64,000 bases of DNA from Prochlorococcus sp. AG-402-K14. GTDB taxonomy: Bacteria; Cyanobacteriota; Cyanobacteriia; PCC-6307; Cyanobiaceae. The DNA is taken from the NCBI GenBank assembly GCA_003216815.1, contig QCIG01000001.1, forward strand, positions 1-64,000. The letters run 5' to 3'. The notes beneath the pieces were generated by a model. That model did not search any database, was not told where the DNA came from, and saw only the letters and a list, made by a program, of their open reading frames with translations. This document shows, in pieces, positions 1 to 64,000 of the stretch (its first letter is position 1; each line of letters starts with the position of its first letter). A program made the translations under genes and the position numbers.

Positions 1-75
1 ATTGAGCAATTCAAAATTCTCTCAAATGATTTGTTATGGGAGAACATTTTTATAAATGTAATTGGAAAGTTTAAT

Positions 76-177
76 TCAATTAATGTAAAACCTCGGATTT
101 CTTTTCAGGTCTCTCCATAGACAAGCCATTAAATAGAAGAGAGCCGCAGTACCGATTAGAAAAAAAGTGGAAGTCAT
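76..177 (-). CDS. 33-residue single-TM microprotein, YLMAC-WRDL family
   Basis: The reading frame encodes one hydrophobic helix followed by a basic tail containing LWRDLKRNPRFYIN. A second copy at 61458-61547 shares the core YLMAC-x-WRDL-x-R, which argues that both are real genes although they are below usual annotation length. The hydrophobic helix followed by Arg/Lys suggests an inner- or thylakoid-membrane peptide with a cytoplasmic tail. The function is unknown. No neighbouring gene is close enough to suggest an operon. Confidence 0.6.
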   Translation of the reverse strand: MTSTFFLIGTAALFYLMACLWRDLKRNPRFYIN

Positions 178-195
178 AAACTATTTCTGCATCAT

Positions 196-396
196 GTGAA
201 TGAAGAGACTCGTAAGTATTGGTTTAGCAAAGGTTGGAATGCACTTTTTAAATTTATCTTGGGTAATTTCAGAATTAGTTGCAGTCATATGAGACCTAAG
301 CTTCCGAAAGTAAAACCAACACCACAGAAGAAAGCAAATTCAACTAGATCTCTGCAACCAGATGGTATCGCATTTAAAGCAAGGTTAATTCGTTGA
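196..396 (+). CDS. Doubtful 66-residue ORF (GTG start)
   Basis: This open frame starts with GTG and encodes a basic protein with no recognised domain, signal peptide or clear membrane segment. There is no convincing ribosome binding site. It could be a real hypothetical gene or a chance frame; codon content gives no strong help. Confidence 0.22.
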   Translation: MNEETRKYWFSKGWNALFKFILGNFRISCSHMRPKLPKVKPTPQKKANSTRSLQPDGIAFKARLIR

Positions 397-426
397 GCCA
401 TTTGACCTTGTACTCGCAGGTGAAAG

Positions 427-549
427 ATGAAAGATATAACAAAGTTAAGAACAATTGCTCAAATACGTGCCAGTTTAAAGGTAGGGCTTTCAAGAATTAG
501 TTGGGCTTATCAGTTAAAGATATTTTTTATTGCTTCTATTATCGAATAG
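427..549 (+). CDS. Doubtful 40-residue ORF
   Basis: A short frame begins at ATG 427, preceded by an AGGTG stretch about six bases upstream that could serve as a ribosome binding site. The product is basic with a weakly hydrophobic end. No paralog was seen in the window. It is reported only because of the plausible start region. Confidence 0.22.
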   Translation: MKDITKLRTIAQIRASLKVGLSRISWAYQLKIFFIASIIE

Positions 550-932
550 TGGACTGAGCATTCCATTTAGTTATTCAGCATCTAATTATTATTTTCGCCA
601 AAATATCTATATAAATTTTCAAAGAGTACTAACACACCACTCTATCATAAACATACAGAGAATCTAAATACTTTGTTTTTTCGTCCTGTACTTAATTAAA
701 GAGTCTCTCATGTTTATATTTTTTAAGTTTAATCATTTAATATGGTCTAAGTTTTCATAAGCACCATCTAAGAATTATTCTGTCAAGGTATTTCTAAATG
801 CTAGGAGAAAACTAGAAAAATCACTTAAATAAAATCTTTATAAATAAATTTCTTAATTAAAAGTTCAGATAAAAAAAATTAGTTATAAATAATATAGATA
901 AACAAAATATTGATCTTAACTAAATCAGAACA
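550..932. other. Intergenic stretch, nothing recognised
   Basis: This is very AT-rich, with stop codons in all frames. I see no gene, terminator or repeat. It probably contains the promoter of the gene at 933. Confidence 0.5.
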
Positions 933-1202
933 ATGATTAGAAACCTATTTTTCTTAAGTCTTGGAGGATTGAGTGCTCTTTGGTTCATATGGCCTCAGAT
1001 TATTACTTCAGAAGGTTGGGAATGTGCCAATGATATTGTTGCTTCCTCTGATGAAGAATTAACAGATATTGAATCATTCATTGAGTCATTGCCAAATAAA
1101 ATAAAATTAGGATTAGCCATTTCACCTAAAACATTATTAAAAAGAGAAAACCTAACAAGGTTAGAAAAGTTGAGAATTGTTGGCGACGCTTGCTTTAGGT
1201 AA
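933..1202 (+). CDS. Small membrane-anchored two-cysteine protein
   Basis: This 89-residue protein starts with a hydrophobic segment (about residues 4-24, rich in F, L, W), followed by a soluble domain with one Cys just after the anchor (GWECAND) and one near the end (GDACFR). The layout of signal anchor plus two Cys recurs in several other small proteins of this window (27357, 28470, 33873, 48280, 53433, 57806) and would suit a periplasmic or lumenal disulfide. No known family was recognised. Confidence 0.6.
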   Translation: MIRNLFFLSLGGLSALWFIWPQIITSEGWECANDIVASSDEELTDIESFIESLPNKIKLGLAISPKTLLKRENLTRLEKLRIVGDACFR

Positions 1203-1252
1203 ATGTAAGTAAGTAAATAATATAAGATAAGTTTATAGAAACATAAAAATAT

Positions 1253-1762
1253 CTACGATTTAACTAATAACGAAATGGCTTCCTTCAACTCGTTAGCATG
1301 ATTGATTTCATCCTCTGCAATTTCACGTATCCTATGATCATTGGGATTGACGGCTAAATACTTTGCGTAAGAATCATAAGCATGCTCTTCAATTTTTATA
1401 TTGATATCGTATGCATTTGAGGGAGATAGTAAGTAATAAAAGACCATAATCCAGTAATAGAACAGTACTAAATGCCTAGCAAGAAACCGATCAACCCAAA
1501 ATCTATTGCCGCTTCGTGACTCCATCTCCTCTAAATGCTCCGTCTCATTGATTGCTTGGTAAAAATGAGCCTTCATGAGCTTGTTACTTAAAGGAGTCTT
1601 TAGACCAAGGGACTCTTGTAAATGCAAAACTGATAAGAATGCAAAATAAGGTGCTCTAGCAATTACCTCAAGAACCCAAAAACGTTGAATCGGTCTACCC
1701 TCGTATATCCAATCAAGAATACTTACACTAAAATTTAAAACAAATGAATTAAAGCCTTTCAT
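1253..1762 (-). CDS. Plastoquinol terminal oxidase (alternative oxidase family)
   Basis: The 169-residue product is a di-iron carboxylate oxidase of the AOX/PTOX family, which passes electrons from plastoquinol to O2 in the membrane and relieves over-reduction of the photosynthetic chain. The iron-ligand motifs are visible in order: LEVIARAPYF (Glu about residue 32), NETEHLEEM (Glu73, His76), EEHAYDSY (about 125-132) and DEINHANE (Glu152, His155). Hydrophobic stretches around residues 31-50 and 95-113 fit membrane association. The protein is short for the family, as cyanobacterial forms lack the plant transit peptide and extensions. It stands alone on this strand. It occurs in many but not all picocyanobacteria. 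Confidence 0.93.
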   Translation of the reverse strand: MKGFNSFVLNFSVSILDWIYEGRPIQRFWVLEVIARAPYFAFLSVLHLQESLGLKTPLSNKLMKAHFYQAINETEHLEEMESRSGNRFWVDRFLARHLVLFYYWIMVFYYLLSPSNAYDINIKIEEHAYDSYAKYLAVNPNDHRIREIAEDEINHANELKEAISLLVKS

Positions 1763-1880
1763 AATTCATTAACTAACTATTTAAGTATAAATACTTAACA
1801 AAAGAACATGAGTTGTAACTTATTTATTTAACTATTGGCAACTGCTGGGGCTGATTAGGTAAGTAGACCAATGATTAAAT

Positions 1881-2057
1881 CTATCTTGCTCGTACAGGTT
1901 GGTAAGCAGGAATCATCTTTCCTCCACCAAAATCGTCATCATCATCTGGAAGCGCTCTTGAAATTAGTTCTACGAGAACAAGAGCAGCCATAGGATAGAA
2001 GCACCATAAAACAGCTTTCCAGATGGGAAATGAGTCAACTAGCTGAAGCTCAGACAT
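1881..2057 (-). CDS. 58-residue membrane protein with poly-Asp and GGGKMIP tail
   Basis: Reading from ATG 2057 gives one transmembrane helix (about residues 12-33), then LPDDDDDFGGGKMIPAY and a basic end. Two other window proteins share the plan of helix, run of Asp, Gly-Gly and Met, short tail: 4481-4657 and 11794-11928. This makes a three-member paralog set. The aspartate cluster could bind cations or a basic partner, but that is speculation. It is probably conserved in marine cyanobacteria; no function is known to me. Confidence 0.72.
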   Translation of the reverse strand: MSELQLVDSFPIWKAVLWCFYPMAALVLVELISRALPDDDDDFGGGKMIPAYQPVRAR

Positions 2058-2247
2058 GTATCAGAAAATTGTTTGAATAAACCTAACTGATCTAAAAATA
2101 TTTAGTGTTACGGTTAGCACGAAGTTAATGTTTATCTAATCAATCCTTGTGTAAAAAAAAATTAATTCAAGCTGTCTAAGTTTTCCACAGCTTCAGAGTC
2201 ACTAAATGACTCCAAGATCTAAATAAAAAGCAATTCCAATAAAAAAG

Positions 2248-2481
2248 ACCCTAGGTATGGTGTCCTACGGGCCTGGGTGATGGGGATCTTATTTTTAACT
2301 GTTTTTCAACCAAATTGCAACCCCTACCATATCTGGTGTTAGAAAGATTAAATAAACAGAAAAAAAGACCCATATCTGGAATTATTAGCTTGCGTAATAT
2401 GTACACAACGAGTATTATTTTCGAATTACTGGGTGATGGGGATCTCTCAGTATCTTCTCCCTCAAATTTGAGGGTTTTTTT
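2248..2481 (+). ncRNA. Candidate structured RNA, copy A (CTGGGTGATGGGGAT boxes)
   Basis: The region aligns along its length with the opposite-strand region 19295-19541. Shared elements in order: a near-identical 5' block (2234-2287) that includes a hairpin CCCTAGG/CCTACGGG, the box CTGGGTGATGGGGAT at 2273-2287, a loosely conserved middle, a second box CTGGGTGATGGGGATC at 2429-2444 followed by a TCTCAG-like tail, and an intrinsic terminator at 2459-2481. No protein frame is conserved between the two copies, so a non-coding RNA is the best explanation. It could belong to the picocyanobacterial Yfr RNAs, but I cannot match it to one. Confidence 0.6.
2459..2481 (+). terminator. Intrinsic terminator of RNA copy A
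   Basis: The stem CCCTCAAA/TTTGAGGG is followed directly by a run of T. It closes the candidate RNA beginning near 2248. Confidence 0.75.
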
Positions 2482-2572
2482 ATGCCATGAATTTCTGCAG
2501 ATAATTTCTAAGATGGATTAAGTCAAAATTAGTGAAAAACTGCTCTGATCCTTATTTTTTTTAATTGAAAAG

Positions 2573-2785
2573 ATGGAACAAGTAACTGATGCAATTGGTA
2601 ATCCCACAGCACTCTTAGTAGAGAGAATTTTTTGGTTTGGGTTAGGTGCATTTTTAGGACTGGCAATAATTACTTCTTTACTAAGAGGATTAAAAGAAGG
2701 AAGAAACAAAACGACACCAGTTTCACCTGATCAATTAGAAAATCTTGCAAAAAAAGCGATCCAACAAAACAGTGATAGCAATTGA
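2573..2785 (+). CDS. Small single-TM protein
   Basis: The 70-residue product has a hydrophobic helix at about residues 17-40 (FWFGLGAFLGLAII) with a polar C-terminal tail. There is no recognised family. It lies downstream of the RNA copy A terminator, so it is probably transcribed separately. Confidence 0.6.
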   Translation: MEQVTDAIGNPTALLVERIFWFGLGAFLGLAIITSLLRGLKEGRNKTTPVSPDQLENLAKKAIQQNSDSN

Positions 2786-2853
2786 TATTGGTTATCAGAT
2801 ATTTTTATAGCCACAAACAAATTTCCTTATGGTCGTTGGGGCGAGAACCGTAC

Positions 2854-2893
2854 AATCAGCTACCACTGATTAGATGATGAGCATATATGCTCA
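2854..2893. other. Two adjacent small palindromes
   Basis: A hairpin AATCAG/CTGATT (2854-2871) is followed by the perfect palindrome TGAGCATATATGCTCA (2878-2893), between two small genes. The second could be an operator or processing site. No poly-T follows, so neither is a clear terminator. Confidence 0.35.
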
Positions 2894-2912
2894 ATAGATA
2901 TTCACAAAAACA

Positions 2913-2993
2913 ATGAAATTAGTTCCTTACATATTCATGGCTGTTGCAATCTTCTCAGAAGTTACAACAATTGCTACGACTCCTATTATCTAA
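2913..2993 (+). CDS. 26-residue hydrophobic ORF, faintly like the start of an SMR transporter
   Basis: The product begins MKLVPYIFMAVAIFSEV, which resembles the first helix of EmrE/SugE small multidrug resistance proteins (PYI...AI..EV..T), and then stops. It may be a stand-alone microprotein or the remnant of a decayed transporter. Nothing recognisable continues downstream. Confidence 0.35.
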   Translation: MKLVPYIFMAVAIFSEVTTIATTPII

Positions 2994-3075
2994 CTGAATC
3001 TCATCAATTGAGTATTCAGACCTAACGCGTTCGGGTGAACACAAACGTTAGATTGTTTATAACTAATTTTTATCC

Positions 3076-3336
3076 ATGCTCAAAAATATATTTAGCGCTG
3101 CTAGTTTTATAGCTTTGTCTATTTTTATAACTTCAACAACTATTTTTTCTGGAATTAACCCTGTATTAGCTGCGCAAATGGGTTCTGATATGAACGAAGA
3201 TAAGTCTATGGGTATTGTGATCGAAGAATCAAGTGATGGCTTAGATGGCACCAAAACTAGTGCTGCTCCAGACCTAGGAGATGATCAAGCATTTCCTTTT
3301 ATTCCAGGTTTTGGTAAAAATTCCGGTAAAGACTGA
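3076..3336 (+). CDS. Small secreted acidic protein ending in FPFIPGFG (FPF family)
   Basis: This 86-residue precursor has an N-terminal signal peptide (hydrophobic core about residues 8-28, likely cleavage after VLA), an acidic middle rich in Asp, Glu, Ser and Met, and a C-terminal block DDQAFPFIPGFG. The same plan of signal peptide, acidic spacer, D/E-x-x-FPF and Pro/Gly-rich end is found at 12058-12303 and 15430-15690. The three are paralogs by architecture and C-terminal motif. The conserved terminus suggests a binding or processing site on an exported peptide. Function unknown. Confidence 0.65.
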   Translation: MLKNIFSAASFIALSIFITSTTIFSGINPVLAAQMGSDMNEDKSMGIVIEESSDGLDGTKTSAAPDLGDDQAFPFIPGFGKNSGKD

Positions 3337-3432
3337 TCATTTTTTGTTTAAAAGGATTGATAATAAATTACTAATTTTTTCGAAGGCAAGAAAAAAACCA
3401 CAGATATAAGAGCTAATTAGCTAAACCATTTC

Positions 3433-3537
3433 ATGGAAAAATGGGAATCAAAAATAATTATTTTTATTATGTTTGCAGTGCTTGCAATTGGGTCAATCGC
3501 ACCATTGATCAGGATGATCAGTGATCGTATTTCTTAA
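3433..3537 (+). CDS. 34-residue single-TM microprotein
   Basis: From ATG 3433 the frame encodes MEKWESK followed by one strong hydrophobic helix and a short polar end (RMISDRIS). The clean charge asymmetry supports a real membrane peptide. No paralog was recognised. Confidence 0.5.
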   Translation: MEKWESKIIIFIMFAVLAIGSIAPLIRMISDRIS

Positions 3538-3663
3538 GATTGAATTTGATTGGACAAGTTGAGATCATTGAAGGAAATATTACTAACATTATTACCTTTA
3601 CCATTTTTGCTAGTAAATTTTTTATTTAAAAACTGAAAGATGGCTTAAATGCTTGGATGGAAC

Positions 3664-3693
3664 AAAAAAAATCTAGAGAATAATCTCTAGATT
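3664..3693 (-). terminator. Terminator of the hli pair
   Basis: The stem AATCTAGAG/CTCTAGATT at 3670-3693 is followed on the minus strand by a T run. It lies just beyond the stop of the hli gene at 3724. Confidence 0.65.
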
Positions 3694-3723
3694 AATATGA
3701 AAATTGTTTTAATTTAGAGCTGT

Positions 3724-4020
3724 TTAAAATATGCCAGGAATAATTTGTCCAGTAATGACATAAGCGCCTAGTAAAGCAATCATTCCGATCATTGCCCAAC
3801 GGCCATTCGTCTTTTCCGCTTCTTCAGGGTAGCTCGAATAGTTTTCAACTAATTGAGTTTGTACTTGAGTAGCAAACATGTTTTGTTTGCCATATTCAGT
3901 AATGATCTGGTTAGAAGGAGAACTATAAGCAGGGATTCCTGTTGGATCAACAGTTTGTCCTTCTGATTGATTATCAGTTGGATCTATTGATTGATCAGAA
4001 ACTGGGTTACTAGAAGTCAT
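3724..4020 (-). CDS. hli: High-light-inducible (Hli) protein, 98 residues
   Basis: The C-terminal third carries the single-helix chlorophyll a/b-binding signature EEAEKTNGRWAMIGM with Glu, Asn and Arg as pigment ligands, then a membrane helix ending TGQIIPGIF. Hli proteins (small CAB-like proteins) bind chlorophyll and carotenoid in thylakoids and protect photosystem assembly under light stress. The N-terminal extension is polar and repetitive (SEGQTVDPTG) and shares ITEYGKQN-F with the Hli at 46967-47173. It is the second gene of an operon, eight bases after the stop of the Hli at 4029. Confidence 0.93.
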   Translation of the reverse strand: MTSSNPVSDQSIDPTDNQSEGQTVDPTGIPAYSSPSNQIITEYGKQNMFATQVQTQLVENYSSYPEEAEKTNGRWAMIGMIALLGAYVITGQIIPGIF

Positions 4021-4028
4021 TTAAAAAC

Positions 4029-4136
4029 CTAAAAAATGCCTGGAATAATTTGACCTGTTGTTGCGTAAGCACCGAAAGCAGCAATAAAGCCGATCATTGC
4101 CATCCAACCATTAAACTTTTCTGCTTCTGGAGTCAC
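4029..4136 (-). CDS. hli: Short Hli protein, probable GTG start
   Basis: The Hli core PEAEKFNGWMAMIGF followed by a helix and TGQIIPGIF is intact. The normal Arg of NGR is Trp here (NGW). The open frame extends further upstream but that part lies over AT-rich direct repeats and looks non-coding, so I place the start at GTG 4136, giving 35 residues. It is the first gene of a two-gene hli operon with 3724-4020. Confidence 0.85.
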   Translation of the reverse strand: MTPEAEKFNGWMAMIGFIAAFGAYATTGQIIPGIF

Positions 4137-4162
4137 GAGATTAAACTCAAATAATGCGCATG

Positions 4163-4192
4163 AATGTAAAGGAAAAGTAAAGGAATGTAAAG
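4163..4192 (-). promoter_or_regulatory. Direct repeats of CTTTACATT upstream of hli
   Basis: On the minus strand CCTTTACATT occurs twice (4163-4171 and 4184-4192 on plus as AATGTAAAG), with a related CCTTTAC between. The same nonamer lies at a near-identical distance upstream of the other hli operon (47199-47207). It may be a promoter or activator site for hli genes. Confidence 0.4.
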
Positions 4193-4301
4193 GGGGCACC
4201 CGTACACAGCAAAAGTTATCAGGGGTATTAGCCGAAGCAATATTTTTTATCCACGGTCTAAATAACAATTCCACTAACTTTGTTGAACTTAACTCAACTA
4301 G

Positions 4302-4478
4302 ATGGATTTAATACCAGGTGTAGTTCTTTTCTTTGGAGCCATTGGAACTGTGGCTTTACTTGGTTGGGATACTTTCCAAAATCGTAAGCCAATTACTAAA
4401 GCTGAAATGAAGCAGTCTCGTGGAACTAGAGCAGCTAAGCCTAAACAAAAGAGAAGAGGGTTATTTAACAGAGGATAA
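4302..4478 (+). CDS. 58-residue single-TM protein with basic tail
   Basis: ATG 4302 opens a frame with an N-terminal helix (GVVLFFGAIGTVALLGW) and a strongly basic C-terminus (AKPKQKRRGLFNRG). The stop is two bases before the next ATG at 4481, so the two small membrane genes form an operon. It is divergent from the hli pair. No family recognised. Confidence 0.7.
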   Translation: MDLIPGVVLFFGAIGTVALLGWDTFQNRKPITKAEMKQSRGTRAAKPKQKRRGLFNRG

Positions 4479-4480
4479 TT

Positions 4481-4657
4481 ATGGGTGAAATTCAAACATA
4501 CGCTTCAAACTCAGGAGATTTTAATTTCCTTTTCGTTCTAATCATTGTTGGGACTTATCTTCTTTATGAGGTTGGAAAGGCAATAATGGACAACAACGAT
4601 GATGATGACATGGATGGAGGAATGACGATGCGTGTAGCAGATGGAGCACAGGCCTGA
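4481..4657 (+). CDS. 58-residue membrane protein with poly-Asp and GG-M tail
   Basis: The protein has one hydrophobic helix (about residues 15-36), followed by NNDDDDMDGGMTMRVADG. It belongs to the three-member set with 1881-2057 and 11794-11928, with the order helix, acidic run, Gly-rich, Met, Arg. Second gene of the operon with 4302-4478. Function unknown. Confidence 0.7.
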   Translation: MGEIQTYASNSGDFNFLFVLIIVGTYLLYEVGKAIMDNNDDDDMDGGMTMRVADGAQA

Positions 4658-4765
4658 ATTGACTACCAAAATAATAGGTACTTATTGACAACAAAATTTT
4701 GTCGTCTCTAAACAGGTTTAAGGGTGAATTGAATATATAATTAGTCATGTATTTAATTAAAAATT

Positions 4766-4903
4766 TTGAGCGAAGAAAATATCAAAAGAAAAATAGATGC
4801 TTTATTAAAAGAACTTCAGGAGAAAACAGGTGTTTCGGATGAGGAGATGGACGAATTTAAAAAAATAATGGAACTAGCAGATTTATCACAAGACCAAGAA
4901 TAA
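4766..4903 (+). CDS. 45-residue helical acidic protein (TTG start)
   Basis: The frame from TTG 4766 reads SEENIKRKIDALLKEL then TGVSDEEMDEFKKIMEL, an amphipathic helix-turn-helix pattern unlikely to arise by chance. An overlapping ATG frame starting at 4747 looks non-coding. No family recognised. Confidence 0.5.
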   Translation: MSEENIKRKIDALLKELQEKTGVSDEEMDEFKKIMELADLSQDQE

Positions 4904-5128
4904 TTTATGTATAAGTCGGGATGAATGAAGTTCTAACGAAATGCGAGTTTTGACCAAATAAGAAGTACCAACACGTTAAACAATGCATATCCAACAGCAA
5001 ATTGAAGTTGGTAAAAATATCCAACAATCGAAGAGGATCCAAAAATGACCAAACTAGTAATAAAAATATCTTTTGAAAGATTCACCTAAAAAAATCAGGC
5101 ACTATAAATATTCAGATTGAAAATAAAA

Positions 5129-5287
5129 TCATGAAAGTCTTATTTGATTTTCAATCGAATAAGCATTGCTTGTGCAGGCCTCATCGCCTGTAACTTGAGA
5201 AACAGCAATAACCAGAAGACTTAGAGAACCAACCGCTAGAGAAATTGTTCTAATAGCACTTGCTTTCTTAGAGATTTTCTTGCTCAT
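5129..5287 (-). CDS. Small single-TM protein
   Basis: I place the start at the internal ATG 5287 (MSKKISKKAS), giving 52 residues: a basic N-terminus, one helix (about 13-32) and a polar end with DEACTSNAYS. The upstream open extension contains no convincing coding sequence. Function unknown. Confidence 0.55.
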   Translation of the reverse strand: MSKKISKKASAIRTISLAVGSLSLLVIAVSQVTGDEACTSNAYSIENQIRLS

Positions 5288-5436
5288 ATCAAAAAAATTT
5301 GATGTAATAAGAATATGATTACTATCCAAGCATAAAGAGTATCCATTGATACCTACTAGAAATAATTACCTAAAAATTCTTAGAACAATTCTGAATAGAA
5401 CTAAATCAATTGAAAACCAGATTTAAATTGATTGCT

Positions 5437-5766
5437 TTATTTACAAGCTTGCGATGGTTGTTGCGAACTTTCTTTTAACAGTTCAATCCAATCTTGCAAA
5501 GAATTTAATGAGTCAATATTCAATTGGTAATAAACCCATCTACCAGTTTGCCTATCGGTAATCAAACCTGCGTCTTTTAAAACTTTTAAATGAAAAGATA
5601 TTTTCGATTGCGCCAATCCAATTTCATTAATCAAATCACAAACACATCGTTCTCCTCCTGAAAGAGACTCAATGATTAGCAATCGCAATGGATCAGATAA
5701 AGCTTTTAGCAATTTCCTGGCCATTGCATTTTCAAGAACTACTTCGCTCTTTGTCGCTGTGGCCAT
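5437..5766 (-). CDS. arsR: ArsR/SmtB-family metalloregulator
   Basis: The 109-residue product is a winged-helix repressor. The dimer core carries ERCVCDL (Cys41, Cys43), the As(III)-sensing ELCVCDL motif of ArsR proteins, followed by the recognition helix (about 51-69, QSKISFHLKVLKDAG) and the wing (RQTGRWVYYQL). The start is set at ATG 5766; the open frame runs further upstream but overlaps promoter sequence. It is divergent from gap-arsJ, with a palindrome between them, so it probably represses itself and the efflux pair until arsenite is bound. Confidence 0.92.
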   Translation of the reverse strand: MATATKSEVVLENAMARKLLKALSDPLRLLIIESLSGGERCVCDLINEIGLAQSKISFHLKVLKDAGLITDRQTGRWVYYQLNIDSLNSLQDWIELLKESSQQPSQACK

Positions 5767-5837
5767 CACAGAAGAAAAAATATAATCACATGATAAAACA
5801 AACCGCAAAAAAGGCTTGCATCGACAAACGTCTATAC

Positions 5838-5853
5838 ATCAATATAAATTGAT
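5838..5853. promoter_or_regulatory. ArsR-type operator
   Basis: The perfect inverted repeat ATCAAT-ATAA-ATTGAT lies midway between arsR and gap. Such ATCAA/TTGAT palindromes are typical ArsR/SmtB operators, and the position allows control of both divergent genes. Confidence 0.7.
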
Positions 5854-5904
5854 ATGAGGAATATAATCCTTTATTGATTCACTCAATCAACTCAATTACA
5901 CGTT

Positions 5905-6930
5905 ATGCGAATCGGTATTAATGGTTTCGGTCGAATAGGACGACTTGTTCTGAGAGCGCTCTGGGGCAGAGAAAATATCGAGATTACACATATCAACGAT
6001 CCATTGGGTGATGCAAAGGGAGCTGCACATTTACTTGAATTTGATTCAGTACATGGTCGTTGGAACAAAGCAATAAGCAACGATCAAAACAAGCTGAGTA
6101 TTGAAGGCCAGTCAATATCCTTTTCGAAGGAAAGCGATTTCATAAAAGTCCCATGGAATGAGTCAGGGATAGAGCTAATTCTCGAATGCTCAGGAAAATT
6201 CAAAACCCCTCAAACATTAAATCCATATTTCGAAACTCTCGGGATGAAAAGAGTTGTCGTTGCATGTCCTGTTAAAGGTGAGATCCAGGGAGAGGATGCT
6301 CTAAATATCGTCTACGGTATTAACCATGATTTATATGAGCCCAATAAACATCGCTTAATAACAGCAGCATCCTGCACAACTAATTGCTTGGCTCCAGTGG
6401 TTAAGGTCGTTAATCAAACCTTTGGTATTAAGCATGGAAGCATCACTACACTCCATGACCTAACAAATACTCAGGTAATCGTTGATTCATTTAAGCCAGA
6501 TTTAAGAAGAGCCAGAAGCGGATCACAAAGCTTAATTCCAACAACGACAGGATCAGCCAAAGCGATAGGGATGATATTCCCTGAATTACAAGGAAAATTA
6601 AATGGTCATGCAGTTCGAGTTCCTCTCCTCAATGGATCTTTAACTGATGCTGTATTTGAATTAGAGAAAGAGGTCACGCAAGAAGAAGTCAATCATGTGT
6701 TCAAAGAAGCCTCTGAAGGAGAGCTAAAAGGAATACTTGGTTACGAAGAAAAGCCACTTGTATCAATCGATTATGTCAATGACTCGAGAAGTTCAATCAT
6801 TGATGCTCTCTCAACCATGGTGGTCAATAAAACTCAACTGAAAGTCTATATTTGGTATGACAATGAATGGGGTTATTGCTGTCGAATGGCAGATCTCGTT
6901 TGCCATGTCATAAATCTCGAAAAAGACTAA
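5905..6930 (+). CDS. gap: Glyceraldehyde-3-phosphate dehydrogenase of the arsenate-detoxification type
   Basis: The 341-residue enzyme has the NAD-binding start NGFGRIGR (residues 6-13), the active site AASCTTNC with catalytic Cys157, and a C-terminal NAD-domain signature [13 protein letters not shown] oxidises glyceraldehyde-3-phosphate; with arsenate in place of phosphate it makes 1-arseno-3-phosphoglycerate, which ArsJ exports. Adjacency to arsR and arsJ points to this role rather than the main Calvin-cycle enzyme, though the enzyme could also act in glycolysis. It begins the operon, ten bases before arsJ. Confidence 0.93.
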
Positions 6931-6940
6931 AAATAAAAAC

Positions 6941-8203
6941 ATGCGATTAACGGCATTGCAACAATATGGAATAGTAACGACCAACTATTGGGCATTCACA
7001 CTGACAGATGGTGCTCTAAGAATGCTAGTGATTTTTCACTTTCATAGCCTTGGATATACAACATTAGAAATTGCATTCTTATTCCTTTTTTATGAGTTCT
7101 TTGGCGTCATCACTAATCTCTATGGAGGTTGGATAGGAGCAAGATATGGATTACGTCTAACACTTTGGGTAGGAACTCTTTTACAAATCGGCGCCTTATT
7201 GATGTTGATACCCGTTTCAAGTGGTTGGTCGAAACTTTTAAGTGTCATTTATGTCATGGTTGCTCAAGCGTTTAGTGGCATAGCAAAAGATCTCAATAAG
7301 ATGAGTGCTAAAAGTGCCATCAAAACTGTCGTTCCAGACTCCTCTGAAGAAGATGGTGGAAATAATCAATTATTTAAATGGGTAGCCATCTTAACTGGTT
7401 CAAAAAATGCACTCAAAGGAGTTGGCTTCTTTCTTGGTGGACTTTTGCTTACAAGTTTTGGATTTAATAAAGCAGTTGAATTAATGGCTATCGGTTTAGG
7501 TCTGTCATTTCTAATGACATTAATTTTGCCTGGAGATATTGGAAAGATGAAAAACAAACCCATCTTTAAAGACTTATTCTCAAAATCTCAAGGGATCAAC
7601 GTCCTCTCTTTTGCACGTTTTTTTCTATTTGGGGCAAGAGATGTATGGTTCGTCGTAGCACTTCCTGTTTTTCTTGAAACGTATCTAAATTGGAATTTTT
7701 CTGAGATTGGAGCGTTCCTAGGCTTATGGGTTATTGGTTATGGCTTTATCCAAGCTTTTGCGCCGTCTTTAAGAAATTTATGGGGAAATAAAACAAGCCC
7801 AGGAGTTTCTTCTGTTCAATTTTGGAGTGCTGTCTTAACTGCGATACCTGCGCTAATAGCAATAGCACTATGGCGACAAAGCAATCCAGAAATAGCAATT
7901 ACAGCTGGATTGATATTATTTGGGTTCATTTTTGCAATGAACTCATCAATACATTCATATATGGTTCTTGCTTATACGGACAAGGAAAACGTGAGTCTAA
8001 ACGTCGGCTTCTATTACATGGCAAATGCGGCAGGAAGACTGATTGGTACGCTCTTATCTGGTGTCCTATTTATGCTTGGGAGCAATGCCTCTATAGGAAT
8101 GCAACTATGTTTATGGTGTTCAAGCCTATTTGTATTTATCTCATTGTTGACTAGTTTACGACTACCTCCGGTATCAAATACAAAAGCTATAAAAAATTCC
8201 TAA
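6941..8203 (+). CDS. arsJ: ArsJ organoarsenical efflux permease (MFS)
   Basis: The 420-residue protein has about twelve hydrophobic segments and MFS-like features, beginning MRLTALQQYGIVTTNYW with an early YGGWIGARYG loop. ArsJ exports 1-arseno-3-phosphoglycerate, which decays outside to arsenate, so the pair with GAPDH gives arsenate resistance. The gene order arsR (divergent), gap, arsJ matches the described bacterial clusters. A plain MFS sugar or phosphate transporter is the alternative, but the context favours ArsJ. Confidence 0.88.
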   Translation: MRLTALQQYGIVTTNYWAFTLTDGALRMLVIFHFHSLGYTTLEIAFLFLFYEFFGVITNLYGGWIGARYGLRLTLWVGTLLQIGALLMLIPVSSGWSKLLSVIYVMVAQAFSGIAKDLNKMSAKSAIKTVVPDSSEEDGGNNQLFKWVAILTGSKNALKGVGFFLGGLLLTSFGFNKAVELMAIGLGLSFLMTLILPGDIGKMKNKPIFKDLFSKSQGINVLSFARFFLFGARDVWFVVALPVFLETYLNWNFSEIGAFLGLWVIGYGFIQAFAPSLRNLWGNKTSPGVSSVQFWSAVLTAIPALIAIALWRQSNPEIAITAGLILFGFIFAMNSSIHSYMVLAYTDKENVSLNVGFYYMANAAGRLIGTLLSGVLFMLGSNASIGMQLCLWCSSLFVFISLLTSLRLPPVSNTKAIKNS

Positions 8204-8244
8204 GACCTTCAATTAAAAAAATTAAATATCAAGGGAAAGAAGGA

Positions 8245-8442
8245 CTACTGAACCTCTGATTCTCTGTCATATTCAAGTCCAACTTCATTCATCCAAGCTG
8301 CTTTCGTTTTACAGTTTTTTCCATGCTCGGCTAGATGTAATCCCTCAATCGAAATAAATAAAACTAGTAGTGAAACTGGAATCCACCAGATGGGTGATCC
8401 AACTATTTCCTTCCAATTATTCATTGATTCTTTTTTTTTCAT
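8245..8442 (-). CDS. Small single-TM protein
   Basis: The 65-residue protein has a hydrophobic segment (about 15-36, IWWIPVSLLVLFI) and a charged C-terminus ending EYDRESEVQ. It is convergent with arsJ. No family recognised. Confidence 0.6.
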   Translation of the reverse strand: MKKKESMNNWKEIVGSPIWWIPVSLLVLFISIEGLHLAEHGKNCKTKAAWMNEVGLEYDRESEVQ

Positions 8443-8500
8443 ATTAAAGAGCTTTTTTTAAGCTTAAGTTAAGAAGTTACTAGCAAGCAAAAAAGACAAT

Positions 8501-8525
8501 AAAAAAGGAGGCTAATGCCTCCTTT
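8501..8525 (-). terminator. Terminator of pstS
   Basis: The stem AAAGGAGGC/GCCTCCTTT is followed by a T run on the minus strand, 20 bases after the pstS stop. Confidence 0.8.
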
Positions 8526-8545
8526 ATATGAGCATGAGGATTAAT

Positions 8546-9517
8546 TTATTTACCAATACGCTTAACCGCAGCACGAGACTTAGCAAGAATATCACCTTTA
8601 AGAGGTACAAAACCAAGAGAGGGAGCCTTAGCCTGGGCTTTATCACTTAGCAAGTAGTTAAGTGATTCTTGGACGGCTTTAGTATTTCTACCATTACCAG
8701 TCTCGTAAGCAAGAATCCATGTAAGCGTAGCGATTGGATATGCACCCTTAGCTTTTGGGTTGGGATTTTTTCCGGCTAAATTTTTATCTAGTTTTATACC
8801 ATTAAGAGCTTTTGCTCCTGCTTCTGTTGTTGGTTTTAAAAACTCACCAGATAAATTTTGAAGAGCGGCAGGTTTAATAACACCTCTAATATATGACTGG
8901 TTTACATAACCAATTGCACCAGGAGTATTACGAATTACGCCTGCAACACCTGCGTTACCTTTTCCACCAACACCAGCAGGCCAAGCAATAGATTTACCTG
9001 TTCCTAAATTCCATGTCTTAGAGAAAGCTTGCATAGAGTTTGAAAAAGCCTTGGTTGTACCGGAGCCATCAGAGCGATGTGCCCATGTCATTTTTCCTGC
9101 AGGACAACCAACTTCTTTCCAATTTGAGATTTTACCCATAGCAACGCGAACAGCTTGCTCTTGAGTAAGTTTAAGATCGCAGTCATAGTTGTATCCAAAG
9201 GCGATTGTTCCACCAACCATTGGGATTTGGACTAATCCACGAGTAACTTTTGCAATATCTGTTGCTTTCATTGGATCATCAGAAGCACCGAAGTTAACGG
9301 TTTCATCAATGAAAGCTTTACGGCCAGAACCTGAACCAACAGCTTGATAGTTGACTCGAGGTCCACCTTCTTTAGCTAAATCAGAAAACCAACGAGTGTA
9401 GATTTTAGCGGGAAAGGATGCACCTGCTCCACTAAGACGACTAGCTGCATTTGCGGACATGCCTGCGCCCACTGCAAGCAAAGAAGTAAAGATGAGGGCC
9501 TTCTTAGCGAAGGTCAT
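8546..9517 (-). CDS. pstS: Phosphate ABC transporter substrate-binding protein PstS/SphX
   Basis: This 323-residue exported protein starts with a signal peptide (about 1-24, ending SANA), then GASFPAKIYTRWF, the phosphate-site loop GSGSGRKAF and the second anion-binding motif AHRSDGSGTTKAF. PstS binds orthophosphate in the periplasm and delivers it to the PstCAB importer, which is not in this window. Many cyanobacteria carry extra stand-alone pstS/sphX genes induced by phosphate starvation. A Pho-box-like repeat lies upstream at 9621-9640. Location near gap-arsJ makes sense because Pst is also the entry route for arsenate. Confidence 0.95.
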   Translation of the reverse strand: MTFAKKALIFTSLLAVGAGMSANAASRLSGAGASFPAKIYTRWFSDLAKEGGPRVNYQAVGSGSGRKAFIDETVNFGASDDPMKATDIAKVTRGLVQIPMVGGTIAFGYNYDCDLKLTQEQAVRVAMGKISNWKEVGCPAGKMTWAHRSDGSGTTKAFSNSMQAFSKTWNLGTGKSIAWPAGVGGKGNAGVAGVIRNTPGAIGYVNQSYIRGVIKPAALQNLSGEFLKPTTEAGAKALNGIKLDKNLAGKNPNPKAKGAYPIATLTWILAYETGNGRNTKAVQESLNYLLSDKAQAKAPSLGFVPLKGDILAKSRAAVKRIGK

Positions 9518-9620
9518 GAGGCCTAATAAAAAACTGGCTCTTATTTCATAGCATCTAATTGATCAAAATATTTGTCATAAGAAATCAAATTAGCAATTCA
9601 TCAATTTTTCTTGATCTATT

Positions 9621-9649
9621 CTTAACCTTTCGATTAACCAAGATTAATT
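9621..9649. promoter_or_regulatory. Pho-box-like direct repeats
   Basis: CTTAACC and ATTAACC repeat at about one helical turn, followed by a weaker GATTAAT, matching the cyanobacterial PhoB/SphR box pattern of TTAA-containing direct repeats. It lies between pstS (minus) and the porin remnant (plus) and could serve either or both. Confidence 0.5.
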
Positions 9650-9827
9650 TACTTTTTTAAAAAGAATGAACTTAAATAACGCGAATTTTCAAGGAAATAA
9701 TTTAAATGAAACTTGGCCAACATTTAACCATTTGTTTACGTATCTTTAGCCAGGCCTATATGTACATCCTATAAATTTCATTGTGGATCTCATATCCAAT
9801 CTTACTTTTATCCTGTGTGAGGACACG

Positions 9828-10163
9828 ATGAAATTATTTAAGAGCTTATTAATAGCTCCAGCAGCATTCGGCCTTATGGCGCCAATAGCAGTAAATGCTG
9901 ATACAGCATTTAGCCCAACTTCAAAATTAGGAAGCAGCGTTAATTTCACTATTGGTTCTAATACAGACTCAGCAGATGGAGACGAGCTTCACTCAACATA
10001 TGAGATGAAGTTTAAATCAACTACTAGCTTTACTGGTGAAGACAAACTTGTTGGAAAGTTTGAAATTGGTAATGGTAAAACATTGGGTGGTGGAATCGAT
10101 CCTCAAAGTAGTAAGGGCGGCGGTACAACACCAACACTTACTGATCTTTACTATCAATTATAG
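9828..10163 (+). pseudogene. 3'-truncated outer-membrane porin
   Basis: From ATG 9828 (preceded by GAGG) the frame has a signal peptide (MKLFKSLLIAPAAFGLMAP, cleavage near NADTA) and the porin start FSPTSKLGSSVNFTIG, then strand-like segments ending VDPQSS-like and TDLYYQL. This matches the N-terminal quarter of picocyanobacterial Som-like or phosphate-induced porins, which are several hundred residues long; here the frame stops after 111 residues. No further porin sequence follows. It could be a deletion remnant or a short secreted protein still expressed under the Pho box. Confidence 0.7.
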
Positions 10164-10201
10164 TTGATATGTCCTAATATGCCTTGATCGCTAAATCCAG
10201 T

Positions 10202-10345
10202 ATGCAAATTAATTTTCGAAAGAAATTAATTAGAACAGTGGTTTTGACTTGCTCCATTATTTTTTTCATGGGTTATTATTTCGATCAATATCCAAACCAT
10301 GAAATCAGGAAACAGATATCAACAGATGGATTATTAATGGATTAA
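10202..10345 (+). CDS. 47-residue signal-anchor protein
   Basis: ATG 10202 opens a frame with a basic N-terminus (NFRKKLIRT), one hydrophobic helix (about 13-27) and a polar tail. It begins 38 bases after the truncated porin stop. Function unknown. Confidence 0.5.
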   Translation: MQINFRKKLIRTVVLTCSIIFFMGYYFDQYPNHEIRKQISTDGLLMD

Positions 10346-10441
10346 ATATAGGTATGGAGAAATAAAACGACTTAAAGATATTGGAGAAAGTATCAACTAA
10401 AATTATAAAAGTGCTAATTAATACCTCTACAAAGAAAGAAG

Positions 10442-10672
10442 ATGAGATGGCCACCGAATGCAGCTTGGACCTCAGCCGTAAAAAGAGAAGGTTATCGACA
10501 TTTTGAAGTTAAAAGCTATGGAGGCAAAAAAGATGAACGGTGGGTAGAACTATTTCCTGTTAACAACAACGAAATTCTTATAAAAGTTCCATGGTCGGAA
10601 TTAAAAACATACAAAAAGTGGACGAGTGGATGGCTTCAGTTACCAAAAGATGAAGATTGCGATGGCAACTAA
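10442..10672 (+). CDS. TIGR02450-like small tryptophan-rich protein
   Basis: The 76-residue protein contains NAAWTSAVKREGYRHFEV and VPWSELKTYKKWTSGW, the hallmarks of the TIGR02450 family of short conserved proteins: a start WTA-like segment, HFEV, then L/VPW-x-EL and W-x-x-GW. The family occurs in marine bacteria and cyanobacteria and its role is unknown. No operon partner is close. Confidence 0.75.
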   Translation: MRWPPNAAWTSAVKREGYRHFEVKSYGGKKDERWVELFPVNNNEILIKVPWSELKTYKKWTSGWLQLPKDEDCDGN

Positions 10673-11388
10673 TCTTTAGAGAAAATAAAAAACAGATATT
10701 TAAGTAATTATTCCTACACGGCTGACAGTGGTTTGTTCTTATATTTTTTGAACTTCTCAGGACAACCTTCTTTTTATACTGAGCTTTAGAAGGTTGTTTC
10801 TTTGAATAAAAAACGTCAGATCTCCTCCCCAGAAGCCAATCAATTGATGACCAATGCAATTGATTGCCTGACGTACACATATTTTAGATTTTCATTTTCA
10901 TCAATAGTTCTGTAGGACCGTACGTCTTAGTTAGGGAAACCGTAGAAAGAATAACCTCTTTTAATTAGACATTTAAAAAGGGCCTCAGGGGGCCCTTTTT
11001 CTTTACCGATTCTTTGGAAGCTTCTGGATATTGGTGGCCTGGGGCCAAGTGTCTAGTAGAAAGGCTTTTGTACTCCGTTAGGGCACCTAAACGATGCAGA
11101 GGAGTTTCGACTGAATTGACGCACCTATATCATTGATCCTTGTCGCATCAGACGAATAGCCCACTTATTCATTGAGAATGTTGGAGCAGGAACCAGAATT
11201 CAGTTCGCTTCTCTTAAATACTCAGGTGGAGTGTCGACCATCAATGGTGCCTCTTAACTCAACAGACATATCTTTGCTCTATTCGCACATCAACGCAATC
11301 AGCCTTAATGCCCATTGCATTTCCACTTAACCTGATCAACAATAGAAAGTTTGGGGTCTAGCTAAGATCTATTCAATAAATCAAAAAC
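10673..11388. other. Long intergenic region, one terminator, a G+C-richer stretch
   Basis: No convincing gene is present. A strong terminator sits at 10976-11002, preceded by about 80 bases that could be a small RNA. From about 11010 to 11330 the DNA is visibly richer in G and C than its surroundings and all frames are broken; this may be a decayed foreign gene or an RNA gene I do not recognise. Confidence 0.4.
10976..11002 (+). terminator. Strong intrinsic terminator
   Basis: AAAAAGGGCC/GGCCCTTTTT forms a long stem flanked by A and T runs, so it could act in both directions. No protein gene ends near it on either strand, hinting at an upstream small RNA on the plus strand. Confidence 0.7.
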
Positions 11389-11583
11389 ATGAATCAGACT
11401 CCAGAGAAAGAGAAGGGAATGAGCTTTATTAAAAAAGCTGGTAAGTGGGCTCCATTAGTTGGAGGAGCATGGATTGTTCTGAACATTGTTGTTCCGTTAG
11501 CTCTTCTTCGTATTCCTGCGGTCCAAAAATACTTAGTAGTACTTGAAGACAAACTCCCTTTTGATATTCCAGGTATTGGTTAG
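11389..11583 (+). CDS. Small single-TM protein
   Basis: The 64-residue protein has a hydrophobic segment (about 22-42, LVGGAWIVLNIVVPLALL) and ends DKLPFDIPGIG. The stop TAG is directly followed by the ATG of the doubtful frame at 11584. No family recognised. Confidence 0.65.
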   Translation: MNQTPEKEKGMSFIKKAGKWAPLVGGAWIVLNIVVPLALLRIPAVQKYLVVLEDKLPFDIPGIG

Positions 11584-11760
11584 ATGGCAACAGAGATTAT
11601 TTGTTTTTTCTTGCTTGGTATTGCAGCACTGCTTCTAAATGCTGGACTCGACGCTCAAGTTCTTCCACTCTTTTGGCTAATTCTTCCATTAGTAATCAAA
11701 TTAAGTTTCGACAATATAACCAGAAAGAAAGCTATCCTCATCAACAAAAAAACGAAATAA
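11584..11760 (+). CDS. Contested 58-residue hydrophobic ORF
   Basis: The frame starts immediately after the stop of 11389-11583 and encodes a Leu-rich membrane-like protein with a basic end. The hydrophobicity may, however, be the mirror of a coiled-coil gene on the other strand (11597-11689), because Glu/Leu-rich coding strands give Leu/Phe-rich antisense frames. I cannot tell which is expressed. Confidence 0.35.
   Translation: MATEIICFFLLGIAALLLNAGLDAQVLPLFWLILPLVIKLSFDNITRKKAILINKKTK
11597..11689 (-). CDS. 30-residue coiled-coil micro-ORF, antisense to 11584-11760
   Basis: The frame reads MEELAKRVEELERRVQHLEA and then VLQYQARKNK, a regular heptad pattern with Leu/Val at a and d positions. 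Such regularity is rarely accidental. No ribosome binding site is seen. The plus-strand ORF overlaps it completely. Confidence 0.35.
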   Translation of the reverse strand: MEELAKRVEELERRVQHLEAVLQYQARKNK

Positions 11761-11793
11761 GGGCTAAGGTCGTGAAAAATTAGCCGAAAAGCT

Positions 11794-11928
11794 TTGAACG
11801 AGTTACAAGCATTGACGCTATCAGGAGCATTAGCTGTATTTGCTATCACCTGGCTATTTTTTGGTTTTGGGGATGATGATGATGATGGAGGCGGAATGAT
11901 GAGACCTGTCAGACAAAATGCCGATTAA
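11794..11928 (+). CDS. 44-residue membrane protein with poly-Asp and GGGMM tail
   Basis: Read from TTG 11794, the protein has a short polar start, one helix (about 9-25) and then GFGDDDDDGGGMMRPV. The block of Asp, GGG, Met, Pro and Val matches 1881-2057 (DDDDDFGGGKMIP) and partly 4481-4657 (DDDDMDGGMTM). There is no ATG in frame after the preceding stop, which supports TTG. Confidence 0.6.
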   Translation: MNELQALTLSGALAVFAITWLFFGFGDDDDDGGGMMRPVRQNAD

Positions 11929-11942
11929 ATATCAGTTGCTAA

Positions 11943-12038
11943 TTAGAAAAAGAAAAGCCTCGATTTATAGAAGACAATCCTAAAGGTATTTTTACAAGTC
12001 CTAAAGCTAATCAACCTTCTGATCAAGCATTAGCCTAA
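11943..12038 (+). pseudogene. Start-less fragment
   Basis: An open frame without start codon reads LEKEKPRFIEDNPKG and ends SDQALA. It looks like the end of a protein but nothing upstream is in frame. It may be a remnant or chance. Confidence 0.18.
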
Positions 12039-12057
12039 GTAATGAGAGCATGGGTAT

Positions 12058-12303
12058 ATGAAAAATTTCCTAATCAAATTAGTTTTATTCGTATTCATTG
12101 TTTTCTCTGGATTGAATAGTGCTGAGGCTGTAATACAAGGCTGGGTTCCACCAGAGGATTATGGAGAAGGTGACTCATATGAAATGGGAATGGAATCCGA
12201 AGAAGAAGCTGTAGAAATTGAATCACAAAGTGAAGAGTTGAGTATGGAGGATATTTTTGGGGATGAACAAGTTTTTCCTTTTCCACCTGGTCTAGGCAAT
12301 TAA
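12058..12303 (+). CDS. Small secreted acidic protein ending in FPFPPGLG (FPF family)
   Basis: The 81-residue precursor has a signal peptide (KLVLFVFIVFSGLNSAEA), a strongly acidic middle (SEEEAVEIESQSEEL) and the terminal block GDEQVFPFPPGLGN. The C-terminus matches 3076-3336 (DDQAFPFIPGFG) and more loosely 15430-15690 (GPDTNFPFDP). A mature peptide of about 57 residues would be exported. Function unknown. Confidence 0.65.
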   Translation: MKNFLIKLVLFVFIVFSGLNSAEAVIQGWVPPEDYGEGDSYEMGMESEEEAVEIESQSEELSMEDIFGDEQVFPFPPGLGN

Positions 12304-12373
12304 TAAAAAAGGCAAACATTCGCTTTAGTAAGGTAGATACAGATAACTATCTAACTTTTAAGTTTGTTGAACT

Positions 12374-12784
12374 ATGGCAGCAATAAAAAAAGACACAGAA
12401 CCTCTAGATAACTTATCCAGTCAAGAGATAGAGGATATTGTCAGATCAAACGAAATCTTGGATCAAGAAAATGAAAGACTAATCAAAGAAGAAGAAATAG
12501 AGGCACAAAGATTCTCAAAGACAAAATCTACAAAAAGATTGCTTAGACGATTAAGAAGATCTCCACTTGAAGTGATAAATCGATCACTCTTTTTTGTATT
12601 CATTGGTAGTTTTATATTCTCCTTTGTCTCTGTTTACTCAATCAACAAGTTGTGGTTTGTCTTTTATGTCATCAGTGCCTTCTCATGTGTTTTATACACT
12701 CCAAATAGACAAGCCCTAAAGGAATTAATTGCAGCATGGCCAAATATCGAAGATCTTTTAAAAAAAAGAAGTCTATGGAAATAA
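12374..12784 (+). CDS. Two-TM protein with charged N-terminal coil
   Basis: The 136-residue protein has an acidic, helical N-terminal region (about 10-50), a basic segment TKRLLRRLRRSP, then two hydrophobic helices (about 71-92 and 95-112) and a C-terminal helix. The pattern resembles small cyanobacterial CAAD-like or DUF proteins, but no family can be named. Confidence 0.65.
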   Translation: MAAIKKDTEPLDNLSSQEIEDIVRSNEILDQENERLIKEEEIEAQRFSKTKSTKRLLRRLRRSPLEVINRSLFFVFIGSFIFSFVSVYSINKLWFVFYVISAFSCVLYTPNRQALKELIAAWPNIEDLLKKRSLWK

Positions 12785-12871
12785 ATTATTGAGACTTATA
12801 GGCCATTGATTTGAAAATTATTTTTTGAGGTATGTCTGATCTATCCTAAATTCATAATTGATTAAAAGTTA

Positions 12872-13213
12872 ATGGATAAGAAAGGAGCCAAAGGGTACTG
12901 GATCTCAACTGCAAAGGTTATTAATCAAGAATTATTTGATGAATATGTCGAAAAAGTTGGCCCATGGCTCAAAGAAAATGGTGGGGAGGTATTTGCGAAA
13001 GATACAGACCCAATAGGAAAAGAAAAAACTGAAGATTCAAACCTAGCCGTCATTTGTGAATTCCCATCAATGCGAATAGCAGTAGAAGCTTATGAATCCA
13101 GTGAATATCAAGAGCTATCAAAGCTACGTACAGCCGCGACAGTTAATTCTACTTTCACAATCATGGAGGGAATGGACGAGGCGACAAAACTTAGAAGAGC
13201 AATGGGAATGTAG
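12872..13213 (+). CDS. DUF1330 family protein
   Basis: The 113-residue protein shows the DUF1330 pattern GYWISTAKVINQELFDEY, then GGEVFAKD, and a C-terminal F/Y-xS-xEYQE segment. The fold is a dimeric ferredoxin-like barrel related to the Dabb/EthD proteins. No substrate is known. It is followed by the LOG-family gene on the same strand after 93 bases. Confidence 0.8.
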   Translation: MDKKGAKGYWISTAKVINQELFDEYVEKVGPWLKENGGEVFAKDTDPIGKEKTEDSNLAVICEFPSMRIAVEAYESSEYQELSKLRTAATVNSTFTIMEGMDEATKLRRAMGM

Positions 13214-13306
13214 ATAATGGCATCAGCTACTTCACTATTCATTTCACATGGTTGGATTAATTGATCTAATTCCTTACCGCATTAAAACTCAAGGAGGCAT
13301 ATTTTG

Positions 13307-14155
13307 ATGAGTACTCAAAATAGAAGTGACGATCAAGAACTAGTCAGGAAAAACCTTGAATTAATTATTAGTTCGAACAATTACCAATTAGCCCATGAAG
13401 ATAGAGAGTTACTCAATAGTGATGAAATGAGAGGAGTGCGAATGCTTCTAGAAATTAATAAACCAGAAAAAATCCTAGAAGAACAAAATATTTTATCAAC
13501 AATCATCGTCTTTGGAGGAGCGAGCCTTACCAATAAAAGCTCTATAGATCACAGACTTGCACTAGCAAAGAACTCTCTCACCAAAGATCCGAGCTCATCT
13601 AATTTACAGAGAGAAGTAACACGTCTAAAGAATTTACAATCGATATCTCATTACTACGATTCAGCCAGAGAATTCGCAAAGATTGTCTCCAGACAAAACC
13701 AAAAAGAACACTGCAATTCACATGTAATTGTCACTGGTGGCGGTCCTGGGATCATGGAGGCTGCGAATCGAGGTGCTTTTGACGCCGACTGTAAATCCAT
13801 AGGATTAAATATAAGTCTCCCAAACGAACAACATCCCAATTCATATATCACGCCTGGGCTTTGCTTTAAATTTAATTATTTCGCCTTACGAAAATTTCAT
13901 TTTGTAATGAGATCAGTTGCAGCAGTGTTTTTCCCAGGAGGATTTGGAACATTTGATGAACTATTTGAATTACTCACTCTTCGTCAAACAGGAATGAAAA
14001 CACAAATTCCAATTATCCTATTTGGTCGAGATTATTGGTCGAAAGTTATCAACTTTCAATTCCTTTCAGACTACGGACTAATCTCAGATGATCACATGAA
14101 TCTCTTTCAATACGCCGATAGTGCTTCAGAAGCATGGGACATTATCAAACAATAG
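13307..14155 (+). CDS. LOG/TIGR00730 Rossmann-fold protein
   Basis: The 282-residue protein carries VTGGGPGIMEAANRGA (about 144-158) and PGGFGTFDELFELLT (about 210-224), the signature of the LOG family, annotated as lysine decarboxylase-like but acting on nucleoside 5'-monophosphates, releasing the base from ribose 5-phosphate. The N-terminal extension of about 65 residues is longer than in the minimal LOG domain. ATG 13307 is preceded by AAGGAGG with good spacing; a TTG one codon upstream is also in frame. Nucleotide salvage or cleavage of non-canonical nucleotides is likely. Confidence 0.88.
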   Translation: MSTQNRSDDQELVRKNLELIISSNNYQLAHEDRELLNSDEMRGVRMLLEINKPEKILEEQNILSTIIVFGGASLTNKSSIDHRLALAKNSLTKDPSSSNLQREVTRLKNLQSISHYYDSAREFAKIVSRQNQKEHCNSHVIVTGGGPGIMEAANRGAFDADCKSIGLNISLPNEQHPNSYITPGLCFKFNYFALRKFHFVMRSVAAVFFPGGFGTFDELFELLTLRQTGMKTQIPIILFGRDYWSKVINFQFLSDYGLISDDHMNLFQYADSASEAWDIIKQ

Positions 14156-14170
14156 ACGTATCATCAGATA

Positions 14171-14452
14171 ATGGATTGGAAAACATCACTTGATTGGTAT
14201 TGTTCAGGCAACATTCTTGAAAAAGAAGATATTGACCTTTTAGAAAAACATTATCAACAGGTAATCAATGACATCGATTCGAATCTCTCCCCAGAAATAG
14301 CTCCAAAACATATTTGTAACCAAACAAAGATTCCAGAGGGAAGTTCTTGGATCACTGCAGTTGCGGTAATACTTGATCGATTAAATCCGGTAAAAACTGG
14401 TAAACCAAGAAGTTTATTAGTCGATCAACTAAGAAGAAAGCAAAGCAGTTAA
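14171..14452 (+). CDS. GSSWI-family small protein, copy 1
   Basis: The 93-residue protein has an N-terminal helical part with D-x-x-L-L-E, then PKHICNQTKIPEGSSWITAV and VILDRLNPV. The ordered elements (helix, I-C, EGSSWIT, A-x-ILD, NP) recur at 17512, 26405 and 49676, defining a four-member family in this window. It starts 15 bases after the LOG gene, so may be co-transcribed, and its end overlaps the convergent MAPEG gene by 24 bases. Function unknown. Confidence 0.7.
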   Translation: MDWKTSLDWYCSGNILEKEDIDLLEKHYQQVINDIDSNLSPEIAPKHICNQTKIPEGSSWITAVAVILDRLNPVKTGKPRSLLVDQLRRKQSS

Positions 14453-14839
14453 GCCCTCTTTATACAAAAGAATTGAACATAAAAGACCCGAAGCCCAACA
14501 AAGTCCTCTAGCAGGAGGGATATCGCCAACATAAGCACCAATATAAATAAACCTCAAAACTGGGTGAACCCACGCAGCTATTACGGCCACAGGAGAGACA
14601 ACACCGGCAATCAGACATAGCAAACATGCAGGAGCGTGAAGAGTTATGCTCTCCCAGCAATTTTGATGACACCAAACAGCTCTTTTGCCAAAATCGGGGA
14701 GCTCATCAAATAAAGCTCTTGGAGCACTCATATTCTCGGCCGAATATCCAGCTTTGACTCGGCCATAAGTTAGTGGCCCAATTGAAAGCAAAACAACAAC
14801 GGCAGACAGACAAAGGCTCCAAGCAAAAGCTGTTTCCAT
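14429..14839 (-). CDS. MAPEG-family membrane protein
   Basis: The 136-residue protein has four hydrophobic segments and the MAPEG-like core APRALFDELPDFGKRAVW-x-HQNCWES. MAPEG proteins are small glutathione- or peroxide-related membrane enzymes; cyanobacterial members are mostly uncharacterised. The His and Asn of HQN and the Glu of WES are the family's conserved polar residues within the membrane. Start ATG 14839. Confidence 0.85.
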   Translation of the reverse strand: METAFAWSLCLSAVVVLLSIGPLTYGRVKAGYSAENMSAPRALFDELPDFGKRAVWCHQNCWESITLHAPACLLCLIAGVVSPVAVIAAWVHPVLRFIYIGAYVGDIPPARGLCWASGLLCSILLYKEGLTALLSS

Positions 14840-15046
14840 AGAATAAAAAATGATATTTCGAGCTTAAGTGAAGCAGAGTAAAAATGAGGATCAAAGGTTG
14901 GGTTTAAATTGATCTGCCTAAAGTTAATACAAATAAAGTTTTCAAAGAGAAGATAAAAACACAATATTTAGTTCATAAACTTGTTATCCTCTGAGAGAAA
15001 AAGAGTTCTGCTCGACCAAATCACCCATTATTAAAGCAATCCAACC

Positions 15047-15211
15047 ATGGACTGGGATTCTGCAAAACAACATTGCAACGAGCGAAACTGGCAATGGTCA
15101 TTGGAATTAATCAATCAGGCTCAAAAGGAGATGGAAGAGTTAGAAACGAAACTAAAAAAATGTGAGGATCAACAGAAAGCGAATCGTTTATATAACGCCT
15201 GTAATTACTAA
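15047..15211 (+). CDS. 54-residue Trp/Gln-rich helical protein
   Basis: The frame starts MDWDSAKQHCNERNWQWS and continues as a charged helix (QAQKEMEELETKLKKCEDQQ), ending YNACNY. The stop shares one base with the ATG of the next gene (TAATG), indicating translational coupling. Function unknown. Confidence 0.62.
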   Translation: MDWDSAKQHCNERNWQWSLELINQAQKEMEELETKLKKCEDQQKANRLYNACNY

Positions 15212-15417
15212 TGGAAGAAATGAGCGCAACAATAGTTCCATTGGGTTCACTTGCACTTATATTTGCTGTGATTTCAATCCTTGTTTTCCTTAGGAAAGCA
15301 AGTATCGCAAGACAAGCTGATGAGTCTATAAAAAATAGAATGGAGGCAAAAAGAAATGAAAAGACCGAATCTATTGAAGAACAAAAAAAACGTTTAGAAC
15401 TTTTGCTTAGAAAATAA
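15211..15417 (+). CDS. Single-TM protein with coiled-coil tail
   Basis: The 68-residue protein has a membrane helix (about 9-27, LGSLALIFAVISILVFL) and a charged helical tail (KRNEKTESIEEQKKRLELLL). It overlaps the preceding gene by one base. The plan resembles the proteins at 16109, 26169 and 61635. Confidence 0.65.
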   Translation: MEEMSATIVPLGSLALIFAVISILVFLRKASIARQADESIKNRMEAKRNEKTESIEEQKKRLELLLRK

Positions 15418-15429
15418 AAAGATACTTAC

Positions 15430-15690
15430 TTACAAATTATCATCGCTTATTTTGCCAATTCTTTTAATCGGATTAGACCCGTCTCTATGATTTGCTGGAT
15501 CAAATGGAAAATTTGTATCTGGGCCTAAAAGATCATCAATACTTTTTGAATCCATTGAGCCTTGATCATTTTCAATATCAACATCCGATGTCATTAACAC
15601 CGGCTCGGCTTCAACTGACTGGAAGCAAACACTAATTACTAAAAATAGGGAAAGTAATAATCCAAACCAAGTTTTTATAACACTTTTCAT
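15430..15690 (-). CDS. Small secreted protein with FPFDP block (FPF family)
   Basis: The 86-residue precursor has a signal peptide (WFGLLLSLFLVISVCFQSVEA), an acidic spacer (TSDVDIENDQGSMDSKS) and DDLLGPDTNFPFDPANHRDG near the end. The D/E-x-x-FPF-x-P element aligns with 3076-3336 and 12058-12303, although this copy continues about 20 residues past it. Its stop is close to and convergent with 15211-15417. Confidence 0.6.
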   Translation of the reverse strand: MKSVIKTWFGLLLSLFLVISVCFQSVEAEPVLMTSDVDIENDQGSMDSKSIDDLLGPDTNFPFDPANHRDGSNPIKRIGKISDDNL

Positions 15691-15752
15691 TGAGAAGTAA
15701 AAAATTAACTATTTGCTCAAGGAAAGTATATTTCCTTATCTCCTATCAACTA

Positions 15753-15914
15753 CTAGTCCTCAAAAATAAGACATGCAGGTGAGGAAGGATTTAAAGCACA
15801 CTCTCTCTCCCAGTATGAAGCTATCGCTGTCATTCCTCTTTTCACTAACTCGTGCTTTCTACCAATGTCACCCATATTCTCTCTGGGAACGCTAAATGAA
15901 GTTTGAAGTTTCAT
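15753..15914 (-). CDS. 53-residue protein ending NPSSPACLIFED
   Basis: Preceded by GAGGAAAACC, the frame from ATG 15914 reads MKLQTSFSVPRENMGDIGRK, a helix, then YWERECALNPSSPACLIFED. The end matches the protein at 34273-34446 (ARCSINPSSPCCLLFND), so the two share a C-terminal C-x-x-NPSSP-x-CL-x-F-x-D module. The start resembles the possible remnant at 55049-55174. Function unknown. Confidence 0.68.
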   Translation of the reverse strand: MKLQTSFSVPRENMGDIGRKHELVKRGMTAIASYWERECALNPSSPACLIFED

Positions 15915-16108
15915 GGTTTTCCTCTTCAATTAATCTCGGTATAAACCATCAAGAAGGCCTATGGCAAGTGAATTTATCCTCATCTTTCTCTTAAATTATT
16001 TTAGAGTCATCATTTAAAATATTTTTAATCTGGGAAAACCAATTCCTGACATCTGATGAGCTGCTTAAAAAAAGCAAAATCAACTCAAGTAACTAAGGGT
16101 TATAACAA

Positions 16109-16243
16109 GTGAATTCAACAATAATTTCAATAATTACATTAGGCATCGCTATTGCAGGAATTTCAGTTTGGTGGGTCAGGACAACACTCAAAGAAGGTAA
16201 TAAGGCACTTGAAGAAAGCCAAAAAGAGAATCTAGACAATTAA
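16109..16243 (+). CDS. 44-residue single-TM protein (GTG start)
   Basis: GTG 16109 opens a frame with one helix (IISIITLGIAIAGISVWWV) and a polar tail (KEGNKALEESQKE). The layout is like 61635-61787. No in-frame ATG precedes it. Confidence 0.55.
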   Translation: MNSTIISIITLGIAIAGISVWWVRTTLKEGNKALEESQKENLDN

Positions 16244-16301
16244 CACTTTCATAGATTTAGGTACAAAGCAAAGCTTTAAGAAAATCATCTGAACATTTAG
16301 T

Positions 16302-16334
16302 AAAAAAAACTCCCCCACTTAAATAGTGGAGGAG
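16302..16334 (-). terminator. Terminator of the gene at 16367
   Basis: CTCCCCCACT/AGTGGAGGAG forms a stem followed by a T run on the minus strand, 33 bases after the stop. Confidence 0.75.
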
Positions 16335-16366
16335 CTAAGAAACACATTCTTCAGACCCACTAACAG

Positions 16367-16633
16367 TTACTTCTTATTAAGGACAGCCTTAACTTTTGTG
16401 GGAGAAAAAGCCTTAAGTTCCTCTTTTATCTCATTTTGACGTTCATCAAGAACTTTAATACGAGCTTGATAGCTGTCTTCTAGTCTTTTTCTAGAGTCTT
16501 CGATGTTGTCGAGTTCCTCTTGACGTTGATTACGCTTAAGCTCTTCAAGCTGTCTATCAGAAACCACATAAACAGTTCTGGTAGGTGCAATTAAAGAATC
16601 AGAGAAAAAAGTGTCGAAGAGTGAAGTGTACAT
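16367..16633 (-). CDS. Coiled-coil protein starting MYTSLFDTFFSDS
   Basis: The likely start is ATG 16633, giving 88 residues: MYTSLFDTFF, a beta-like segment TRTVYVVSDRQLEELK, then a long charged helix (about 30-75) and a basic end (TKVKAVLNKK). The open frame extends seven codons further. Its own terminator suggests a single-gene transcript and perhaps good expression. Function unknown. Confidence 0.72.
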   Translation of the reverse strand: MYTSLFDTFFSDSLIAPTRTVYVVSDRQLEELKRNQRQEELDNIEDSRKRLEDSYQARIKVLDERQNEIKEELKAFSPTKVKAVLNKK

Positions 16634-16810
16634 AACTTTTCTTTCGGAGTACACAACTACTCTGTCCTAAATTGATTTAGTTAGGGATGAGGCATACCGT
16701 AGAAAATGATTCGGTAAATACATCTTACTTCGGTTGCTACTACTGAAAAGTTAGGTATACCGACCTCTAAACTTTTTCACAAAGCCTCTCTTGAAAGAGA
16801 TAACAAAATA

Positions 16811-16969
16811 ATGGCTACATATTCACTCTTACTTGGAATCCTCGTGATAATCATTTCATGGAAATTCTTCAATGACTGGGCTTCTGGCCTGGCAGGATTT
16901 ATTTATGGTGGCATCTTATTTTGGAGTATCAAATTATTTGTTCAACTCATTAAAACTTTATTTGGATAA
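16811..16969 (+). CDS. 52-residue two-TM protein
   Basis: The frame from ATG 16811 has two hydrophobic helices (LLLGILVIIISW and GFIYGGILFWSIKLFV) separated by FFNDWASGL. It is nearly all membrane. Function unknown. Confidence 0.6.
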   Translation: MATYSLLLGILVIIISWKFFNDWASGLAGFIYGGILFWSIKLFVQLIKTLFG

Positions 16970-16990
16970 AGAATGATGTCTCCATTGAAA

Positions 16991-17146
16991 TCAAATGAAA
17001 CTACTGAAACCATGTTTTAAGCCCCAAAAGATAGTCACCAAAATTGCTGACAAAGGTAGTGCGATGGCAAGTGTGATATTGATTGTTCTAAAAATCTTCC
17101 CAACTCCATTACTCGTATCTTTAGAAGGATCTACGATAAGTGGCAT
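16991..17146 (-). CDS. 51-residue single-TM protein
   Basis: From ATG 17146 the frame has a polar N-terminus (MPLIVDPSKDTSNGVGKIF) and one helix (ITLALPLSAILVTIFWG region). It is convergent with 16811-16969. Function unknown. Confidence 0.55.
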   Translation of the reverse strand: MPLIVDPSKDTSNGVGKIFRTINITLAIALPLSAILVTIFWGLKHGFSSFI

Positions 17147-17225
17147 AGCGAATACGTATTTTTTTTATTTATAGGCGCAATTTCCATTCAATTGGTTAGA
17201 TTGTCGTAATTATCGAGACAGTCTC

Positions 17226-17441
17226 ATGTATTTATTAGGTCTTGGACTATTAGTTTTAAGCACTTGGTATCTGATGAAGCTATACACAAATTTCAAAAAC
17301 GATCCGATAGCAAAGAAAGAAATCGACAATGCATGGCAAGAAGCAAAGAAAGAAGCAAAAGGTAAAAACCCATTTGCACCAGGAAGAATTAAAGAGGCTC
17401 TCAATGCATATAAAGCCGATATGAATAAAAAAGACAACTAA
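17226..17441 (+). CDS. Small N-anchored protein
   Basis: The 71-residue protein has an N-terminal helix (MYLLGLGLLVLSTWYLM) and a soluble Lys/Ala-rich helical domain with GKNPFAPGRIKEALNAY. No family recognised. Confidence 0.65.
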   Translation: MYLLGLGLLVLSTWYLMKLYTNFKNDPIAKKEIDNAWQEAKKEAKGKNPFAPGRIKEALNAYKADMNKKDN

Positions 17442-17511
17442 AAGATAGAAAATCCAAAGAGATGAAAATATTTCTAAAAAGTAGTTAAATTAGTTTTTTG
17501 TAGGTTTAGTA

Positions 17512-17808
17512 GTGACGCCCTCATTAGTTCTAATGGATTATGTAGACAGAAAGACATTGAATAACGAACAACTAGAATATCTCGAGCAAGTTTTAAAAGC
17601 ATCAATTCAGAAATTGAAATTCACTGGTATCGAACCTGTAATTGCTAATAATGAAATATGTGATGCAGCACTAATTTCCCAGGGTTCCTATGAAATAAGT
17701 TGTATTGCGTCCATACTTGATATGCTTCAGCCAACAGAAAAAACAATGGAGCGCAAAAAAAAGGTATTCAACGCTCTATGCAATGCAGGTTTAATAGTTA
17801 CTGATTAA
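17512..17808 (+). CDS. GSSWI-family small protein, copy 2 (divergent)
   Basis: The 98-residue frame (GTG 17512; ATG 17533 is an alternative) has the family order: L-x-x-EQLEYLEQVL, a P-x-I segment, ICDAALISQGSYEISCIASI and LDMLQPT. Here GSSWIT has become GSYEIS, so it is the most diverged of the four (14171, 26405, 49676). Function unknown. Confidence 0.62.
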   Translation: MTPSLVLMDYVDRKTLNNEQLEYLEQVLKASIQKLKFTGIEPVIANNEICDAALISQGSYEISCIASILDMLQPTEKTMERKKKVFNALCNAGLIVTD

Positions 17809-17871
17809 AGAAAGAGGCCTACCTGAGCAAACAGATCCAAACAAATATAAACAAGATATCTACCAAAAATA

Positions 17872-17914
17872 CCAGTGAGAGGCATTGAACCTCTCATGCC
17901 GCCTGACGGTCTGG
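17872..17914 (-). promoter_or_regulatory. Conserved 3' structured element, copy A
   Basis: Seven bases after the stop of the histone-like gene lies an RNA element closed by CCAG/CTGG, containing CCGTCA, GCGGC and a hairpin GAGAGG-TTCAATG-CCTCTC whose loop looks like a tRNA T-loop. The same order is found after the paralogous gene (28817-28863). Confidence 0.5.
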
Positions 17915-17921
17915 GTAAGCT

Positions 17922-18455
17922 TTATTTAGCAGCTTCAGGCGCTTTTCTGGCTTTGCGTGCACGTCTAGCAGGTCTACCAGCACTTGGCTTAACAACTGCA
18001 GAATCCTCTGCTTTAGCTTTGGCTGCAGCCTTTTTAGCTACTGGCTTTTTAGCTACTGCTTTCTTTGCTGTTGCCTTTTTAGCTACAGCCTTTTTAGCTA
18101 CTGCTTTTTTAGCTACTGCTTTTTTAGCTGTGGTTTTTTTTGCCGCAGCTGCTTTTGGAGCAGAGCCTTTACGTGTGCGGTGAGAGAGAATTAAAGCCCA
18201 TTCATCAGCGCTAATATTTGCTGGCTTATTTCCATGAACCTCAGAAACTTTAGCTGCTTTTTCAATATCTTTAATTAGGTTTTTCCAAGAAGCTGCGTAA
18301 CGTTTATCAGACTGAGATTTAGCACCACTTTCAACAAGGGTTTCAACGACTTGAGAAGCAGTAACCTTCTTACGACGTCTGTTAAAGATCTCCTTTTGCA
18401 AGGTAGCAATCAAGGCATCACCTTTAGCACTAACTTTGATGGATAACTGAGACAT
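17922..18455 (-). CDS. Histone H1-like DNA-binding protein, copy A
   Basis: The 177-residue protein has a conserved N-terminal domain (about 1-100) with basic segments RRRKKVTASQVVETLVESG and SWKNLIKDIEKAA, then a Lys/Ala tail of tandem KKAVAKKAVA-type repeats (about 105-155) and an AT-hook-like end GRPARRARK. Such tails are typical of bacterial histone H1-like proteins that compact DNA. The paralog at 28871-29458 is nearly identical in the N-terminal domain but has diverged in the repeat tail. Nucleoid binding is an inference from composition. Confidence 0.75.
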   Translation of the reverse strand: MSQLSIKVSAKGDALIATLQKEIFNRRRKKVTASQVVETLVESGAKSQSDKRYAASWKNLIKDIEKAAKVSEVHGNKPANISADEWALILSHRTRKGSAPKAAAAKKTTAKKAVAKKAVAKKAVAKKATAKKAVAKKPVAKKAAAKAKAEDSAVVKPSAGRPARRARKARKAPEAAK

Positions 18456-18731
18456 AACTCAATAATTACTTTCTTAATACATCTATCACATATAGGGTAT
18501 TTAATTCAATAGTCAATGGTTAACCGACAACTAAATTTTTATATATCTATCAATATCAATTAAAGTGATACCTTCAAATAATTCGATCTTAACTATAAAG
18601 CCATATCTGGTGGGCGAGAGAAAAGCCAAAAACTAATACAAAAACAATGCTATTCAATAAAACCAATAGACCTCATATGCTCATCAAAGATGGCATTAGA
18701 ACACTAATAACAAATTGATCTATTCAAAGTG

Positions 18732-19013
18732 TCAGGCCACCTCTAGACACCAACCAATCTCTTTCTCTCGTTGCCGTATCCAAAGAAGACAACGTGAAAT
18801 CAAATGGTCTCCATGAGGAATAAGACGACGATGAACAAGACAAGAAAGCATTGTTCTGGAATGCATGTCGCTGGAATAATTGAAATGTTGACATGTCATG
18901 CAAACGCAAGCTGAACATGTTTTTTTGAGAATCCCTTTCTCAAGGAATTTCCACTCTTCTTCTTGACCGAAGATCTGATGGGTGCAAGTTTCTTTGGGGT
19001 GAGTCGTAGACAT
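18732..19013 (-). CDS. Cys/His-rich small protein downstream of a LexA-like box
   Basis: The frame's C-terminal two thirds contains CSACVCMTCQHFNYSSDMHS, LSCLVHRRLIPHGDHL and CLLWIRQREKEIGW, a Cys/His pattern that could bind zinc. I set the start at ATG 19013; the frame is open to 19052. Another frame starting at ATG 19096 also looks protein-like at its beginning (SPYAVFKAEEWVSAVAQ), so the gene may be longer with a frameshift. Base composition is less AT-rich than the neighbours. A LexA-type palindrome at 19108-19121 suggests DNA-damage control. Confidence 0.5.
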   Translation of the reverse strand: MSTTHPKETCTHQIFGQEEEWKFLEKGILKKTCSACVCMTCQHFNYSSDMHSRTMLSCLVHRRLIPHGDHLISRCLLWIRQREKEIGWCLEVA

Positions 19014-19107
19014 TGACCAATTCCAATAGGTTGGGCGACGGCAGATACCCATTCTTCAGCCTTAAAGACAGCATACGGGGAAGCAGATGGAGTCATTCGT
19101 CTATAGC

Positions 19108-19121
19108 AGTACACTTGTACT
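19108..19121 (-). promoter_or_regulatory. Cyanobacterial LexA (SOS) box
   Basis: AGTACACTTGTACT has perfect AGTAC/GTACT arms separated by four bases, fitting the cyanobacterial LexA consensus AGTAC-N4-GTACT. It lies just upstream of the Cys/His-rich frame, with a TATAG-like -10 element next to it. Confidence 0.6.
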
Positions 19122-19294
19122 AGCAAAAACCAATAGGTAATGTCAAGTCATATATTTCAAAACATCTAAAATATGTCGCCTGCAATGCCAACAATCAAAC
19201 AAACAAGATGCTCAAACACGATAAATATTTCAAGGATATAAAGGCTAATTAAAAATAATTAAACGGATAGGTCCACCACAAAACAAAAAAGCAA

Positions 19295-19541
19295 TAAAAA
19301 AGCCCTCATCTCATGAGGGCAAAATAAACTGCTGAAGGATCCCCATCACCCAGCTTTTCAAAAATAATAATCAAATCAATCAGATTAGGCAACATTAAAG
19401 CACCATATGTTTTACCTCAGGCTTAAATGAACACCATCTGTAGGGGGGGGGTTGATTTATATGGAAAATAGGGTTAGAAATAGTATCCCCATCACCCAGA
19501 CCCGTAGGACACCATACCTAGGGTCTTTTTTATTGGAAAAC
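19295..19541 (-). ncRNA. Candidate structured RNA, copy B
   Basis: This is the opposite-strand copy of 2248-2481. Read on the minus strand: the identical 5' block from TTCCAATAAAAAAGACCC (19538) through CCTACGGG, box CTGGGTGATGGGGAT (19499-19485), a diverged middle, second box CTGGGTGATGGGGATC (19353-19338) with CTTCAG, then a terminator GCCCTCAT/ATGAGGGC plus T run (19320-19295). The box spacing and terminator differ in sequence but keep the order. An intact ORF is not conserved. Confidence 0.6.
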
Positions 19542-19809
19542 CTTTTATAGAGGGATTTCGCCAATATTAAGCACATATGATCTGTGGAAAACTTTTTTAT
19601 TTGAATGAATTTGCGAGCTAAAAAAATATGTCCTTACCTAAATCTTCGAAAAAGTAGCTTATAAAGGTTTAAAAACGATTAATTGAAAAATCCTCCTCAA
19701 TTAAGTAAAAAGGTTCTAAATCTTTCAATTGGTAGGAAAACGACAATTAGGCTAAAGAAATTAAATCTATCGAATAAAACCAGTTGAAATCTTTATGTGA
19801 TTACACAAA

Positions 19810-20670
19810 ATGATTGATCTCAAAAGAAATAGCAAAAAAGAACCAATTGAAGCCACAGGCCTCCGAAGTCGTAAGTCTTCTCTATATAAGCCAAATCAAC
19901 AAGAAGATTTCAAAATAAGTAGAGGTCGTTTCTCAAATTTTCTGACGTGTCAAAGGTGCTTTTATCTCGATAGGGTAATAGGTCTTGATCCTCCTGGGAC
20001 ACCAGGTTGGACTCTCAATGAAACCACTGACTTATTACTAAAAAAAGAATTTGACGATTGCAGACAAAAACAGGTTCCACACCGAATATTTGCATCTAAT
20101 GGAATATCTCATGTTGTTCCATTTGATCATCCTGAAATAGATAACTGGAGAAACTCACTTCATCGGGGACTAATGCATCGTTACAAGGATAGCGGAATAA
20201 TTTTGACTGGAGGTGTAGACGATATTTGGCAAGACACTATTACAAGACAACTAATAATTGTGGATTACAAATCACAAGCAAAAAACGGACGAGTTGATAA
20301 GAAAGATTATTTAGAGGATCCTTTTCACGAGGCCTATAAAATTCAAATGGACTTTTATGCTTACTTACTCTCGGGGATGGGTTTTAGTGTTCATCCAATA
20401 TCTTATTTTCTAGTTTGCAATGCAAAAAGGGATGAAGATGAATTTAATAAGACCATGCGTTTTGATGAATATCTTGTTCCCTACAAATGGAGGAATGATT
20501 GGATAGAGAGTCGACTAGATGAAATGGTCACACTAATGAATCAATCAGAGATTCCAGAATCAAATCCTTCATGCAAGAACTGCGCCTATGCAGATCAATA
20601 TTCGAAAATACTATTTTCAAGAAATTCAAGTAAAAAAGAAATTACACAAGGAACTTTGCCATTATTTTAA
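19810..20670 (+). CDS. PD-(D/E)XK nuclease, Cas4/RecB-like with Cys cluster
   Basis: The 286-residue protein has SRGRFSNFLTCQRCFYLDR (Cys47, Cys50), the nuclease core GGVDDIW (Asp137/138) and IIVDYKSQA (Asp152, Lys154), then IQMDFYAYLL (Gln179, Tyr183), and a C-terminal CKNC pair (Cys255, Cys258). The four Cys suggest an Fe-S cluster as in Cas4/AddB-type exonucleases. No Cas gene or CRISPR repeat is nearby, so a stand-alone repair or phage-defence nuclease is likely. It lies 56 bases upstream of the SRAP gene on the same strand. Confidence 0.85.
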   Translation: MIDLKRNSKKEPIEATGLRSRKSSLYKPNQQEDFKISRGRFSNFLTCQRCFYLDRVIGLDPPGTPGWTLNETTDLLLKKEFDDCRQKQVPHRIFASNGISHVVPFDHPEIDNWRNSLHRGLMHRYKDSGIILTGGVDDIWQDTITRQLIIVDYKSQAKNGRVDKKDYLEDPFHEAYKIQMDFYAYLLSGMGFSVHPISYFLVCNAKRDEDEFNKTMRFDEYLVPYKWRNDWIESRLDEMVTLMNQSEIPESNPSCKNCAYADQYSKILFSRNSSKKEITQGTLPLF

Positions 20671-20726
20671 GAACGCTAATAGTTTTAAAATGATTCTGAT
20701 CAAAAAGCGTCTAAAGGATTAATGGA

Positions 20727-21365
20727 ATGTGCGGAAGATATCAGCTATTAACTAAATTTATAAATTTACCTGACCTTTTAAAAAAAGATGTGCCAAGGGG
20801 ATTGAGTCAAAATTATGAACCGCAAATATTAATCAAACCAGGTTCTCCAATTCTTGTTCTTAAGAATGAAGGCAGGACACAAACATCAATAATGCTTTGG
20901 GGATTTATATCTGAGTGGAGTAAAGACCCTTTTGACAACACAAGGCTAAAGCCATTTAACGCAAGATCAGAAAGTGTTGAAGAGAAAAAGCTTTTTCGTG
21001 CAAGCTGGAGGCATAAGAGATGTTTGATACCAGCTAGTGGATTTCTAGAAAAAGGTCACCTAATAGCTAGAAAAGATTCTCAAACTTTCTGGTTAGGTGG
21101 ACTTTGGAATAGATGGATGTCTAAAGAAGGATGTGAACTAGAGAGCTGTTGTGTGCTAACGACCGAGCCAAATGATTTAGTCAAACAATTTCATAACCGT
21201 ATGCCCGTAATTATTCCAAATGGTCTAGAAGAAGAATGGATCTCTGCAGTCAAAAATGCTCAAGATCTTAATGCTTTAAAACCGCTAATGACTAAATGGG
21301 ACCCAGAAGAATGGATAGCCGAGCCAATAAACAAATCTAATGCCGACCAATTATCCTTTTTGTAA
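20727..21365 (+). CDS. SRAP-domain protein (HMCES/YedK family)
   Basis: The 212-residue protein begins MCGRYQ, so Cys2 becomes the catalytic N-terminal residue after Met removal. It then has PFNARSESV (Asn78, Arg80, Glu82), LIPASGFLEKG (Glu108) and FHNRMPVI (His166). SRAP proteins form a covalent crosslink to abasic sites in single-stranded DNA and protect them. Bacterial SRAP genes are often SOS- or repair-associated, which fits the preceding nuclease and the nearby LexA-like box. The active-site set is complete. Confidence 0.93.
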   Translation: MCGRYQLLTKFINLPDLLKKDVPRGLSQNYEPQILIKPGSPILVLKNEGRTQTSIMLWGFISEWSKDPFDNTRLKPFNARSESVEEKKLFRASWRHKRCLIPASGFLEKGHLIARKDSQTFWLGGLWNRWMSKEGCELESCCVLTTEPNDLVKQFHNRMPVIIPNGLEEEWISAVKNAQDLNALKPLMTKWDPEEWIAEPINKSNADQLSFL

Positions 21366-21381
21366 AATCAGGACAAAAAGA

Positions 21382-21401
21382 AAGGGCTTATATAAGCCCT
21401 T
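21382..21401 (-). terminator. Terminator between convergent genes
   Basis: AAGGGCTTAT/ATAAGCCCTT is a 20-base palindrome. On the minus strand it is followed by a T-rich run, after the stop at 21427. Confidence 0.6.
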
Positions 21402-21426
21402 AGATACAGTTTATAAAGTCAAAACA

Positions 21427-21600
21427 TCAGTGATCGTGATGCACTTCTGCAGAGCTAGGCATTTCGTGGGCAGAAGACAATTTCTTCAATGATTGAGATC
21501 CACAAATAGCAGACAAAGCGATCACAACCAAGGATGCAGTGCTTAACAATTGAAGCACTATCGGGAGATGTGAATTAATTCTTTCTCTAAAGGTAGTCAT
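21427..21600 (-). CDS. 57-residue single-TM protein with His-rich end
   Basis: From ATG 21600 the frame has a polar start (MTTFRERINS), one helix (about 12-33), and ends SSAEVHHDH. The terminal His/Asp cluster could bind metal. It is convergent with the SRAP gene and has its own terminator. Function unknown. Confidence 0.6.
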   Translation of the reverse strand: MTTFRERINSHLPIVLQLLSTASLVVIALSAICGSQSLKKLSSAHEMPSSAEVHHDH

Positions 21601-21980
21601 TTGGGAAGTTAATTAACACTCCATTCAAACAAAAAGAATAAGCACAGTCCATAGCTTGAATATTATGAACTAAATAGCTAAAAGCAAAAAAATAAGCATA
21701 AACAAATTCAGTCCAACTGTTAAGACTGATGAACCTGGTTTAAATTCATTAGCCACAACTAGGGACTCACGCTCTTATTAATTTCTAATTATGACCCAAA
21801 TAATTAAAAGTCTCATAATATACATAATTAAAATTAGATATTGAAAAAACACCTGAATAAATATATGTAGAATTAAGTCAATAATTAACTAAAAACTACT
21901 CATGGCTGAAAAATTAATAAAGGCTAAAACCACTCGACGTCAGATATCTGATTAAAATTAACTAAACAAATTTAATTGAA
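21601..21980. other. Intergenic stretch, nothing recognised
   Basis: AT-rich, with only very short open frames (one of 17 codons at 21901). Promoters for the flanking genes are presumably here. Confidence 0.45.
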
Positions 21981-22484
21981 ATGGACGGAAATAGTATGGA
22001 TCTTCCATCTCTAGACAAACTTAAAGAATTTGAAAAACATGCAAGAGTAGAAGGGAGTGGCATTGAATTTGACTCTCTATTAGGACTCTGGAAATTTAAT
22101 TCAGTTTGGAAACAGGGATCAGATACAGAAGATTCGATTTCAAGCACTTTGCTACAGGTTCTTTCAGCCAGCCTAGAGTTGAAGAAGGATACACAGAATC
22201 CAGAAGAAGAGAAATTTACTATCGCCAACGCAATTAAATTTGGATTATTAACGCTGAGATTTAGTGGCTATGCAAATTTAGAAAGGAAGCAGCCATTATT
22301 ACCCTTTTCTTTTAATTGCATTCAAATCAAACTAGCTTCATTGACAATTTTAAATAGATCTCTACCGGCACCGGATCAAAAGAAGAGACCATTTTTTGCA
22401 CTAATAGCTATCGATCAAAATGGTAAATGGTTGTCAGCTAGGGGAAAGGGTGGAGGACTTGCTCTATGGGTACAAGATAATTAA
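21981..22484 (+). CDS. Conserved cyanobacterial fibrillin/lipocalin-like protein
   Basis: The 167-residue protein has FDSLLGLWKFNSVWKQG early on (the start of a PAP/fibrillin-like barrel) and KRPFFALIAIDQNGKWLSA-RGKGGGLALW at the end. The pattern resembles cyanobacterial small fibrillin-like or heme/lipid-binding barrels. The function is not established. Start ATG 21981; an ATG five codons in is also possible. Confidence 0.65.
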   Translation: MDGNSMDLPSLDKLKEFEKHARVEGSGIEFDSLLGLWKFNSVWKQGSDTEDSISSTLLQVLSASLELKKDTQNPEEEKFTIANAIKFGLLTLRFSGYANLERKQPLLPFSFNCIQIKLASLTILNRSLPAPDQKKRPFFALIAIDQNGKWLSARGKGGGLALWVQDN

Positions 22485-22608
22485 GTTACCAGCTTTGAAA
22501 TACCATTTAGATATTTCTTTGAGCAAAATCTTCTCAGAGTGTTTAATTAAATAACCAATATCTCCAGACATATATTAATTAGCTAAATGTCGTGCAAACG
22601 TAGTTAAA

Positions 22609-22806
22609 TCAAGCAATAACTTTATTTCTTAGAGAAATCCTATCAATAGAATTTGGATGCTCACGAACAAATTTGTTGAACTCAATTGCTAACTGTCTAG
22701 CTTCAAAAGCGTCAATAGCATAAAACCCTAACTCATGTCTTTTGTTAGCCAAATCACGGTAGCTAACAGCGTATCTCTTACAGGATGTAATTGGTCTTGA
22801 GGACAT
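22609..22806 (-). CDS. Conserved small soluble protein
   Basis: The 65-residue protein starts MSSRPITSCKRYAVSYRDLA and includes FYAIDAFEARQLAIEFN, with the look of a compact alpha/beta domain. No family recognised. Confidence 0.62.
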   Translation of the reverse strand: MSSRPITSCKRYAVSYRDLANKRHELGFYAIDAFEARQLAIEFNKFVREHPNSIDRISLRNKVIA

Positions 22807-23146
22807 TTTTTCAAAATTTACTAATTAAATATTAAAAACAACCACACTTCTCTGAAAGAAATCTACCGAACAATGTTTAGACAGGAAACCGAATCTAAAT
22901 TCTGATAATGATTTAGGCCAGGTAGTCTCAGATAACTTCCAAATCTAACTACATGATAAAAATAAACGTTAAAATGTAATTTAAAAAACTTTTTGTATAT
23001 TTTACATAAAATTTTTATAAGACTTAAAAATAACGAGGTACATAAATAATCAATTATTAGAAAAACTAATTACATTAATAATTTTTACTTTATATATTTG
23101 GTATTTTTCCATACATACAGTAAGTGATTAGAAAGGTAACTTAAAA
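22807..23146. other. Intergenic stretch, nothing recognised
   Basis: Very AT-rich sequence without usable frames or stem-loops that I can see. Confidence 0.45.
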
Positions 23147-23251
23147 ATGTTATTCGATTTAATCAAAGTTATGACTTTAGATATTTACAAAGCGATTGTA
23201 AAAGCTTCAGAGAAAGGAAATTTATGGGGACTAAAGCGTACCGATTACTAG
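23147..23251 (+). CDS. 34-residue microprotein
   Basis: The frame reads MLFDLIKVMTLDIYKAIVKA then a basic end, an amphipathic helix. The stop is two bases from the next ATG, so the pair may be an operon. FDLIK recurs in the micro-ORF at 58975. Function unknown. Confidence 0.45.
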   Translation: MLFDLIKVMTLDIYKAIVKASEKGNLWGLKRTDY

Positions 23252-23253
23252 CT

Positions 23254-23370
23254 ATGTTTAAATTCACCAAGTTTAAGTTTATTCAGCTACTTATATTATG
23301 GAACCTCCCGATTATAATTCTATTTATTGGAATAATATCAATACCCATAGAGTTTTCTAATTCAATTTAA
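23254..23370 (+). CDS. 38-residue membrane microprotein
   Basis: A basic start (MFKFTKFKF) leads into one long hydrophobic helix. It follows 23147-23251 by two bases. Function unknown. Confidence 0.45.
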   Translation: MFKFTKFKFIQLLILWNLPIIILFIGIISIPIEFSNSI

Positions 23371-23548
23371 TTTTTAATAACTAAACATCTCTATACAAAA
23401 AAGTTCTTAATTAGAAAAATACTTATCAATATGGTGAATATTGATAATTTAGATATGAACAAATATAAATGAACTTAAATGGCTAGAAAGAATAAAAACT
23501 CTGGAATTTGATATATGGCTATTACATAAATACACAGCATGTATTTTA

Positions 23549-23860
23549 TTAAGCGGCTTTACACTGAACACTACTGTTGTCGGTCCAAGTCCAAGCAGAC
23601 TTCTCCATTGTAGATAAATCGACTCTGTGACTGGCCATCCAGTCACCATTGGCTTCTATAAATTTCTCAATATTCCCTTCTGGGTGCTGATGGATAACAA
23701 TAATTTTTTGAGGGTCTTCATCACTACACCCTCTGTACAAAGGCTGAATATTAAACTCTCTATGCCTTCTGGTAGCATCATTGCTGTCGAAGATTGCAGC
23801 CCACTCATCAAAGGTGCTTTCAACCTTAAAGGTAAAAACTGAGGTGACAGTAGAAGACAT
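23549..23860 (-). CDS. DUF3764-like protein
   Basis: The 103-residue protein reads TSVFTFKVESTFDEWAAIFD, then PLYRGCSDEDPQKIIVIHQH, the DUF3764 pattern (ferredoxin-like fold found in marine picocyanobacteria). A TTG codon directly upstream also fits, but ATG 23860 is preferred. Function unknown; 46161-46424 may be a distant relative. Confidence 0.75.
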   Translation of the reverse strand: MSSTVTSVFTFKVESTFDEWAAIFDSNDATRRHREFNIQPLYRGCSDEDPQKIIVIHQHPEGNIEKFIEANGDWMASHRVDLSTMEKSAWTWTDNSSVQCKAA

Positions 23861-23961
23861 CAATAATCTTTAATATGCACAGACGATACCCAAACAAAAC
23901 ACAACTGACTAACAGTTGTTGTAAAAACTAGATAAAAAAGAAAAGTTTCTGCTAGAAATAG

Positions 23962-24186
23962 ATGATGCAGATAACAAGAAAAAACCTCAAACGATTCATC
24001 AACTTGATTGTTGTTTTAATCGTTGCCATTGTTGGGTTCATCAAAGTAAGACACCCATTTAGTTATTTAGTTGGGGTCCCTGTTACAAGTTGGGTCGTTT
24101 ATCTTTTATGTAATGCAATGTGCACAGATATTCTTTTTGGAGAAACACTAGGTTGTTCAGGAAAAAGCATTTACAAGGAGAAATAA
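23962..24186 (+). CDS. Two-TM small protein
   Basis: The 74-residue protein (ATG 23962, or 23965) has a basic N-terminus, two hydrophobic segments (about 12-28 and 38-55) and a C-terminus with three Cys (NAMCTD, LGCSG). Function unknown. Confidence 0.6.
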   Translation: MMQITRKNLKRFINLIVVLIVAIVGFIKVRHPFSYLVGVPVTSWVVYLLCNAMCTDILFGETLGCSGKSIYKEK

Positions 24187-24344
24187 GTAATTACGAATGT
24201 ACCTTTCTCAATTAGTGAAAAAGAAACATATATCCATATCTGAAAAGTTCTAGCAAAGAGAGATTAAAGTTAAAATAAAGGAATGAATCAATAAAAATAC
24301 TCTTAAATTCTCAGAAAAACTAAAATGCTATTTGCTTTAATCAG

Positions 24345-25262
24345 TTGGAAATAATTTTTCTATTAGCTGAATTAATACCATGCCTCTTAATAGGCTATTT
24401 ACTCGGACGATTTAAAAAAGATTTATCCCTAACGATTTCTCGTCCCCTTATTAGCTATGGAATTCCTATCAGCTTGATGGGGATATTACTTAAGTCTGGC
24501 CTTGAATTACCTTTAATAGAATCTGCTGCATTAGCATTGGTAGCTATTGGCTCTTTAATGACTATGTTAAATAGTTTTCCTGGTCTAAAGAACCTTATAC
24601 CAAACAGAACTCTTCAATTAGGTAGCGCATTTGGGAACACAGGGTATTTCGGAATACCAGTTTCACTAGCACTGATTCCAGATCATGCTTTGATTTACAG
24701 CATAGGTTTTGACCTTGGTGCGACATTAGTAATTTGGAGTATCGGGCCACTATTGCTAACAGATCCTTCAAAAGAATTAAGTTCTAATAAATATTGGAAG
24801 AATTTCATAAAGGCAATATTTAACAGCCCTGCTGTAAAAGGATTGATTGGCGCATTAATTGTTCATTCATCTCCATGGGATGAACAATTAACAGCCTTAT
24901 TATGGATACCTTCAAGGGTTGTAATTGTTTTAGCACTAGTAATCGTTGGAATGCGTCTAAGTTGGCTGAGGAAAGAGAATCTCTCAAGAATAAAAATCCA
25001 AATAATCTCCATAAAAAATGCTTTAATCATGAAACTGGTTGGATTGCCAATCATAATGTTGATCATTTCCTCAGCAATCAGATTACCTAACGTCATGCGA
25101 GAGGCTTTAGTGCTTCAATCAGCTGCACCAACCGCAATATCTGTCTTACTAATATCCCAAGCAGCGTCCAGAGATGAAGAGGAAGCAACATCTCTTGTTG
25201 CCTTAAGTACGATCATCACACTAATATCAATCCCTGTTTGGTTGATGATTTTAAGATTGTAA
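24345..25262 (+). CDS. AEC-family permease (auxin efflux carrier/malate permease type)
   Basis: The 305-residue protein has about ten hydrophobic segments and AEC features such as GIPISLMGILLKSG, AFGNTGYFGIPV and a C-terminal QSAAPTAISVLL. AEC proteins move organic anions such as malate or related compounds in bacteria. The in-frame start appears to be TTG 24345; an ATG 18 bases upstream is out of frame. Alone in its transcript as far as can be seen. Confidence 0.85.
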   Translation: MEIIFLLAELIPCLLIGYLLGRFKKDLSLTISRPLISYGIPISLMGILLKSGLELPLIESAALALVAIGSLMTMLNSFPGLKNLIPNRTLQLGSAFGNTGYFGIPVSLALIPDHALIYSIGFDLGATLVIWSIGPLLLTDPSKELSSNKYWKNFIKAIFNSPAVKGLIGALIVHSSPWDEQLTALLWIPSRVVIVLALVIVGMRLSWLRKENLSRIKIQIISIKNALIMKLVGLPIIMLIISSAIRLPNVMREALVLQSAAPTAISVLLISQAASRDEEEATSLVALSTIITLISIPVWLMILRL

Positions 25263-25325
25263 AAAGTTAACAACTATCGCCTTTTAACTCAGTTTGTCTA
25301 AGTTGTAAGAAATACAATTTTTTTA

Positions 25326-25526
25326 ATGACCTCAGCTACAGCAACAAAAGCGACAGCAAAGAAAACAGCGGCAGTAAAATCATCAGCAGTAAAATCTCAA
25401 TCAATTTATTCATCAACGCAATCTAGATTTGCCAGTTCAAAGCTAATTCAAAACCTAGGTTCATCTAATGATGGGGTTCAGTTCGATTTTTCAAGTTCGT
25501 TAAGAACTGCTTTTGGTAGGGATTAA
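25326..25526 (+). CDS. Small Lys/Ser/Ala-rich protein
   Basis: The 66-residue protein starts with a Thr/Ala/Lys repeat like the histone-like tails (KATAKKTAAVKSSAVKS) and ends SSSLRTAFGRD. It precedes the chain of microprotein genes by six bases and may head that operon. DNA binding is possible but unproven. Confidence 0.6.
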   Translation: MTSATATKATAKKTAAVKSSAVKSQSIYSSTQSRFASSKLIQNLGSSNDGVQFDFSSSLRTAFGRD

Positions 25527-25532
25527 AAGAAT

Positions 25533-25628
25533 ATGGACCTTTTAAAAACACTGTTTACAGTTGTCATATGTCTAGGTATTGGATGGGCAATCTCTAAAGG
25601 GATTATGTTTGGTTTGACTCATATTTAA
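25533..25628 (+). CDS. 31-residue membrane microprotein
   Basis: ATG 25533 opens a frame with one helix (LFTVVICLGIGWAIS). One base separates its stop from the next ATG. It is part of the overlapping gene chain 25533-26360. Confidence 0.55.
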   Translation: MDLLKTLFTVVICLGIGWAISKGIMFGLTHI

Positions 25629-25629
25629 T

Positions 25630-25794
25630 ATGCCTGAAGAATGGCATCCTACAAATGAAGAACTTGAAGTCATAGACAGTGCATGGATGAAAGTTAAGCT
25701 TTCATGCGAAAAAATAAAAGAGCAAACAACTGCAACTGAAAAATATAATTCAAATATGCTTAACGAAATAGCAGATCATTATCAAGAAAATTAA
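25630..25794 (+). CDS. WxP-family small protein
   Basis: The 54-residue protein reads MPEEWHPTNEELEVIDSAWM, sharing the WxP-x-x-x-E/Q-x-x-I opening with 25794, 59932 and 60753 but lacking their CP motif. The stop shares one base with the next ATG (TAATG). Confidence 0.6.
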   Translation: MPEEWHPTNEELEVIDSAWMKVKLSCEKIKEQTTATEKYNSNMLNEIADHYQEN

Positions 25795-25985
25795 TGGCTA
25801 AAGAATGGGAACCAAAAGAAGAACATCAAGCTGTTATTGCAAGGAGTATAGAGTTTATTTCTGATGAATTAGCTGAGTTACAAGAGGCTTTACACTGTCC
25901 AAATTCATTTATTGTTGAAATAGCTAATAGGGTAATATCTGAATATAAAACAAATCAAATCATCATTAGAAGAGATGAAGAATAA
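25794..25985 (+). CDS. WxP/CP-family small protein
   Basis: The 63-residue protein has EWEPKEEHQAVIARSIEF, SDELAELQEALHCPNSFI and a helical tail. The paralog at 59932-60147 shares WSPSQKQ, ELAELQ and L-x-CP-x-x-FI. All-helical soluble protein of unknown role. It overlaps its upstream neighbour by one base and abuts the next. Confidence 0.68.
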   Translation: MAKEWEPKEEHQAVIARSIEFISDELAELQEALHCPNSFIVEIANRVISEYKTNQIIIRRDEE

Positions 25986-26105
25986 ATGGAATTTCTGCAA
26001 TCACATGATATAAACCAATTGGGTCTTTGGACACCTCTTATTGGAGGTATTCTTCTATACGTTGGCTTAAATCTAAAAATCACTGAAGTTGATCCTAATG
26101 AGTAA
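25986..26105 (+). CDS. 39-residue membrane microprotein
   Basis: The ATG follows the previous stop directly (TAAATG). The frame has one helix (LWTPLIGGILLYVGL). Part of the chain. Confidence 0.5.
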   Translation: MEFLQSHDINQLGLWTPLIGGILLYVGLNLKITEVDPNE

Positions 26106-26172
26106 TAATGAAATTAAAAATGAATCCAACGATAAGAAAAAGTTCAATTGTAAGAATTGCAGTTTGAGATGA
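26098..26172 (+). CDS. 24-residue CKNC microprotein, low certainty
   Basis: The frame begins inside the end of the previous gene and reads MSNNEIKNESNDKKKFNCKN, ending CSLR. Its stop overlaps the next ATG as ATGA. Both junctions suggest coupled translation, but the product is tiny and could be chance. Confidence 0.3.
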   Translation: MSNNEIKNESNDKKKFNCKNCSLR

Positions 26173-26360
26173 AACAAGGAACTGTTGAACTCATTTTTTT
26201 TGCTCTGATTTTCTTGAGTCTTCAATTTTGGTGGATAAGGATGACAATTAAAAATGGTCGGACAGGAGAAGTAGATAAATGGGGGCAAAAAACAAATCAA
26301 AAAAAGCTAAATGAATTGGAGAAAGCGAAGCAAGATTTAGAAAAACTTTTTCGATCTTAA
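26169..26360 (+). CDS. Single-TM protein with coiled tail
   Basis: From ATG 26169 the 63-residue protein has a membrane helix (LIFFALIFLSLQFWWI) and a charged helical tail (NELEKAKQDLEKLF). It resembles 15211-15417 in design. An upstream TTG is in frame but less likely than the ATGA junction. Confidence 0.62.
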   Translation: MKQGTVELIFFALIFLSLQFWWIRMTIKNGRTGEVDKWGQKTNQKKLNELEKAKQDLEKLFRS

Positions 26361-26404
26361 TTTTCGATAGTACTAAAACTCATTAAATAATGAACTATTA
26401 AATT

Positions 26405-26692
26405 TTGCTTGAAAGCTACGCTGCTGGTGAAGATATTAATAAAGACGAACTATCATTACTAGAATTAGAACTTGATTCTCAACTAGATTCTATTAAGTTT
26501 TCTCGCACTCAAGGTTGCACAGAAAAAGCGTCAAAACACATATGCGAGGCTGCTCAAGTATGCGAAGGTAGCAGCTGGATCACATGCTTTGCTTCAATAC
26601 TAGATAAGGCCAATCCCCTTTCTCATGGGAATAAATCAAGAGGAGCAAAAGTCATTGATGCACTTCTAGATAACAATTATTTCATGAATTAA
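26405..26692 (+). CDS. GSSWI-family small protein, copy 3
   Basis: The 95-residue frame (TTG 26405) has ELSLLELELDSQLDSI, KHICEAAQVCEGSSWITCF and SILDKANPL, the clearest match to 14171-14452. It follows the microprotein chain by 44 bases. Function unknown. Confidence 0.68.
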   Translation: MLESYAAGEDINKDELSLLELELDSQLDSIKFSRTQGCTEKASKHICEAAQVCEGSSWITCFASILDKANPLSHGNKSRGAKVIDALLDNNYFMN

Positions 26693-26751
26693 ACAAGGGA
26701 AAAAAATTATCAATTCATTCTTAATAGACACATTATTATCAAACAAATCCA

Positions 26752-26961
26752 ATGAACAACAGTGAAAGTCGTGAACAGAGGAAAAAGCGTTTTAAAAGTC
26801 TTTCAAGTGCAGAAAGAAAAATGTTGATCAGAAAGAAACTAGAACTACAAGGTTTAACAGAGGGAAGCGGTGTGAGGGAAAAGGATCAATCTTCTTACGA
26901 CAAGCAAGAAATAATAGATTTAATTCTATTAACAAGATGTTTTCAAAAGAATAATTTTTAA
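26752..26961 (+). CDS. Small basic helical protein
   Basis: The 69-residue protein starts with a charged region (SREQRKKRFKSLSSAERKML) and ends with a helix and a single Cys. No family recognised. Confidence 0.55.
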   Translation: MNNSESREQRKKRFKSLSSAERKMLIRKKLELQGLTEGSGVREKDQSSYDKQEIIDLILLTRCFQKNNF

Positions 26962-27015
26962 TAACTCATCCAATCAAAATTTGTTTTACGAAATTAGTGC
27001 CTGCAAAATGGGCAT

Positions 27016-27219
27016 ATGAATAAACCTATTAAAAAAAAGAAAATTACCTTTGCAAGGTTTGCTGTTCGTACTCTTGCTATTTCTGCAAGCACCCTCGCTC
27101 TATTTGATTTTCTTAAAGGAGACTATCAAGCTGGAGGGCTTCTGGCACTTGGATGGTTAGCAATCGTGATCGGGGAGAAAAGAATGTTTAATGGGGAAAA
27201 GACAAATGAAGAAATCTAA
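27016..27219 (+). CDS. Two-TM small protein
   Basis: The 67-residue protein has a Lys-rich start and two short hydrophobic segments (TLAISASTLALFDFL and AGGLLALGWLAIVIG). Function unknown. Confidence 0.6.
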   Translation: MNKPIKKKKITFARFAVRTLAISASTLALFDFLKGDYQAGGLLALGWLAIVIGEKRMFNGEKTNEEI

Positions 27220-27356
27220 GAAAATTTCCAACTGTTAACTATCAATAAATAGATCTACAAAATCCATTCATCTTTTATTCGCCATGCCACCATAAAAAAG
27301 GTAATAGTAAATAACTCTTTAAATATTGATGCAATTTAGTCCAACCCTACAGTTCT

Positions 27357-27617
27357 ATGAGTGAGACCAAAAAAAATAAGAACTTCAATCTGACAGAAAT
27401 GAAGTTCAATTTTAATGATCTTTTTACTGGAATTGCTTTGCTGTTGTGTGCATTTTTATGTGCGTTTAGCCTTGCACTAATTGCAATAAGATTAGGACCA
27501 ATAGCTAAATGGGCTAATTATCAGACTATTTGCGTCGAACAGGAAAGTTTGAAATCTCCAATCGAATGGGCAGTACGTAAATGCAATGGAAGGTCAAAAG
27601 TTTATCAAGTGAAGTGA
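27357..27617 (+). CDS. TM-anchored two-Cys protein with CNGR motif
   Basis: The 86-residue protein has one strong helix (about 21-44), then ICVEQ and a C-terminal VRKCNGRSKVYQ. 57806-58027 has VCIGQ and QRCNGRN in the same places, so the two are paralogs with a likely disulfide outside the membrane. Function unknown. Confidence 0.65.
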   Translation: MSETKKNKNFNLTEMKFNFNDLFTGIALLLCAFLCAFSLALIAIRLGPIAKWANYQTICVEQESLKSPIEWAVRKCNGRSKVYQVK

Positions 27618-27708
27618 GAGGCAACTCAATTAAAGTTGAGTTTAGATTTTTAATAATTCAGATGATCACGTTTTCTTAAGAAGCAATAACATCAAATCAA
27701 TTATTTGC

Positions 27709-28323
27709 TTAGAGCCAAAACAATAGAAATCCTGCCAAAAGTCCAGACATATGACCTAACAAACTAATTCCAGGTAGGAATGACCAAATAATTCCAATCC
27801 CTGTGAGTACAGACATAGATTTAAGTAATCTTGGATCTTTCTTTAACTCGCATCCAATGTAAACAAATTTTTTCTTTCCATAAATTGTAGTCATCAGAAT
27901 AAAAGCGTCGATACCAAATAAAACACCACTAAAGCCAATGGCTAGAGACATAGGATTTCTATAAACCAAAATATCCACGCACCAACAAATGAACGATTGG
28001 AGAGGCATTATCAATACAATAAAAGCCAGAAAGAAATAGTCACTTTGAAGGCTTAAAGATTTAAGAAAATATCTAGCTACGATGATTCCAGAAATATTTG
28101 CCAATAAATGATTGAAATCTCCATGAAAAAAATGGGATGTAATAATCCTGTATGGCTCATAAAACAAACGTCCAGACCAATAGGCAATAGAAGTCTTATC
28201 AATTATTCCTAAGAAATCTGTTGCGAAGAAGCAAATAGTGCAAGCCCAAAAGGGTACAAAATATTGCCAATCATCTTTAGAAATTTTCTCAAGCATTCGT
28301 AAATAGATTTGCCAATAATCCAA
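27709..28323 (-). CDS. Rhomboid-family intramembrane serine protease
   Basis: The 204-residue protein has six hydrophobic segments. The catalytic dyad is visible: GFSGVLFG with Ser132 and GHMSGLLAG with His191. The early loop SHFFHGDFNHLLAN supplies the usual HxxxxxxxN pattern. Rhomboids cut membrane proteins within the lipid bilayer. No substrate is suggested by the context, though many single-TM microproteins surround it. Confidence 0.88.
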   Translation of the reverse strand: MDYWQIYLRMLEKISKDDWQYFVPFWACTICFFATDFLGIIDKTSIAYWSGRLFYEPYRIITSHFFHGDFNHLLANISGIIVARYFLKSLSLQSDYFFLAFIVLIMPLQSFICWCVDILVYRNPMSLAIGFSGVLFGIDAFILMTTIYGKKKFVYIGCELKKDPRLLKSMSVLTGIGIIWSFLPGISLLGHMSGLLAGFLLFWL

Positions 28324-28469
28324 TCGTACCTGGTGAATATGATCAATTGAAAAGCGATTAGGGTTAATTCTATAACTATGTAAATAAGCTAAAATATTTA
28401 CCTATCAAGAACTTAATCAATAAAAAAAAGTACTAAAGCCTAATGTGAACAAATCTATTATTTATATAA

Positions 28470-28796
28470 ATGAACATTGATTTGAAAAAGAAACTAAATC
28501 TCAATAGTTATGAATGGTGGAGAAACCACCGAATGTTTGTAACCCTTGGATTATTTCTGGCATTTTTTGCTGGCTATGTAAGAGGTCCTTCAGCAAAAGA
28601 CTTCAAAGTTAATGATATTTGCGGACGCCTAAGCGCTGATTTAATTACAGGGGAAGAAGCTGCAAGAGAATTAAAATTAGGAAAAAAAAGAATCGAGGGG
28701 CAAGCAGAAGAGAAAGCTGATATTACTAATCACTACTACCATGCCAAGTACTACTGCCAAGGGTACACAAAAGGCAATGTAGGCTTGGGATACTAA
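28470..28796 (+). CDS. TM-anchored two-Cys protein
   Basis: The 108-residue protein has a membrane helix (about 22-40), then NDICGRLSADLITGEEAA, a helical lysine-rich part, and YYCQGYTKGN at the end. The two Cys would lie on the same side of the membrane. No family recognised. Confidence 0.6.
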   Translation: MNIDLKKKLNLNSYEWWRNHRMFVTLGLFLAFFAGYVRGPSAKDFKVNDICGRLSADLITGEEAARELKLGKKRIEGQAEEKADITNHYYHAKYYCQGYTKGNVGLGY

Positions 28797-28816
28797 TTAA
28801 CGCATTTGCAAAAATT

Positions 28817-28863
28817 GCCAGAGAAAAGCATTGCACTTTTCACGCCGCTTTGACGGGTCTGGC
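28817..28863 (-). promoter_or_regulatory. Conserved 3' structured element, copy B
   Basis: Eight bases past the stop of the second histone-like gene is an element closed by GCCAG/CTGGC, with CCGTCA, GCGGC and the hairpin GAAAAG-TGCAATG-CTTTTC. The order and closing stem match copy A, while several stem bases differ but still pair. Confidence 0.5.
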
Positions 28864-28870
28864 TTTTTAA

Positions 28871-29458
28871 CTAAGCTTTTACAGCTTTAGAACTAACTTT
28901 TCTTGCCCGCCTCGCAGGTCTGCCTGCTACAGCCTTAGATGTTCTTTTAGAAACTGATTTGGCGGTTGAAGTTGCTTTTTTAGCTTGAGCAGAAGCTACT
29001 TTCTTAACTGCGGTCTTAACCTTAGAAGTCTTAACTTTTGCTTTTGAAGCACTCTTAGCTTGAGCAGCTTTAGTTACTGCTTTCTTTGCAATTGCTTTTT
29101 TAGCTGCAGTTTTTTTGACGGCTGTCTTTTTAGCAGATGGTTTTGCGGAGACCTTCTTAGCACTTGAGGACTTACGAGTACGGTGAGAGAGAATCAAAGC
29201 CCATTCATCAGCACTAACATTTGCAGGTTTATTACCATGGATCTCGGAAACTTTTGCAGCCTTCTCAATATCCTTTATTAAGTTTTTCCAAGAAGCAGCA
29301 TAACGCTTATCAGATTGTGACTTAGCCCCACTCTCTACAAGAGTTTCAACAACTTGCGATGCTGTTACTTTTTTTCTTCTTCGGTTAAAAATTTCCTTTT
29401 GAAGAGTAGCGATCATGGCTTCGCCTTTAGCGCTAACTTTGATACTTAATTGAGACAT
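28871..29458 (-). CDS. Histone H1-like DNA-binding protein, copy B
   Basis: The 195-residue protein keeps the N-terminal domain of 17922-18455 almost unchanged (RRRKKVTASQVVETLVESG, SWKNLIKDIEKAA) and has a longer Lys/Ala/Ser tail (KKTAVKKTAAKKAIAKKAV) ending GRPARRARK. The strong N-terminal conservation with a drifting tail suggests that the N-domain does the specific work and the tail packs DNA. Upstream is a perfect 24-base palindrome at 29519-29542. Confidence 0.75.
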   Translation of the reverse strand: MSQLSIKVSAKGEAMIATLQKEIFNRRRKKVTASQVVETLVESGAKSQSDKRYAASWKNLIKDIEKAAKVSEIHGNKPANVSADEWALILSHRTRKSSSAKKVSAKPSAKKTAVKKTAAKKAIAKKAVTKAAQAKSASKAKVKTSKVKTAVKKVASAQAKKATSTAKSVSKRTSKAVAGRPARRARKVSSKAVKA

Positions 29459-29518
29459 TGAATTAAGAATTACCTATATACAACATCTAGCACATTGTGG
29501 GTATCCAAACCGAACAAT

Positions 29519-29542
29519 CTATTTACATGTAGATGTAAATAG
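29519..29542. promoter_or_regulatory. Palindrome upstream of the histone-like gene
   Basis: CTATTTACAT-GTAG-ATGTAAATAG has ten-base arms. It lies 61 bases before the start codon of 28871-29458 and could be an operator. It lacks a T run. Confidence 0.4.
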
Positions 29543-29751
29543 CATTTGCATCTTATTAAATAACATAAAAAACTATTCATAAAAAGGCAGAAGGAGCATA
29601 AAAGACGAGTCATATTTACGTTTTGGTATAGATAGGAAAAGTCTCTCTTAAGGCGAAAATGACTATCAAGAAGGAATTAAAGGTTTATTTTTTTCTAAAA
29701 AGTAAGCAATAATAGCAATAAGACACAAAACACAAAATCCGACCAATTAAC

Positions 29752-29904
29752 CTAGCTATCTATTGCAAATGTTCTCTCTAATTTCGCTTTTATTTGCTTT
29801 AAAGACGGTTCTGAAAACTTGAGGATTTTTTTATAAAAGCCAAAAAATTTAAGACACGCCAAGGGAACAAAGATGGTCAGTAGTAAGATTTTAGTTGAAA
29901 TCAT
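29752..29904 (-). CDS. 50-residue membrane-anchored protein
   Basis: From ATG 29904 the frame has an N-terminal hydrophobic helix with a Cys (LLLTIFVPLACLKFF) and a basic helical tail (SLKQIKAKLERTF). Function unknown. Confidence 0.5.
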   Translation of the reverse strand: MISTKILLLTIFVPLACLKFFGFYKKILKFSEPSLKQIKAKLERTFAIDS

Positions 29905-30034
29905 ATGAATGTTATAAACCAAATCAATGAGAAGCTCTCAAATATTACTTGTTAAACCTATTTATAAACTCAATGTCTTTAGGAAATTTTAGTTAAGGTC
30001 AAGGTGTTAAAAACGAATTAACCAATTCAATAAA

Positions 30035-30796
30035 ATGGAAGACAGGAAGGATCTCAAAGCCCTTATTTACCAAATAGCAGCAGTAACAGATAGAGGTCAA
30101 AGAATGAACGCGATGATTGCTCCCATGTATCAAAATAAATTAGTAGAGATGAATAAACTAGTAGAAGATCTACTGCCCCTATCAGATGAGATAACTCAGA
30201 GTTCTATTGAAGGTGAATGGGAGCTTATTTTCTCATCAGTTGAATTATTTAGAAGCTCTCCATTCTTTTTAGCAATTGAAAAGGCTTTAAATGACAAATC
30301 AAAAAGCGATTTATTTTTCAAGCTTCATCTTTTACAAGTTGGATCATTTGGTTTATCAACAGTAGGAAGAGTCGGTCAATATTTCAATTTTAATAAAGGG
30401 GAAATGATCTCCACCTTTGATACCACAATCTTTGGACTGACAGCAATCCCAATACTTGGGTGGTTCAAGCTTTTGCCTACATTTGGTGGTCGTGTCATAA
30501 CTATGGCTAAGGGGCTTCAACTAAAAGGAAACACTCTTTCAATGGAGTTAGAGAAGACTAAAGTATCAGAGGTGGATGGACTGGGAAAAATTCCTTTTAT
30601 AAATACTCTTCTCATGGAAAGGTGGTATCCAGTAAAGACCGTATGGAAACTATTGCCATGGAACAAAGAAAATCCAAATTGTGAGCTTAGTGTGATCTAT
30701 GTTGACGAAGATTTAAGAATCATCAGAGATATGCACGGAGCCTTATTTATTTACATACGTCCATCAATTCCTCTTCTAGACCAAACAAAAATTTAA
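30035..30796 (+). CDS. PAP/fibrillin-family protein
   Basis: The 253-residue protein has an N-terminal helical part, then the fibrillin core EGEWELIFSSVELFRSSPFF and a series of beta-like segments, ending MHGALFIYIRPS. Plastid-lipid-associated proteins in cyanobacteria bind lipids or carotenoids near thylakoids and influence photoprotection. It lies upstream of a carotenoid-isomerase-like gene, which fits that theme, but the 95-base gap leaves co-transcription open. Confidence 0.8.
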   Translation: MEDRKDLKALIYQIAAVTDRGQRMNAMIAPMYQNKLVEMNKLVEDLLPLSDEITQSSIEGEWELIFSSVELFRSSPFFLAIEKALNDKSKSDLFFKLHLLQVGSFGLSTVGRVGQYFNFNKGEMISTFDTTIFGLTAIPILGWFKLLPTFGGRVITMAKGLQLKGNTLSMELEKTKVSEVDGLGKIPFINTLLMERWYPVKTVWKLLPWNKENPNCELSVIYVDEDLRIIRDMHGALFIYIRPSIPLLDQTKI

Positions 30797-30891
30797 GTAA
30801 ATTACCTTCTTAAATACTGACATCATTCAAGCAGTTCTGAACAATTTATTGTAGAAACACTAAAGAAGAAAAACCCCTTCATAAAAAAGGA

Positions 30892-32421
30892 ATGAAAAAT
30901 CCAGAAGTAATAGTTATTGGAAGTGGTATTGGTGGATTATGTTGCGCAGGATTAGTCGCAAAAGCTGGCAAGAAAGTCCTAATCCTTGAAGCTCACTCAA
31001 AACCAGGAGGAGCCGCTCATAACTTTGAGAAAAATGGTTATAAATTTGAATCTGGTCCTTCTCTTTGGAGTGGACTAGGTACCTGGCCTACCACAAATCC
31101 ATTAGGTCAAGTCCTCAAAGCTCTTAACCAAAAAGTTGAATTAATTAAATATAAGGATTGGAATGTTCAAATTCCTGAGGGTGAATACACGATTGGAGTT
31201 GGAGATAGACGATTCCTTGATCAGATCAAATCAATTAGCGGAAATGATGCCATTAAAGAATGGGAACATTTTATTCAAGTGATTAAACCAATTGGTGCAG
31301 CAGCTAACGCAATTCCCCTAATAGCACTAAATCAGAACAAGGAAACTGTTTTTCAGCTCTTAAGACGTAGTAAAACACTCCTCACCCACGTGAAATCCTT
31401 TAAATACCTAGGAGGTGCTTTTGGGAATTTAGTTGATGAACATCTTGAAGATCCATTTTTACGAAATTGGGTTGAATTACTTTGTTTTCTAATAAGCGGA
31501 TTATCCAAAGACGAAACGAATGCAGCTGCAATGGCAACACTTTTTGATGATTGGTTTAAACCAGATGCCTACCTGGAATATCCAAAGGGAGGAAGTGAAT
31601 CAATCGTTAAGGCTCTATTAAATGGAATTTACTCATTTGGAGGGAATCTTAGACTTAATTCAAAAGTAAGTCAGATAATTATAAAAAGGAATAAAGCAAT
31701 CGGAATTGAGCTAAAAAATGGTGAGAAAATATTTGCAGATCATATTGTTAGTAATGCAGACATTTGGAACACCCTTGATTTAATACCAAAAGAAATATCT
31801 CAAAAATGGAGGGATGAAAGGTCCACTACTCCAAAATGCAAGTCATTTCTTCATCTACATCTTGGGTTTAATGCAGAAGGTCTAGAAAACATACCACTCC
31901 ACTCAATATGGGTTGATGATTGGTCGAAAGGTATTACTGCTGAAAGAAATGTAGTAGTTCTCTCAATACCATCGGCTTTGGATCCAACAATGTCACCCCC
32001 CAATAAACATATTCTTCACGGATATACACCTGCTAATGAGCCTTGGGAGATATGGGAAAATCATAAAATAGGTACTAACGAATATGAAAAAACAAAAGAG
32101 GCGCGTTGCTCAGTCTTCTGGGAACCGATAAAAAAACTAATCCCTGATATTCACGAAAGAATTGAAATAAGAATGCTAGGTACCCCACTTACTCATCAAA
32201 GATTTTTAAATACAAAAAACGGAAGTTATGGTCCAGCCTTGTCGGCAGCAGAAGGGCTTTTCCCAGGAAATAAAACTCCAATTAAAAATCTTTTAATGTG
32301 CGGTTCAAGTACATTCCCAGGAATCGGGATTCCACCTGTAGCAGCCAGTGGTGCTATGGCTGCGAATACCATTCTGGGTTCCAAATTCCAAAAGAATTTA
32401 ATTGACGAGCTGGGAATATAG
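30892..32421 (+). CDS. Carotenoid isomerase/phytoene desaturase-like FAD oxidoreductase
   Basis: The 509-residue protein has the dinucleotide fold VIGSGIGGLCCAG (Gly10-x-Gly12-x-x-Gly15) with the FAD acidic residue at EAHSKPGGAA, the central DDWFKPDAYLEYPKGGSE segment, and the C-terminal CGSSTFPGIGIPPVAASG. This pattern belongs to CrtH/CRTISO-like desaturases. Picocyanobacteria carry several such paralogs, so the exact substrate (prolycopene, a carotenoid intermediate or something else) is not decided by the sequence. Confidence 0.85.
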   Translation: MKNPEVIVIGSGIGGLCCAGLVAKAGKKVLILEAHSKPGGAAHNFEKNGYKFESGPSLWSGLGTWPTTNPLGQVLKALNQKVELIKYKDWNVQIPEGEYTIGVGDRRFLDQIKSISGNDAIKEWEHFIQVIKPIGAAANAIPLIALNQNKETVFQLLRRSKTLLTHVKSFKYLGGAFGNLVDEHLEDPFLRNWVELLCFLISGLSKDETNAAAMATLFDDWFKPDAYLEYPKGGSESIVKALLNGIYSFGGNLRLNSKVSQIIIKRNKAIGIELKNGEKIFADHIVSNADIWNTLDLIPKEISQKWRDERSTTPKCKSFLHLHLGFNAEGLENIPLHSIWVDDWSKGITAERNVVVLSIPSALDPTMSPPNKHILHGYTPANEPWEIWENHKIGTNEYEKTKEARCSVFWEPIKKLIPDIHERIEIRMLGTPLTHQRFLNTKNGSYGPALSAAEGLFPGNKTPIKNLLMCGSSTFPGIGIPPVAASGAMAANTILGSKFQKNLIDELGI

Positions 32422-32444
32422 AAATGCCTATAGTTCATTGAAAA

Positions 32445-32675
32445 TTACTTAAGATCAATAGTCCAACGTCTTTGCCCCATTCGATCTGATTCTGAATAAC
32501 AATGTGCAATCAAATCTCCGTTTCTTCTCCTAACTGAACATTCTAGGCCGTCATCGGTTTAAAAAAAAGCAGAAGTAGCCGGTGAGACGTCGTTTAAAAG
32601 CGGAGAACCCAGACTATTTAAAATCAAAGTCCAAATCAAACCTTCATTAGCATCTTTGCTAGCTGTGAATTGCAT
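32445..32675 (-). pseudogene. Small gene with an in-frame stop
   Basis: From ATG 32675 the frame reads MQFTASKDANEGLIWTLILN, reaches ATSAFF and meets TAA at 32559-32561, then continues in the same frame with TDDGLECSVRRRNGDLIAHC to a final stop at 32445. The amino acid character is protein-like on both sides, so one nonsense change in a 76-codon gene is the simplest reading. Its start overlaps the end of the next gene upstream (32659-32883) by 17 bases. Confidence 0.6.
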
Positions 32676-32883
32676 TTTCTGATGGGTCCTTTGCAGTGGA
32701 GACTGAATCTGAATTTAAGATATCAGAGCCAGGAATACCCTTTGCTACGGAACCAATTAGAGTTGTATGAGATTCAGGATCTTTCTTTAAAGTAGTAACT
32801 CCAAGATCATTTTTAGATATCAATATAAAAATAATTATCCCAACAAATGTCAAAATAATTCCTAAAGCCAATGATGAATCCAT
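32659..32883 (-). CDS. Single-TM protein
   Basis: From ATG 32883 the 74-residue protein has an N-terminal helix (LALGIILTFVGIIIFILI) and a polar Ser/Asp-rich tail. A TTG two codons upstream is also in frame. Its end overlaps the interrupted gene at 32445-32675, suggesting they were co-transcribed. Function unknown. Confidence 0.58.
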   Translation of the reverse strand: MDSSLALGIILTFVGIIIFILISKNDLGVTTLKKDPESHTTLIGSVAKGIPGSDILNSDSVSTAKDPSENAIHS

Positions 32884-33111
32884 AATCAAAATTTTTTATG
32901 TCATAACAAACTAATATAAAAATAAAAATCTATACCCTTAACGGAACGAAAATTTGTCGGGATTAATGCAACCATCGTTTATGAATTGACTATTTAAAAG
33001 TAAAAATAATCACAAAAACTATGGTTGTATAAAATGAACTTAAAATTAGTAAAAGTTAATAGCCGTTTATTTATACATTATTAGATAATCCATCAAGTTT
33101 GCATTTGATAC

Positions 33112-33441
33112 ATGTCAAAAAATAGTATGAATTCTAGTAACCCTGAAACAGCACAGCATCATTGGTTCCCATTCTTAAGATACAAAAAAGAATGTGAAGC
33201 TGCCGGTAAAGAAGTAAGTGTGAATGAATGGATGAGGGCTACAGGACAGCTTGATGCAAAAATTGCACATGAAGAATCAGTAGCATTAGCAGCAAAAATC
33301 GCTGCGGAAAAAGAAGCTGATGCAAAAAGAGCAATCGAGAAAGAAGCCTTAGAAAAAAAGGCTCAACTTAAAGCAGACGAAATGAAAACAAACAAAAATC
33401 TCGAAAGTAAAGTTAAATCAAATAAGACGAAGACTAAATAG
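33112..33441 (+). CDS. Lys/Ala/Glu-rich helical protein
   Basis: The 109-residue protein starts with HHWFPFLRYKKECEAAGKE and VNEWMRATGQLD, then a long charged helix with EKEA/AEK repeats and ends SNKTKTK. It may form a coiled coil. No family recognised. Confidence 0.62.
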   Translation: MSKNSMNSSNPETAQHHWFPFLRYKKECEAAGKEVSVNEWMRATGQLDAKIAHEESVALAAKIAAEKEADAKRAIEKEALEKKAQLKADEMKTNKNLESKVKSNKTKTK

Positions 33442-33547
33442 TTTAAAACGAAATAACAATTAATAAGAATTTAATAATACAACCTTTTAATAATTTCAGC
33501 TTTAAAGAATATTTAAGTAATAATTATAATAATCGATCTTTAATTAA

Positions 33548-33688
33548 ATGACTTTTGCGTTAGCAGCTTCAGAACTTGGCGTGAGTTCATCAACCATAAA
33601 TCTAGTACTACTAACATCTATAGTCGTTTTACTAGGATTACCAACTTTTTTCCTTTTCAAATCGGCGCAAGGTAAATCGGCATTTTAA
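33548..33688 (+). CDS. 46-residue single-TM protein
   Basis: From ATG 33548 the frame has a polar N-terminus (ALAASELGVSSSTIN), one helix (LVLLTSIVVLLGLPTFFLF) and a short basic tail (KSAQGKSAF). The size and plan recall the small subunits of photosystems, but I cannot match it to a named Psb, Psa or Pet subunit. Confidence 0.58.
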   Translation: MTFALAASELGVSSSTINLVLLTSIVVLLGLPTFFLFKSAQGKSAF

Positions 33689-33872
33689 AAAATCTATAAA
33701 ACAATTTAATTTTTACTTTATAAAGACATTTTTTTCTACAACCAAAGATGACTATAGAATTCCATTATCTGTAGTAGGTAAAAGGAGAGGACGAGGTTGA
33801 TAGACTTTGTATTTACATATCAAAGATTTACTACCTTTGGAAGCAAGTAGATAATATGTAAAAAAATATCTA

Positions 33873-34136
33873 ATGACTAACTCTCTCAACAAAGCTTTTA
33901 CAGGAGCAATAGCTCTGGCTCTGATAGTGATAGCTGTAGGTCGTATCCCCTTTTCCAGAGAAAAAGAGCTCTCAAATTTATGCAGAGAATACTACACAAT
34001 GTACCTCAATCAGAATGACTATTCACTAAAAGAAAAGAAAGCGAAGATCAGTCTTATCGCAAAGAAAACAGGTCTTAAAGGTGAGACAAATAATGTTGGT
34101 AATTTTTGTAATTCGTTCTATTTCAACCAAAGATAG
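33873..34136 (+). CDS. TM-anchored two-Cys protein
   Basis: The 87-residue protein has a helix (ALALIVIAVGRIPF region), then LSNLCREYYTMYLNQND, a Lys-rich helix and GNFCNSFYFNQ at the end. It belongs to the recurring anchor plus Cys-x(40)-Cys design. Function unknown. Confidence 0.6.
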   Translation: MTNSLNKAFTGAIALALIVIAVGRIPFSREKELSNLCREYYTMYLNQNDYSLKEKKAKISLIAKKTGLKGETNNVGNFCNSFYFNQR

Positions 34137-34272
34137 ATTTTAAATAAGAAAAAAGAAAAGTTTAACCCAAAAAATTTTGCTCAATTTCTAATAGGAACAA
34201 ATACATCCGTAATTTCATCGATAGACTTAATAGCAATAAAGCAGTTAAATAAGGATAATAACGAGGGCAACC

Positions 34273-34446
34273 ATGAAGAATGAAACTTCATCAAATCTTC
34301 TTGAAAAAATTGATGTAGCTAAAGATAGAATCAAGGAATTAGAAACAATGATTAATCATTGGGAAAGCACTGAAGTTGAAGACTTTTGGGATGCAAGATG
34401 TTCCATAAATCCATCATCTCCGTGTTGCCTCCTCTTTAATGATTGA
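34273..34446 (+). CDS. 57-residue protein ending NPSSPCCLLFND
   Basis: From ATG 34273 the frame has a charged helix (NLLEKIDVAKDRIKELETM) and WDARCSINPSSPCCLLFND. The end is shared with 15753-15914, defining a small C-terminal module with conserved Cys. Function unknown. Confidence 0.62.
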   Translation: MKNETSSNLLEKIDVAKDRIKELETMINHWESTEVEDFWDARCSINPSSPCCLLFND

Positions 34447-34662
34447 CCCTCACTAGATAAATCTCCAAGCCAACTCAAGCGAATCATCTCAGATCAAAAA
34501 CTTCTCTAATAGCCTTATTAGTAATTAAAAATAAATTCAAAGACCTTAAGAATCATTCAATGAGCCTAAAGGTATTTTTCTTTATCTGGTGAAATCTACA
34601 TTTTTAGACTCATGATTCAAAAAAAAATTTTATAGAGTTAAAAAAATAATTGTTGATAAAAA

Positions 34663-35223
34663 ATGCCGGAGCTTTCAAAAGTCGTCTCATCCAGTGACTT
34701 TGATAATTGGTTCTCATTGAACGACACTGTTATGGGAGGTTCAAGCAATGCAGTCTGTAGAGCTTCCTCAAAAGGACTCTCACTGGAAGGTGTTGTAGTT
34801 GAGGAAAAAGGGGGGTTTGTTAGTTGCAAATCTCCAATTTTTTCACCTCTTCTAAATTTGTCGAATTATCACGGTTTTGAATTAAAGATTGAAGGTAAAG
34901 GTCGAACTTTAAAATTTGGAGTGTCATGTAAATACGGAATTTTCGGTTTAAGAGAATTTTTTTTAGATAAGTCACCCGGTGGGCTCAGATGGGTAGCAGA
35001 AATAGAAACAAAAAGATTTGGGACAACAATTATCAAAGTTCCTTTCGAAAGCCTTGAACCAACAGTTCTTGCAAAAAAAATTTCTTTACCAATTAAATTT
35101 AAATCAGATTCTATAAGCCAATTTCAATTACTACATTCCAAATTCGGTAGACCAGGAGAACTTAATCCTGGCTTTAAGCCAGGTAAAATAAATTTTGTAT
35201 TGCAATCGATATGTGTTTATTAG
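34663..35223 (+). CDS. CIA30-family protein
   Basis: The 186-residue protein opens with DFDNWFSLNDTVMGGSSNA, the hallmark of the CIA30 (complex I intermediate-associated) family, and continues as a beta-sandwich with GFVSCKSPIFSP and FELKIEGKGRTLKFG. Cyanobacterial members may assist NDH-1 or thylakoid complex assembly or bind carbohydrate-like ligands; the role is not settled. Start ATG 34663. Confidence 0.85.
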   Translation: MPELSKVVSSSDFDNWFSLNDTVMGGSSNAVCRASSKGLSLEGVVVEEKGGFVSCKSPIFSPLLNLSNYHGFELKIEGKGRTLKFGVSCKYGIFGLREFFLDKSPGGLRWVAEIETKRFGTTIIKVPFESLEPTVLAKKISLPIKFKSDSISQFQLLHSKFGRPGELNPGFKPGKINFVLQSICVY

Positions 35224-35422
35224 CACCATTAGAAAGTAAAAATTTTTCGACTTTTCTTATTTCATAGGTAATTAAATTCCTAGAATAGAAAAAGTATTTC
35301 TAAAGGCATTGAACAGTAAAAGAACTTAAAGCTATGTAAAAAATTTTTTATTGTATATACTCTGATTAATCAAGAAAAGAGCTCTTTCAGTGGTGTTGTA
35401 TTAAATATATAACCTCAATAAT

Positions 35423-36949
35423 ATGAAAAACAAAGACTTACCACCGATATGTGGATTTGAAATTGCAATTAATAATTTAGTAAATAAGGAAAGAGATAGT
35501 AGACAATTCAAAGAAAAGTCTAGATTAGATAATATTAATTCAGGATTTGCATGTGCCCTCCATATGCATCAACCAACAATTCCAGCAGGAAAGAATGGAG
35601 AGCTCATTTCACATTTGCAATATATGTTTGAACACAATTCAGAAGGAGATAATCATAATGCCGAACCATTTGCTCAATGCTATAAACGTTTAGCTGAAAT
35701 CATTCCAGTCCTGATAGATGAAGGATATGATCCCAAAATAATGCTTGATTACTCCGGTAATCTTCTTTGGGGAATCGAACAAATGGGTCGTGAGGATATT
35801 CTCGCATCGTTAAAACTCCTAACGTGTGATCTTTCAGTCCAACCACACGTTGAATGGCTAGGAACCTTTTGGAGTCATGCTGTTGCCTCTTCAACTCCAC
35901 CTTCTGACTTTAAATTACAGATAACAGCCTGGCAGCATCACTTCTCGTCATTATTTGGAGAGGATGCATTGCGTCGAGTGAATGGATTCTCTCTTCCTGA
36001 GATGCATCTTCCAAATCAACCTGATGATCTTTTTCAATTAATCAAAGCTCTCAAAGAAAGTGGATATCGTTGGGTAATGGTTCAAGAACATAGCGTTCAA
36101 AATCTAGATGGCTCCAGTCTTAGAGACGAGCAGAAATATATTCCCAATATGCTCAAAGCACAAGGAAGTAATGGAGAGAGCATATCTATTCTTTCACTAA
36201 TAAAAACTCAAGGATCAGATACAAAACTTGTTGGACAAATGCAACCTTATTACGAGGCAAAAGGGCTAAACAAACAAAATTTAGGTCAACATATTATCCC
36301 AACGCTGGTTTCCCAAATTGCTGATGGAGAAAATGGTGGAGTAATGATGAACGAATTTCCTCAAGCTTTCATTCAGGCTCATAAAAGAATTGGTCCAAAA
36401 ACGAATAAAAGCACCACAATTGCTATGAATGGATCTGAATACCTCGACTTCCTGGAGACTTTAAATATAGATGAAGATAATTATCCATTGATACAAGCAG
36501 TCGATCAAGACAAAATATGGGAAAAAATCTCAGGGCCAATAACTCCTACTTCGGTTAAAAAAGCAATTAATGAATTAAAAGAGGAAGATCAATCCTTTTC
36601 TTTGAGTGGAGCCAGCTGGACTAACGACTTGAGTTGGGAAGATGGATATAAAAATGTTTTAGAACCAATTTCAAAACTTAGTTCATATTTTCACGAAACA
36701 TATGACCATTTAGTAGTAAAAAATCCATCGTTAACAAAAACCCATAGCTATCAAGAAGCACTCTTATACCTTTTGCTATTAGAAACTAGCTGCTTCCGTT
36801 ACTGGGGACAGGGGAAATGGACTGAATACGCTAAAACGATCTTCAAAAGAGGAGAGGAGAGCCTAAGAAATAGGGAGTCTACTTCTCAAGAATATGAATT
36901 TCGATTGTTAAAGGATAAGTCAAAGAAAGAGAGAACCACCGAAAGATAA
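35423..36949 (+). CDS. Glycoside hydrolase family 57 protein
   Basis: The 508-residue protein has the GH57 start CALHMHQPTIPAGKNGE (HMHQP), a middle with LDYSGNLLWGIEQMG and GFSLPEMHLP (a likely catalytic Glu region), and later TWDGYKNVL-like segments. GH57 enzymes act on alpha-glucans (amylase, branching enzyme, 4-alpha-glucanotransferase). Glycogen metabolism is the natural context in cyanobacteria. The exact activity is not decided. It lies 199 bases downstream of CIA30. Confidence 0.88.
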   Translation: MKNKDLPPICGFEIAINNLVNKERDSRQFKEKSRLDNINSGFACALHMHQPTIPAGKNGELISHLQYMFEHNSEGDNHNAEPFAQCYKRLAEIIPVLIDEGYDPKIMLDYSGNLLWGIEQMGREDILASLKLLTCDLSVQPHVEWLGTFWSHAVASSTPPSDFKLQITAWQHHFSSLFGEDALRRVNGFSLPEMHLPNQPDDLFQLIKALKESGYRWVMVQEHSVQNLDGSSLRDEQKYIPNMLKAQGSNGESISILSLIKTQGSDTKLVGQMQPYYEAKGLNKQNLGQHIIPTLVSQIADGENGGVMMNEFPQAFIQAHKRIGPKTNKSTTIAMNGSEYLDFLETLNIDEDNYPLIQAVDQDKIWEKISGPITPTSVKKAINELKEEDQSFSLSGASWTNDLSWEDGYKNVLEPISKLSSYFHETYDHLVVKNPSLTKTHSYQEALLYLLLLETSCFRYWGQGKWTEYAKTIFKRGEESLRNRESTSQEYEFRLLKDKSKKERTTER

Positions 36950-36987
36950 TTTTTTGCGTTATGTTCACCGACCAAAGCTTTAAAAAA

Positions 36988-37179
36988 ATGACTAGCACAA
37001 GTTTTGACAAAAATGGACTGGATAAAGCTGGGATCCATTGGATGCAATATCTATCTATGACATCAATGTCATTGCTTATTTTTCTTATTGCTTTAGATAA
37101 AGCAGTACCAAGCTTTCATCATTTTATACTACTTTCAATGGCAAAGGCAGGAATCATTTGTAATGGAATAGCTGGATAA
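36988..37179 (+). CDS. Small single-TM protein
   Basis: I choose ATG 36988 (MTSTSFDKNGL), giving 63 residues; the open frame begins nine codons earlier at 36961. It has one helix (YLSMTSMSLLIFLIALD) and ends CNGIAG. It starts close after the GH57 gene. Function unknown. Confidence 0.52.
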   Translation: MTSTSFDKNGLDKAGIHWMQYLSMTSMSLLIFLIALDKAVPSFHHFILLSMAKAGIICNGIAG

Positions 37180-37273
37180 CGCACATTCACACAATTCCCT
37201 AATTAAAAAGAAATTGAATTACATTAAAGAAATATTGAAAATAAAATCCAAACAAATAATAAATATTTTTGAT

Positions 37274-37408
37274 ATGAAAGACAAGATTAATCCTGACAAC
37301 GATGGCTATGATCCTTCAGAAGAATACTTCAGAGATAAAGATGATTGTAGAGAAAAAGAAACTGATGAATATTTCCCAAGAGAAACTTCAAAACCACCTC
37401 ATTATTAA
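37274..37408 (+). CDS. 44-residue acidic protein
   Basis: From ATG 37274 the frame reads MKDKINPDNDGYDPSEEYF and ends SKPPHY, a polar, charged and probably disordered peptide. The longer frame to 37214 (TTG) has a different character. Function unknown. Confidence 0.45.
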   Translation: MKDKINPDNDGYDPSEEYFRDKDDCREKETDEYFPRETSKPPHY

Positions 37409-37456
37409 ATGAACTAAATAAAAACTACAATATTATAAAAATGTGCGAAATAATTA

Positions 37457-37702
37457 TTATCTATGCGAAATAAAAGTACCTTCTGGATAAAGCCTTGAAA
37501 TTGCATTGAATCGTTTTGAGATTTGTCGTTGTTTATCAATGTTGACTTTATGGTTAAGAACTAAAACATTATGAACCATCCAAAGAAAAAAACCGATGAG
37601 CCAATACCAAGAGATAGGATGAGACAAAATTTCTAATTTATATCTAAATTCAAGATGACAGCTATCAAAATATTTTTCATAAGTATTTAAACCTTTTGTC
37701 AT
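37457..37702 (-). CDS. Single-TM protein
   Basis: The 81-residue protein has a Cys (DSCHLEF), a hydrophobic helix (WYWLIGFFLWMVHNVLVL) and a basic C-terminal part (RFNAISRLYPEGTF). Function unknown. Confidence 0.55.
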   Translation of the reverse strand: MTKGLNTYEKYFDSCHLEFRYKLEILSHPISWYWLIGFFLWMVHNVLVLNHKVNIDKQRQISKRFNAISRLYPEGTFISHR

Positions 37703-37762
37703 AAGCCCAACATCAAAAACATGAGCTCAAAATCGTAAATCAAATGTCGTGTTTCCAAAAAC

Positions 37763-37921
37763 CTAAAAGTAAGAACTTTTCAAATGCCTTTCCATACAAA
37801 TAGTTTGACAGTCATTCTCATCTGCACTACTAGAAACTGAACAATAAGTTACGCACTCTAAATAATCATCAATAGGATCTGCTTGAGGTTTGTTTAGGAT
37901 CCTAGAGTCAGTTTTATTCAT
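37763..37921 (-). CDS. 52-residue protein with paired CX3C motifs
   Basis: From ATG 37921 the frame contains LECVTYCSVSSSADENDCQT and ICMERHL, that is C-x3-C, ten residues, C-x3-C. This is the helical-hairpin disulfide pattern seen in CHCH-type peptides. Cytoplasmic or exported status cannot be told; no signal peptide is present. Function unknown. Confidence 0.55.
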   Translation of the reverse strand: MNKTDSRILNKPQADPIDDYLECVTYCSVSSSADENDCQTICMERHLKSSYF

Positions 37922-38024
37922 AAGAAATCTAAATTATAATGATAATCTATCCATTTTTCTGTTTTTTTTCTATCGGTATTACTTACTAACTTATAAACAT
38001 AATTATGATTTGAATAATTATTTT

Positions 38025-38204
38025 TTACTTCCTCCATTTAATTCTAATTCCAACTCTTTTTCTTATAGCTTTTATTGGAATCATATCTTTCATCTGATCG
38101 TCAATTTGCTTATTAATCAAAGAGCTAAGTAAGAGAAAAAGTAAAAATAGGCTCAAAAGAGATAGTACAAAAAACCCAAATACAAATAATGAATAGTAAT
38201 CCAT
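38025..38204 (-). CDS. Single-TM protein with basic tail
   Basis: I choose ATG 38204, giving 59 residues with a very hydrophobic N-terminal helix (LFVFGFFVLSLLSLFLLFL) and a basic end (AIRKRVGIRIKWRK). The stop of the upstream gene (38206-38208) leaves a one-base gap, so the two are coupled. Function unknown. Confidence 0.58.
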   Translation of the reverse strand: MDYYSLFVFGFFVLSLLSLFLLFLLLSSLINKQIDDQMKDMIPIKAIRKRVGIRIKWRK

Positions 38205-38205
38205 T

Positions 38206-38469
38206 TTAAGATTCTCTATAAATTGCCCACTCATCACCTTCTGCTTTAACCTCAGATAATAAGGCAACAGCAATATTAGATCCATCGAAACGTTTTACGA
38301 CTATCTCTTTACCTCCCATGTATGGATCATTGAACTCAGATTTAGATCGATCAGCTTCTCGCTCTTCAAATGGAGTTAACACTTCAAGAATTTTGATCCA
38401 AATCTCGTCATCAGTAGCAAAAGGTGGAACAGAAAATTTACTTGGACTATTTTCATTTTTATTGTCCAT
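38206..38469 (-). CDS. Small soluble protein
   Basis: The 87-residue protein contains DDEIWIKILEVLTPFEER and a beta-like end NIAVALLSEVKAEGDEWAIY. It is the first gene of a pair with 38025-38204. No family recognised. Confidence 0.6.
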   Translation of the reverse strand: MDNKNENSPSKFSVPPFATDDEIWIKILEVLTPFEEREADRSKSEFNDPYMGGKEIVVKRFDGSNIAVALLSEVKAEGDEWAIYRES

Positions 38470-38514
38470 ATGATTTCATAAATTTTTGACAAAAATGCGA
38501 ATACAATTGATTAT

Positions 38515-38718
38515 CTAATTCCCAGCTTTTATCTCTTTAACTTCATTAACTAATCGTTTTTGTCGTTCAGGAGTAATAAAACCTAGTGATCCACACTCAT
38601 TAATATCTTGAATTGGATCTGTTAATCCATCATGTTTTTCAAGCCATCCCTCAGTACAGCCTTTACAAGCCAGTTCATTTAAATCTTTAGCCAAGGACTT
38701 AGCTTTTAAGCTATCCAT
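38515..38718 (-). CDS. Small protein with CKGC motif
   Basis: Started at ATG 38718 (MDSLKAKSLAK), the 67-residue protein has LACKGCTEGWLEKHDGL and INECGSLGFITPERQKRL. The frame is open seven codons further. Three Cys suggest metal or redox binding. Function unknown. Confidence 0.55.
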   Translation of the reverse strand: MDSLKAKSLAKDLNELACKGCTEGWLEKHDGLTDPIQDINECGSLGFITPERQKRLVNEVKEIKAGN

Positions 38719-38885
38719 TAATAAAAAGACATTTGACACTTATTTCTAGCTACTTTCAGTCATACAGAAAGTAAAGAGAAAATAAAAATTAATTCAACTT
38801 AATTATGATAATCATAAATTTTTTATAGAAAGTTTCTAAATAAAGAAATCAAAGAAGATAAGCATTTAAAAAGTTCAAACGAAGG

Positions 38886-39074
38886 TCATGCAGCGTCTTT
38901 TCTGAATTCTCTATAAAAAGATATATCTATAGGTCTATTAACGTCGGATTGAAAGTCAACGATATCTTGATATATCTCATTAGGTAAAGGTTCCATTTCG
39001 CATCTTGAATAACATTTGGTAGTGTCCATCTTTTTTGTTGAAAACCTGTTGCTCAGGCGCTCAAAGATTGACAT
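38886..39074 (-). CDS. Small soluble protein with CX3C
   Basis: The reliable part begins about ATG 39074 (MSIFERLSNRFSTKK) and includes TTKCYSRCEMEPLPNEIYQD, then FQSDVNRPIDISFY. The frame is open to 39131. Function unknown. Confidence 0.5.
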   Translation of the reverse strand: MSIFERLSNRFSTKKMDTTKCYSRCEMEPLPNEIYQDIVDFQSDVNRPIDISFYREFRKDAA

Positions 39075-39251
39075 GGTCAGAATGCAACATGAGTCAGTTA
39101 TATCGTCGGAGCAATTAGATGCAATACGCAAGAACCACTATCCTCGTTAAGTAATTGATTAAGTAGTTATTACTAATATTGATTTTTTGTAGTAGTTGCA
39201 ACTTCATATAATTTTATAAAAGTTGAAAATTTAAGCATCAGCTTTATAAAA

Positions 39252-39422
39252 ATGACATATTCTTCAAATGAGATGAATCCTTACATAAAAAAAATTCAGA
39301 AAAAGTTTGACGAAGCTCAATCATTTTTAGTAAAAAATGGTTTTAACAAAGCCACAAAATGCCTTTTACAAGATATAGAAGATGCTAATGGCATAAATAA
39401 AAAATATATACATAACAGTTAA
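39252..39422 (+). CDS. 56-residue helical protein
   Basis: From ATG 39252 the frame has IKKIQKKFDEAQSFLVKNGF and KCLLQDIEDANG. The end overlaps the convergent gene 39419-39571 by four bases. Function unknown. Confidence 0.5.
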   Translation: MTYSSNEMNPYIKKIQKKFDEAQSFLVKNGFNKATKCLLQDIEDANGINKKYIHNS

Positions 39423-39571
39423 TTAGTAATCGAATCTCGAATAAAAGGAATGGGATGCTTTTTACCATCTGGGCTAACATATATATTCTCTTTCCCAAAT
39501 TCTGTATTTATAAATTTTTCCAAATGAGTTCCCTCAGGAAGAAGATGAAGATATTTCTGTGCTCTGTTCAT
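39419..39571 (-). CDS. LPxGS/PDG-family small protein
   Basis: From ATG 39571 the 50-residue frame reads MNRAQKYLHLLPEGTHLEK, then ENIYVSPDGKKHPIPF. It matches 55472-55648 (MTRAQ, LPKGST, YVTPDGEK) and, more distantly, 40850 and 44914 (LP-x-GS, ERVY-x-TPKG). The family shares a beta-hairpin-like LPxG ... YVTPDGxK module. Function unknown. Confidence 0.58.
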   Translation of the reverse strand: MNRAQKYLHLLPEGTHLEKFINTEFGKENIYVSPDGKKHPIPFIRDSITN

Positions 39572-39642
39572 TTTAATAATACAACTACTCAAAAATAACC
39601 AGAGTTACTCCCAAGCACAATAGATTGAATATTTTTCATAGG

Positions 39643-39984
39643 TTATCGGAACCATTTATTTAATTTTTCAAATTCAGTTAATAATCTTCCCACTCTCTTT
39701 CCATTAACTCCTAGATCGCTGCCACCATACCTTGATGCCGATTTAATTTGAATCTGATTACCGATTTTTAAGATTTCAAAGTCATCTGGAAATCTAAAAA
39801 TTAAACTTCTACAAACCCCTTTCCAATAACAATCATTATATTCTAAAACTTTAGTTCTAGGAATTTTTTGAGCAATCGAGACAAGTTGGTCAAAAACATT
39901 GTCAACATTTTCAAATTCCCTCTGAAAAAAAACGCAGTTAAGAGGATTAAGACAGGGAGAGAGGCCCGATTCAGGAGATAGCAT
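39643..39984 (-). CDS. DUF1499 protein
   Basis: The 113-residue protein starts near GLSPCLNPLNCVFF and ends with IQIKSASRYGGSDLGVNGKR-x-x-x-L, the DUF1499 pattern (N-terminal L-x-PC-x-x-x-NCV and C-terminal SxSRxGxSDxGxNxxR). The family is widespread in plastids and cyanobacteria, of unknown role. A secreted relative is at 51911-52324. Confidence 0.82.
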   Translation of the reverse strand: MLSPESGLSPCLNPLNCVFFQREFENVDNVFDQLVSIAQKIPRTKVLEYNDCYWKGVCRSLIFRFPDDFEILKIGNQIQIKSASRYGGSDLGVNGKRVGRLLTEFEKLNKWFR

Positions 39985-40152
39985 ATGTACTTGGAGACCT
40001 CATATTGACCATGACAAAAGTTTACCCTCCACAGGTATCTAATTCTTATTGATTTGTATACACAGCAATGTCTTGTTGTCCCTACCACCTAATTCACGTA
40101 CAAAATTTTTTTTCACTTAACATTGTTATCAAATATTTTATGTTCCTTAGAA

Positions 40153-40248
40153 ATGAAAAGATTAGACAAAAAAGGGATGGTCTTAATCGTATTTAGTGTC
40201 GCATCAACACTTCCTTATCAATATCATTATCTCTTATCTATGAGTTAA
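40153..40248 (+). CDS. 31-residue membrane microprotein
   Basis: From ATG 40153: a basic start (MKRLDKKGM), one short hydrophobic segment and a Tyr/His-rich end. It is convergent with the nitroreductase gene. Low certainty. Confidence 0.35.
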   Translation: MKRLDKKGMVLIVFSVASTLPYQYHYLLSMS

Positions 40249-40254
40249 ATCACA

Positions 40255-40806
40255 TTAATCCCTCTCTCTATATATAGTCTTCAAAAAAGGTCTTGTTATT
40301 AGGGGTGGTTGGGTTCCATATCCAATCCAAATAAATCCGATAATTTCCTCTTCACTTGGATCTATATCAGCAATTTGATAGGTATCTGGATGAGTTGTTA
40401 TTTTGCCAGTCGACCACTTGGAGCCAACGCCATCCGCCACAAGCGAAAGTGACAAGTTTTGAATTGCACAAGCACAGGCAGCATAATCTTCTAGTTTTTG
40501 AACTTTATTATCTGTACATAGCTGAGTTGCAACAATTAAATGAGAAGGATTTAAAACTTTATCCCTAATCTTTTTATAATTACATTCTTCTGTTGATTTG
40601 TTACCGAATTTCAATGATAACTGTAGTTGATAAAGAAGTTCGCGTTTTTTCATACCAAGACTGGTAAAACGCCATGGAAAAGTTCTTCTGTGGCTTGGTG
40701 CTTGATTAGCTGCAACTATAGATCTTTCAATTATTTCTTTAGGAACTTTTCTTTTAGAAAATATATGAATCGTTCGTCTTTGTTTAATTGCTTCAGCAAT
40801 TTCCAT
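40255..40806 (-). CDS. Nitroreductase-like FMN protein
   Basis: The 183-residue protein begins with the nitroreductase N-terminal motif AEAIKQRRTIHIFSKRKVP and NQAPSHRRTFPWRF, and ends with the family's IGFIWIGYGTQPP. Such proteins use FMN and NAD(P)H to reduce quinones or nitro compounds. It is on the short side. The partner gene is unclear. Confidence 0.82.
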   Translation of the reverse strand: MEIAEAIKQRRTIHIFSKRKVPKEIIERSIVAANQAPSHRRTFPWRFTSLGMKKRELLYQLQLSLKFGNKSTEECNYKKIRDKVLNPSHLIVATQLCTDNKVQKLEDYAACACAIQNLSLSLVADGVGSKWSTGKITTHPDTYQIADIDPSEEEIIGFIWIGYGTQPPLITRPFLKTIYRERD

Positions 40807-40849
40807 ATTTTTCTTGAAATTAAAAACTTATTTAATAATAAAAGTAATT

Positions 40850-41119
40850 TTAAGCTGCTATATCAAAAAGTCTATTAGATGATTTTGAAAATAATGAAAC
40901 AACTTTCCCCTTGGGTGTCTGATAAACTCGTTCAATAATTTCACCATCATTAATAATTACCTTCGTATTTAATGAGCCAAGGGGTAAGTTAGCAGCACTG
41001 AATTTTAAAATATGCTCTAGCTCTGGATACTGATCATTAGGCTTAAGAACTTCTTTCAATTCAGGATGTTGATCCAAAAGTGAGTCGTCAAAGGTTTTAA
41101 ACTTTTTAGTTTGAACCAT
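40850..41119 (-). CDS. LPxGS/PDG-family small protein
   Basis: I use ATG 41119 (MVQTKKFKTFDDSL), giving 89 residues. It has two HPELKE/YPELEH-like segments, then LPLGSLNTKVIINDGEIIER and VYQTPKGKVVSLFS. 44914-45129 shares this core with 'LPSGSMNTKVIITEGEI' and 'TPKGEIISLF'. Function unknown. Confidence 0.62.
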   Translation of the reverse strand: MVQTKKFKTFDDSLLDQHPELKEVLKPNDQYPELEHILKFSAANLPLGSLNTKVIINDGEIIERVYQTPKGKVVSLFSKSSNRLFDIAA

Positions 41120-41295
41120 TACTAAAATTGATGTTATGTCTGACTTGTAACCCAATATCTTTGTGTCGTAAAGAGTATTTAAACCAAAATAAATTAAAAA
41201 TTAATTCCTAGATATCAATCATAGGGTCGAAAAACTCATAGAGAAAAATTTGAAAAAAGCATTTACTTAACCTTTCTATCAGAAGAAATTAATAG

Positions 41296-41472
41296 TTAGT
41301 TTCTACTAGCATCAATAACTCGCTTTGCATGATGAGAAGTAGACGTTGCATCAGTACTTCTGTCATTTAATACTGACTGTGTAAAAACAGTAATGGCAGC
41401 AATACTAGGTGTAATAGGTAAAAACATGAACAAAGCCAACAAAGTACTGTTAGGTTTAAATAATCTTTGCAT
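41296..41472 (-). CDS. 58-residue membrane-anchored protein
   Basis: From ATG 41472: MQRLFKPNSTLLALFMFLP with one hydrophobic stretch (possibly a signal peptide ending SIAA), then a polar tail (TDATSTSHHAKRVIDAS). Function unknown. Confidence 0.52.
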   Translation of the reverse strand: MQRLFKPNSTLLALFMFLPITPSIAAITVFTQSVLNDRSTDATSTSHHAKRVIDASRN

Positions 41473-41549
41473 TCATTTGTAAAATTCAAGTAATATTCTC
41501 AACGACTAATAAGTGAGCTGTGTGTTCGGATTCCCTTTAATAATAGCTT

Positions 41550-41762
41550 TTAGTTTGACCTGTAATACCATCTAAACACCTTTGGCCTTTTCCATAGCAT
41601 TGAATAAATAGCTTCAAGTGCCTTTTGAGTTTTAGGAAGCTTGCAACTAGGCCATGACTGTTGAGTAATCATGCTGATTATTTCGGAGTCATTATTATTT
41701 CTACATCGTATACAACCCATAAAACCAGAGTAATAGGACTCAGGCAAAAATACATAGAACAA
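41550..41762 (-). CDS. Small protein with CIRC motif
   Basis: The 70-residue protein reads GFMGCIRCRNNNDSEIISMI then SWPSCKLPKTQKALEAI, with three Cys in a possible metal site. No family recognised. Confidence 0.48.
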   Translation of the reverse strand: MFYVFLPESYYSGFMGCIRCRNNNDSEIISMITQQSWPSCKLPKTQKALEAIYSMLWKRPKVFRWYYRSN

Positions 41763-41803
41763 AAACTATTATTCAGCTAGTTATTTACAGAGAAAGTAAG
41801 CAT

Positions 41804-41832
41804 AAAAAAAAGGGGAGTTTATTCCCCTTTTT
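41804..41832 (-). terminator. Terminator of the DUF4278 gene
   Basis: AAAAGGGGA/TCCCCTTTT is followed on the minus strand by a long T run, 15 bases past the stop at 41847. Confidence 0.78.
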
Positions 41833-41846
41833 AGATCTCCTTTAAA

Positions 41847-42017
41847 TTACTTTTGGTATGTATTACCTCTGTAAGTTAAAGATGCTTGCATTTGCTTTTT
41901 AGCTTCTGCTTGCCTAGATGTGTAGACATTACTTCTGTAACTAAGTTCTACAACTTTTTTCGGAGCAACTTCTTTATGTTGAAGATACTCTTTACCTCTG
42001 TAAGTAAGAACAGTCAT
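41847..42017 (-). CDS. DUF4278 protein, copy A
   Basis: From ATG 42017 the 56-residue frame reads MTVLTYRGKEYLQHKE, then VELSYRSNVYTSRQA and LTYRGNTYQK. The Y-R-G/S-x-x-Y repeats are the DUF4278 signature. The paralog at 59245-59418 keeps the same order. A conserved RNA leader precedes both. Function unknown; small stress-responsive proteins in picocyanobacteria. Confidence 0.75.
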   Translation of the reverse strand: MTVLTYRGKEYLQHKEVAPKKVVELSYRSNVYTSRQAEAKKQMQASLTYRGNTYQK

Positions 42018-42033
42018 AGTTCTTTAACTAGTG

Positions 42034-42084
42034 CTCAAGACCCCGTTCCATGTCTCGAGTCTTACTGCAGCTTGAAATTAGCTG
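42034..42084 (-). promoter_or_regulatory. Conserved RNA leader of DUF4278 gene, copy A
   Basis: On the minus strand: hairpin CAGCT/AGCTG (42084-42068), then CTCGAGA/TCTTGAG enclosing the loop CATGGAACGGGG (42059-42034), 17 bases before the start. The order and loop match the leader at 59438-59491, where the stems have different bases but still pair. Confidence 0.55.
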
Positions 42085-42656
42085 AACGTGTAACAAAAAT
42101 AACAGAAATCAACTTTAAACGATGTTCCTGGTGATACATAAAACAGTGAATTATGTAGTGTTAACCGAAATAGTTGCATTTCTTACTAAAAAGTACACAT
42201 AAATTAGGAAGAAAGTTAATTATTTATACTCTTCTTATTTAAACTTAAACCAACCTTCCTCCTTAATCACTCTTATTAGACACTAGTCGTAAAAAAAGAA
42301 AGGGTCCGAAAATGGAAAAAATTATCAATGTAATTAACGACTTAATTCCAGATGAAGCATTATTTTGAAAAATCGAATCAAATGCTTTGACAACATCTCA
42401 AGAAGGTAAACCATTTAATAACCACACAAAAGCCTCGTTATTTAGTACCCAGTTTCTAAAAACTACTATCACTATTAAATTAATCCAAAAAAGAATGAAC
42501 AAACGTAATTTTGTATCGTTTATCCCCATAAATCTATTGCAATTTAATTTTTGTTAAGTAACACCAGTCACAAAGATCCTAACAATTATGCGGCTATAGG
42601 AAGTTAGTTTAGAGTCAAAAGAATATAAATGAAGTCATCAGTCTTACGTATGATTT
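42085..42656. other. Mostly empty stretch with a broken frame
   Basis: A frame from ATG 42312 reads MEKIINVINDLIPDEALF, meets TGA at 42366, and continues in the same frame to 42557 with a basic hydrophobic C-terminus. It may be a decayed small gene. Nothing else is recognised here. Confidence 0.3.
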
Positions 42657-42914
42657 TCAATCCGCTTTAAAAGGCCTACCACCTTTACTTAAATAATCCA
42701 TATATTTATCAGACTCTCTTAGGTAATAATTCCTGCTTTGACTGATATATCTAGCTTCAATTAAGAGGTCCGTAACTTCAGGCCAAAAAGATTCAGGAAC
42801 CAATTCAAGAGGGTTAATTGCGTTTGGATTCCAATTTAACTCAGTCAAAAACTGAAACCAAATCGACTTGCACTTAATGAAATCAGATAAACAATCTGAA
42901 TTAAAATTATTCAT
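42657..42914 (-). CDS. Small protein after purT
   Basis: The 85-residue protein is helical (DFIKCKSIWFQFLTEL, FWPEVTDLLIEARYISQSR) and ends GGRPFKAD. Its start overlaps the end of purT by eight bases, so it is the second gene of that operon. Function unknown. Confidence 0.62.
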   Translation of the reverse strand: MNNFNSDCLSDFIKCKSIWFQFLTELNWNPNAINPLELVPESFWPEVTDLLIEARYISQSRNYYLRESDKYMDYLSKGGRPFKAD

Positions 42915-44076
42915 TCATGAATTGGACAAATTGAGCTGCTTTATCAGCTTTAATTCTTGCATCATCAATTGTTTCAGCCTTTGCTACAGCTACTCCCATT
43001 CGACGACCTTCAGTTGAGCTCGGCTTACCAAATATAAATATATTTGTATTAGATTGACTTAAAGCATCTTCAAGTCCCGAATAACTTATATTTGATGTTG
43101 CCCGGGAAGCCAAAATCACTCGACTTGCAGAAGCCGCATGACAAACTATTTCTGGGATTGGGATACCTAAAACAGCTCTAAGGTGTAATTCAAACTCATT
43201 TAAATTTTGACTAATCAAAGTTACTAAGCCTGTGTCATGTGGTCTTGGCGACAGCTCTGAAAAAATCACCTCCTCACCCTTAATAAAAAATTCAACTCCA
43301 AACAAACCAACGCCACCAAGATTATTAGTGACACTTATGGCAATCTTTTGAGCCTTATCTAAGACACTTTTAGTTAATTCAGCTGGTTGCCAACTACATT
43401 GATAATCTCCATTCTTTTGCTCGTGTCCTATGGGAGCACAAAATAATGTTTTACCATTAAATTGTCTAATAGTTAATAAAGTAATTTCTAAATCAAAATC
43501 AATAAACTCCTCTAATATAATTTTATTTGATTTACCTCTTGACTTTTCAATAGCCAAATTCCAAGCCTGGGCTAATTCATTTTTATTATTAACTAAGCTT
43601 TGTCCTTTACCTGAAGAACTCATAACTGGCTTAATCAATAAAGGATAACCAATCGCCTCAGCATGCAAATCAAGCTCGGATTGATTCATTGCATAACTAA
43701 ATTTTGCCGTTCTTATATTTAATTCGTTAGAAGCTAAATCTCTTATTTTATCTCTATTCATTGTAACTGCAGTAGCTCTTGCATTGGGTATTACTGTTAT
43801 CTTTTGTTCGATTTCCTTTAATACATCTACTGCTAGGGCCTCAATTTCAGGGATAATAATATCAGGATTACACTTATAAATCACTTCTTTTAGTTCATTA
43901 TCGTTATTCATATTTAATACTTCAAATTGATCAGCTATCTGCATCGCTGGTGCATTAATATATCTATCACATGCAATAACATAACAACCTAATCTTTTTG
44001 CTGCTATTGCAACTTCCTTTCCTAATTCTCCACTACCTAAAAGCATTATTTTCTTTGGGAAAACATTCATATTCAT
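42907..44076 (-). CDS. purT: Formate-dependent phosphoribosylglycinamide formyltransferase PurT
   Basis: The ATP-grasp enzyme (389 residues from ATG 44076, close to the family's usual length) makes formyl-GAR in purine synthesis from GAR, formate and ATP, independently of folate. Visible features: the N-terminal LLGSGELGKEVAIAAKRLG, the ATP-binding PLLIKPVMSSSGKGQS, FSELSPRPHDTG and the C-terminal GRRMGVAVA. The open frame extends ten codons further, but MNMNVFPKKIMLLGSG is the natural start. It is followed by an overlapping small gene. Confidence 0.95.
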   Translation of the reverse strand: MNMNVFPKKIMLLGSGELGKEVAIAAKRLGCYVIACDRYINAPAMQIADQFEVLNMNNDNELKEVIYKCNPDIIIPEIEALAVDVLKEIEQKITVIPNARATAVTMNRDKIRDLASNELNIRTAKFSYAMNQSELDLHAEAIGYPLLIKPVMSSSGKGQSLVNNKNELAQAWNLAIEKSRGKSNKIILEEFIDFDLEITLLTIRQFNGKTLFCAPIGHEQKNGDYQCSWQPAELTKSVLDKAQKIAISVTNNLGGVGLFGVEFFIKGEEVIFSELSPRPHDTGLVTLISQNLNEFELHLRAVLGIPIPEIVCHAASASRVILASRATSNISYSGLEDALSQSNTNIFIFGKPSSTEGRRMGVAVAKAETIDDARIKADKAAQFVQFMNE

Positions 44077-44312
44077 ACTTATCAACCAATAACATATATT
44101 AAGCATAATACCTCTTAAACAGAATCAATTATTAGAAAAAGAAGTAGAAGTTAACAAGCATTGCAATAAACGTAAGAAAGAATTAAAAATAAATAATTAA
44201 CGGAATCAACGAGGGGAGAGAAGAAATATTCTCAGTACATTAGAAAGTGTATGATTTAAGGATAAAAATAAATTGATCAATCAAAAGTTTATTTTCTACT
44301 AAATAAGATGGA

Positions 44313-44486
44313 GAAATCATATTTCCAGCCCCACAAGTAGTTTTCGGATTACTACTCTTCAGTGTTGCAATAGTTTTGATTTTTGAAATTAGATTCAGCC
44401 CTTTTGGCAACAATGAAGACGAACTTCATAACAAACCTAACAAAATTATTCCTTTATATGACATCGTTTCAACCATTATTCGCTAA
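44313..44486 (+). CDS. TM protein frame without a normal start
   Basis: The frame reads IFPAPQVVFGLLLFSVAIVL and IRFSPFGNNEDELHN, clearly membrane-like, and ends IVSTIIR. No ATG, GTG or TTG lies in frame after the preceding stop; the nearby ATG (44308) is in another frame and would join after a one-base shift. Either a frameshift or a non-canonical start (ATC/ATA) must apply. Confidence 0.4.
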   Translation, partial: EIIFPAPQVVFGLLLFSVAIVLIFEIRFSPFGNNEDELHNKPNKIIPLYDIVSTIIR

Positions 44487-44913
44487 CTATTTTAGGACTA
44501 ACAACTGAATACCTGATCCAAACGATAAAGAAAGACCACAAAAATAATCCCGCAGCGTAATTCGCAAGGGTGCCAACTTTTCACCAATACAAAAAAGATA
44601 GGTCCAAAAAGGAAGGCATCTTAAAAACTTTCCAATTGATATCGACAATTTTGTGGCAATAAGAAGGATTCTAAAATTCAGGTATTATTTTGATCTTTTA
44701 ATAAAATCTTCACAGAGATCAAGGAAAACGCGCTGTAAAAGCAATCATTAATCCAATCTCATTGATTGCATTCAATAATGTCTTGGATTAGGAATTCAAA
44801 AACTAAATCTAACTTTTTACTTTAGTCATATAAATAGATGATTGGCTATAAAAGCTCTTTACGAATGAAGAAAAATTAGTTAAAAGGGAGAAATAACTTC
44901 GACTTATTTAAAA
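44487..44913. other. Intergenic stretch, nothing recognised
   Basis: No usable frame or hairpin is seen. The promoter for 44914 is presumably at the right end. Confidence 0.42.
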
Positions 44914-45129
44914 ATGATTGCTAAGAAAAAGATTAAAGACTTCAAAGATTTGGATCAGTTCCCAGATTTAAAAGAAGCTCTTGTACCAGCTATTAAAACA
45001 TTACCATCAGGATCAATGAATACTAAAGTAATCATTACTGAAGGCGAAATTGTGGAGAGAGTGTATAAGACACCAAAAGGTGAAATTATATCTCTTTTCA
45101 CAAATGAAGTTTCGAAAGTAGCCGCCTAA
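44914..45129 (+). CDS. LPxGS/PDG-family small protein
   Basis: The 71-residue protein has LDQFPDLKEALVPAIKT, then LPSGSMNTKVIITEGEIVER and VYKTPKGEIISLF. It is the closest relative of 40850-41119. Function unknown. It may lead a loose operon with 45209. Confidence 0.64.
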   Translation: MIAKKKIKDFKDLDQFPDLKEALVPAIKTLPSGSMNTKVIITEGEIVERVYKTPKGEIISLFTNEVSKVAA

Positions 45130-45208
45130 ATACTCTATTTAAACTCAATGTTTTTTGTATTTCTTTAGTAGGAAGAGTTTTTTCTTATTGTCAGCACAAC
45201 AATAAAAG

Positions 45209-45400
45209 ATGGTCAAGGAGCTAAAAGATTATGTACAAGTTCGCTCATTAGCCTTTAATAAAAAAAATCGGCCATTCAGGAATATGACAAGAAAAGAGTT
45301 CATGAATAAATTTTTTGATTTATGTAAGGACGCTCAAGAGGAAATTCCACCAAATGTGATCGCAGAAATTTCAAGAGATTATGCAGATAGGTTGGATTAG
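45209..45400 (+). CDS. Small soluble helical protein
   Basis: The 63-residue protein reads RPFRNMTRKEFMNKFFDLCK and ends ISRDYADRLD. Its stop abuts the next ATG (TAGATG), so it heads a three-gene chain 45209-45751. Function unknown. Confidence 0.62.
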   Translation: MVKELKDYVQVRSLAFNKKNRPFRNMTRKEFMNKFFDLCKDAQEEIPPNVIAEISRDYADRLD

Positions 45401-45643
45401 ATGAAAAAACTCTTTGCTTTTGTTCTTGGTCTTCTTTTGCTTTTCTTCCCTCTTACGGTTCAAGCGAAAGATGTTGAGCCAATGCCCCAAGAGAAAATAG
45501 CTGAAGAACCTTCAATTGATCAAATATCGGAAGAGGCATTAAATTATTTACTGGGTGAGGACATTTATCAAGGCACTCTTAGTTGGCAAGGCAACAAAAT
45601 TTCTACCAAATTTAATTACGACATGAAAAAGAAAAAAAGATAG
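45401..45643 (+). CDS. Small secreted protein
   Basis: The 80-residue protein begins with a clear signal peptide (KLFAFVLGLLLLFFPLTVQA, cleavage after QAK or QA), then an acidic part (EKIAEEPSIDQISEEALNYL) and a basic end (YDMKKKKR). It abuts both neighbours. The acidic export plan recalls the FPF family but no FPF block is present. Confidence 0.6.
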   Translation: MKKLFAFVLGLLLLFFPLTVQAKDVEPMPQEKIAEEPSIDQISEEALNYLLGEDIYQGTLSWQGNKISTKFNYDMKKKKR

Positions 45644-45751
45644 ATGGCTATATTCGCAGTTTTAGATCTCATAGGATTTACCCTGTCTTGGTACTTTCGA
45701 AGCTGGGGAGTTTTCAATCACTTCCTTGGATATGGTGTGATTTTTGTTTAA
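45644..45751 (+). CDS. 35-residue membrane microprotein
   Basis: The ATG follows the preceding stop (TAGATG). The frame has hydrophobic and aromatic residues (LDLIGFTLSWYFRSWG). Last of the chain beginning at 45209. Confidence 0.48.
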   Translation: MAIFAVLDLIGFTLSWYFRSWGVFNHFLGYGVIFV

Positions 45752-46160
45752 TTACCTTTAGGAATGAAATTTGTCTCGGTGGCTGGGTTAAACCACTAGT
45801 AGTTTTTTTTATTTATCTATCTGTCTTTTTGATTGTTTATTTCTTTATTTATCTAAGGAAGCATTAAGCCATAAACTACCGATTAACAGTTGTAGGGCTG
45901 ACGTTATAAATAGAGCCGATTCTTTTCAATCTCCAGCCATAACTTATATACCTGCTAATTCTTATTCTTTAAGTCTCTAGCGCCCAGATAAACAGCATTA
46001 CAGTAAAAAACAGTGCGACACAAAGACAAACCATTCCAAATGCTTAAAGATGTGACTAGTTTGAAAAATGCTTTTGTCAGAAGAGTCTAAAAAGAGATCA
46101 ATCCATATAGAAACTCTATAAAGGATATGTAACGCTGTTAATGATTGTCACCACCTTCTC
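45752..46160. other. Stretch with one start-less membrane-like frame
   Basis: A frame to 45865 reads GGWVKPLVVFFIYLSVFLIV without a clear start codon. The rest shows nothing I recognise. Confidence 0.3.
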
Positions 46161-46424
46161 ATGAATACCCTAATCGTTTCCACTTTTAGCTGCAGTTTTG
46201 ATTCTTTTAAAAAAGACGTTACTGAATTATTTCTGGAAGATATGTGCAAGGAATTTGTAACAGCTTACGAGTTTACGAAAGTTGACGAGCATAAATCTCA
46301 TTTACTTATGAATGTCACCGACATGGAAAAGTTGGGAGCTGCTATGGCTGATCCAGTTGCGACGGAATGGGATAAAAAGAATAACTGCAATGACACCGTT
46401 TATAAAATTGAGCTCGTCAAATAA
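46161..46424 (+). CDS. Small protein, possibly DUF3764-like
   Basis: The 87-residue protein reads VSTFSCSFDSFKKDVTELF, then HKSHLLMNVTDMEKLGAAM and VYKIELVK, resembling the ferredoxin-like plan of 23549-23860, though the match is weak. Function unknown. Confidence 0.55.
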   Translation: MNTLIVSTFSCSFDSFKKDVTELFLEDMCKEFVTAYEFTKVDEHKSHLLMNVTDMEKLGAAMADPVATEWDKKNNCNDTVYKIELVK

Positions 46425-46503
46425 TCACATGTGAGTGCAAAAGTGGAGCGAATCAACTTCGAACATTTGTAGCAATGTAATGGTTTGATGTAGTCATATG
46501 TAC

Positions 46504-46546
46504 AAAAAAAAACACTTCCCTAATGACAGGGAAGAGACTTTTTTTT
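46504..46546. terminator. Bidirectional terminator
   Basis: CTTCCCT/AGGGAAG with an A run before and a T run after. It can end both 46161-46424 and the hli operon. Confidence 0.75.
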
Positions 46547-46563
46547 GATTTTAAAAATCAGAA

Positions 46564-46689
46564 TTAAACAATTCCTGGAATAATCCAGCCTGTTATTCCG
46601 TAGTTAATGACTGCAGCAAAGAAGCCCATCATAGCTAGACGACCGTTCATTTGCTCTGCTGTTTTCCAGTAGCTAAATTCTTTGTTCAT
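46564..46689 (-). CDS. hli: Hli protein, 41 residues
   Basis: Started at ATG 46689, it reads FSYWKTAEQMNGRLAMMGFF, the Hli signature with Glu, Asn and Arg ligands, then one helix ending GWIIPGIV. It overlaps the stop of the preceding hli by one base (TAATG). Last gene of a four-gene operon. Confidence 0.92.
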   Translation of the reverse strand: MNKEFSYWKTAEQMNGRLAMMGFFAAVINYGITGWIIPGIV

Positions 46690-46835
46690 TACACAAAACC
46701 TGGAATGATTTGACCGGTTGTGGCATAAGCACCAACAAGAGCAATGCAACCAAATAATGCTGCATAGCCATTAAGTCTTTCAGCTGTTACCTTTTCTGGA
46801 TCAATGTTTCTGCTGTTGTTGTTTTGAGTAATCAT
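46689..46835 (-). CDS. hli: Hli-like protein, 48 residues (altered pigment site)
   Basis: The frame from ATG 46835 reads EKVTAERLNGYAALFGCIA, where the usual NGR-x-AM is NGY-x-AL, then GAYATTGQIIPGFV. Loss of the Arg may change chlorophyll binding. Coupled on both sides by TAATG. Confidence 0.85.
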   Translation of the reverse strand: MITQNNNSRNIDPEKVTAERLNGYAALFGCIALVGAYATTGQIIPGFV

Positions 46836-46954
46836 TAAACGATACCTGGGATAAGTTGACCGGTTGTTAGGTAGATACCTGTTAGTAGAACGAATGCCAT
46901 CATGGCTGGTCTGCCGATGCTTCTTTCTAGGATTGTTTTGTTAGATGGTTGCAT
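46835..46954 (-). CDS. hli: Hli-like protein, 39 residues
   Basis: From ATG 46954 the frame reads ILERSIGRPAMMAFVLLTG and ends TGQLIPGIV. It keeps E, GR and AM but the Asn is Ile-Gly here (SIGRPAM). Its stop overlaps the next ATG. Confidence 0.85.
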   Translation of the reverse strand: MQPSNKTILERSIGRPAMMAFVLLTGIYLTTGQLIPGIV

Positions 46955-46966
46955 GAATAAATTGTT

Positions 46967-47173
46967 TTAAAAGATTCCAGGAATGATTTGACCTGATGTG
47001 AAGTATGAAACCAAAAGGCTGACCATGCCGATCATTGCCCAACGGCCATTGGTCTTTTCTGCTTCTTCTGGGTAGCTGGTGTAATCCTCTACAAGCTGAG
47101 GCTGCGTTTCACGGCCAAAGATGTTTTGCTTGCCGTACTCAGTGATTACCTGAGATGAAGAAGAAGTCGTCAT
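46967..47173 (-). CDS. hli: Hli protein, 68 residues, first of operon
   Basis: The N-terminal part has ITEYGKQNIFGRETQPQLVE, shared with 3724-4020. The core is EEAEKTNGRWAMIGM and the end SGQIIPGIF. It leads the four-gene hli operon (47173 to 46564). The motif AATGTAAAG lies 26 bases upstream. Confidence 0.94.
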   Translation of the reverse strand: MTTSSSSQVITEYGKQNIFGRETQPQLVEDYTSYPEEAEKTNGRWAMIGMVSLLVSYFTSGQIIPGIF

Positions 47174-47198
47174 TACTGGAATTAGGTTGATGTGTATA

Positions 47199-47207
47199 AA
47201 TGTAAAG
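47199..47207 (-). promoter_or_regulatory. CTTTACATT motif before the hli operon
   Basis: The nonamer is identical to the repeated element at 4163-4192 before the other hli operon, at nearly the same distance to the start codon. It could be a -35-like or activator site. Confidence 0.38.
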
Positions 47208-47306
47208 TATGAATTTTCTAAACGAGAGATACGGTCCGGTACGGCTTACTCACTTTATGAAGCTCTTAAGGTCGAGTTTCAACAAAAAATTCCACTAAAA
47301 ATCGAA

Positions 47307-47507
47307 TTAGTGGATTAAGTATAAAATTGCTAAATCCTGGTTGGATTCTGCGACTTTTCTTCTTAAAAAAATTAATGCCTCATCATTCATATCTGACTCG
47401 GCAATCATTTTTTCGGCTTCATTGATACCATGCTTAAGATTTTTTATTTTTAATTGAAGAATTTCCCTATCTTTTCTGCACTGTGCCAGTGTGAAGTCAT
47501 TAATCAT
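47307..47507 (-). CDS. Coiled-coil small protein
   Basis: The 66-residue protein reads QCRKDREILQLKIKNLKHGI then EAEKMIAESDMNDEALIFL, an extended helix with heptads. It lies beyond the amidotransferase gene. Function unknown. Confidence 0.58.
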   Translation of the reverse strand: MINDFTLAQCRKDREILQLKIKNLKHGINEAEKMIAESDMNDEALIFLRRKVAESNQDLAILYLIH

Positions 47508-47540
47508 TTTAGTATATTTTAAGCAGCTAATAAACTTCTA

Positions 47541-48272
47541 TTAGCTTAATAGATCAAATAAAATGTTTAAAAATTCTATTCTAGATACTAGTGTTTTATG
47601 ACCAAATTCTTTTTGTTGTTGTTTTAAAATGGATTGACCGTCTGCCCCTAATGCTGAAGAAATAAATTTTTGATCTTCTGAAATCCACGTATTAACCATC
47701 TCATCATCTACCTCAACGTGAAATTGCAACCCATAAGCTAAAGACCCAATACTAAATAATTGCTCCTTACATCTACAACTACTAGCAATCAGCTCTGCAG
47801 TATTAGGCAATAAGATTCTGTCTCCATGCCAATGCAAAACGGGAAAAGGATTACCTAAAAGTGTTGTCAGTTTACAGTGATTTTCTAATAATTGAGGAAA
47901 AATATGGTCCCACCCAATTTCAGCTAATGGTTGATCAGATTCCTCCTCTTGAAGTATTTCAACATCACCACCAGCGGCATAGGCTAAAAGCTGAGCTCCC
48001 AAACATACTCCTATTAATCCTATGCCTTGATTTAAGGCTTCTTTTATTAGACCAACTTCCTCAATAAGCCATGGATAAGTTAAAGTTCCTATGTCTCTTA
48101 TACCCATAGGTCCACCCAACACCAAAAGTAAATCTCCATTACTAAGTTCTGGAAGAGAGTCACCTAGATCTAAACGAAAAGTACAAACACTAAATCCTCT
48201 TTGTTCAGCAAGATTGACATACAATCCAGGGCGCTCTCGTTCTAAATGCTGGAGAACAAGTAAACGTCTCAT
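47541..48272 (-). CDS. Class I glutamine amidotransferase
   Basis: The 243-residue protein has the catalytic GVCLGAQ (Cys90), the oxyanion-side LVLGGPMGIRD, and LQFHVEVDDE (His and Glu of the triad). It resembles the stand-alone GATase domains related to GMP synthase that remove ammonia from glutamine or gamma-glutamyl compounds. The substrate is not known. The gene upstream (48280) ends eight bases before its start. Confidence 0.85.
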   Translation of the reverse strand: MRRLLVLQHLERERPGLYVNLAEQRGFSVCTFRLDLGDSLPELSNGDLLLVLGGPMGIRDIGTLTYPWLIEEVGLIKEALNQGIGLIGVCLGAQLLAYAAGGDVEILQEEESDQPLAEIGWDHIFPQLLENHCKLTTLLGNPFPVLHWHGDRILLPNTAELIASSCRCKEQLFSIGSLAYGLQFHVEVDDEMVNTWISEDQKFISSALGADGQSILKQQQKEFGHKTLVSRIEFLNILFDLLS

Positions 48273-48279
48273 AAATAAA

Positions 48280-48519
48280 TTAAAAATCTACATTTTCATT
48301 TGGAGTAAAAACTGAACAATACAACTTGATGAATAGCTCTGCCTCTCTTTCATCTTTACCCTCATATTTGAGTTTTAGGTCTTTTATTGCGACTAAAGCA
48401 GTTTTCTCTTTCAACCTATATCTTGCACAAGTATCTAGAACTTTAAACATTCGGGTAGTAACTGCTTCCGAAGGAGCGCTTAGCCCCAATAAGACAGTCA
48501 CAAGTAGTAGATATTTCAT
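48280..48519 (-). CDS. Secreted two-Cys protein
   Basis: The 79-residue protein has a signal peptide (MKYLLLVTVLLGLSAPSEA) and then LDTCARYRLKEKTALVAIKD and FIKLYCSVF. The two Cys on an exported chain suggest a disulfide. It precedes the amidotransferase gene by seven bases and may be co-transcribed. Confidence 0.62.
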   Translation of the reverse strand: MKYLLLVTVLLGLSAPSEAVTTRMFKVLDTCARYRLKEKTALVAIKDLKLKYEGKDEREAELFIKLYCSVFTPNENVDF

Positions 48520-48528
48520 ATGGATAAT

Positions 48529-48663
48529 TCAATCATCTTTTTTAGATAAAGCTCTAGAACGTTGGAACCATTTATTGCTTTTATACAAAAGGAGAAAGAT
48601 AGTAGACAAAAGAAAAAAAGGAAACGCTTCTAGATAAATAAAAAAATGATCATTCAAAATCAT
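48529..48663 (-). CDS. 44-residue single-TM protein
   Basis: From ATG 48663: one helix (FPFFLLSTIFLLLY) and a basic tail (KSNKWFQRSRALSKKDD). It lies just upstream of 48280-48519. Function unknown. Confidence 0.5.
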   Translation of the reverse strand: MILNDHFFIYLEAFPFFLLSTIFLLLYKSNKWFQRSRALSKKDD

Positions 48664-48679
48664 ATTTTTTTACATTTAA

Positions 48680-48925
48680 TTAAAGTTGATTGAGTTCTTC
48701 ATCTGTTAATGAGCAAAAACCATCTGAACATCTCTCAGATTTATTTAAATGACCAACAGACTCCGATCTAACAATAATTAAATTATGTTTTGATATTTTA
48801 TAAAATTTCTCGTGAGCAGAATCACTAAACTTTTTTTCCTTCTCATACTCTAATTCGCACGGATCAATATTGTTATCAAACCACTCATCTTGTTGAAGAT
48901 AATTTGGCTTTGCATAATATTTCAT
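48680..48925 (-). CDS. Small soluble acidic protein
   Basis: The 81-residue protein reads YAKPNYLQQDEWFDNNIDPC, then IVRSESVGHLNKSERCSDGF and CSLTDEELNQL, with four Cys. Function unknown. Confidence 0.58.
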   Translation of the reverse strand: MKYYAKPNYLQQDEWFDNNIDPCELEYEKEKKFSDSAHEKFYKISKHNLIIVRSESVGHLNKSERCSDGFCSLTDEELNQL

Positions 48926-48970
48926 ATATCTAGACTAATACGACATAGGAATAAATACCACCCATTGAAG

Positions 48971-49072
48971 TCAAAGCTGGTTTGGTTGTTTTTCAGCAAG
49001 TTTGTTAAGAAATTTCTTTTTGAGTAGCTTTTTTCTCTCTTTCAAGAATTTCTTTAATTGTTGCAACTTCAT
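48971..49072 (-). CDS. Contested Lys-rich micro-ORF
   Basis: ATG 49072 opens a 33-codon frame (MKLQQLKKFLKERKKLL). A second frame without start codon across the same bases reads VATIKEILEREKKATQKEIS, which looks more natural. One of them may be the end of a frameshifted gene. Confidence 0.25.
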   Translation of the reverse strand: MKLQQLKKFLKERKKLLKKKFLNKLAEKQPNQL

Positions 49073-49101
49073 ATCAATCAATGAAAAGATTCAAGACAAG
49101 T

Positions 49102-49485
49102 TCAATCTACATCAAAGTTAATTTGATGGTTGCATTTTGGAGAACTATCATTTTCATCAAGCTTTTGAATTTTGGATATGTCTAAATCAGATATCTCCAG
49201 CCCATAAAGTTCAGCGATCTTTGACATCGCCAAACCCTCTGCACCTGTCCATGCTTCAGCTAATACCGACCAAGTTTTTTGACTAAATTCAATTCCCAGA
49301 TTTTTGTTGTTAGCTCTTTTTTTATCTAACTCCACCACTTTCTTTAGCCCCTGCGTAGACAGATGACTTTTAATTCTTAAGAAAACAACCTCCAACATTG
49401 AAAAATAAAATTTTTCCATAGCTTTGTTATATGCCCATTCAGCTTCTTTTTGCGCCTTTTTGGCGGATTCGGTTGTAATGTCCAT
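49102..49485 (-). CDS. Helical cytoplasmic protein
   Basis: The 127-residue protein starts MDITTESAKKAQKEAEWAYN and contains a long helical part, then LAEAWTGAEGLAMSKIAELY and ends HQINFDVD. No family recognised. Confidence 0.6.
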   Translation of the reverse strand: MDITTESAKKAQKEAEWAYNKAMEKFYFSMLEVVFLRIKSHLSTQGLKKVVELDKKRANNKNLGIEFSQKTWSVLAEAWTGAEGLAMSKIAELYGLEISDLDISKIQKLDENDSSPKCNHQINFDVD

Positions 49486-49675
49486 GCTTATTTACTTTTC
49501 AGGAATTCGTTTCATTTTTTATATTATAGTTTTCTAAATTAATTCTTTAAGGATGTAATTATTAATCACTCGTAATTAAATAACTTAAATAAGTGCTATG
49601 CTCAAATTTATAAAACCTTTTACAAACTATCTTTTCCATTAAATCTATTGATTTGTCGATTAGATTAAATTAAAA

Positions 49676-49960
49676 ATGTCTTTAGAACTTACAGAATTAG
49701 TCAAAGATTTTGTAGCAACAAAACTCCTCTCAAAAGTTGAACTTGATTTCTTAGAGAGTGAACTGTGGGAAACCCTCGAGCATATCGATGAAATAACTTC
49801 CTTAACCTCAGCTCCAGTCAATATTTCTAAAGAATTGGAATTAAAAGATGGTTCATCATGGCAATTATGTTGTGCAGTAGTACTTGATGCTGCCAGACCC
49901 CAGAAAAACTCTCGAACAAAAAAACTTAAAAAATTAATAGAAAAATTTTCTCTCCAATAG
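49676..49960 (+). CDS. GSSWI-family small protein, copy 4
   Basis: The 94-residue protein has VKDFVATKLLSKVELDFLES, then ELELKDGSSWQLCCAVV and LDAARPQK. GSSW and the V/ILD-x-x-x-P pattern are kept, while the I-C element is altered to NISKE. It belongs with 14171, 17512 and 26405. Confidence 0.62.
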   Translation: MSLELTELVKDFVATKLLSKVELDFLESELWETLEHIDEITSLTSAPVNISKELELKDGSSWQLCCAVVLDAARPQKNSRTKKLKKLIEKFSLQ

Positions 49961-50020
49961 TTATCCTTCTCTAGGATTAGAATATTATAAATTTTAAATG
50001 TTTCGACAGAGATTAGAATC

Positions 50021-50497
50021 TCACTTGTTTAATAAAACTATCTTTCTAAATTTATAAAAAAACATTCCTGTTTTCTCATAAAGATATTTTGGTTCTTTTT
50101 TTAGTTCTAAATTATATGGATTGATAAAAATAGTTAACAATATTCTTAAGGCAGTGTAAAAATTTCTACTGGTCTTTATATCCTGATACTTTTCATTTCT
50201 CAATTTAAAGATTACTTTTTCATCTAACAGAGATTCTAGAGAGGTAAGAACTAGATCTTTCTCCTTTTTACTGATTGTAGATAACAAAACCATCAACCCT
50301 TTTATAGATAATTTATCTCCATTAATAACGTTTCTAAGAACGCTTTGATAAAGATTCTCCCATTTGTAGGGTTCATTCCTAAAAAGGTTAGAAGCAGGTT
50401 CCTTTGGATTAAGCATTAAAAGTCTCTTGTTTTCATCATTCTGGTCTTGCTTAGAATTCCAATATTCATACAAAGGTGAAGATTGAGCGATATTCAT
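50021..50497 (-). CDS. Uncharacterised 158-residue protein
   Basis: The protein is polar and helical with an N-terminal SPLYEYWNSKQDQNDENKR, a central NVINGDKLSIKGLMVLLSTI and a basic end. No signal or membrane segment. I do not recognise it. Confidence 0.55.
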   Translation of the reverse strand: MNIAQSSPLYEYWNSKQDQNDENKRLLMLNPKEPASNLFRNEPYKWENLYQSVLRNVINGDKLSIKGLMVLLSTISKKEKDLVLTSLESLLDEKVIFKLRNEKYQDIKTSRNFYTALRILLTIFINPYNLELKKEPKYLYEKTGMFFYKFRKIVLLNK

Positions 50498-51050
50498 AAT
50501 TATTTAGTGAAAAAGAGAATTAACGAAAATTAGAAATTACATTTACTTGGGTATACATTTTCACACCAGTGCTATGCCTTTAGACCTGTTGTTTAAAAAG
50601 TGTATAAGTCTGTTTAATAAAGTGGTATCCCTTTAAAATTAGATAACAATACTATTCCTCCAACGTTTTTGATACATATCATTTTAATAGAATTACTATG
50701 GGAAGAAAAAACAAACCATCCAAAAGTATTGAAGTTCTTATTTTTGTATAAATATCTACTTTTTTTCAGGCACAACCTTTGAGCCCAAGATCAAAAATCA
50801 TATAAATGTAGTAAATATGAACAATAAAAAAGAACTCAAAACTACGCGCAAAATATTTTTTCAGTATTATTCACACCTATTGAATAATTATCAAAATTTA
50901 GCTCTAAAGCCTCTAAGGTTATTAGTGCATCTATTTTACCGCCGCAAATCTTTCACAAACCGAACTAACTTGATCAATTTTTGAGGCTTGAGTTTTTGTG
51001 AAAAGAAAGCAAACGGATATTGGTAAAACAAGAAGTAACTTCGTTTAGTT
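50498..51050. other. Intergenic stretch with one weak ORF
   Basis: A 55-codon frame (ATG 50817 to 50984) encodes a basic peptide with KELKTTRKIFFQYY and no paralog; it may be chance. Nothing else is recognised. Confidence 0.3.
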
Positions 51051-51254
51051 TTAGCTATTTTGAAAAGTTTTCTCCAATGAACTCACTTGAGCTCGATAGG
51101 CATCACCTTTAGAACCGCACAATTTCTCATGATCCGTTAACGGTATCCAAGACCAATCAAGTCTTACAGTTAAAGACCAAAACATGATGATATGACCAAC
51201 CAAAAGGATAGGCCAATCAAGTCCTATAAACTCAGAATGAAAAACAGGGTGCAT
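51051..51254 (-). CDS. Single-TM protein
   Basis: The 67-residue protein has a hydrophobic helix (WPILLVGHIIMFWSLTV) and a polar tail with KLCGSKGDAYRAQVSSLEK. Function unknown. Confidence 0.55.
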   Translation of the reverse strand: MHPVFHSEFIGLDWPILLVGHIIMFWSLTVRLDWSWIPLTDHEKLCGSKGDAYRAQVSSLEKTFQNS

Positions 51255-51542
51255 TACTCAATCGAACAGAAACAGAAGAACTAACTGGGTATGAACCCGC
51301 CAGGATGGGAAGAACAGGAACGTTAAACTAACAGTTTTTCAAAGCAATAATCTTGTTGAAAGCAAGCGATGCCAGAAAAACCATAATTTTCTAATCTTAA
51401 ACACCTCTACTCTTGCTAACTGGATGGTCAAGGTAGGGACAACCAGCAAGAGTGATGTAAAGCAAAAAGGAAAAAAACCTTAAAAACCAATACTTATGCT
51501 TGATTTCATCCTAAAAAACATTGATTTAATATTTTTGAATTA

Positions 51543-51713
51543 ATGAGCGGCGACAATTTGCTCGGAGAGCAACCTCTAAAGTTTTACTCAGAAGAGGTAA
51601 CTGAAACCAAAATCGAGCTAGTTCATCGTTTACTAATACTTAATGCTCAAAAAAATTCAATAGTAGATTTAGATAGGAAACACAAAGAATGGGGGAATGA
51701 ATTAGCAAGTTAA
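51543..51713 (+). CDS. 56-residue soluble protein
   Basis: From ATG 51543: LLGEQPLKFYSEEVTETKIE then a helix ending HKEWGNELAS. Function unknown. Confidence 0.52.
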   Translation: MSGDNLLGEQPLKFYSEEVTETKIELVHRLLILNAQKNSIVDLDRKHKEWGNELAS

Positions 51714-51910
51714 AAAAAAATGCTCATATAGTTTTAAGAAAGTCATTTTTTATTCAAAATTATCCATAATTTTTCTTAAAAACTTATATTATTTTAAATT
51801 TGAAACTAAAAATTCCTAAAAATCCTGGCGCTAAATCACATTAATTTTTTACATAGGATATATTCATTAGTATTGTTTTTAAATTCATTTTACTAGATCT
51901 TTTTTGATCA

Positions 51911-52324
51911 ATGATTAATCGATTTTTAACTTTCTTCTTTTCAATTCTAGTTATTCTTACGATTACCCCCCATAAAGCAAATGCAATACCAACTGATCTG
52001 CCAGATTGTGTTGTCATAACCCACTGCGTGAGAAAAGATTTTAAAGTAAATGACTTAGAAAGTGCTTTTAAGAAAGCAACCAAAATAGTTTCTGAAACAG
52101 CAAGAACAAAAATAGTTGAAAAGACTGATTCATTTATTCATGCTGAAGCAACGACCAAATGGAGAAGATACACCGATGATCTACTCCTCAAAGCAATTCC
52201 AGAAAAAGGTATTATTCAAGTCAGATCAGAATCAAGAGTAGGAGTTGGAGATAATGGAGTGAATCAGAAAAGGGTTGATGATTTTGCTTATCGTCTAATG
52301 ACAGAAAGAGACACAACTAACTAA
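51911..52324 (+). CDS. Secreted DUF1499 protein
   Basis: The 137-residue protein has a signal peptide (FFFSILVILTITPHKANA), then LPDCVVITHCVRKDF, EATTKWRRYTDDLLLKAIP and VRSESRVGVGDNGVNQKR-VDD, the DUF1499 end motif. It is a paralog of 39643-39984 with an added signal peptide. Lumenal or periplasmic location is likely. Confidence 0.8.
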   Translation: MINRFLTFFFSILVILTITPHKANAIPTDLPDCVVITHCVRKDFKVNDLESAFKKATKIVSETARTKIVEKTDSFIHAEATTKWRRYTDDLLLKAIPEKGIIQVRSESRVGVGDNGVNQKRVDDFAYRLMTERDTTN

Positions 52325-52463
52325 CACTCAAGAAATCAACTTTAAATACCCCGGTAAAGTCATTGATTTTGAACATACTAAATTTTTCGATTAAGTTTGT
52401 TTGCGAAGGTATGGCTTAAGGATAAAAAGTAAGTGATTTTTTATTCAAATTGCTTTTCTTTTT

Positions 52464-52844
52464 ATGCTTCTAGCAGCATTTGAACCTGGTAGAGAAATGG
52501 CCATCGCCAACTTTTTTCTAGCCATTTTTTGTCTGTTTACCGTTGCTCTTCCTTTCTTACTCATCACCCGTGGAGACAAAACAGAAGCTAATCGGGACTT
52601 CATTGCAGCAACAGTTAACCCATGGTCTCAAGTTGTTAAAGAAGCTGAGTTAGCGCAAGTAGTTCTATCTGAGATCACCTCGTCAGTAAAAATCGAACCC
52701 AACCTGGAAATAGCTTCCGAGCAAAATGTCGGACCTAAGTCTGAATCATGTGAAGTTATTTCTCTAGAGAAATATGGAAGTGATGAATTGGATGAGTCAA
52801 TAACTCAAATATTACCAACGGAGGATGAACTATTAGCTGCTTAA
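52464..52844 (+). CDS. Single-TM protein with acidic tail
   Basis: The 126-residue protein has a hydrophobic segment (FFLAIFCLFTVALPFLLI) and a soluble acidic C-terminal domain (DELDESITQILPTEDEL). A terminator follows at 52891. Function unknown. Confidence 0.6.
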   Translation: MLLAAFEPGREMAIANFFLAIFCLFTVALPFLLITRGDKTEANRDFIAATVNPWSQVVKEAELAQVVLSEITSSVKIEPNLEIASEQNVGPKSESCEVISLEKYGSDELDESITQILPTEDELLAA

Positions 52845-52890
52845 AAGATCTAAACACAACTAACAGATTCTGATTGTCAGACGATTATCA

Positions 52891-52912
52891 AGGGGCACTA
52901 AAGCCCCTTTTT
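52891..52912 (+). terminator. Intrinsic terminator
   Basis: AGGGGC/GCCCCT plus T run, 47 bases after the stop at 52844. Confidence 0.75.
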
Positions 52913-52922
52913 AATGAACATT

Positions 52923-53117
52923 TTAACTTCTGGGTTTCATCTGACTCTTATAAAGAACATAAGAGTATTTATTTTCACATTCACAAGCTTCTAGCCATTC
53001 TTTATATTCCTCTCTTAATGCTTGACTTTCTTTATCACCTAATTCTTTTATCTTTATGATAGTGTCTTTAATGCTCACTTCAAGTGATCTTTTTAAACTT
53101 ATCAAGGCTGCCTTCAT
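52923..53117 (-). CDS. Small helical protein with CEC motif
   Basis: The 64-residue protein is an amphipathic helix (VSIKDTIIKIKELGDKESQA) followed by WLEACECENKYSYVLY. It is one base after the stop of 53119-53214, indicating an operon. Function unknown. Confidence 0.55.
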   Translation of the reverse strand: MKAALISLKRSLEVSIKDTIIKIKELGDKESQALREEYKEWLEACECENKYSYVLYKSQMKPRS

Positions 53118-53118
53118 A

Positions 53119-53214
53119 CTAGATTGCCAACCAACGAATCAGCAATGAAAGTACAACCACAAATGCAAATGTCATTGTCAAGGTTTTTTGAACTAGTTCA
53201 TTAGATGAGTTCAT
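53119..53214 (-). CDS. 31-residue membrane microprotein
   Basis: From ATG 53214: a short polar start and one helix (MTFAFVVVLSLLIRWLAI). Coupled to 52923-53117 by a one-base gap. Confidence 0.5.
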   Translation of the reverse strand: MNSSNELVQKTLTMTFAFVVVLSLLIRWLAI

Positions 53215-53432
53215 TTAGAAAACTTTCAACAAGCGAAACATGCTAGCGAAGCACAATAAATAAAAAGCAAACTCATTTCCAATGGTTTGCATGTAAAAAC
53301 GGAGAGGTAAAATTGAGTGAATTTCAATTAATAGTGATCTAAACATTTTATAAATTCTATGTATTCCTTTTCCCCATATGACATTGCATATAAATAAGTT
53401 GTGAAGATTAGCAAGATCGCCATCATGAAAAC

Positions 53433-53762
53433 ATGAAACGTTTATTTCCTCTATTATTAATTTCCTTTGTTCTCTTATTGTCTTCTGCCATAGCAGTTAG
53501 TGCTGAGTCAGAATTTGAGACGTATTTAAGTGATTTTTATCAAAAGCAAGAGAAAGCAAGCCAAATACTTAAAGAAATTGAGACTGATCTAAAAGATGGA
53601 TCGAGAGACAGAGTTTGTGCAAGACAAAGAGAAGCTGCTAGCTATGGAATCGAAGCTACGGAGTCTTTGATTAAAGCATTTAAAACAAGTAGTTCTAAAA
53701 CTCAAATGGAGAATCTTCACGCAGGACTAGATAAATGGAGAGAGTTGAGGGACTATTGCTAA
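53433..53762 (+). CDS. Secreted helical two-Cys protein
   Basis: The 109-residue protein has a signal peptide (FPLLLISFVLLLSSAIAVSA), then a long charged helix, DRVCARQREAASYG and a terminal RELRDYC. The Cys pair suggests a disulfide outside the cytoplasm. It precedes 53785 by 22 bases. Function unknown. Confidence 0.62.
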   Translation: MKRLFPLLLISFVLLLSSAIAVSAESEFETYLSDFYQKQEKASQILKEIETDLKDGSRDRVCARQREAASYGIEATESLIKAFKTSSSKTQMENLHAGLDKWRELRDYC

Positions 53763-53784
53763 CAACTTTTCTCATAAAAAATAA

Positions 53785-54033
53785 ATGAATGTATTAGTTA
53801 TTGTTTTTTTTATTGCCTCAATTTGGCTCATAAGAAAATTGGCATGGAATGTAGAAGAGGGAACCAATGAACAAAGAGAACGGAATCCAGAGTTAAATAC
53901 AAAAAACTTCGATATGCATGAAAGAAGACTTGAACAGTTTTCAAAGTCAAAATACAAAAACCGTATTTTCTATATCGGGGCTGATGGTACTTGCTACTAT
54001 TACACAGCCACTGGAAGGAAAATTTTTTGCTAA
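53785..54033 (+). CDS. Membrane-anchored protein with Cys pair
   Basis: The 82-residue protein has an N-terminal helix (MNVLVIVFFIASIWLI), a charged linker, and a small C-terminal domain GADGTCYYYTATGRKIFC with two Cys. Its stop shares a base with the next ATG (TAATG). Confidence 0.6.
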   Translation: MNVLVIVFFIASIWLIRKLAWNVEEGTNEQRERNPELNTKNFDMHERRLEQFSKSKYKNRIFYIGADGTCYYYTATGRKIFC

Positions 54034-54173
54034 TGGATGAAATATCTCAATGGGGTATTGCTGCTTTAATTGGAACATCTATTGCTGCCTTCTTAGCTTG
54101 GTTTAATAAATCCGGCTCTGACTTCAAAGATGGATTTGAACAAAAAAGCAAAAGGAGTAAAAAGAAAAAATAA
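54033..54173 (+). CDS. 46-residue single-TM protein with basic tail
   Basis: From ATG 54033: WGIAALIGTSIAAFLAWF and a Lys-rich end (KSKRSKKKK). Coupled to the preceding gene. Function unknown. Confidence 0.58.
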   Translation: MDEISQWGIAALIGTSIAAFLAWFNKSGSDFKDGFEQKSKRSKKKK

Positions 54174-54203
54174 ATTGCATCCTTTAGAAAATCAATAAGA
54201 TTT

Positions 54204-54278
54204 ATGCATATACCAATTAGAGCTCAAAGAATCCAGAGGCAACAAGCAGCTGATGTATTACTAAAGAAATCACAATGA
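54204..54278 (+). CDS. Doubtful 24-residue micro-ORF
   Basis: The frame reads MHIPIRAQRIQRQQAADVLL, basic and Gln-rich. There is no paralog and no clear ribosome binding site. Confidence 0.22.
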   Translation: MHIPIRAQRIQRQQAADVLLKKSQ

Positions 54279-54330
54279 AAATAATCTATCTAATTAAAAC
54301 GTAAAGAGGTGAATTATTCATCAGTATTAT

Positions 54331-54615
54331 CTACTTCCCCACTCCAGTAAAAACAAATCCATTAAGTATACAGAAATCATAAGCAAAAAGCTTCAAAACT
54401 TTAGGCATCTCAATCCATTTCATTTCCTCAATTTTATTTAATTGCTCTGAACTTAGATTCTCTGCTTTAGCATATTCCTCCATCATCTTTGACCAACTAT
54501 CAGAAAAAATATCAACGTAAAATGCCTTTTGATTTTGATCAAAGAAATTAATTTTGTCTTGCTTTGTACTAACCTTTTTAGACAGTTGCTTAAAGTATTC
54601 AATGTCCGATGTCAT
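54331..54615 (-). CDS. Small helical protein
   Basis: Started at ATG 54615 (MTSDIEYFKQLSKKVS), 94 residues; a start four codons earlier is possible. It has FYVDIFSDSWSKMMEEYAK and MPKVLKLFAYDFCILNGFVF. Function unknown. Confidence 0.55.
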   Translation of the reverse strand: MTSDIEYFKQLSKKVSTKQDKINFFDQNQKAFYVDIFSDSWSKMMEEYAKAENLSSEQLNKIEEMKWIEMPKVLKLFAYDFCILNGFVFTGVGK

Positions 54616-54801
54616 GATTATTTGCATATTTGAAAATCTAACATAATAAATTTACTTTCAAATAGTGATGAGATGTTCAAAATCTATACATTAAGTAGTC
54701 TGCGATATCAAACCTTGAACTGATTTTCCTTTTGAAGTGAAAAGAATAAAATACAAAAACCAATTTAATCTGTATTTACAAGAGTTTGATCATTTTAATT
54801 A

Positions 54802-55035
54802 TCAATCCCACTGAGGATCCACACGTCTCCATCCAGTTGATAATAATTCCATCCATAGTTTTATTGCCAATCCTCTTCTAAGCCTCTTGCGATTCTTTAG
54901 AAGTGGGGGTCCGTTTAATTCAAGCTTTCCTCTCTCAATCCAGACCTTAGGATTTTGATCCCAACTCTCCCAATCATAGCGAAACCTCAAAATCCATAAT
55001 CCATTAACGTCCTTAATCCAACCATCTCGCTTCAT
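54802..55035 (-). CDS. DUF1651 protein
   Basis: The 77-residue protein reads GLWILRFRYDWESWDQNPKV, then LNGPPLLKNRKRLRRGLAIK and LSTGWRRVDPQW, the typical DUF1651 pattern of Synechococcus and Prochlorococcus. 59666-59929 is a diverged relative. Function unknown. Confidence 0.82.
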   Translation of the reverse strand: MKRDGWIKDVNGLWILRFRYDWESWDQNPKVWIERGKLELNGPPLLKNRKRLRRGLAIKLWMELLSTGWRRVDPQWD

Positions 55036-55048
55036 GCAATCATAAAAA

Positions 55049-55174
55049 TCAATAGTACAAGTATACCACTATATTGGTTTTTATAGAATGATTTTTGGAT
55101 GTAACTTTATTTTTTTGTTTCGGAAGAGCTGTCATATCTGCCTTGGGAATGCTGAATGGTGTAAATATTTTCAT
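55049..55174 (-). CDS. Possible remnant related to 15753-15914
   Basis: From ATG 55174 the frame starts MKIFTPFSIPKADMTALP, like MKLQTSFSVPRENMGDIG of 15753-15914, and then continues with unrelated basic sequence. It may be a decayed paralog. Confidence 0.3.
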   Translation of the reverse strand: MKIFTPFSIPKADMTALPKQKNKVTSKNHSIKTNIVVYLYY

Positions 55175-55471
55175 AATTTTGATAAGTCATTAGTTTAAAA
55201 TCACAAAAAAATTAATGGATGGGTGTAAATACACTAAAAACATTCGTCTTTCACTGCAACTACGATGTGTATGAGTAGCTAATTTCATCAAAGATCAAAA
55301 CTAAACATCCTTATTCCCTACGACGTCATCATGTTTGGAATTTGACTCATAACAGGTTCTACATAAATTTAAATGTCAGAAGAAGAAAATTGATTTAGAA
55401 AAAGTCAAAAAAGATTTCAAAATCAAAATTCGATTCAACAGTTATTAAATTATTTTTGACTTGGGAACTTT

Positions 55472-55648
55472 TTAAGCAAAGCAAGTCCAATCTAGGTTTC
55501 GATGATTTGTTAAAAATGGAGCTGGTGTACAAACCTTCTCACCGTCTGGCGTTACGTAGCACCTTTCAATGCCCCAACTTCGTTCAATGATTTTCACCTC
55601 AGTTGAGCCTTTTGGTAAAGGAGGTGCCGCAATTTGAGCTCTCGTCAT
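55472..55648 (-). CDS. LPxGS/PDG-family small protein
   Basis: From ATG 55648 the 58-residue frame reads MTRAQIAAPPLPKGSTEVKI, then GIERCYVTPDGEKVCTPAP and a terminal CFA. The start and the TPDG module match 39419-39571; LPKGSTEVKI matches the LP-x-GS-x-x-x-KVI segment of 40850 and 44914, tying the four together. Function unknown. Confidence 0.62.
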   Translation of the reverse strand: MTRAQIAAPPLPKGSTEVKIIERSWGIERCYVTPDGEKVCTPAPFLTNHRNLDWTCFA

Positions 55649-55660
55649 GTGAATATGAAA

Positions 55661-55876
55661 CTATACATTTTTAGCTACTGAAAAAGTTTTATCAATCGGT
55701 AAATAAATCCATTGACATTGAATCAAGTACAAAACATACAAACTTAATAAAAATAAATTTGAAAGCTTTAAGATGGTTTTGATTTTCTGTAATTTTAGAC
55801 AGCTAATGAAAGTTGGTATAAAGATATCCAACTTTAATATCCGACTCAAAGACAGCGGATCATCCTTGCTTCTCAT
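55661..55876 (-). CDS. Doubtful membrane-like ORF
   Basis: The 71-residue frame has a hydrophobic stretch (LSNLFLLSLYVLYLI) but irregular codon content and no paralog. It may be chance. Confidence 0.28.
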   Translation of the reverse strand: MRSKDDPLSLSRILKLDIFIPTFISCLKLQKIKTILKLSNLFLLSLYVLYLIQCQWIYLPIDKTFSVAKNV

Positions 55877-56095
55877 TCAGTTATCACCAAACAAGTAACT
55901 CCTCAGCTCAAATGAAACTACTTCCACTACATATGAAATTACTGAATAGCCCATGAACTCGCTTTAACTTAAAAGGCGAAGAATAAAAGCCGTTTCAAAG
56001 AAAACTTCATGTTATTAAGTGAAAGGAACATGACGCCTCTCCTCCTATAGCGTTAGTGAGAGAGTGAATTAAAAGTTTATTTTGAAATAAACGAA

Positions 56096-56230
56096 ATGAA
56101 AAGAATAAAGCTCGATCAAGAATCTGAGGAAGTTGGAAAAACTTATAAGATGATCGCGATATCGTTAACAATTGGACTAAATATAATTATCATTACTTGG
56201 TTCTTTCTCTTCTCAGGGTTGACCAAATAA
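56096..56230 (+). CDS. 44-residue single-TM protein
   Basis: From ATG 56096: charged N-terminus (KRIKLDQESEEVGKTYK) and one helix (IGLNIIIITWFFLF). Function unknown. Confidence 0.52.
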   Translation: MKRIKLDQESEEVGKTYKMIAISLTIGLNIIIITWFFLFSGLTK

Positions 56231-56438
56231 ATTATTTAAAAAACAAGAAGTTCGAATATGAAGCTAATCAGAGTATCCATAAATCAAAGAAAGTCGATTA
56301 ATCAAACTTAAGTCACTCAAAGAATTAGCTTTGTTTACTTTTATAAGTATATTTTTTACATCCAAATCACAAACAAACGAGTCAAAAGAAAATACGCAGT
56401 TTTTTTTTATAGGGTTCAGAAATTACCCTCCAAGAAAA

Positions 56439-56663
56439 ATGAAAGTAGATCTAAATGAACTAGCAAATTCATACGAGGTCGTTCCCGTATCTCTTAGTGA
56501 TCCTTTTAAATCTTTAGTTGCCGAGCCTTCCACGATGGAAGTACTTAGATTCATACCCATTATTGCCTTCATTGCTTTAATAATTGCAGCTGTATGGAGA
56601 CAGGGTAAGAAGTTCCCAATAAAAGCAATTGGCGATTTAACCAAAGATAACAAGCAAGATTAA
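56439..56663 (+). CDS. Single-TM protein
   Basis: I choose ATG 56439 (MKVDLNELANSYEVV), giving 74 residues with a helix (FIPIIAFIALIIAAVW) and a basic tail (RQGKKFPIKAIGDL). The frame extends 36 codons further upstream with non-coding character. Function unknown. Confidence 0.55.
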   Translation: MKVDLNELANSYEVVPVSLSDPFKSLVAEPSTMEVLRFIPIIAFIALIIAAVWRQGKKFPIKAIGDLTKDNKQD

Positions 56664-56755
56664 ATATATGAAGGGAATTAAAAGATTTTCTTATAATTTC
56701 TAATGAGTGTAGGATTTATTAAATATCATTAAGGAATAATAACAGCTACTAAAGA

Positions 56756-57706
56756 TTAGAGATTAAATGAGGAATTAGCTAACTCATTTGTCAGCTCAAT
56801 TAATTTGTTAGAAATTCCAATCTCTTTCATTGAGTGTCCTGCATTATCGATTACATAAAGTTTTGAAGAGGGCAATGATTTATGAAGATCCCATGCACTT
56901 CTCATTGGACAAACCACGTCATATCTTCCCTGAACAATCGAAACAGGAATATCTTTTAGCCTAGTAGTGTTTTTTAAAATATAATTTTCCTCTAAAAAAA
57001 TATTATTAACAAAATAATGACATTCTATACGCGCAAAAGGATCTGAAAATTTATCATTTGCAGCTTTTTTAATGGATAAGTTTTTTGGCTTGAGAAAGCT
57101 TGTTGACATTTCCCATCTCGTCCAAGCATGTGCAGCTTTGGCTCTCTCAGAGCTATCTTGACTGGTTAATCTTTTATAGAAAGCATTAATCAAATCGCCT
57201 CTCTCATTTTGCGGAATAACAGACTGATAAAGATCAAATTCTTCAGGAAAAATCTCACTTGCACCTTTTTGATAGAACCAACTTAATTCGTTTTTTCTGC
57301 ACAAAAATATACCCCTAAGAGTAAGACTTAAAACTTTTTTAGTGTGTTGAATGGCATAAATCAAGCTTAATGTTGAGCCCCATGACCCCCCAAAGACATG
57401 CCATGACTCAATTTTCAACAGTTGTCTTAATTTTTCAATATCTTCAATTAAATATTGTGTCGTGTTCTCTTTTAACTCAGAAGGAGGAGAAGATCTACCA
57501 CATCCTCTTTGATCAAATTGAACAATATTGAATTTCTTTGGGTCAAAATATCTTCTATAGGAAGGACTACTGCCACCCCCTGGGCCACCATGAACAATCA
57601 AGACAGATGATCCATTTGGATTACCGCTTTTTTCCCAGTAGATTGAGTGAAGAGGACTCACTTTTAATATCCCTTGTTCCTTAGGTTCTATTTCTGGAAA
57701 TAACAT
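56756..57706 (-). CDS. pip: Proline iminopeptidase (alpha/beta hydrolase)
   Basis: The 316-residue protein has the oxyanion/cap start IVHGGPGGGSSPSYRRYFDP, FDQRGCGRSSP, the nucleophile elbow FGGSWGSTLSL (Ser108), VQGRYDVVCP and a final NAGHSMKE (His). This set is the classical Pip family, which releases N-terminal proline from peptides. Length is normal. It stands alone. Confidence 0.93.
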   Translation of the reverse strand: MLFPEIEPKEQGILKVSPLHSIYWEKSGNPNGSSVLIVHGGPGGGSSPSYRRYFDPKKFNIVQFDQRGCGRSSPPSELKENTTQYLIEDIEKLRQLLKIESWHVFGGSWGSTLSLIYAIQHTKKVLSLTLRGIFLCRKNELSWFYQKGASEIFPEEFDLYQSVIPQNERGDLINAFYKRLTSQDSSERAKAAHAWTRWEMSTSFLKPKNLSIKKAANDKFSDPFARIECHYFVNNIFLEENYILKNTTRLKDIPVSIVQGRYDVVCPMRSAWDLHKSLPSSKLYVIDNAGHSMKEIGISNKLIELTNELANSSFNL

Positions 57707-57805
57707 TTTTAATTAAATTTTCGTCTTTTGATTTTGAGACATTTCATTCAACTCAAGCATACATAACAAAATTAGCTATAAAGATTATCAAAAAGGACTT
57801 GATTA

Positions 57806-58027
57806 ATGCCTAAGAAAAATTGGCTCAAAAACTTTCGGTTAAATTTTCATGCCCCTGGAACAGGTTTTGCCTTAATGATCTTGGCCTTAACTCAAGTACC
57901 AGTTGGAATAAAAAATGCAGCTGAAGTTGTTTGTATTGGTCAAACTTCAAATAGGATTTGGAAATCAGAAAAGAATCATGCTGATGCAAATATGCTTGCA
58001 GTTCAAAGATGCAATGGAAGAAATTAA
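57806..58027 (+). CDS. TM-anchored two-Cys protein with CNGR motif
   Basis: The 73-residue protein has a basic N-terminus, a hydrophobic segment (GFALMILALTQVPVGI), then VVCIGQTSNRIW and VQRCNGRN. It parallels 27357-27617 in the placement of C, W and CNGR. Function unknown. Confidence 0.62.
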   Translation: MPKKNWLKNFRLNFHAPGTGFALMILALTQVPVGIKNAAEVVCIGQTSNRIWKSEKNHADANMLAVQRCNGRN

Positions 58028-58144
58028 CAGGAATCATGTGATCGTCATCAAGCAAAATAAGATAAAAACAAAAAATGTAACGTTGGCCTAGAACTTAATT
58101 TTTAACACGATAAAAATAGGAAGATTTGAAAACTCTTCTTTTTT

Positions 58145-58462
58145 ATGACTTCAGCGCTAAAAATAATCGATCAAGAACTTGCTCAGTTTGGATGGGTTGA
58201 GTCAATAGCGACTAATTCAATAAGTAATTTCAATTCACCCAAGATAGATGTTGAAGAACTAACAACTAATGATCAAGAATCTGATCTCATAGACACATTC
58301 ATATGTCATTTGATCTTCTATGTGCTTTTTTGCTATTCCCTATTTCTATATATTTTTATTGATCTGGGTTTTGGTTCCTTTTTAAAAAATAAAGTGAATA
58401 CATTATTTAAACTCCAAAAAACATTCGAGCCACCTTCCTTTATCAGTGATCATTCCTGTTAA
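58145..58462 (+). CDS. Small membrane protein
   Basis: The 105-residue protein has a polar N-terminal half (DQELAQFGWVESIA, then IDVEELTTNDQESD), one or two hydrophobic helices (FYVLFCYSLFLYIFI) and a short tail ending DHSC. Function unknown. Confidence 0.55.
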   Translation: MTSALKIIDQELAQFGWVESIATNSISNFNSPKIDVEELTTNDQESDLIDTFICHLIFYVLFCYSLFLYIFIDLGFGSFLKNKVNTLFKLQKTFEPPSFISDHSC

Positions 58463-58558
58463 TACAGATATGGCTAGTCCTTAAACATATTATTTGGGTA
58501 TTCCTTACTATCGCACTAACTTAAAAAATGTATTTATATAGGCACGAAGTAATTCACT

Positions 58559-58592
58559 AACGGTCTGAGTCTGCACAGACCGTTTTTTTTTT
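58559..58592 (+). terminator. Strong intrinsic terminator
   Basis: AACGGTCTG/CAGACCGTT is followed by about ten T. It lies 96 bases after 58145-58462. A TATATA element at about 58533 could start a short RNA ending here. Confidence 0.82.
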
Positions 58593-59244
58593 ATTCTACA
58601 TGCAAAATTATTTCGCCAAAATATCAAAATATTTTTATTGAATTGAAGTTGGTCAATTCTATAAAGAGCCCATAGGAGACGATTACTTTTATCCAGATTG
58701 GTAAATAGACGTCAGAGGCGTTTATTATTGTTCATTTCTAAATTTTTTATTACTACAAAAACATTTAGAAAATAAGCCAGTCAATTGTTTTTTTAAATAA
58801 TAAGAACCACAGACTATATTTCTTGAATTTAGTAAAGATTTAAGTATAGCCTCTATTCCTATAATTTTTTAATTGACTAGTTAATCAACTACTAGTAATT
58901 CTACTTGAGTAAGAGTCGAGGTGTATAAATTTAACAAGAGCGATTAGAAGATCTATATACCGATATGGAGGTTTATGAAACTAAGAACTCCTTTCGACTT
59001 GATCAAAAATGCATTAAGTGATCTTTAAACAATGCATGACTTCTCTTACACGGTTCTCCAATGAAACTAGAGATAAGTATTGAGACAAAGAATGTAGTAA
59101 TCATCAGACAGTATCAAAATGCAAGGTTTATGAGGGCTAACAATAATAAACCTAGTACTAGTTAATAGCTGTTCAATCCAAGCAAGAATCGTCTAAGCAA
59201 AAAAAAACCCTGCCTAACAGAGTCTTTTTAAAACGACTATCAAA
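58593..59244. other. Gene-poor stretch with micro-ORFs
   Basis: At 58975-59028 a 17-residue frame (MKLRTPFDLIKNALSDL) follows GGAGG at good spacing, the best ribosome binding site around. At 59061-59165 a 34-residue frame reads MKLEISIETKNVVIIRQ. Neither can be confirmed. The rest is AT-rich without structure that I can see. Confidence 0.35.
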
Positions 59245-59418
59245 CTAATGTTTATATCGATGACCACGATAAGCCAATTGGGTATTTAGCTCAGACTTGG
59301 CATCACTTCTACATGTGTTGTAGTGATTACGCCTGTAAGTCAACTCAACACAATCTTTTTGCTCTTTTTGCTCTTTATGCTGGACATAGTTTTGCCCACG
59401 GTATAGAAGAGTTGTCAT
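59245..59418 (-). CDS. DUF4278 protein, copy B
   Basis: From ATG 59418 the 57-residue frame reads MTTLLYRGQNYVQHKE, VELTYRRNHYNTCRS and LAYRGHRYKH, the Y-R-G-x-x-Y pattern. Compared with copy A (41847) it has an extra EQKEQKD stretch and two Cys. A conserved leader RNA precedes it. Confidence 0.75.
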   Translation of the reverse strand: MTTLLYRGQNYVQHKEQKEQKDCVELTYRRNHYNTCRSDAKSELNTQLAYRGHRYKH

Positions 59419-59437
59419 CATTCAAACTCCGAATGTT

Positions 59438-59491
59438 GATTTAAGTCCCCGTTCCTTGGCTTAAATCGAGATGCGGCTCGCATATAGCGAG
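59438..59491 (-). promoter_or_regulatory. Conserved RNA leader of DUF4278 gene, copy B
   Basis: On the minus strand: hairpin CTCGC/GCGAG (59491-59477), then GATTTAAG/CTTAAATC enclosing CCAAGGAACGGGGA (59467-59438), 20 bases before the start. The GGAACGGGG loop and two-hairpin order match 42034-42084, with different but complementary stems. Confidence 0.55.
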
Positions 59492-59665
59492 TTGAACGTT
59501 TTTTTGTAGCGGTTGCTACAAAAAACATTATGTTATGAATGAATTGCACGCGTAGTTCATCCTGATACAAAACTATCTAGTGGTATATACTCAAATTTCT
59601 AAAATCATTTTTTAGTACATATCAAACTGAAAGAGAATTCGGCTTAAAAGATTTTTACATAAGCT

Positions 59666-59929
59666 TTAAGAGGTCTCCCATAATGGTTTCTTAGAAACTT
59701 CCCATTCTGTTTCCACTGAAGACTTCCATAGTTCTCTTGCTTTTTCATAAGTTAACTTCTCACTTTCATGCAACTGAACATGAGGAGTAATACCGTTTAG
59801 GAACATGAGCCTGCAGCTAGCGTAGTGAACCCTTATGTATTTAGTTCCGTCTTCATCAAGGTGTTTGTCTTTAAAAAACCTCATTGCCCAGGCACGATCT
59901 TTTTTCACAAGCCAACTTTCATTTTGCAT
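59666..59929 (-). CDS. DUF1651-like protein, diverged
   Basis: The 87-residue protein has ESWLVKKDRAWAMRFFKDKH and KLTYEKARELWKSSVETEWE, resembling 54802-55035 in the WLL/RF start and A-x-ELW end. Two bases separate it from the upstream gene. Function unknown. Confidence 0.62.
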   Translation of the reverse strand: MQNESWLVKKDRAWAMRFFKDKHLDEDGTKYIRVHYASCRLMFLNGITPHVQLHESEKLTYEKARELWKSSVETEWEVSKKPLWETS

Positions 59930-59931
59930 TT

Positions 59932-60147
59932 TTAGTAGGAGCTTGGATTATCTCTTTTATGCTGCCTTGCCTTTGAATGACAACTATCTGTTGACCAACG
60001 ATTTTTAATAACTTCAAGAAAGTCACATATGAATTCATCTGGGCAATCAAGTTCATCCTGCAATTCAGCTAATTCATTAATAAAGTATTCGAATGTTCTA
60101 CTTATTAATCCTGACTTTTGCTTTTGGGACGGACTCCATTTGTCCAT
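59932..60147 (-). CDS. WxP/CP-family small protein
   Basis: The 71-residue protein reads MDKWSPSQKQKSGLISRTFE, NELAELQDELDCPDEFICD and a basic tail. ELAELQ and CP-x-x-F match 25794-25985. It is the first gene of a pair with 59666-59929. Confidence 0.66.
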   Translation of the reverse strand: MDKWSPSQKQKSGLISRTFEYFINELAELQDELDCPDEFICDFLEVIKNRWSTDSCHSKARQHKRDNPSSY

Positions 60148-60752
60148 AACTAGTAAAATAAAAAATTAGCTAAATTAATAATTAAACTATTACTGCAGAA
60201 CCTATTTGGCAAACACTTGCTATTAAAAGCAAAACAGGAAAGTTTATTCAGACTAAAAGTTTAGCTGCAGTAATTTTATTAATTTCTTTCATAGCTTAAG
60301 TGTTTTTAAAATTTTAATAAAAAATTATCGATAATATAACTAGGAATTATCGATCCCCAAAGGTCTGTTTAGGTACGGCAAACCAGTTCTGGTACAAAAA
60401 GAGGAAATTCCTCCAAAACGAAAAATTAATTCTGGATAACGGTAGATATGATAAGAAGATCTATGAAACGCTACTTATTATTTTTTCATAGGCTTTATTT
60501 TGACAGCTATGAATGTACGGCCGAAAGTTTTTAGTTGATCCTTCAAGACAGTACTTACGGAATAGAAAAAATAGAAATTAAAAACAAGTCCCAATGCGAG
60601 GAACAAGGCAAGCAGTACACAAAAAGTTCAGATATTCGTCGTTACTTCTGAATAATTAGCAAATAAGAAAAAGTATCCAACAACATACCTTAAGAGGGAC
60701 AACTGGATAATTAACTAGCTGACTTTTGATTAGTAGACGAATTGAAGGTGAA
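60148..60752. other. Long intergenic stretch
   Basis: No convincing gene. ATTATCGAT occurs twice around 60325-60350, once within a short palindrome. Micro-ORFs here have no paralogs. Confidence 0.35.
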
Positions 60753-60947
60753 TTAACAACAATCACAACCTTTTTCAGCTGTAATTGAATTTGCTTCAAA
60801 AGTATCAGCAATATCTCGAAGCATTAGTGCTAAAAACGCAGGAGGACATTGGAGATTACTAGCATACTTAGCGTATTGCTGGGCAGTTTCCTGCATTGCG
60901 GGAATAATGATGTTGTCTATTTGATCTTCAGTGGGTGCCCACTTCGT
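60753..60947 (-). CDS. WxP/CP-family protein with ACG in place of start
   Basis: The 64-codon frame reads KWAPTEDQIDNIIIPAMQE, then LQCPPAFLALMLRDIADTF and ends KGCDCC. It matches the WxP ... CPxxF family (25794, 59932). The stop TAA is directly followed by ACG where the paralogs have ATG just before the (E/K)W, so the start codon may have mutated, or translation starts at ACG or at an internal Met. The terminal CDCC is distinctive. Confidence 0.5.
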   Translation of the reverse strand, partial: TKWAPTEDQIDNIIIPAMQETAQQYAKYASNLQCPPAFLALMLRDIADTFEANSITAEKGCDCC

Positions 60948-61055
60948 TTAACGTTTTTCAGTCATAGATTGCACTCACCTAACAACGAAACCATAAATGT
61001 ATTTTTTCATGGAGTGAATGTATTAAAACCATTTACCACTTCCTCAAGCATTTGA

Positions 61056-61241
61056 TCAAACGACACCTAATTTCATTCCACTTTTCACCTTGGCAAGAAT
61101 CTTATCGTCTAAGTCATTGTCTGTTTGAAGAACTAGCCACTCAATTGCACTGATAATAAAAGCTTTCATTTGCTTCTTGAAAAATTTTTTCAACATCAAA
61201 AAAAGCACTGGCTTAAGTATTAAGAAAAGGAAACCAACCAT
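61056..61241 (-). CDS. Small membrane-associated basic protein
   Basis: The 61-residue protein has a hydrophobic N-terminus (MVGFLFLILKPVLFLML), KKFFKKQMKAF, and an end KILAKVKSGMKLGVV. Function unknown. Confidence 0.52.
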   Translation of the reverse strand: MVGFLFLILKPVLFLMLKKFFKKQMKAFIISAIEWLVLQTDNDLDDKILAKVKSGMKLGVV

Positions 61242-61280
61242 TGCATTCCAATTTATTCAATATGGTTTTACCTCATATTC

Positions 61281-61367
61281 TCAAATATTGGTGTTACCAC
61301 CGCAAAATGTTCGCATTGCACTACAACATCGAGTTTGTTCGTTGGTTAATTCACTGAATTTAATCAT
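61281..61367 (-). CDS. 28-residue Cys-containing micro-ORF
   Basis: From ATG 61367: MIKFSELTNEQTRCCSAM then RTFCGGNTNI. The CC and C arrangement looks protein-like. Low certainty because of its size. Confidence 0.38.
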   Translation of the reverse strand: MIKFSELTNEQTRCCSAMRTFCGGNTNI

Positions 61368-61457
61368 GCTTACTCCGTATCACATAATTTGATTTGGGAC
61401 ACTTTAAGTAATCAGTTGTGCTTCAATTACTCAAATGTCCACAGTGAAGCAAAGCTG

Positions 61458-61547
61458 ATGAAATCATTTTTCATAATTGACATGGCTGGGTATTTCTATT
61501 TGATGGCTTGCTTTTGGAGAGATTTAAGACGAACAAAAACAAGTTGA
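61458..61547 (+). CDS. 29-residue microprotein, YLMAC-WRDL family
   Basis: The frame reads MKSFFIIDMAGYFYLMACFW then RDLRRTKTS. YLMAC-x-WRDL-x-R is shared with 76-177. One hydrophobic helix plus basic tail. Confidence 0.55.
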   Translation: MKSFFIIDMAGYFYLMACFWRDLRRTKTS

Positions 61548-61634
61548 AATTAACTTAATATTTTAATTTTTAAAATTGCTTGGTAACTTCAAAGAAGACA
61601 CAAACAAAATCTCCTTCATTATCTAGCAAAACAA

Positions 61635-61787
61635 ATGAATAGCATTACAAGATTTTCAGTAATTGGCATCCCTGCGATCATTGGCATGGGAATTGCCTGG
61701 ATTGGTAATCGAATCATTAAAAATGAAAAAGTACTCAAAGATCGTGAATTAGAACTTAAGCTTCAACTAAACAATAAATTCGATTGA
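61635..61787 (+). CDS. 50-residue single-TM protein with coiled tail
   Basis: From ATG 61635: a helix (VIGIPAIIGMGIAWIG) and a charged tail (KNEKVLKDRELELKLQL). It precedes the HAD gene by 29 bases. Like 16109-16243 in plan. Confidence 0.55.
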   Translation: MNSITRFSVIGIPAIIGMGIAWIGNRIIKNEKVLKDRELELKLQLNNKFD

Positions 61788-61816
61788 AAATTTTTAATTA
61801 GATAGAAAACTCAATG

Positions 61817-62614
61817 ATGAATAATATTGGCCTAATTTTATTTGATATAGATGGGGTTATTCGTGACGTAACCAACAGCTATCGATTGGCTATTCAAGAA
61901 ACTGTAAATTTTTTTAGTGGGTGGAGACCCACGATAGAAGATATTGATTTTATAAAAAGTGAAGGCTGTTGGAACAATGATTGGGATTTGAGCCTAGAAA
62001 TGATTAATAGACATGTACAAAAAAACAATCTTACTTTTTCAGCTCCTTCTAGAAAAATATTAATTGAATGCTTTGAAAACTTTTATTTTGGTGGAGATCC
62101 AAATCATGACTCTAGTGAATGGTCAGGCTTTATTAAAGATGAGACGTTATTAGTCAAACAAACACTTTTTGAGGAATTAACTCAGCGAAGAATTGGTTGG
62201 GGTTTCGTAAGTGGAGCCGAATTACCATCAGCGAAATTCGTCTTAGAGCAAAGGCTCGGCTTAGCCTCTGCTCCCTTGATTGCAATGGGTGAAGCACCTG
62301 AAAAGCCTGATCCAACAGGTTTTATTTCACTATCTTCTAAACTTTCAAATAAACCTTTAGGCTTTTCCAATCCTCCAATTGCATATATTGGAGACACTGT
62401 TGCAGACGTTAAAACAGTTATAAATGCTCGAATTAAGATTCCTGATCAGAAATTTATTAGTCTCGCTATTGCCCCCCCACATTTACATGTAGATTCAAGT
62501 CGAGAGAAACGTCTCAGATATGAGGCAGAGTTGAGAAAAGCAGGTGCAGACTTGATTATTAAATCGATGGACAATTTAAGAAATGAAATACTAAATTTTT
62601 TCATAAACCAATAG
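61817..62614 (+). CDS. HAD-superfamily hydrolase (TIGR01548-like)
   Basis: The protein (265 residues from ATG 61817; 61814 also possible) has the HAD nucleophile motif LFDIDGVIRDVTNSYRLAI, GFVSGAELPSAKFVLE and IAYIGDTVADVKTV (motif IV). The pattern matches the TIGR01548 group of cyanobacterial HAD-IA phosphatases. The substrate is unknown. Length is normal. Confidence 0.9.
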   Translation: MNNIGLILFDIDGVIRDVTNSYRLAIQETVNFFSGWRPTIEDIDFIKSEGCWNNDWDLSLEMINRHVQKNNLTFSAPSRKILIECFENFYFGGDPNHDSSEWSGFIKDETLLVKQTLFEELTQRRIGWGFVSGAELPSAKFVLEQRLGLASAPLIAMGEAPEKPDPTGFISLSSKLSNKPLGFSNPPIAYIGDTVADVKTVINARIKIPDQKFISLAIAPPHLHVDSSREKRLRYEAELRKAGADLIIKSMDNLRNEILNFFINQ

Positions 62615-62761
62615 ATAATTTAATAATCTAATTTTTAATTCTCATAATTATTCAATTGCCCAAATAAATTTCTTAAATTGAATTTGTTAGAAAGGTGCTT
62701 AAAAAAATTTATTTAGTTATGAGTAGTTATCAATCTTTAGAACCTAACTGGAAAAACGAAA

Positions 62762-63046
62762 TCAAGCTGAAACTGCTTGAGCATTAATCACTTCATCGTC
62801 AGACATGTTTACGTTATCGTTATTTGATTTCTTATTTTTAAAAATATAGTAAGCAGCTCCACCTGCAACAGTTGTGGAGACAATTAATCCAGAAATAAGT
62901 GTAAGTGCAAGAAGTCCGCCTATCAGGCCACCTTTCAAACGAAGAAGGTTTGATTTAATTAAAAGAAGTAAAAGTAATGTTGAAGTTGCTTTTAACGAAG
63001 CGATTCTTAAAGCTGTTAAAGGCCAAAAAGGATTAAAGAAAAACAT
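62762..63046 (-). CDS. Gly-rich membrane protein
   Basis: The 94-residue frame has a hydrophobic N-terminal region and GGLIGGLLALTLISGLI, AGGAAYYIFKN, ending SDDEVINAQAVSA. The Gly-zipper helix pair suggests a membrane protein that oligomerises. The start may be further inside. Function unknown. Confidence 0.5.
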   Translation of the reverse strand: MFFFNPFWPLTALRIASLKATSTLLLLLLIKSNLLRLKGGLIGGLLALTLISGLIVSTTVAGGAAYYIFKNKKSNNDNVNMSDDEVINAQAVSA

Positions 63047-63102
63047 TTTAAAATTTCTTTCTTTGAATGTAGAGGTTTTTTTGACCTTTTGAGGGGAAAA
63101 AA

Positions 63103-63285
63103 CTAGGAAATGGTGAAATTGCTTGTAGTTCCTTTAGGTGAAACAGAGTCTTGTACAACATCTTCGCTCATACAATCAGTTGGATAGGAGATCACATTCT
63201 TTGCTGTGAATCCTGTACCAATGGCAACCACTCCAATCACAAAAATCCATTTTAATCTTTCACTTGAAATAAGTCTGTTAATCAT
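63103..63285 (-). CDS. Small N-anchored protein
   Basis: The 60-residue protein has an anchor (LKWIFVIGVVAIGTGF) and a polar domain YPTDCMSEDVVQDS. Its start overlaps the end of 63278-63484 by eight bases. Last of three coupled genes. Confidence 0.58.
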   Translation of the reverse strand: MINRLISSERLKWIFVIGVVAIGTGFTAKNVISYPTDCMSEDVVQDSVSPKGTTSNFTIS

Positions 63286-63484
63286 TTACGAAAAACCCAT
63301 TTATTTTTATTCTGTCAAATAGTCTGAGAATTGGGTCAAAAAGATATTGATCGAGAGTTTTATCAGCATTTTGAGAAGTCATTACCCAATAAATAAAAGC
63401 CCCAATACTGAGAAGAGTTAATATTTTCGGCCAAAAGTTTTCTGGATAATTCGAATCAGATTTGAATTTATTATCTTTTTTCAT
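63278..63484 (-). CDS. Small single-TM protein
   Basis: From ATG 63484 the 68-residue protein reads MKKDNKFKSDSNYPENFW, one helix (ILTLLSIGAFIYWVM), DQYLFDPILRLFDRI. Its ATG overlaps the preceding stop by one base, indicating coupling. Confidence 0.6.
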   Translation of the reverse strand: MKKDNKFKSDSNYPENFWPKILTLLSIGAFIYWVMTSQNADKTLDQYLFDPILRLFDRIKINGFFVND

Positions 63485-63687
63485 TACTTCCACCGTATAC
63501 GTTCTGGATGATTTTTTTCAATTTTCCTAAGTAGCAAAACAACACCCAAAAGACTCAATGGTCCAATAACAAGAGCCACTTGGATAAAGGTTATTATTAA
63601 AGGATCTAAAAAATTCATCATCTCAACAACTGTCACCGCCATTACAACCAATAATCTTGAAAGTGACTCTGGAGGGATCAAGTACAT
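63484..63687 (-). CDS. Membrane protein, first of three coupled genes
   Basis: The frame (ATG 63687; ATG 63642 is also possible) has a hydrophobic region (FIQVALVIGPLSLLGVVLLL) and a basic end (RKIEKNHPERIRWK). Its stop overlaps the next ATG by one base. Function unknown. Confidence 0.55.
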   Translation of the reverse strand: MYLIPPESLSRLLVVMAVTVVEMMNFLDPLIITFIQVALVIGPLSLLGVVLLLRKIEKNHPERIRWK

Positions 63688-63929
63688 ATCTTCTGGCAGA
63701 TTTACTTGTTGCTTTTATCTTAGTATTAGCTTGAATGTACATATTCATTTTAATTTTTTTTTAGAAATGTGAGGTCAACGTACAAATATTCGACTAGTTC
63801 GACCTCGGGTGTTCTCTGTAAAACGAACCCGGTTGCAATCTCTGGTAAGTTTCTTAAAAAATATTAGTCATTGTATTAGGAAGAGTTCAATAAAGTTGCT
63901 AACTTCGTATTAGTTTCAAATTATTTTAA

Positions 63930-64000
63930 TTGAGCTTCAAAGCACTATTATTATTAGCACATCTACAAGCATTTCTCATCCCTATTCTTATTGGAATTAA
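63930..64000 (+). CDS. Partial ORF at the window end
   Basis: A frame from TTG 63930 reads MSFKALLLLAHLQAFLIPIL and runs off the end. It looks like the first part of a hydrophobic protein or signal peptide. Confidence 0.3.
   Translation, partial: MSFKALLLLAHLQAFLIPILIGI

Follow-up and report, generated by a model that had tools for sequence, protein, structure and literature searches.

We identified a run of short genes in a Prochlorococcus genome that we lean slightly towards reading as a short operon of uncharacterized picocyanobacterial microproteins, with one mRNA, translational coupling and a joint role in the membrane for two of its products, m1 and m4. Naming the ORFs o0, m1, s2, s3, m4, c5, m6 and g7 in 5′ to 3′ order, all on the forward strand, we find that five of them (o0, m1, s3, m4 and m6) are real microprotein genes under purifying selection. 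Outside the clade of closely related loci, what persists is the o0-m1-m4 module alone, complete in one other genus and partial elsewhere.

The stretch of DNA analyzed here (the window, 64,000 nucleotides) comes from a Prochlorococcus assembly of 1.65 Mb in 64 contigs that is 85% complete. Its GC content is 0.31-0.38 along its length, and the named records that match it are Prochlorococcus single-cell genomes. A DNA search of 60 genomes yielded 26 loci, that of the window included, which span the region in full with 85-100% identity; their clade is presumably the low-light LLI group. Counts of intact genes and of synonymous events refer to these 26 syntenic loci, with synonymous changes counted on the tree, and the presence of homologues was scored across 151 genomes of the family. 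For s2 and c5 the intactness comparison of the 26 loci replaces counts of frame-breaking indels, as those from the pN/pS run are inflated by shared gap columns. Elsewhere in the window, two lysine/alanine-rich proteins are encoded on the reverse strand, one (17922-18455) with a sub-threshold match to the histone H1-like HC2 family and the other (28871-29458) with an S/A/K-rich tail and no Pfam match.

The run opens with o0 (25326-25526), a gene overlooked by the original prediction that ends 6 nt ahead of m1 and encodes a 66-aa soluble microprotein rich in A, T, K and S. It is intact in all 26 loci, shows 59 synonymous events where 26 are expected, and has homologues in 47/151 family genomes. 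The other two core genes encode single-helix membrane microproteins: m1 (25533-25628, 31 aa) is intact in 26/26 loci with 34 synonymous events (13 expected) and a between-clade pN/pS of 0.04, and m4 (25986-26105, 39 aa) is intact in 25/26 with 37 events (14 expected) and a between-clade pN/pS of 0.16. s3 (25794-25985), a member of a multi-copy family, encodes a 63-aa soluble microprotein and is intact in 25/26 loci (51 synonymous events, 27 expected); its AF2 model predicts, at moderate confidence (pLDDT 77), a hairpin of helices 9-33 and 38-55. The 63-aa product of m6 (26169-26360) consists of an N-terminal membrane helix and a charged, probably helical tail. This gene is intact in every locus (46 synonymous events, 26 expected), and its homologues, found in 58 of the 151 genomes, lie mostly at other genome positions. 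Hydropathy gives one helix apiece in m1, m4 and m6. Paralogues of s3 are found at about 98 kb and at 59932-60147 on the reverse strand, the latter lying 2 nt upstream of an 87-aa ORF (59666-59929, reverse strand).

The original prediction described a chain of five or six coupled microprotein genes, and the coordinates and junctions it gave were all confirmed in the window sequence. m1 is followed by s2 after 1 nt (25628/25630), s2 and s3 overlap by one base (25794, TAATG), s3 and m4 abut directly (25985/25986), m4 and c5 overlap by eight bases (26098-26105), and c5 and m6 overlap in ATGA (26169-26172). With o0 counted, the longest run of linked ORFs (co-directional ATG ORFs of at least 20 aa, joined within 10 nt) has seven members, compared with a maximum of five, reached in 2 of 60 dinucleotide shuffles of the window; the length of the chain is beyond chance. 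As a set of genes the chain held up for m1, s3, m4 and m6, which are real and selected, and not for s2, which appears to be decaying, or c5, which is not a conserved gene. The neat alternation of membrane and soluble products that had been proposed disappears because these two ORFs drop out.

s2 (25630-25794, 54 aa) is full length in 10/26 loci, and in 3/26 it is full length and also has an ATG, GTG or TTG start. When aligned to the window frame, 13/26 loci have in-frame stops, and pN/pS within the main clade is 0.97. Against a profile of the s3 family s2 scores 13.7-18.6 bits, where the best of 1,200 shuffles scores 9.2, and it is therefore most likely a decaying s3 paralogue. COG6_N (20 bits, cut-off 27) was considered as the family of s2 and not believed.

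The 24-residue product with a CKNC motif that was suggested for c5 (26098-26172, in the m4-m6 spacer) has that length in the window genome alone, the other 25 having 18-20 aa. c5 was rejected as a selected peptide, since its 9 synonymous events show no excess over the 10.9 expected, and the spacer that holds it is among the fastest changing (distance 0.196). It is probably just spacer. At least 18 open codons are kept in 26/26 loci, with no earlier stop in any present-day genome, and one stop-making change is reconstructed where ~3.6 are expected (Poisson P ~0.13 for one or fewer and ~0.03 for none), only a hint that c5 might act as a ribosome-bridge ORF.

The m1/s2, s2/s3, m4/c5 and c5/m6 junctions all involve non-conserved ORFs. 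Efficient translational coupling has been reported for spacings of −4 to +3 nt (PMC12548453), and the −1, 0 and +1 nt spacings of the unit fall inside this range. Unlike those coupled pairs, the junctions that stand out most in the unit, those of −8 and −4 nt, include an ORF without coding constraint; because c5 is not conserved, these overlaps join nothing conserved. The spacings that are kept are those of o0/m1 (+6 nt in the 26 loci, in the more diverged locus L053 and in G118, a genome of another genus) and of s3/m4 (0 nt wherever s3 is intact among the loci, and in L053). Both pairs have the stop-to-start spacing of a coupled operon, about −4 to +10 nt and kept in relatives. We propose that ribosomes terminating and reinitiating where stop and start lie 0 to ~10 nt apart would keep the output of neighboring products in step.

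A single mRNA would start in the conserved noncoding gap before o0 (25263-25325), a candidate promoter or 5′UTR of the operon on the forward strand. Among the 26 genomes this gap has the lowest mean pairwise distance of all segments (0.038), compared with 0.15-0.20 for the remaining three gaps and spacers. It is not recognizably conserved in G118, G062 or G145, and a search of 24300-27700 with Rfam, which included the gap, returned no gathering-level match.

At the 3′ end, a GSSWI-family gene does follow the chain as predicted, but its start had been placed wrongly. The frame of g7 (26390-26692) has 100 codons from an ATG at 26390, the site at which it opens with MNYQI in the 25 other genomes. 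In the window genome alone, codon 4 (26399-26401) is TAA where the rest of the 26 genomes have CAA, and this nonsense codon may be a real mutation or a draft assembly error. An ancestral stop blocking the ATG start was rejected, since none of the other 25 genomes shares the stop; translation in the window could restart at TTG 26405. g7 is full length in 23/26 loci (one, L022, stops 7 codons early and another, L026, has a frameshift), with 100 synonymous events against 52 expected, and its AF2 model is confident and all-helical (pLDDT 86). Homologues occur in 50/151 family genomes, and genomes in the clade of the window carry as many as four copies; further paralogues in the window lie at 14189-14404, 17533-17787 and 49700-49942. 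Downstream of g7, small conserved genes of 69, 67 and 86 aa (26752-26961, 27016-27219 and 27357-27617) keep their order in L053, and the last of them is among the most constrained (pN/pS 0.05-0.07).

Gene order in close relatives was one of the points on which the original prediction was to stand or fall. The order is kept in the close clade and not in more distant relatives: o0-m1-s3-m4-m6 is common to the 26 close loci, with s3 broken in one, and persists in L053 (~72% DNA identity) without an s2 ORF or g7, and with an 18-codon ORF between m1 and s3. G029 has intact copies of o0, m1 and m4 alongside a broken s3 and a broken m6, and no g7 was found there. G118 has o0-m1-m4 with gaps of 6 and 7 nt and no s3 between. 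In G007, which belongs to the same GTDB genus as the window, m1 adjoins m4 at a distance of 11 nt and m6 is about 14 kb away. The core is itself separable, because m1 has been lost from the o0-m4 pairs of G062 and G145. Outside the clade of the window, m6 and g7 are unlinked to the core. In G066 a gene of the s3 type ends 1 nt before m4 and resembles the window paralogue at 59932-60147 more than it resembles s3. The surrounding locus, L106 (4401-5600, reverse strand), of another genus, contains three further short ORFs, one of them with a hydrophobic helix, followed by the s3-family gene and m4.

These arrangements suggest an older core of o0, m1 and m4, that is, one soluble peptide and two single-helix membrane peptides, which in the clade of the window would have come to hold s3 and its decaying relative s2 between m1 and m4, with m6 and g7 after. 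They also bear on a different account, to which we assign a fair chance short of even: the genes may share a neighborhood without sharing a function, with small genes piling up in variable regions of a streamlined genome, deletion of spacers packing them together, and the products acting independently. Relatives of m6, g7 and s3 are scattered in other genera, and for each of s2, s3, m6 and g7 there are genomes in which the gene is broken or absent. Among the 89 pairs that the six families form in 11 closed genomes from other genera, 39 are separated by no more than 30 kb, where random placement would give 3.7. The size of this excess is not to be taken literally, since these genomes share ancestry and the null simply places genes uniformly; the families lie near each other, in an order that differs between genomes. 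Against independence of the products, the o0-m1-m4 core holds together across changing flanks: a Mem_trans transporter gene precedes the unit in the window, L029 and L053, and in G118, G062 and G145 this gene was not found upstream of the core or near the unit.

Under the operon reading, m1 and m4 might form a working pair in a membrane, modulating a larger complex or serving it as small accessory subunits; their partners on the soluble side would perhaps be the helical s3 protein and the m6 tail. A joint membrane function of the products is a plausible proposal. Against this reading, none of the families matched a known membrane complex in Pfam, NCBIfam or PDB sequences. Neither Pfam nor NCBIfam gave an above-cut-off match, only weak ones, for any microprotein family or g7, PDB sequences gave nothing credible for the families, and a fold search with the AF2 models of g7 and s3 returned no PDB match at E≤0.001. 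We searched for a phage origin among 50,697 phage records, where tblastn matched none of s3, m6 and g7 and blastn returned no distant match to the region; PHROGs gave one weak match, of g7 (E 0.0017), to a family of unknown function. Text searches of the literature found nothing specific on these genes.

The size class of m1 and m4 (31-39 aa, one helix) is that of PsbT, PsaM, PetL, PsbL and PsbJ (PMC5126843). That they are diverged forms of known small photosynthetic subunits (Psb, Pet, Psa, Ndh) is nevertheless very improbable: no such match was found in Pfam or NCBIfam at E≤1 or among PDB sequences, and detectable homologues are present in 26/151 (m1) and 24/151 (m4) family genomes, where near-universal presence would be expected. 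Patchiness of this kind (24-58 of 151 genomes across the families, unlike core photosynthetic subunits) also counts against the operon reading. Short single-helix peptides beside soluble partners, families of paralogues and the decay of s2 recall toxin-antitoxin pairs, and a toxin-like role of the membrane peptides would explain expansion, shuffling and decay. To this we give scarcely any credence, since m1 and m4 are strongly conserved between clades and are retained in genomes with a broken s3 or none, and Pfam and NCBIfam hold no match.

We class the unit as an operon of uncharacterized microproteins, a kind of operon already known, because its architecture resembles that of psbEFLJ and because many unannotated small ORFs are known in Prochlorococcus. 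Like the unit, the cyanobacterial psbEFLJ operon consists of closely spaced single-helix membrane peptides (39-44 aa), and in Synechocystis psbF, psbL and psbJ are 9 and 32 nt apart (PMC5126843); the unit differs in having no Psb sequence match, in including soluble partners and in its patchy distribution. A study of Prochlorococcus MED4 reported 113 new ORFs of 33-130 aa (PMC2518516), which like the genes here are short picocyanobacterial protein genes that annotation tends to miss. That study lists single ORFs of one strain, whereas the present genes form a conserved multi-gene unit.

A broader proposal, which we offer as rather doubtful, is that microprotein families shared among picocyanobacteria are repeatedly assembled into short, tight trains in the same chromosomal neighborhoods, exchanging partners, and that non-conserved short ORFs within the trains serve as ribosome bridges and not as products. 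The trains in question are o0-m1-(s2)-s3-m4-m6-g7 here, o0-m1-m4 in G118, and the three small ORFs with the s3-type paralogue and m4 in G066; the possible bridges are c5 and the 18-codon ORF of L053.

The analysis yields a short list of microprotein genes under selection in a very abundant photosynthetic organism, with a core retained in part by another genus and by a distant member of the window's own genus, and it singles out the ORFs of the run that do not merit further work. Annotation easily misses small membrane proteins of this kind, and their gene neighborhood is among the few clues to their partners.
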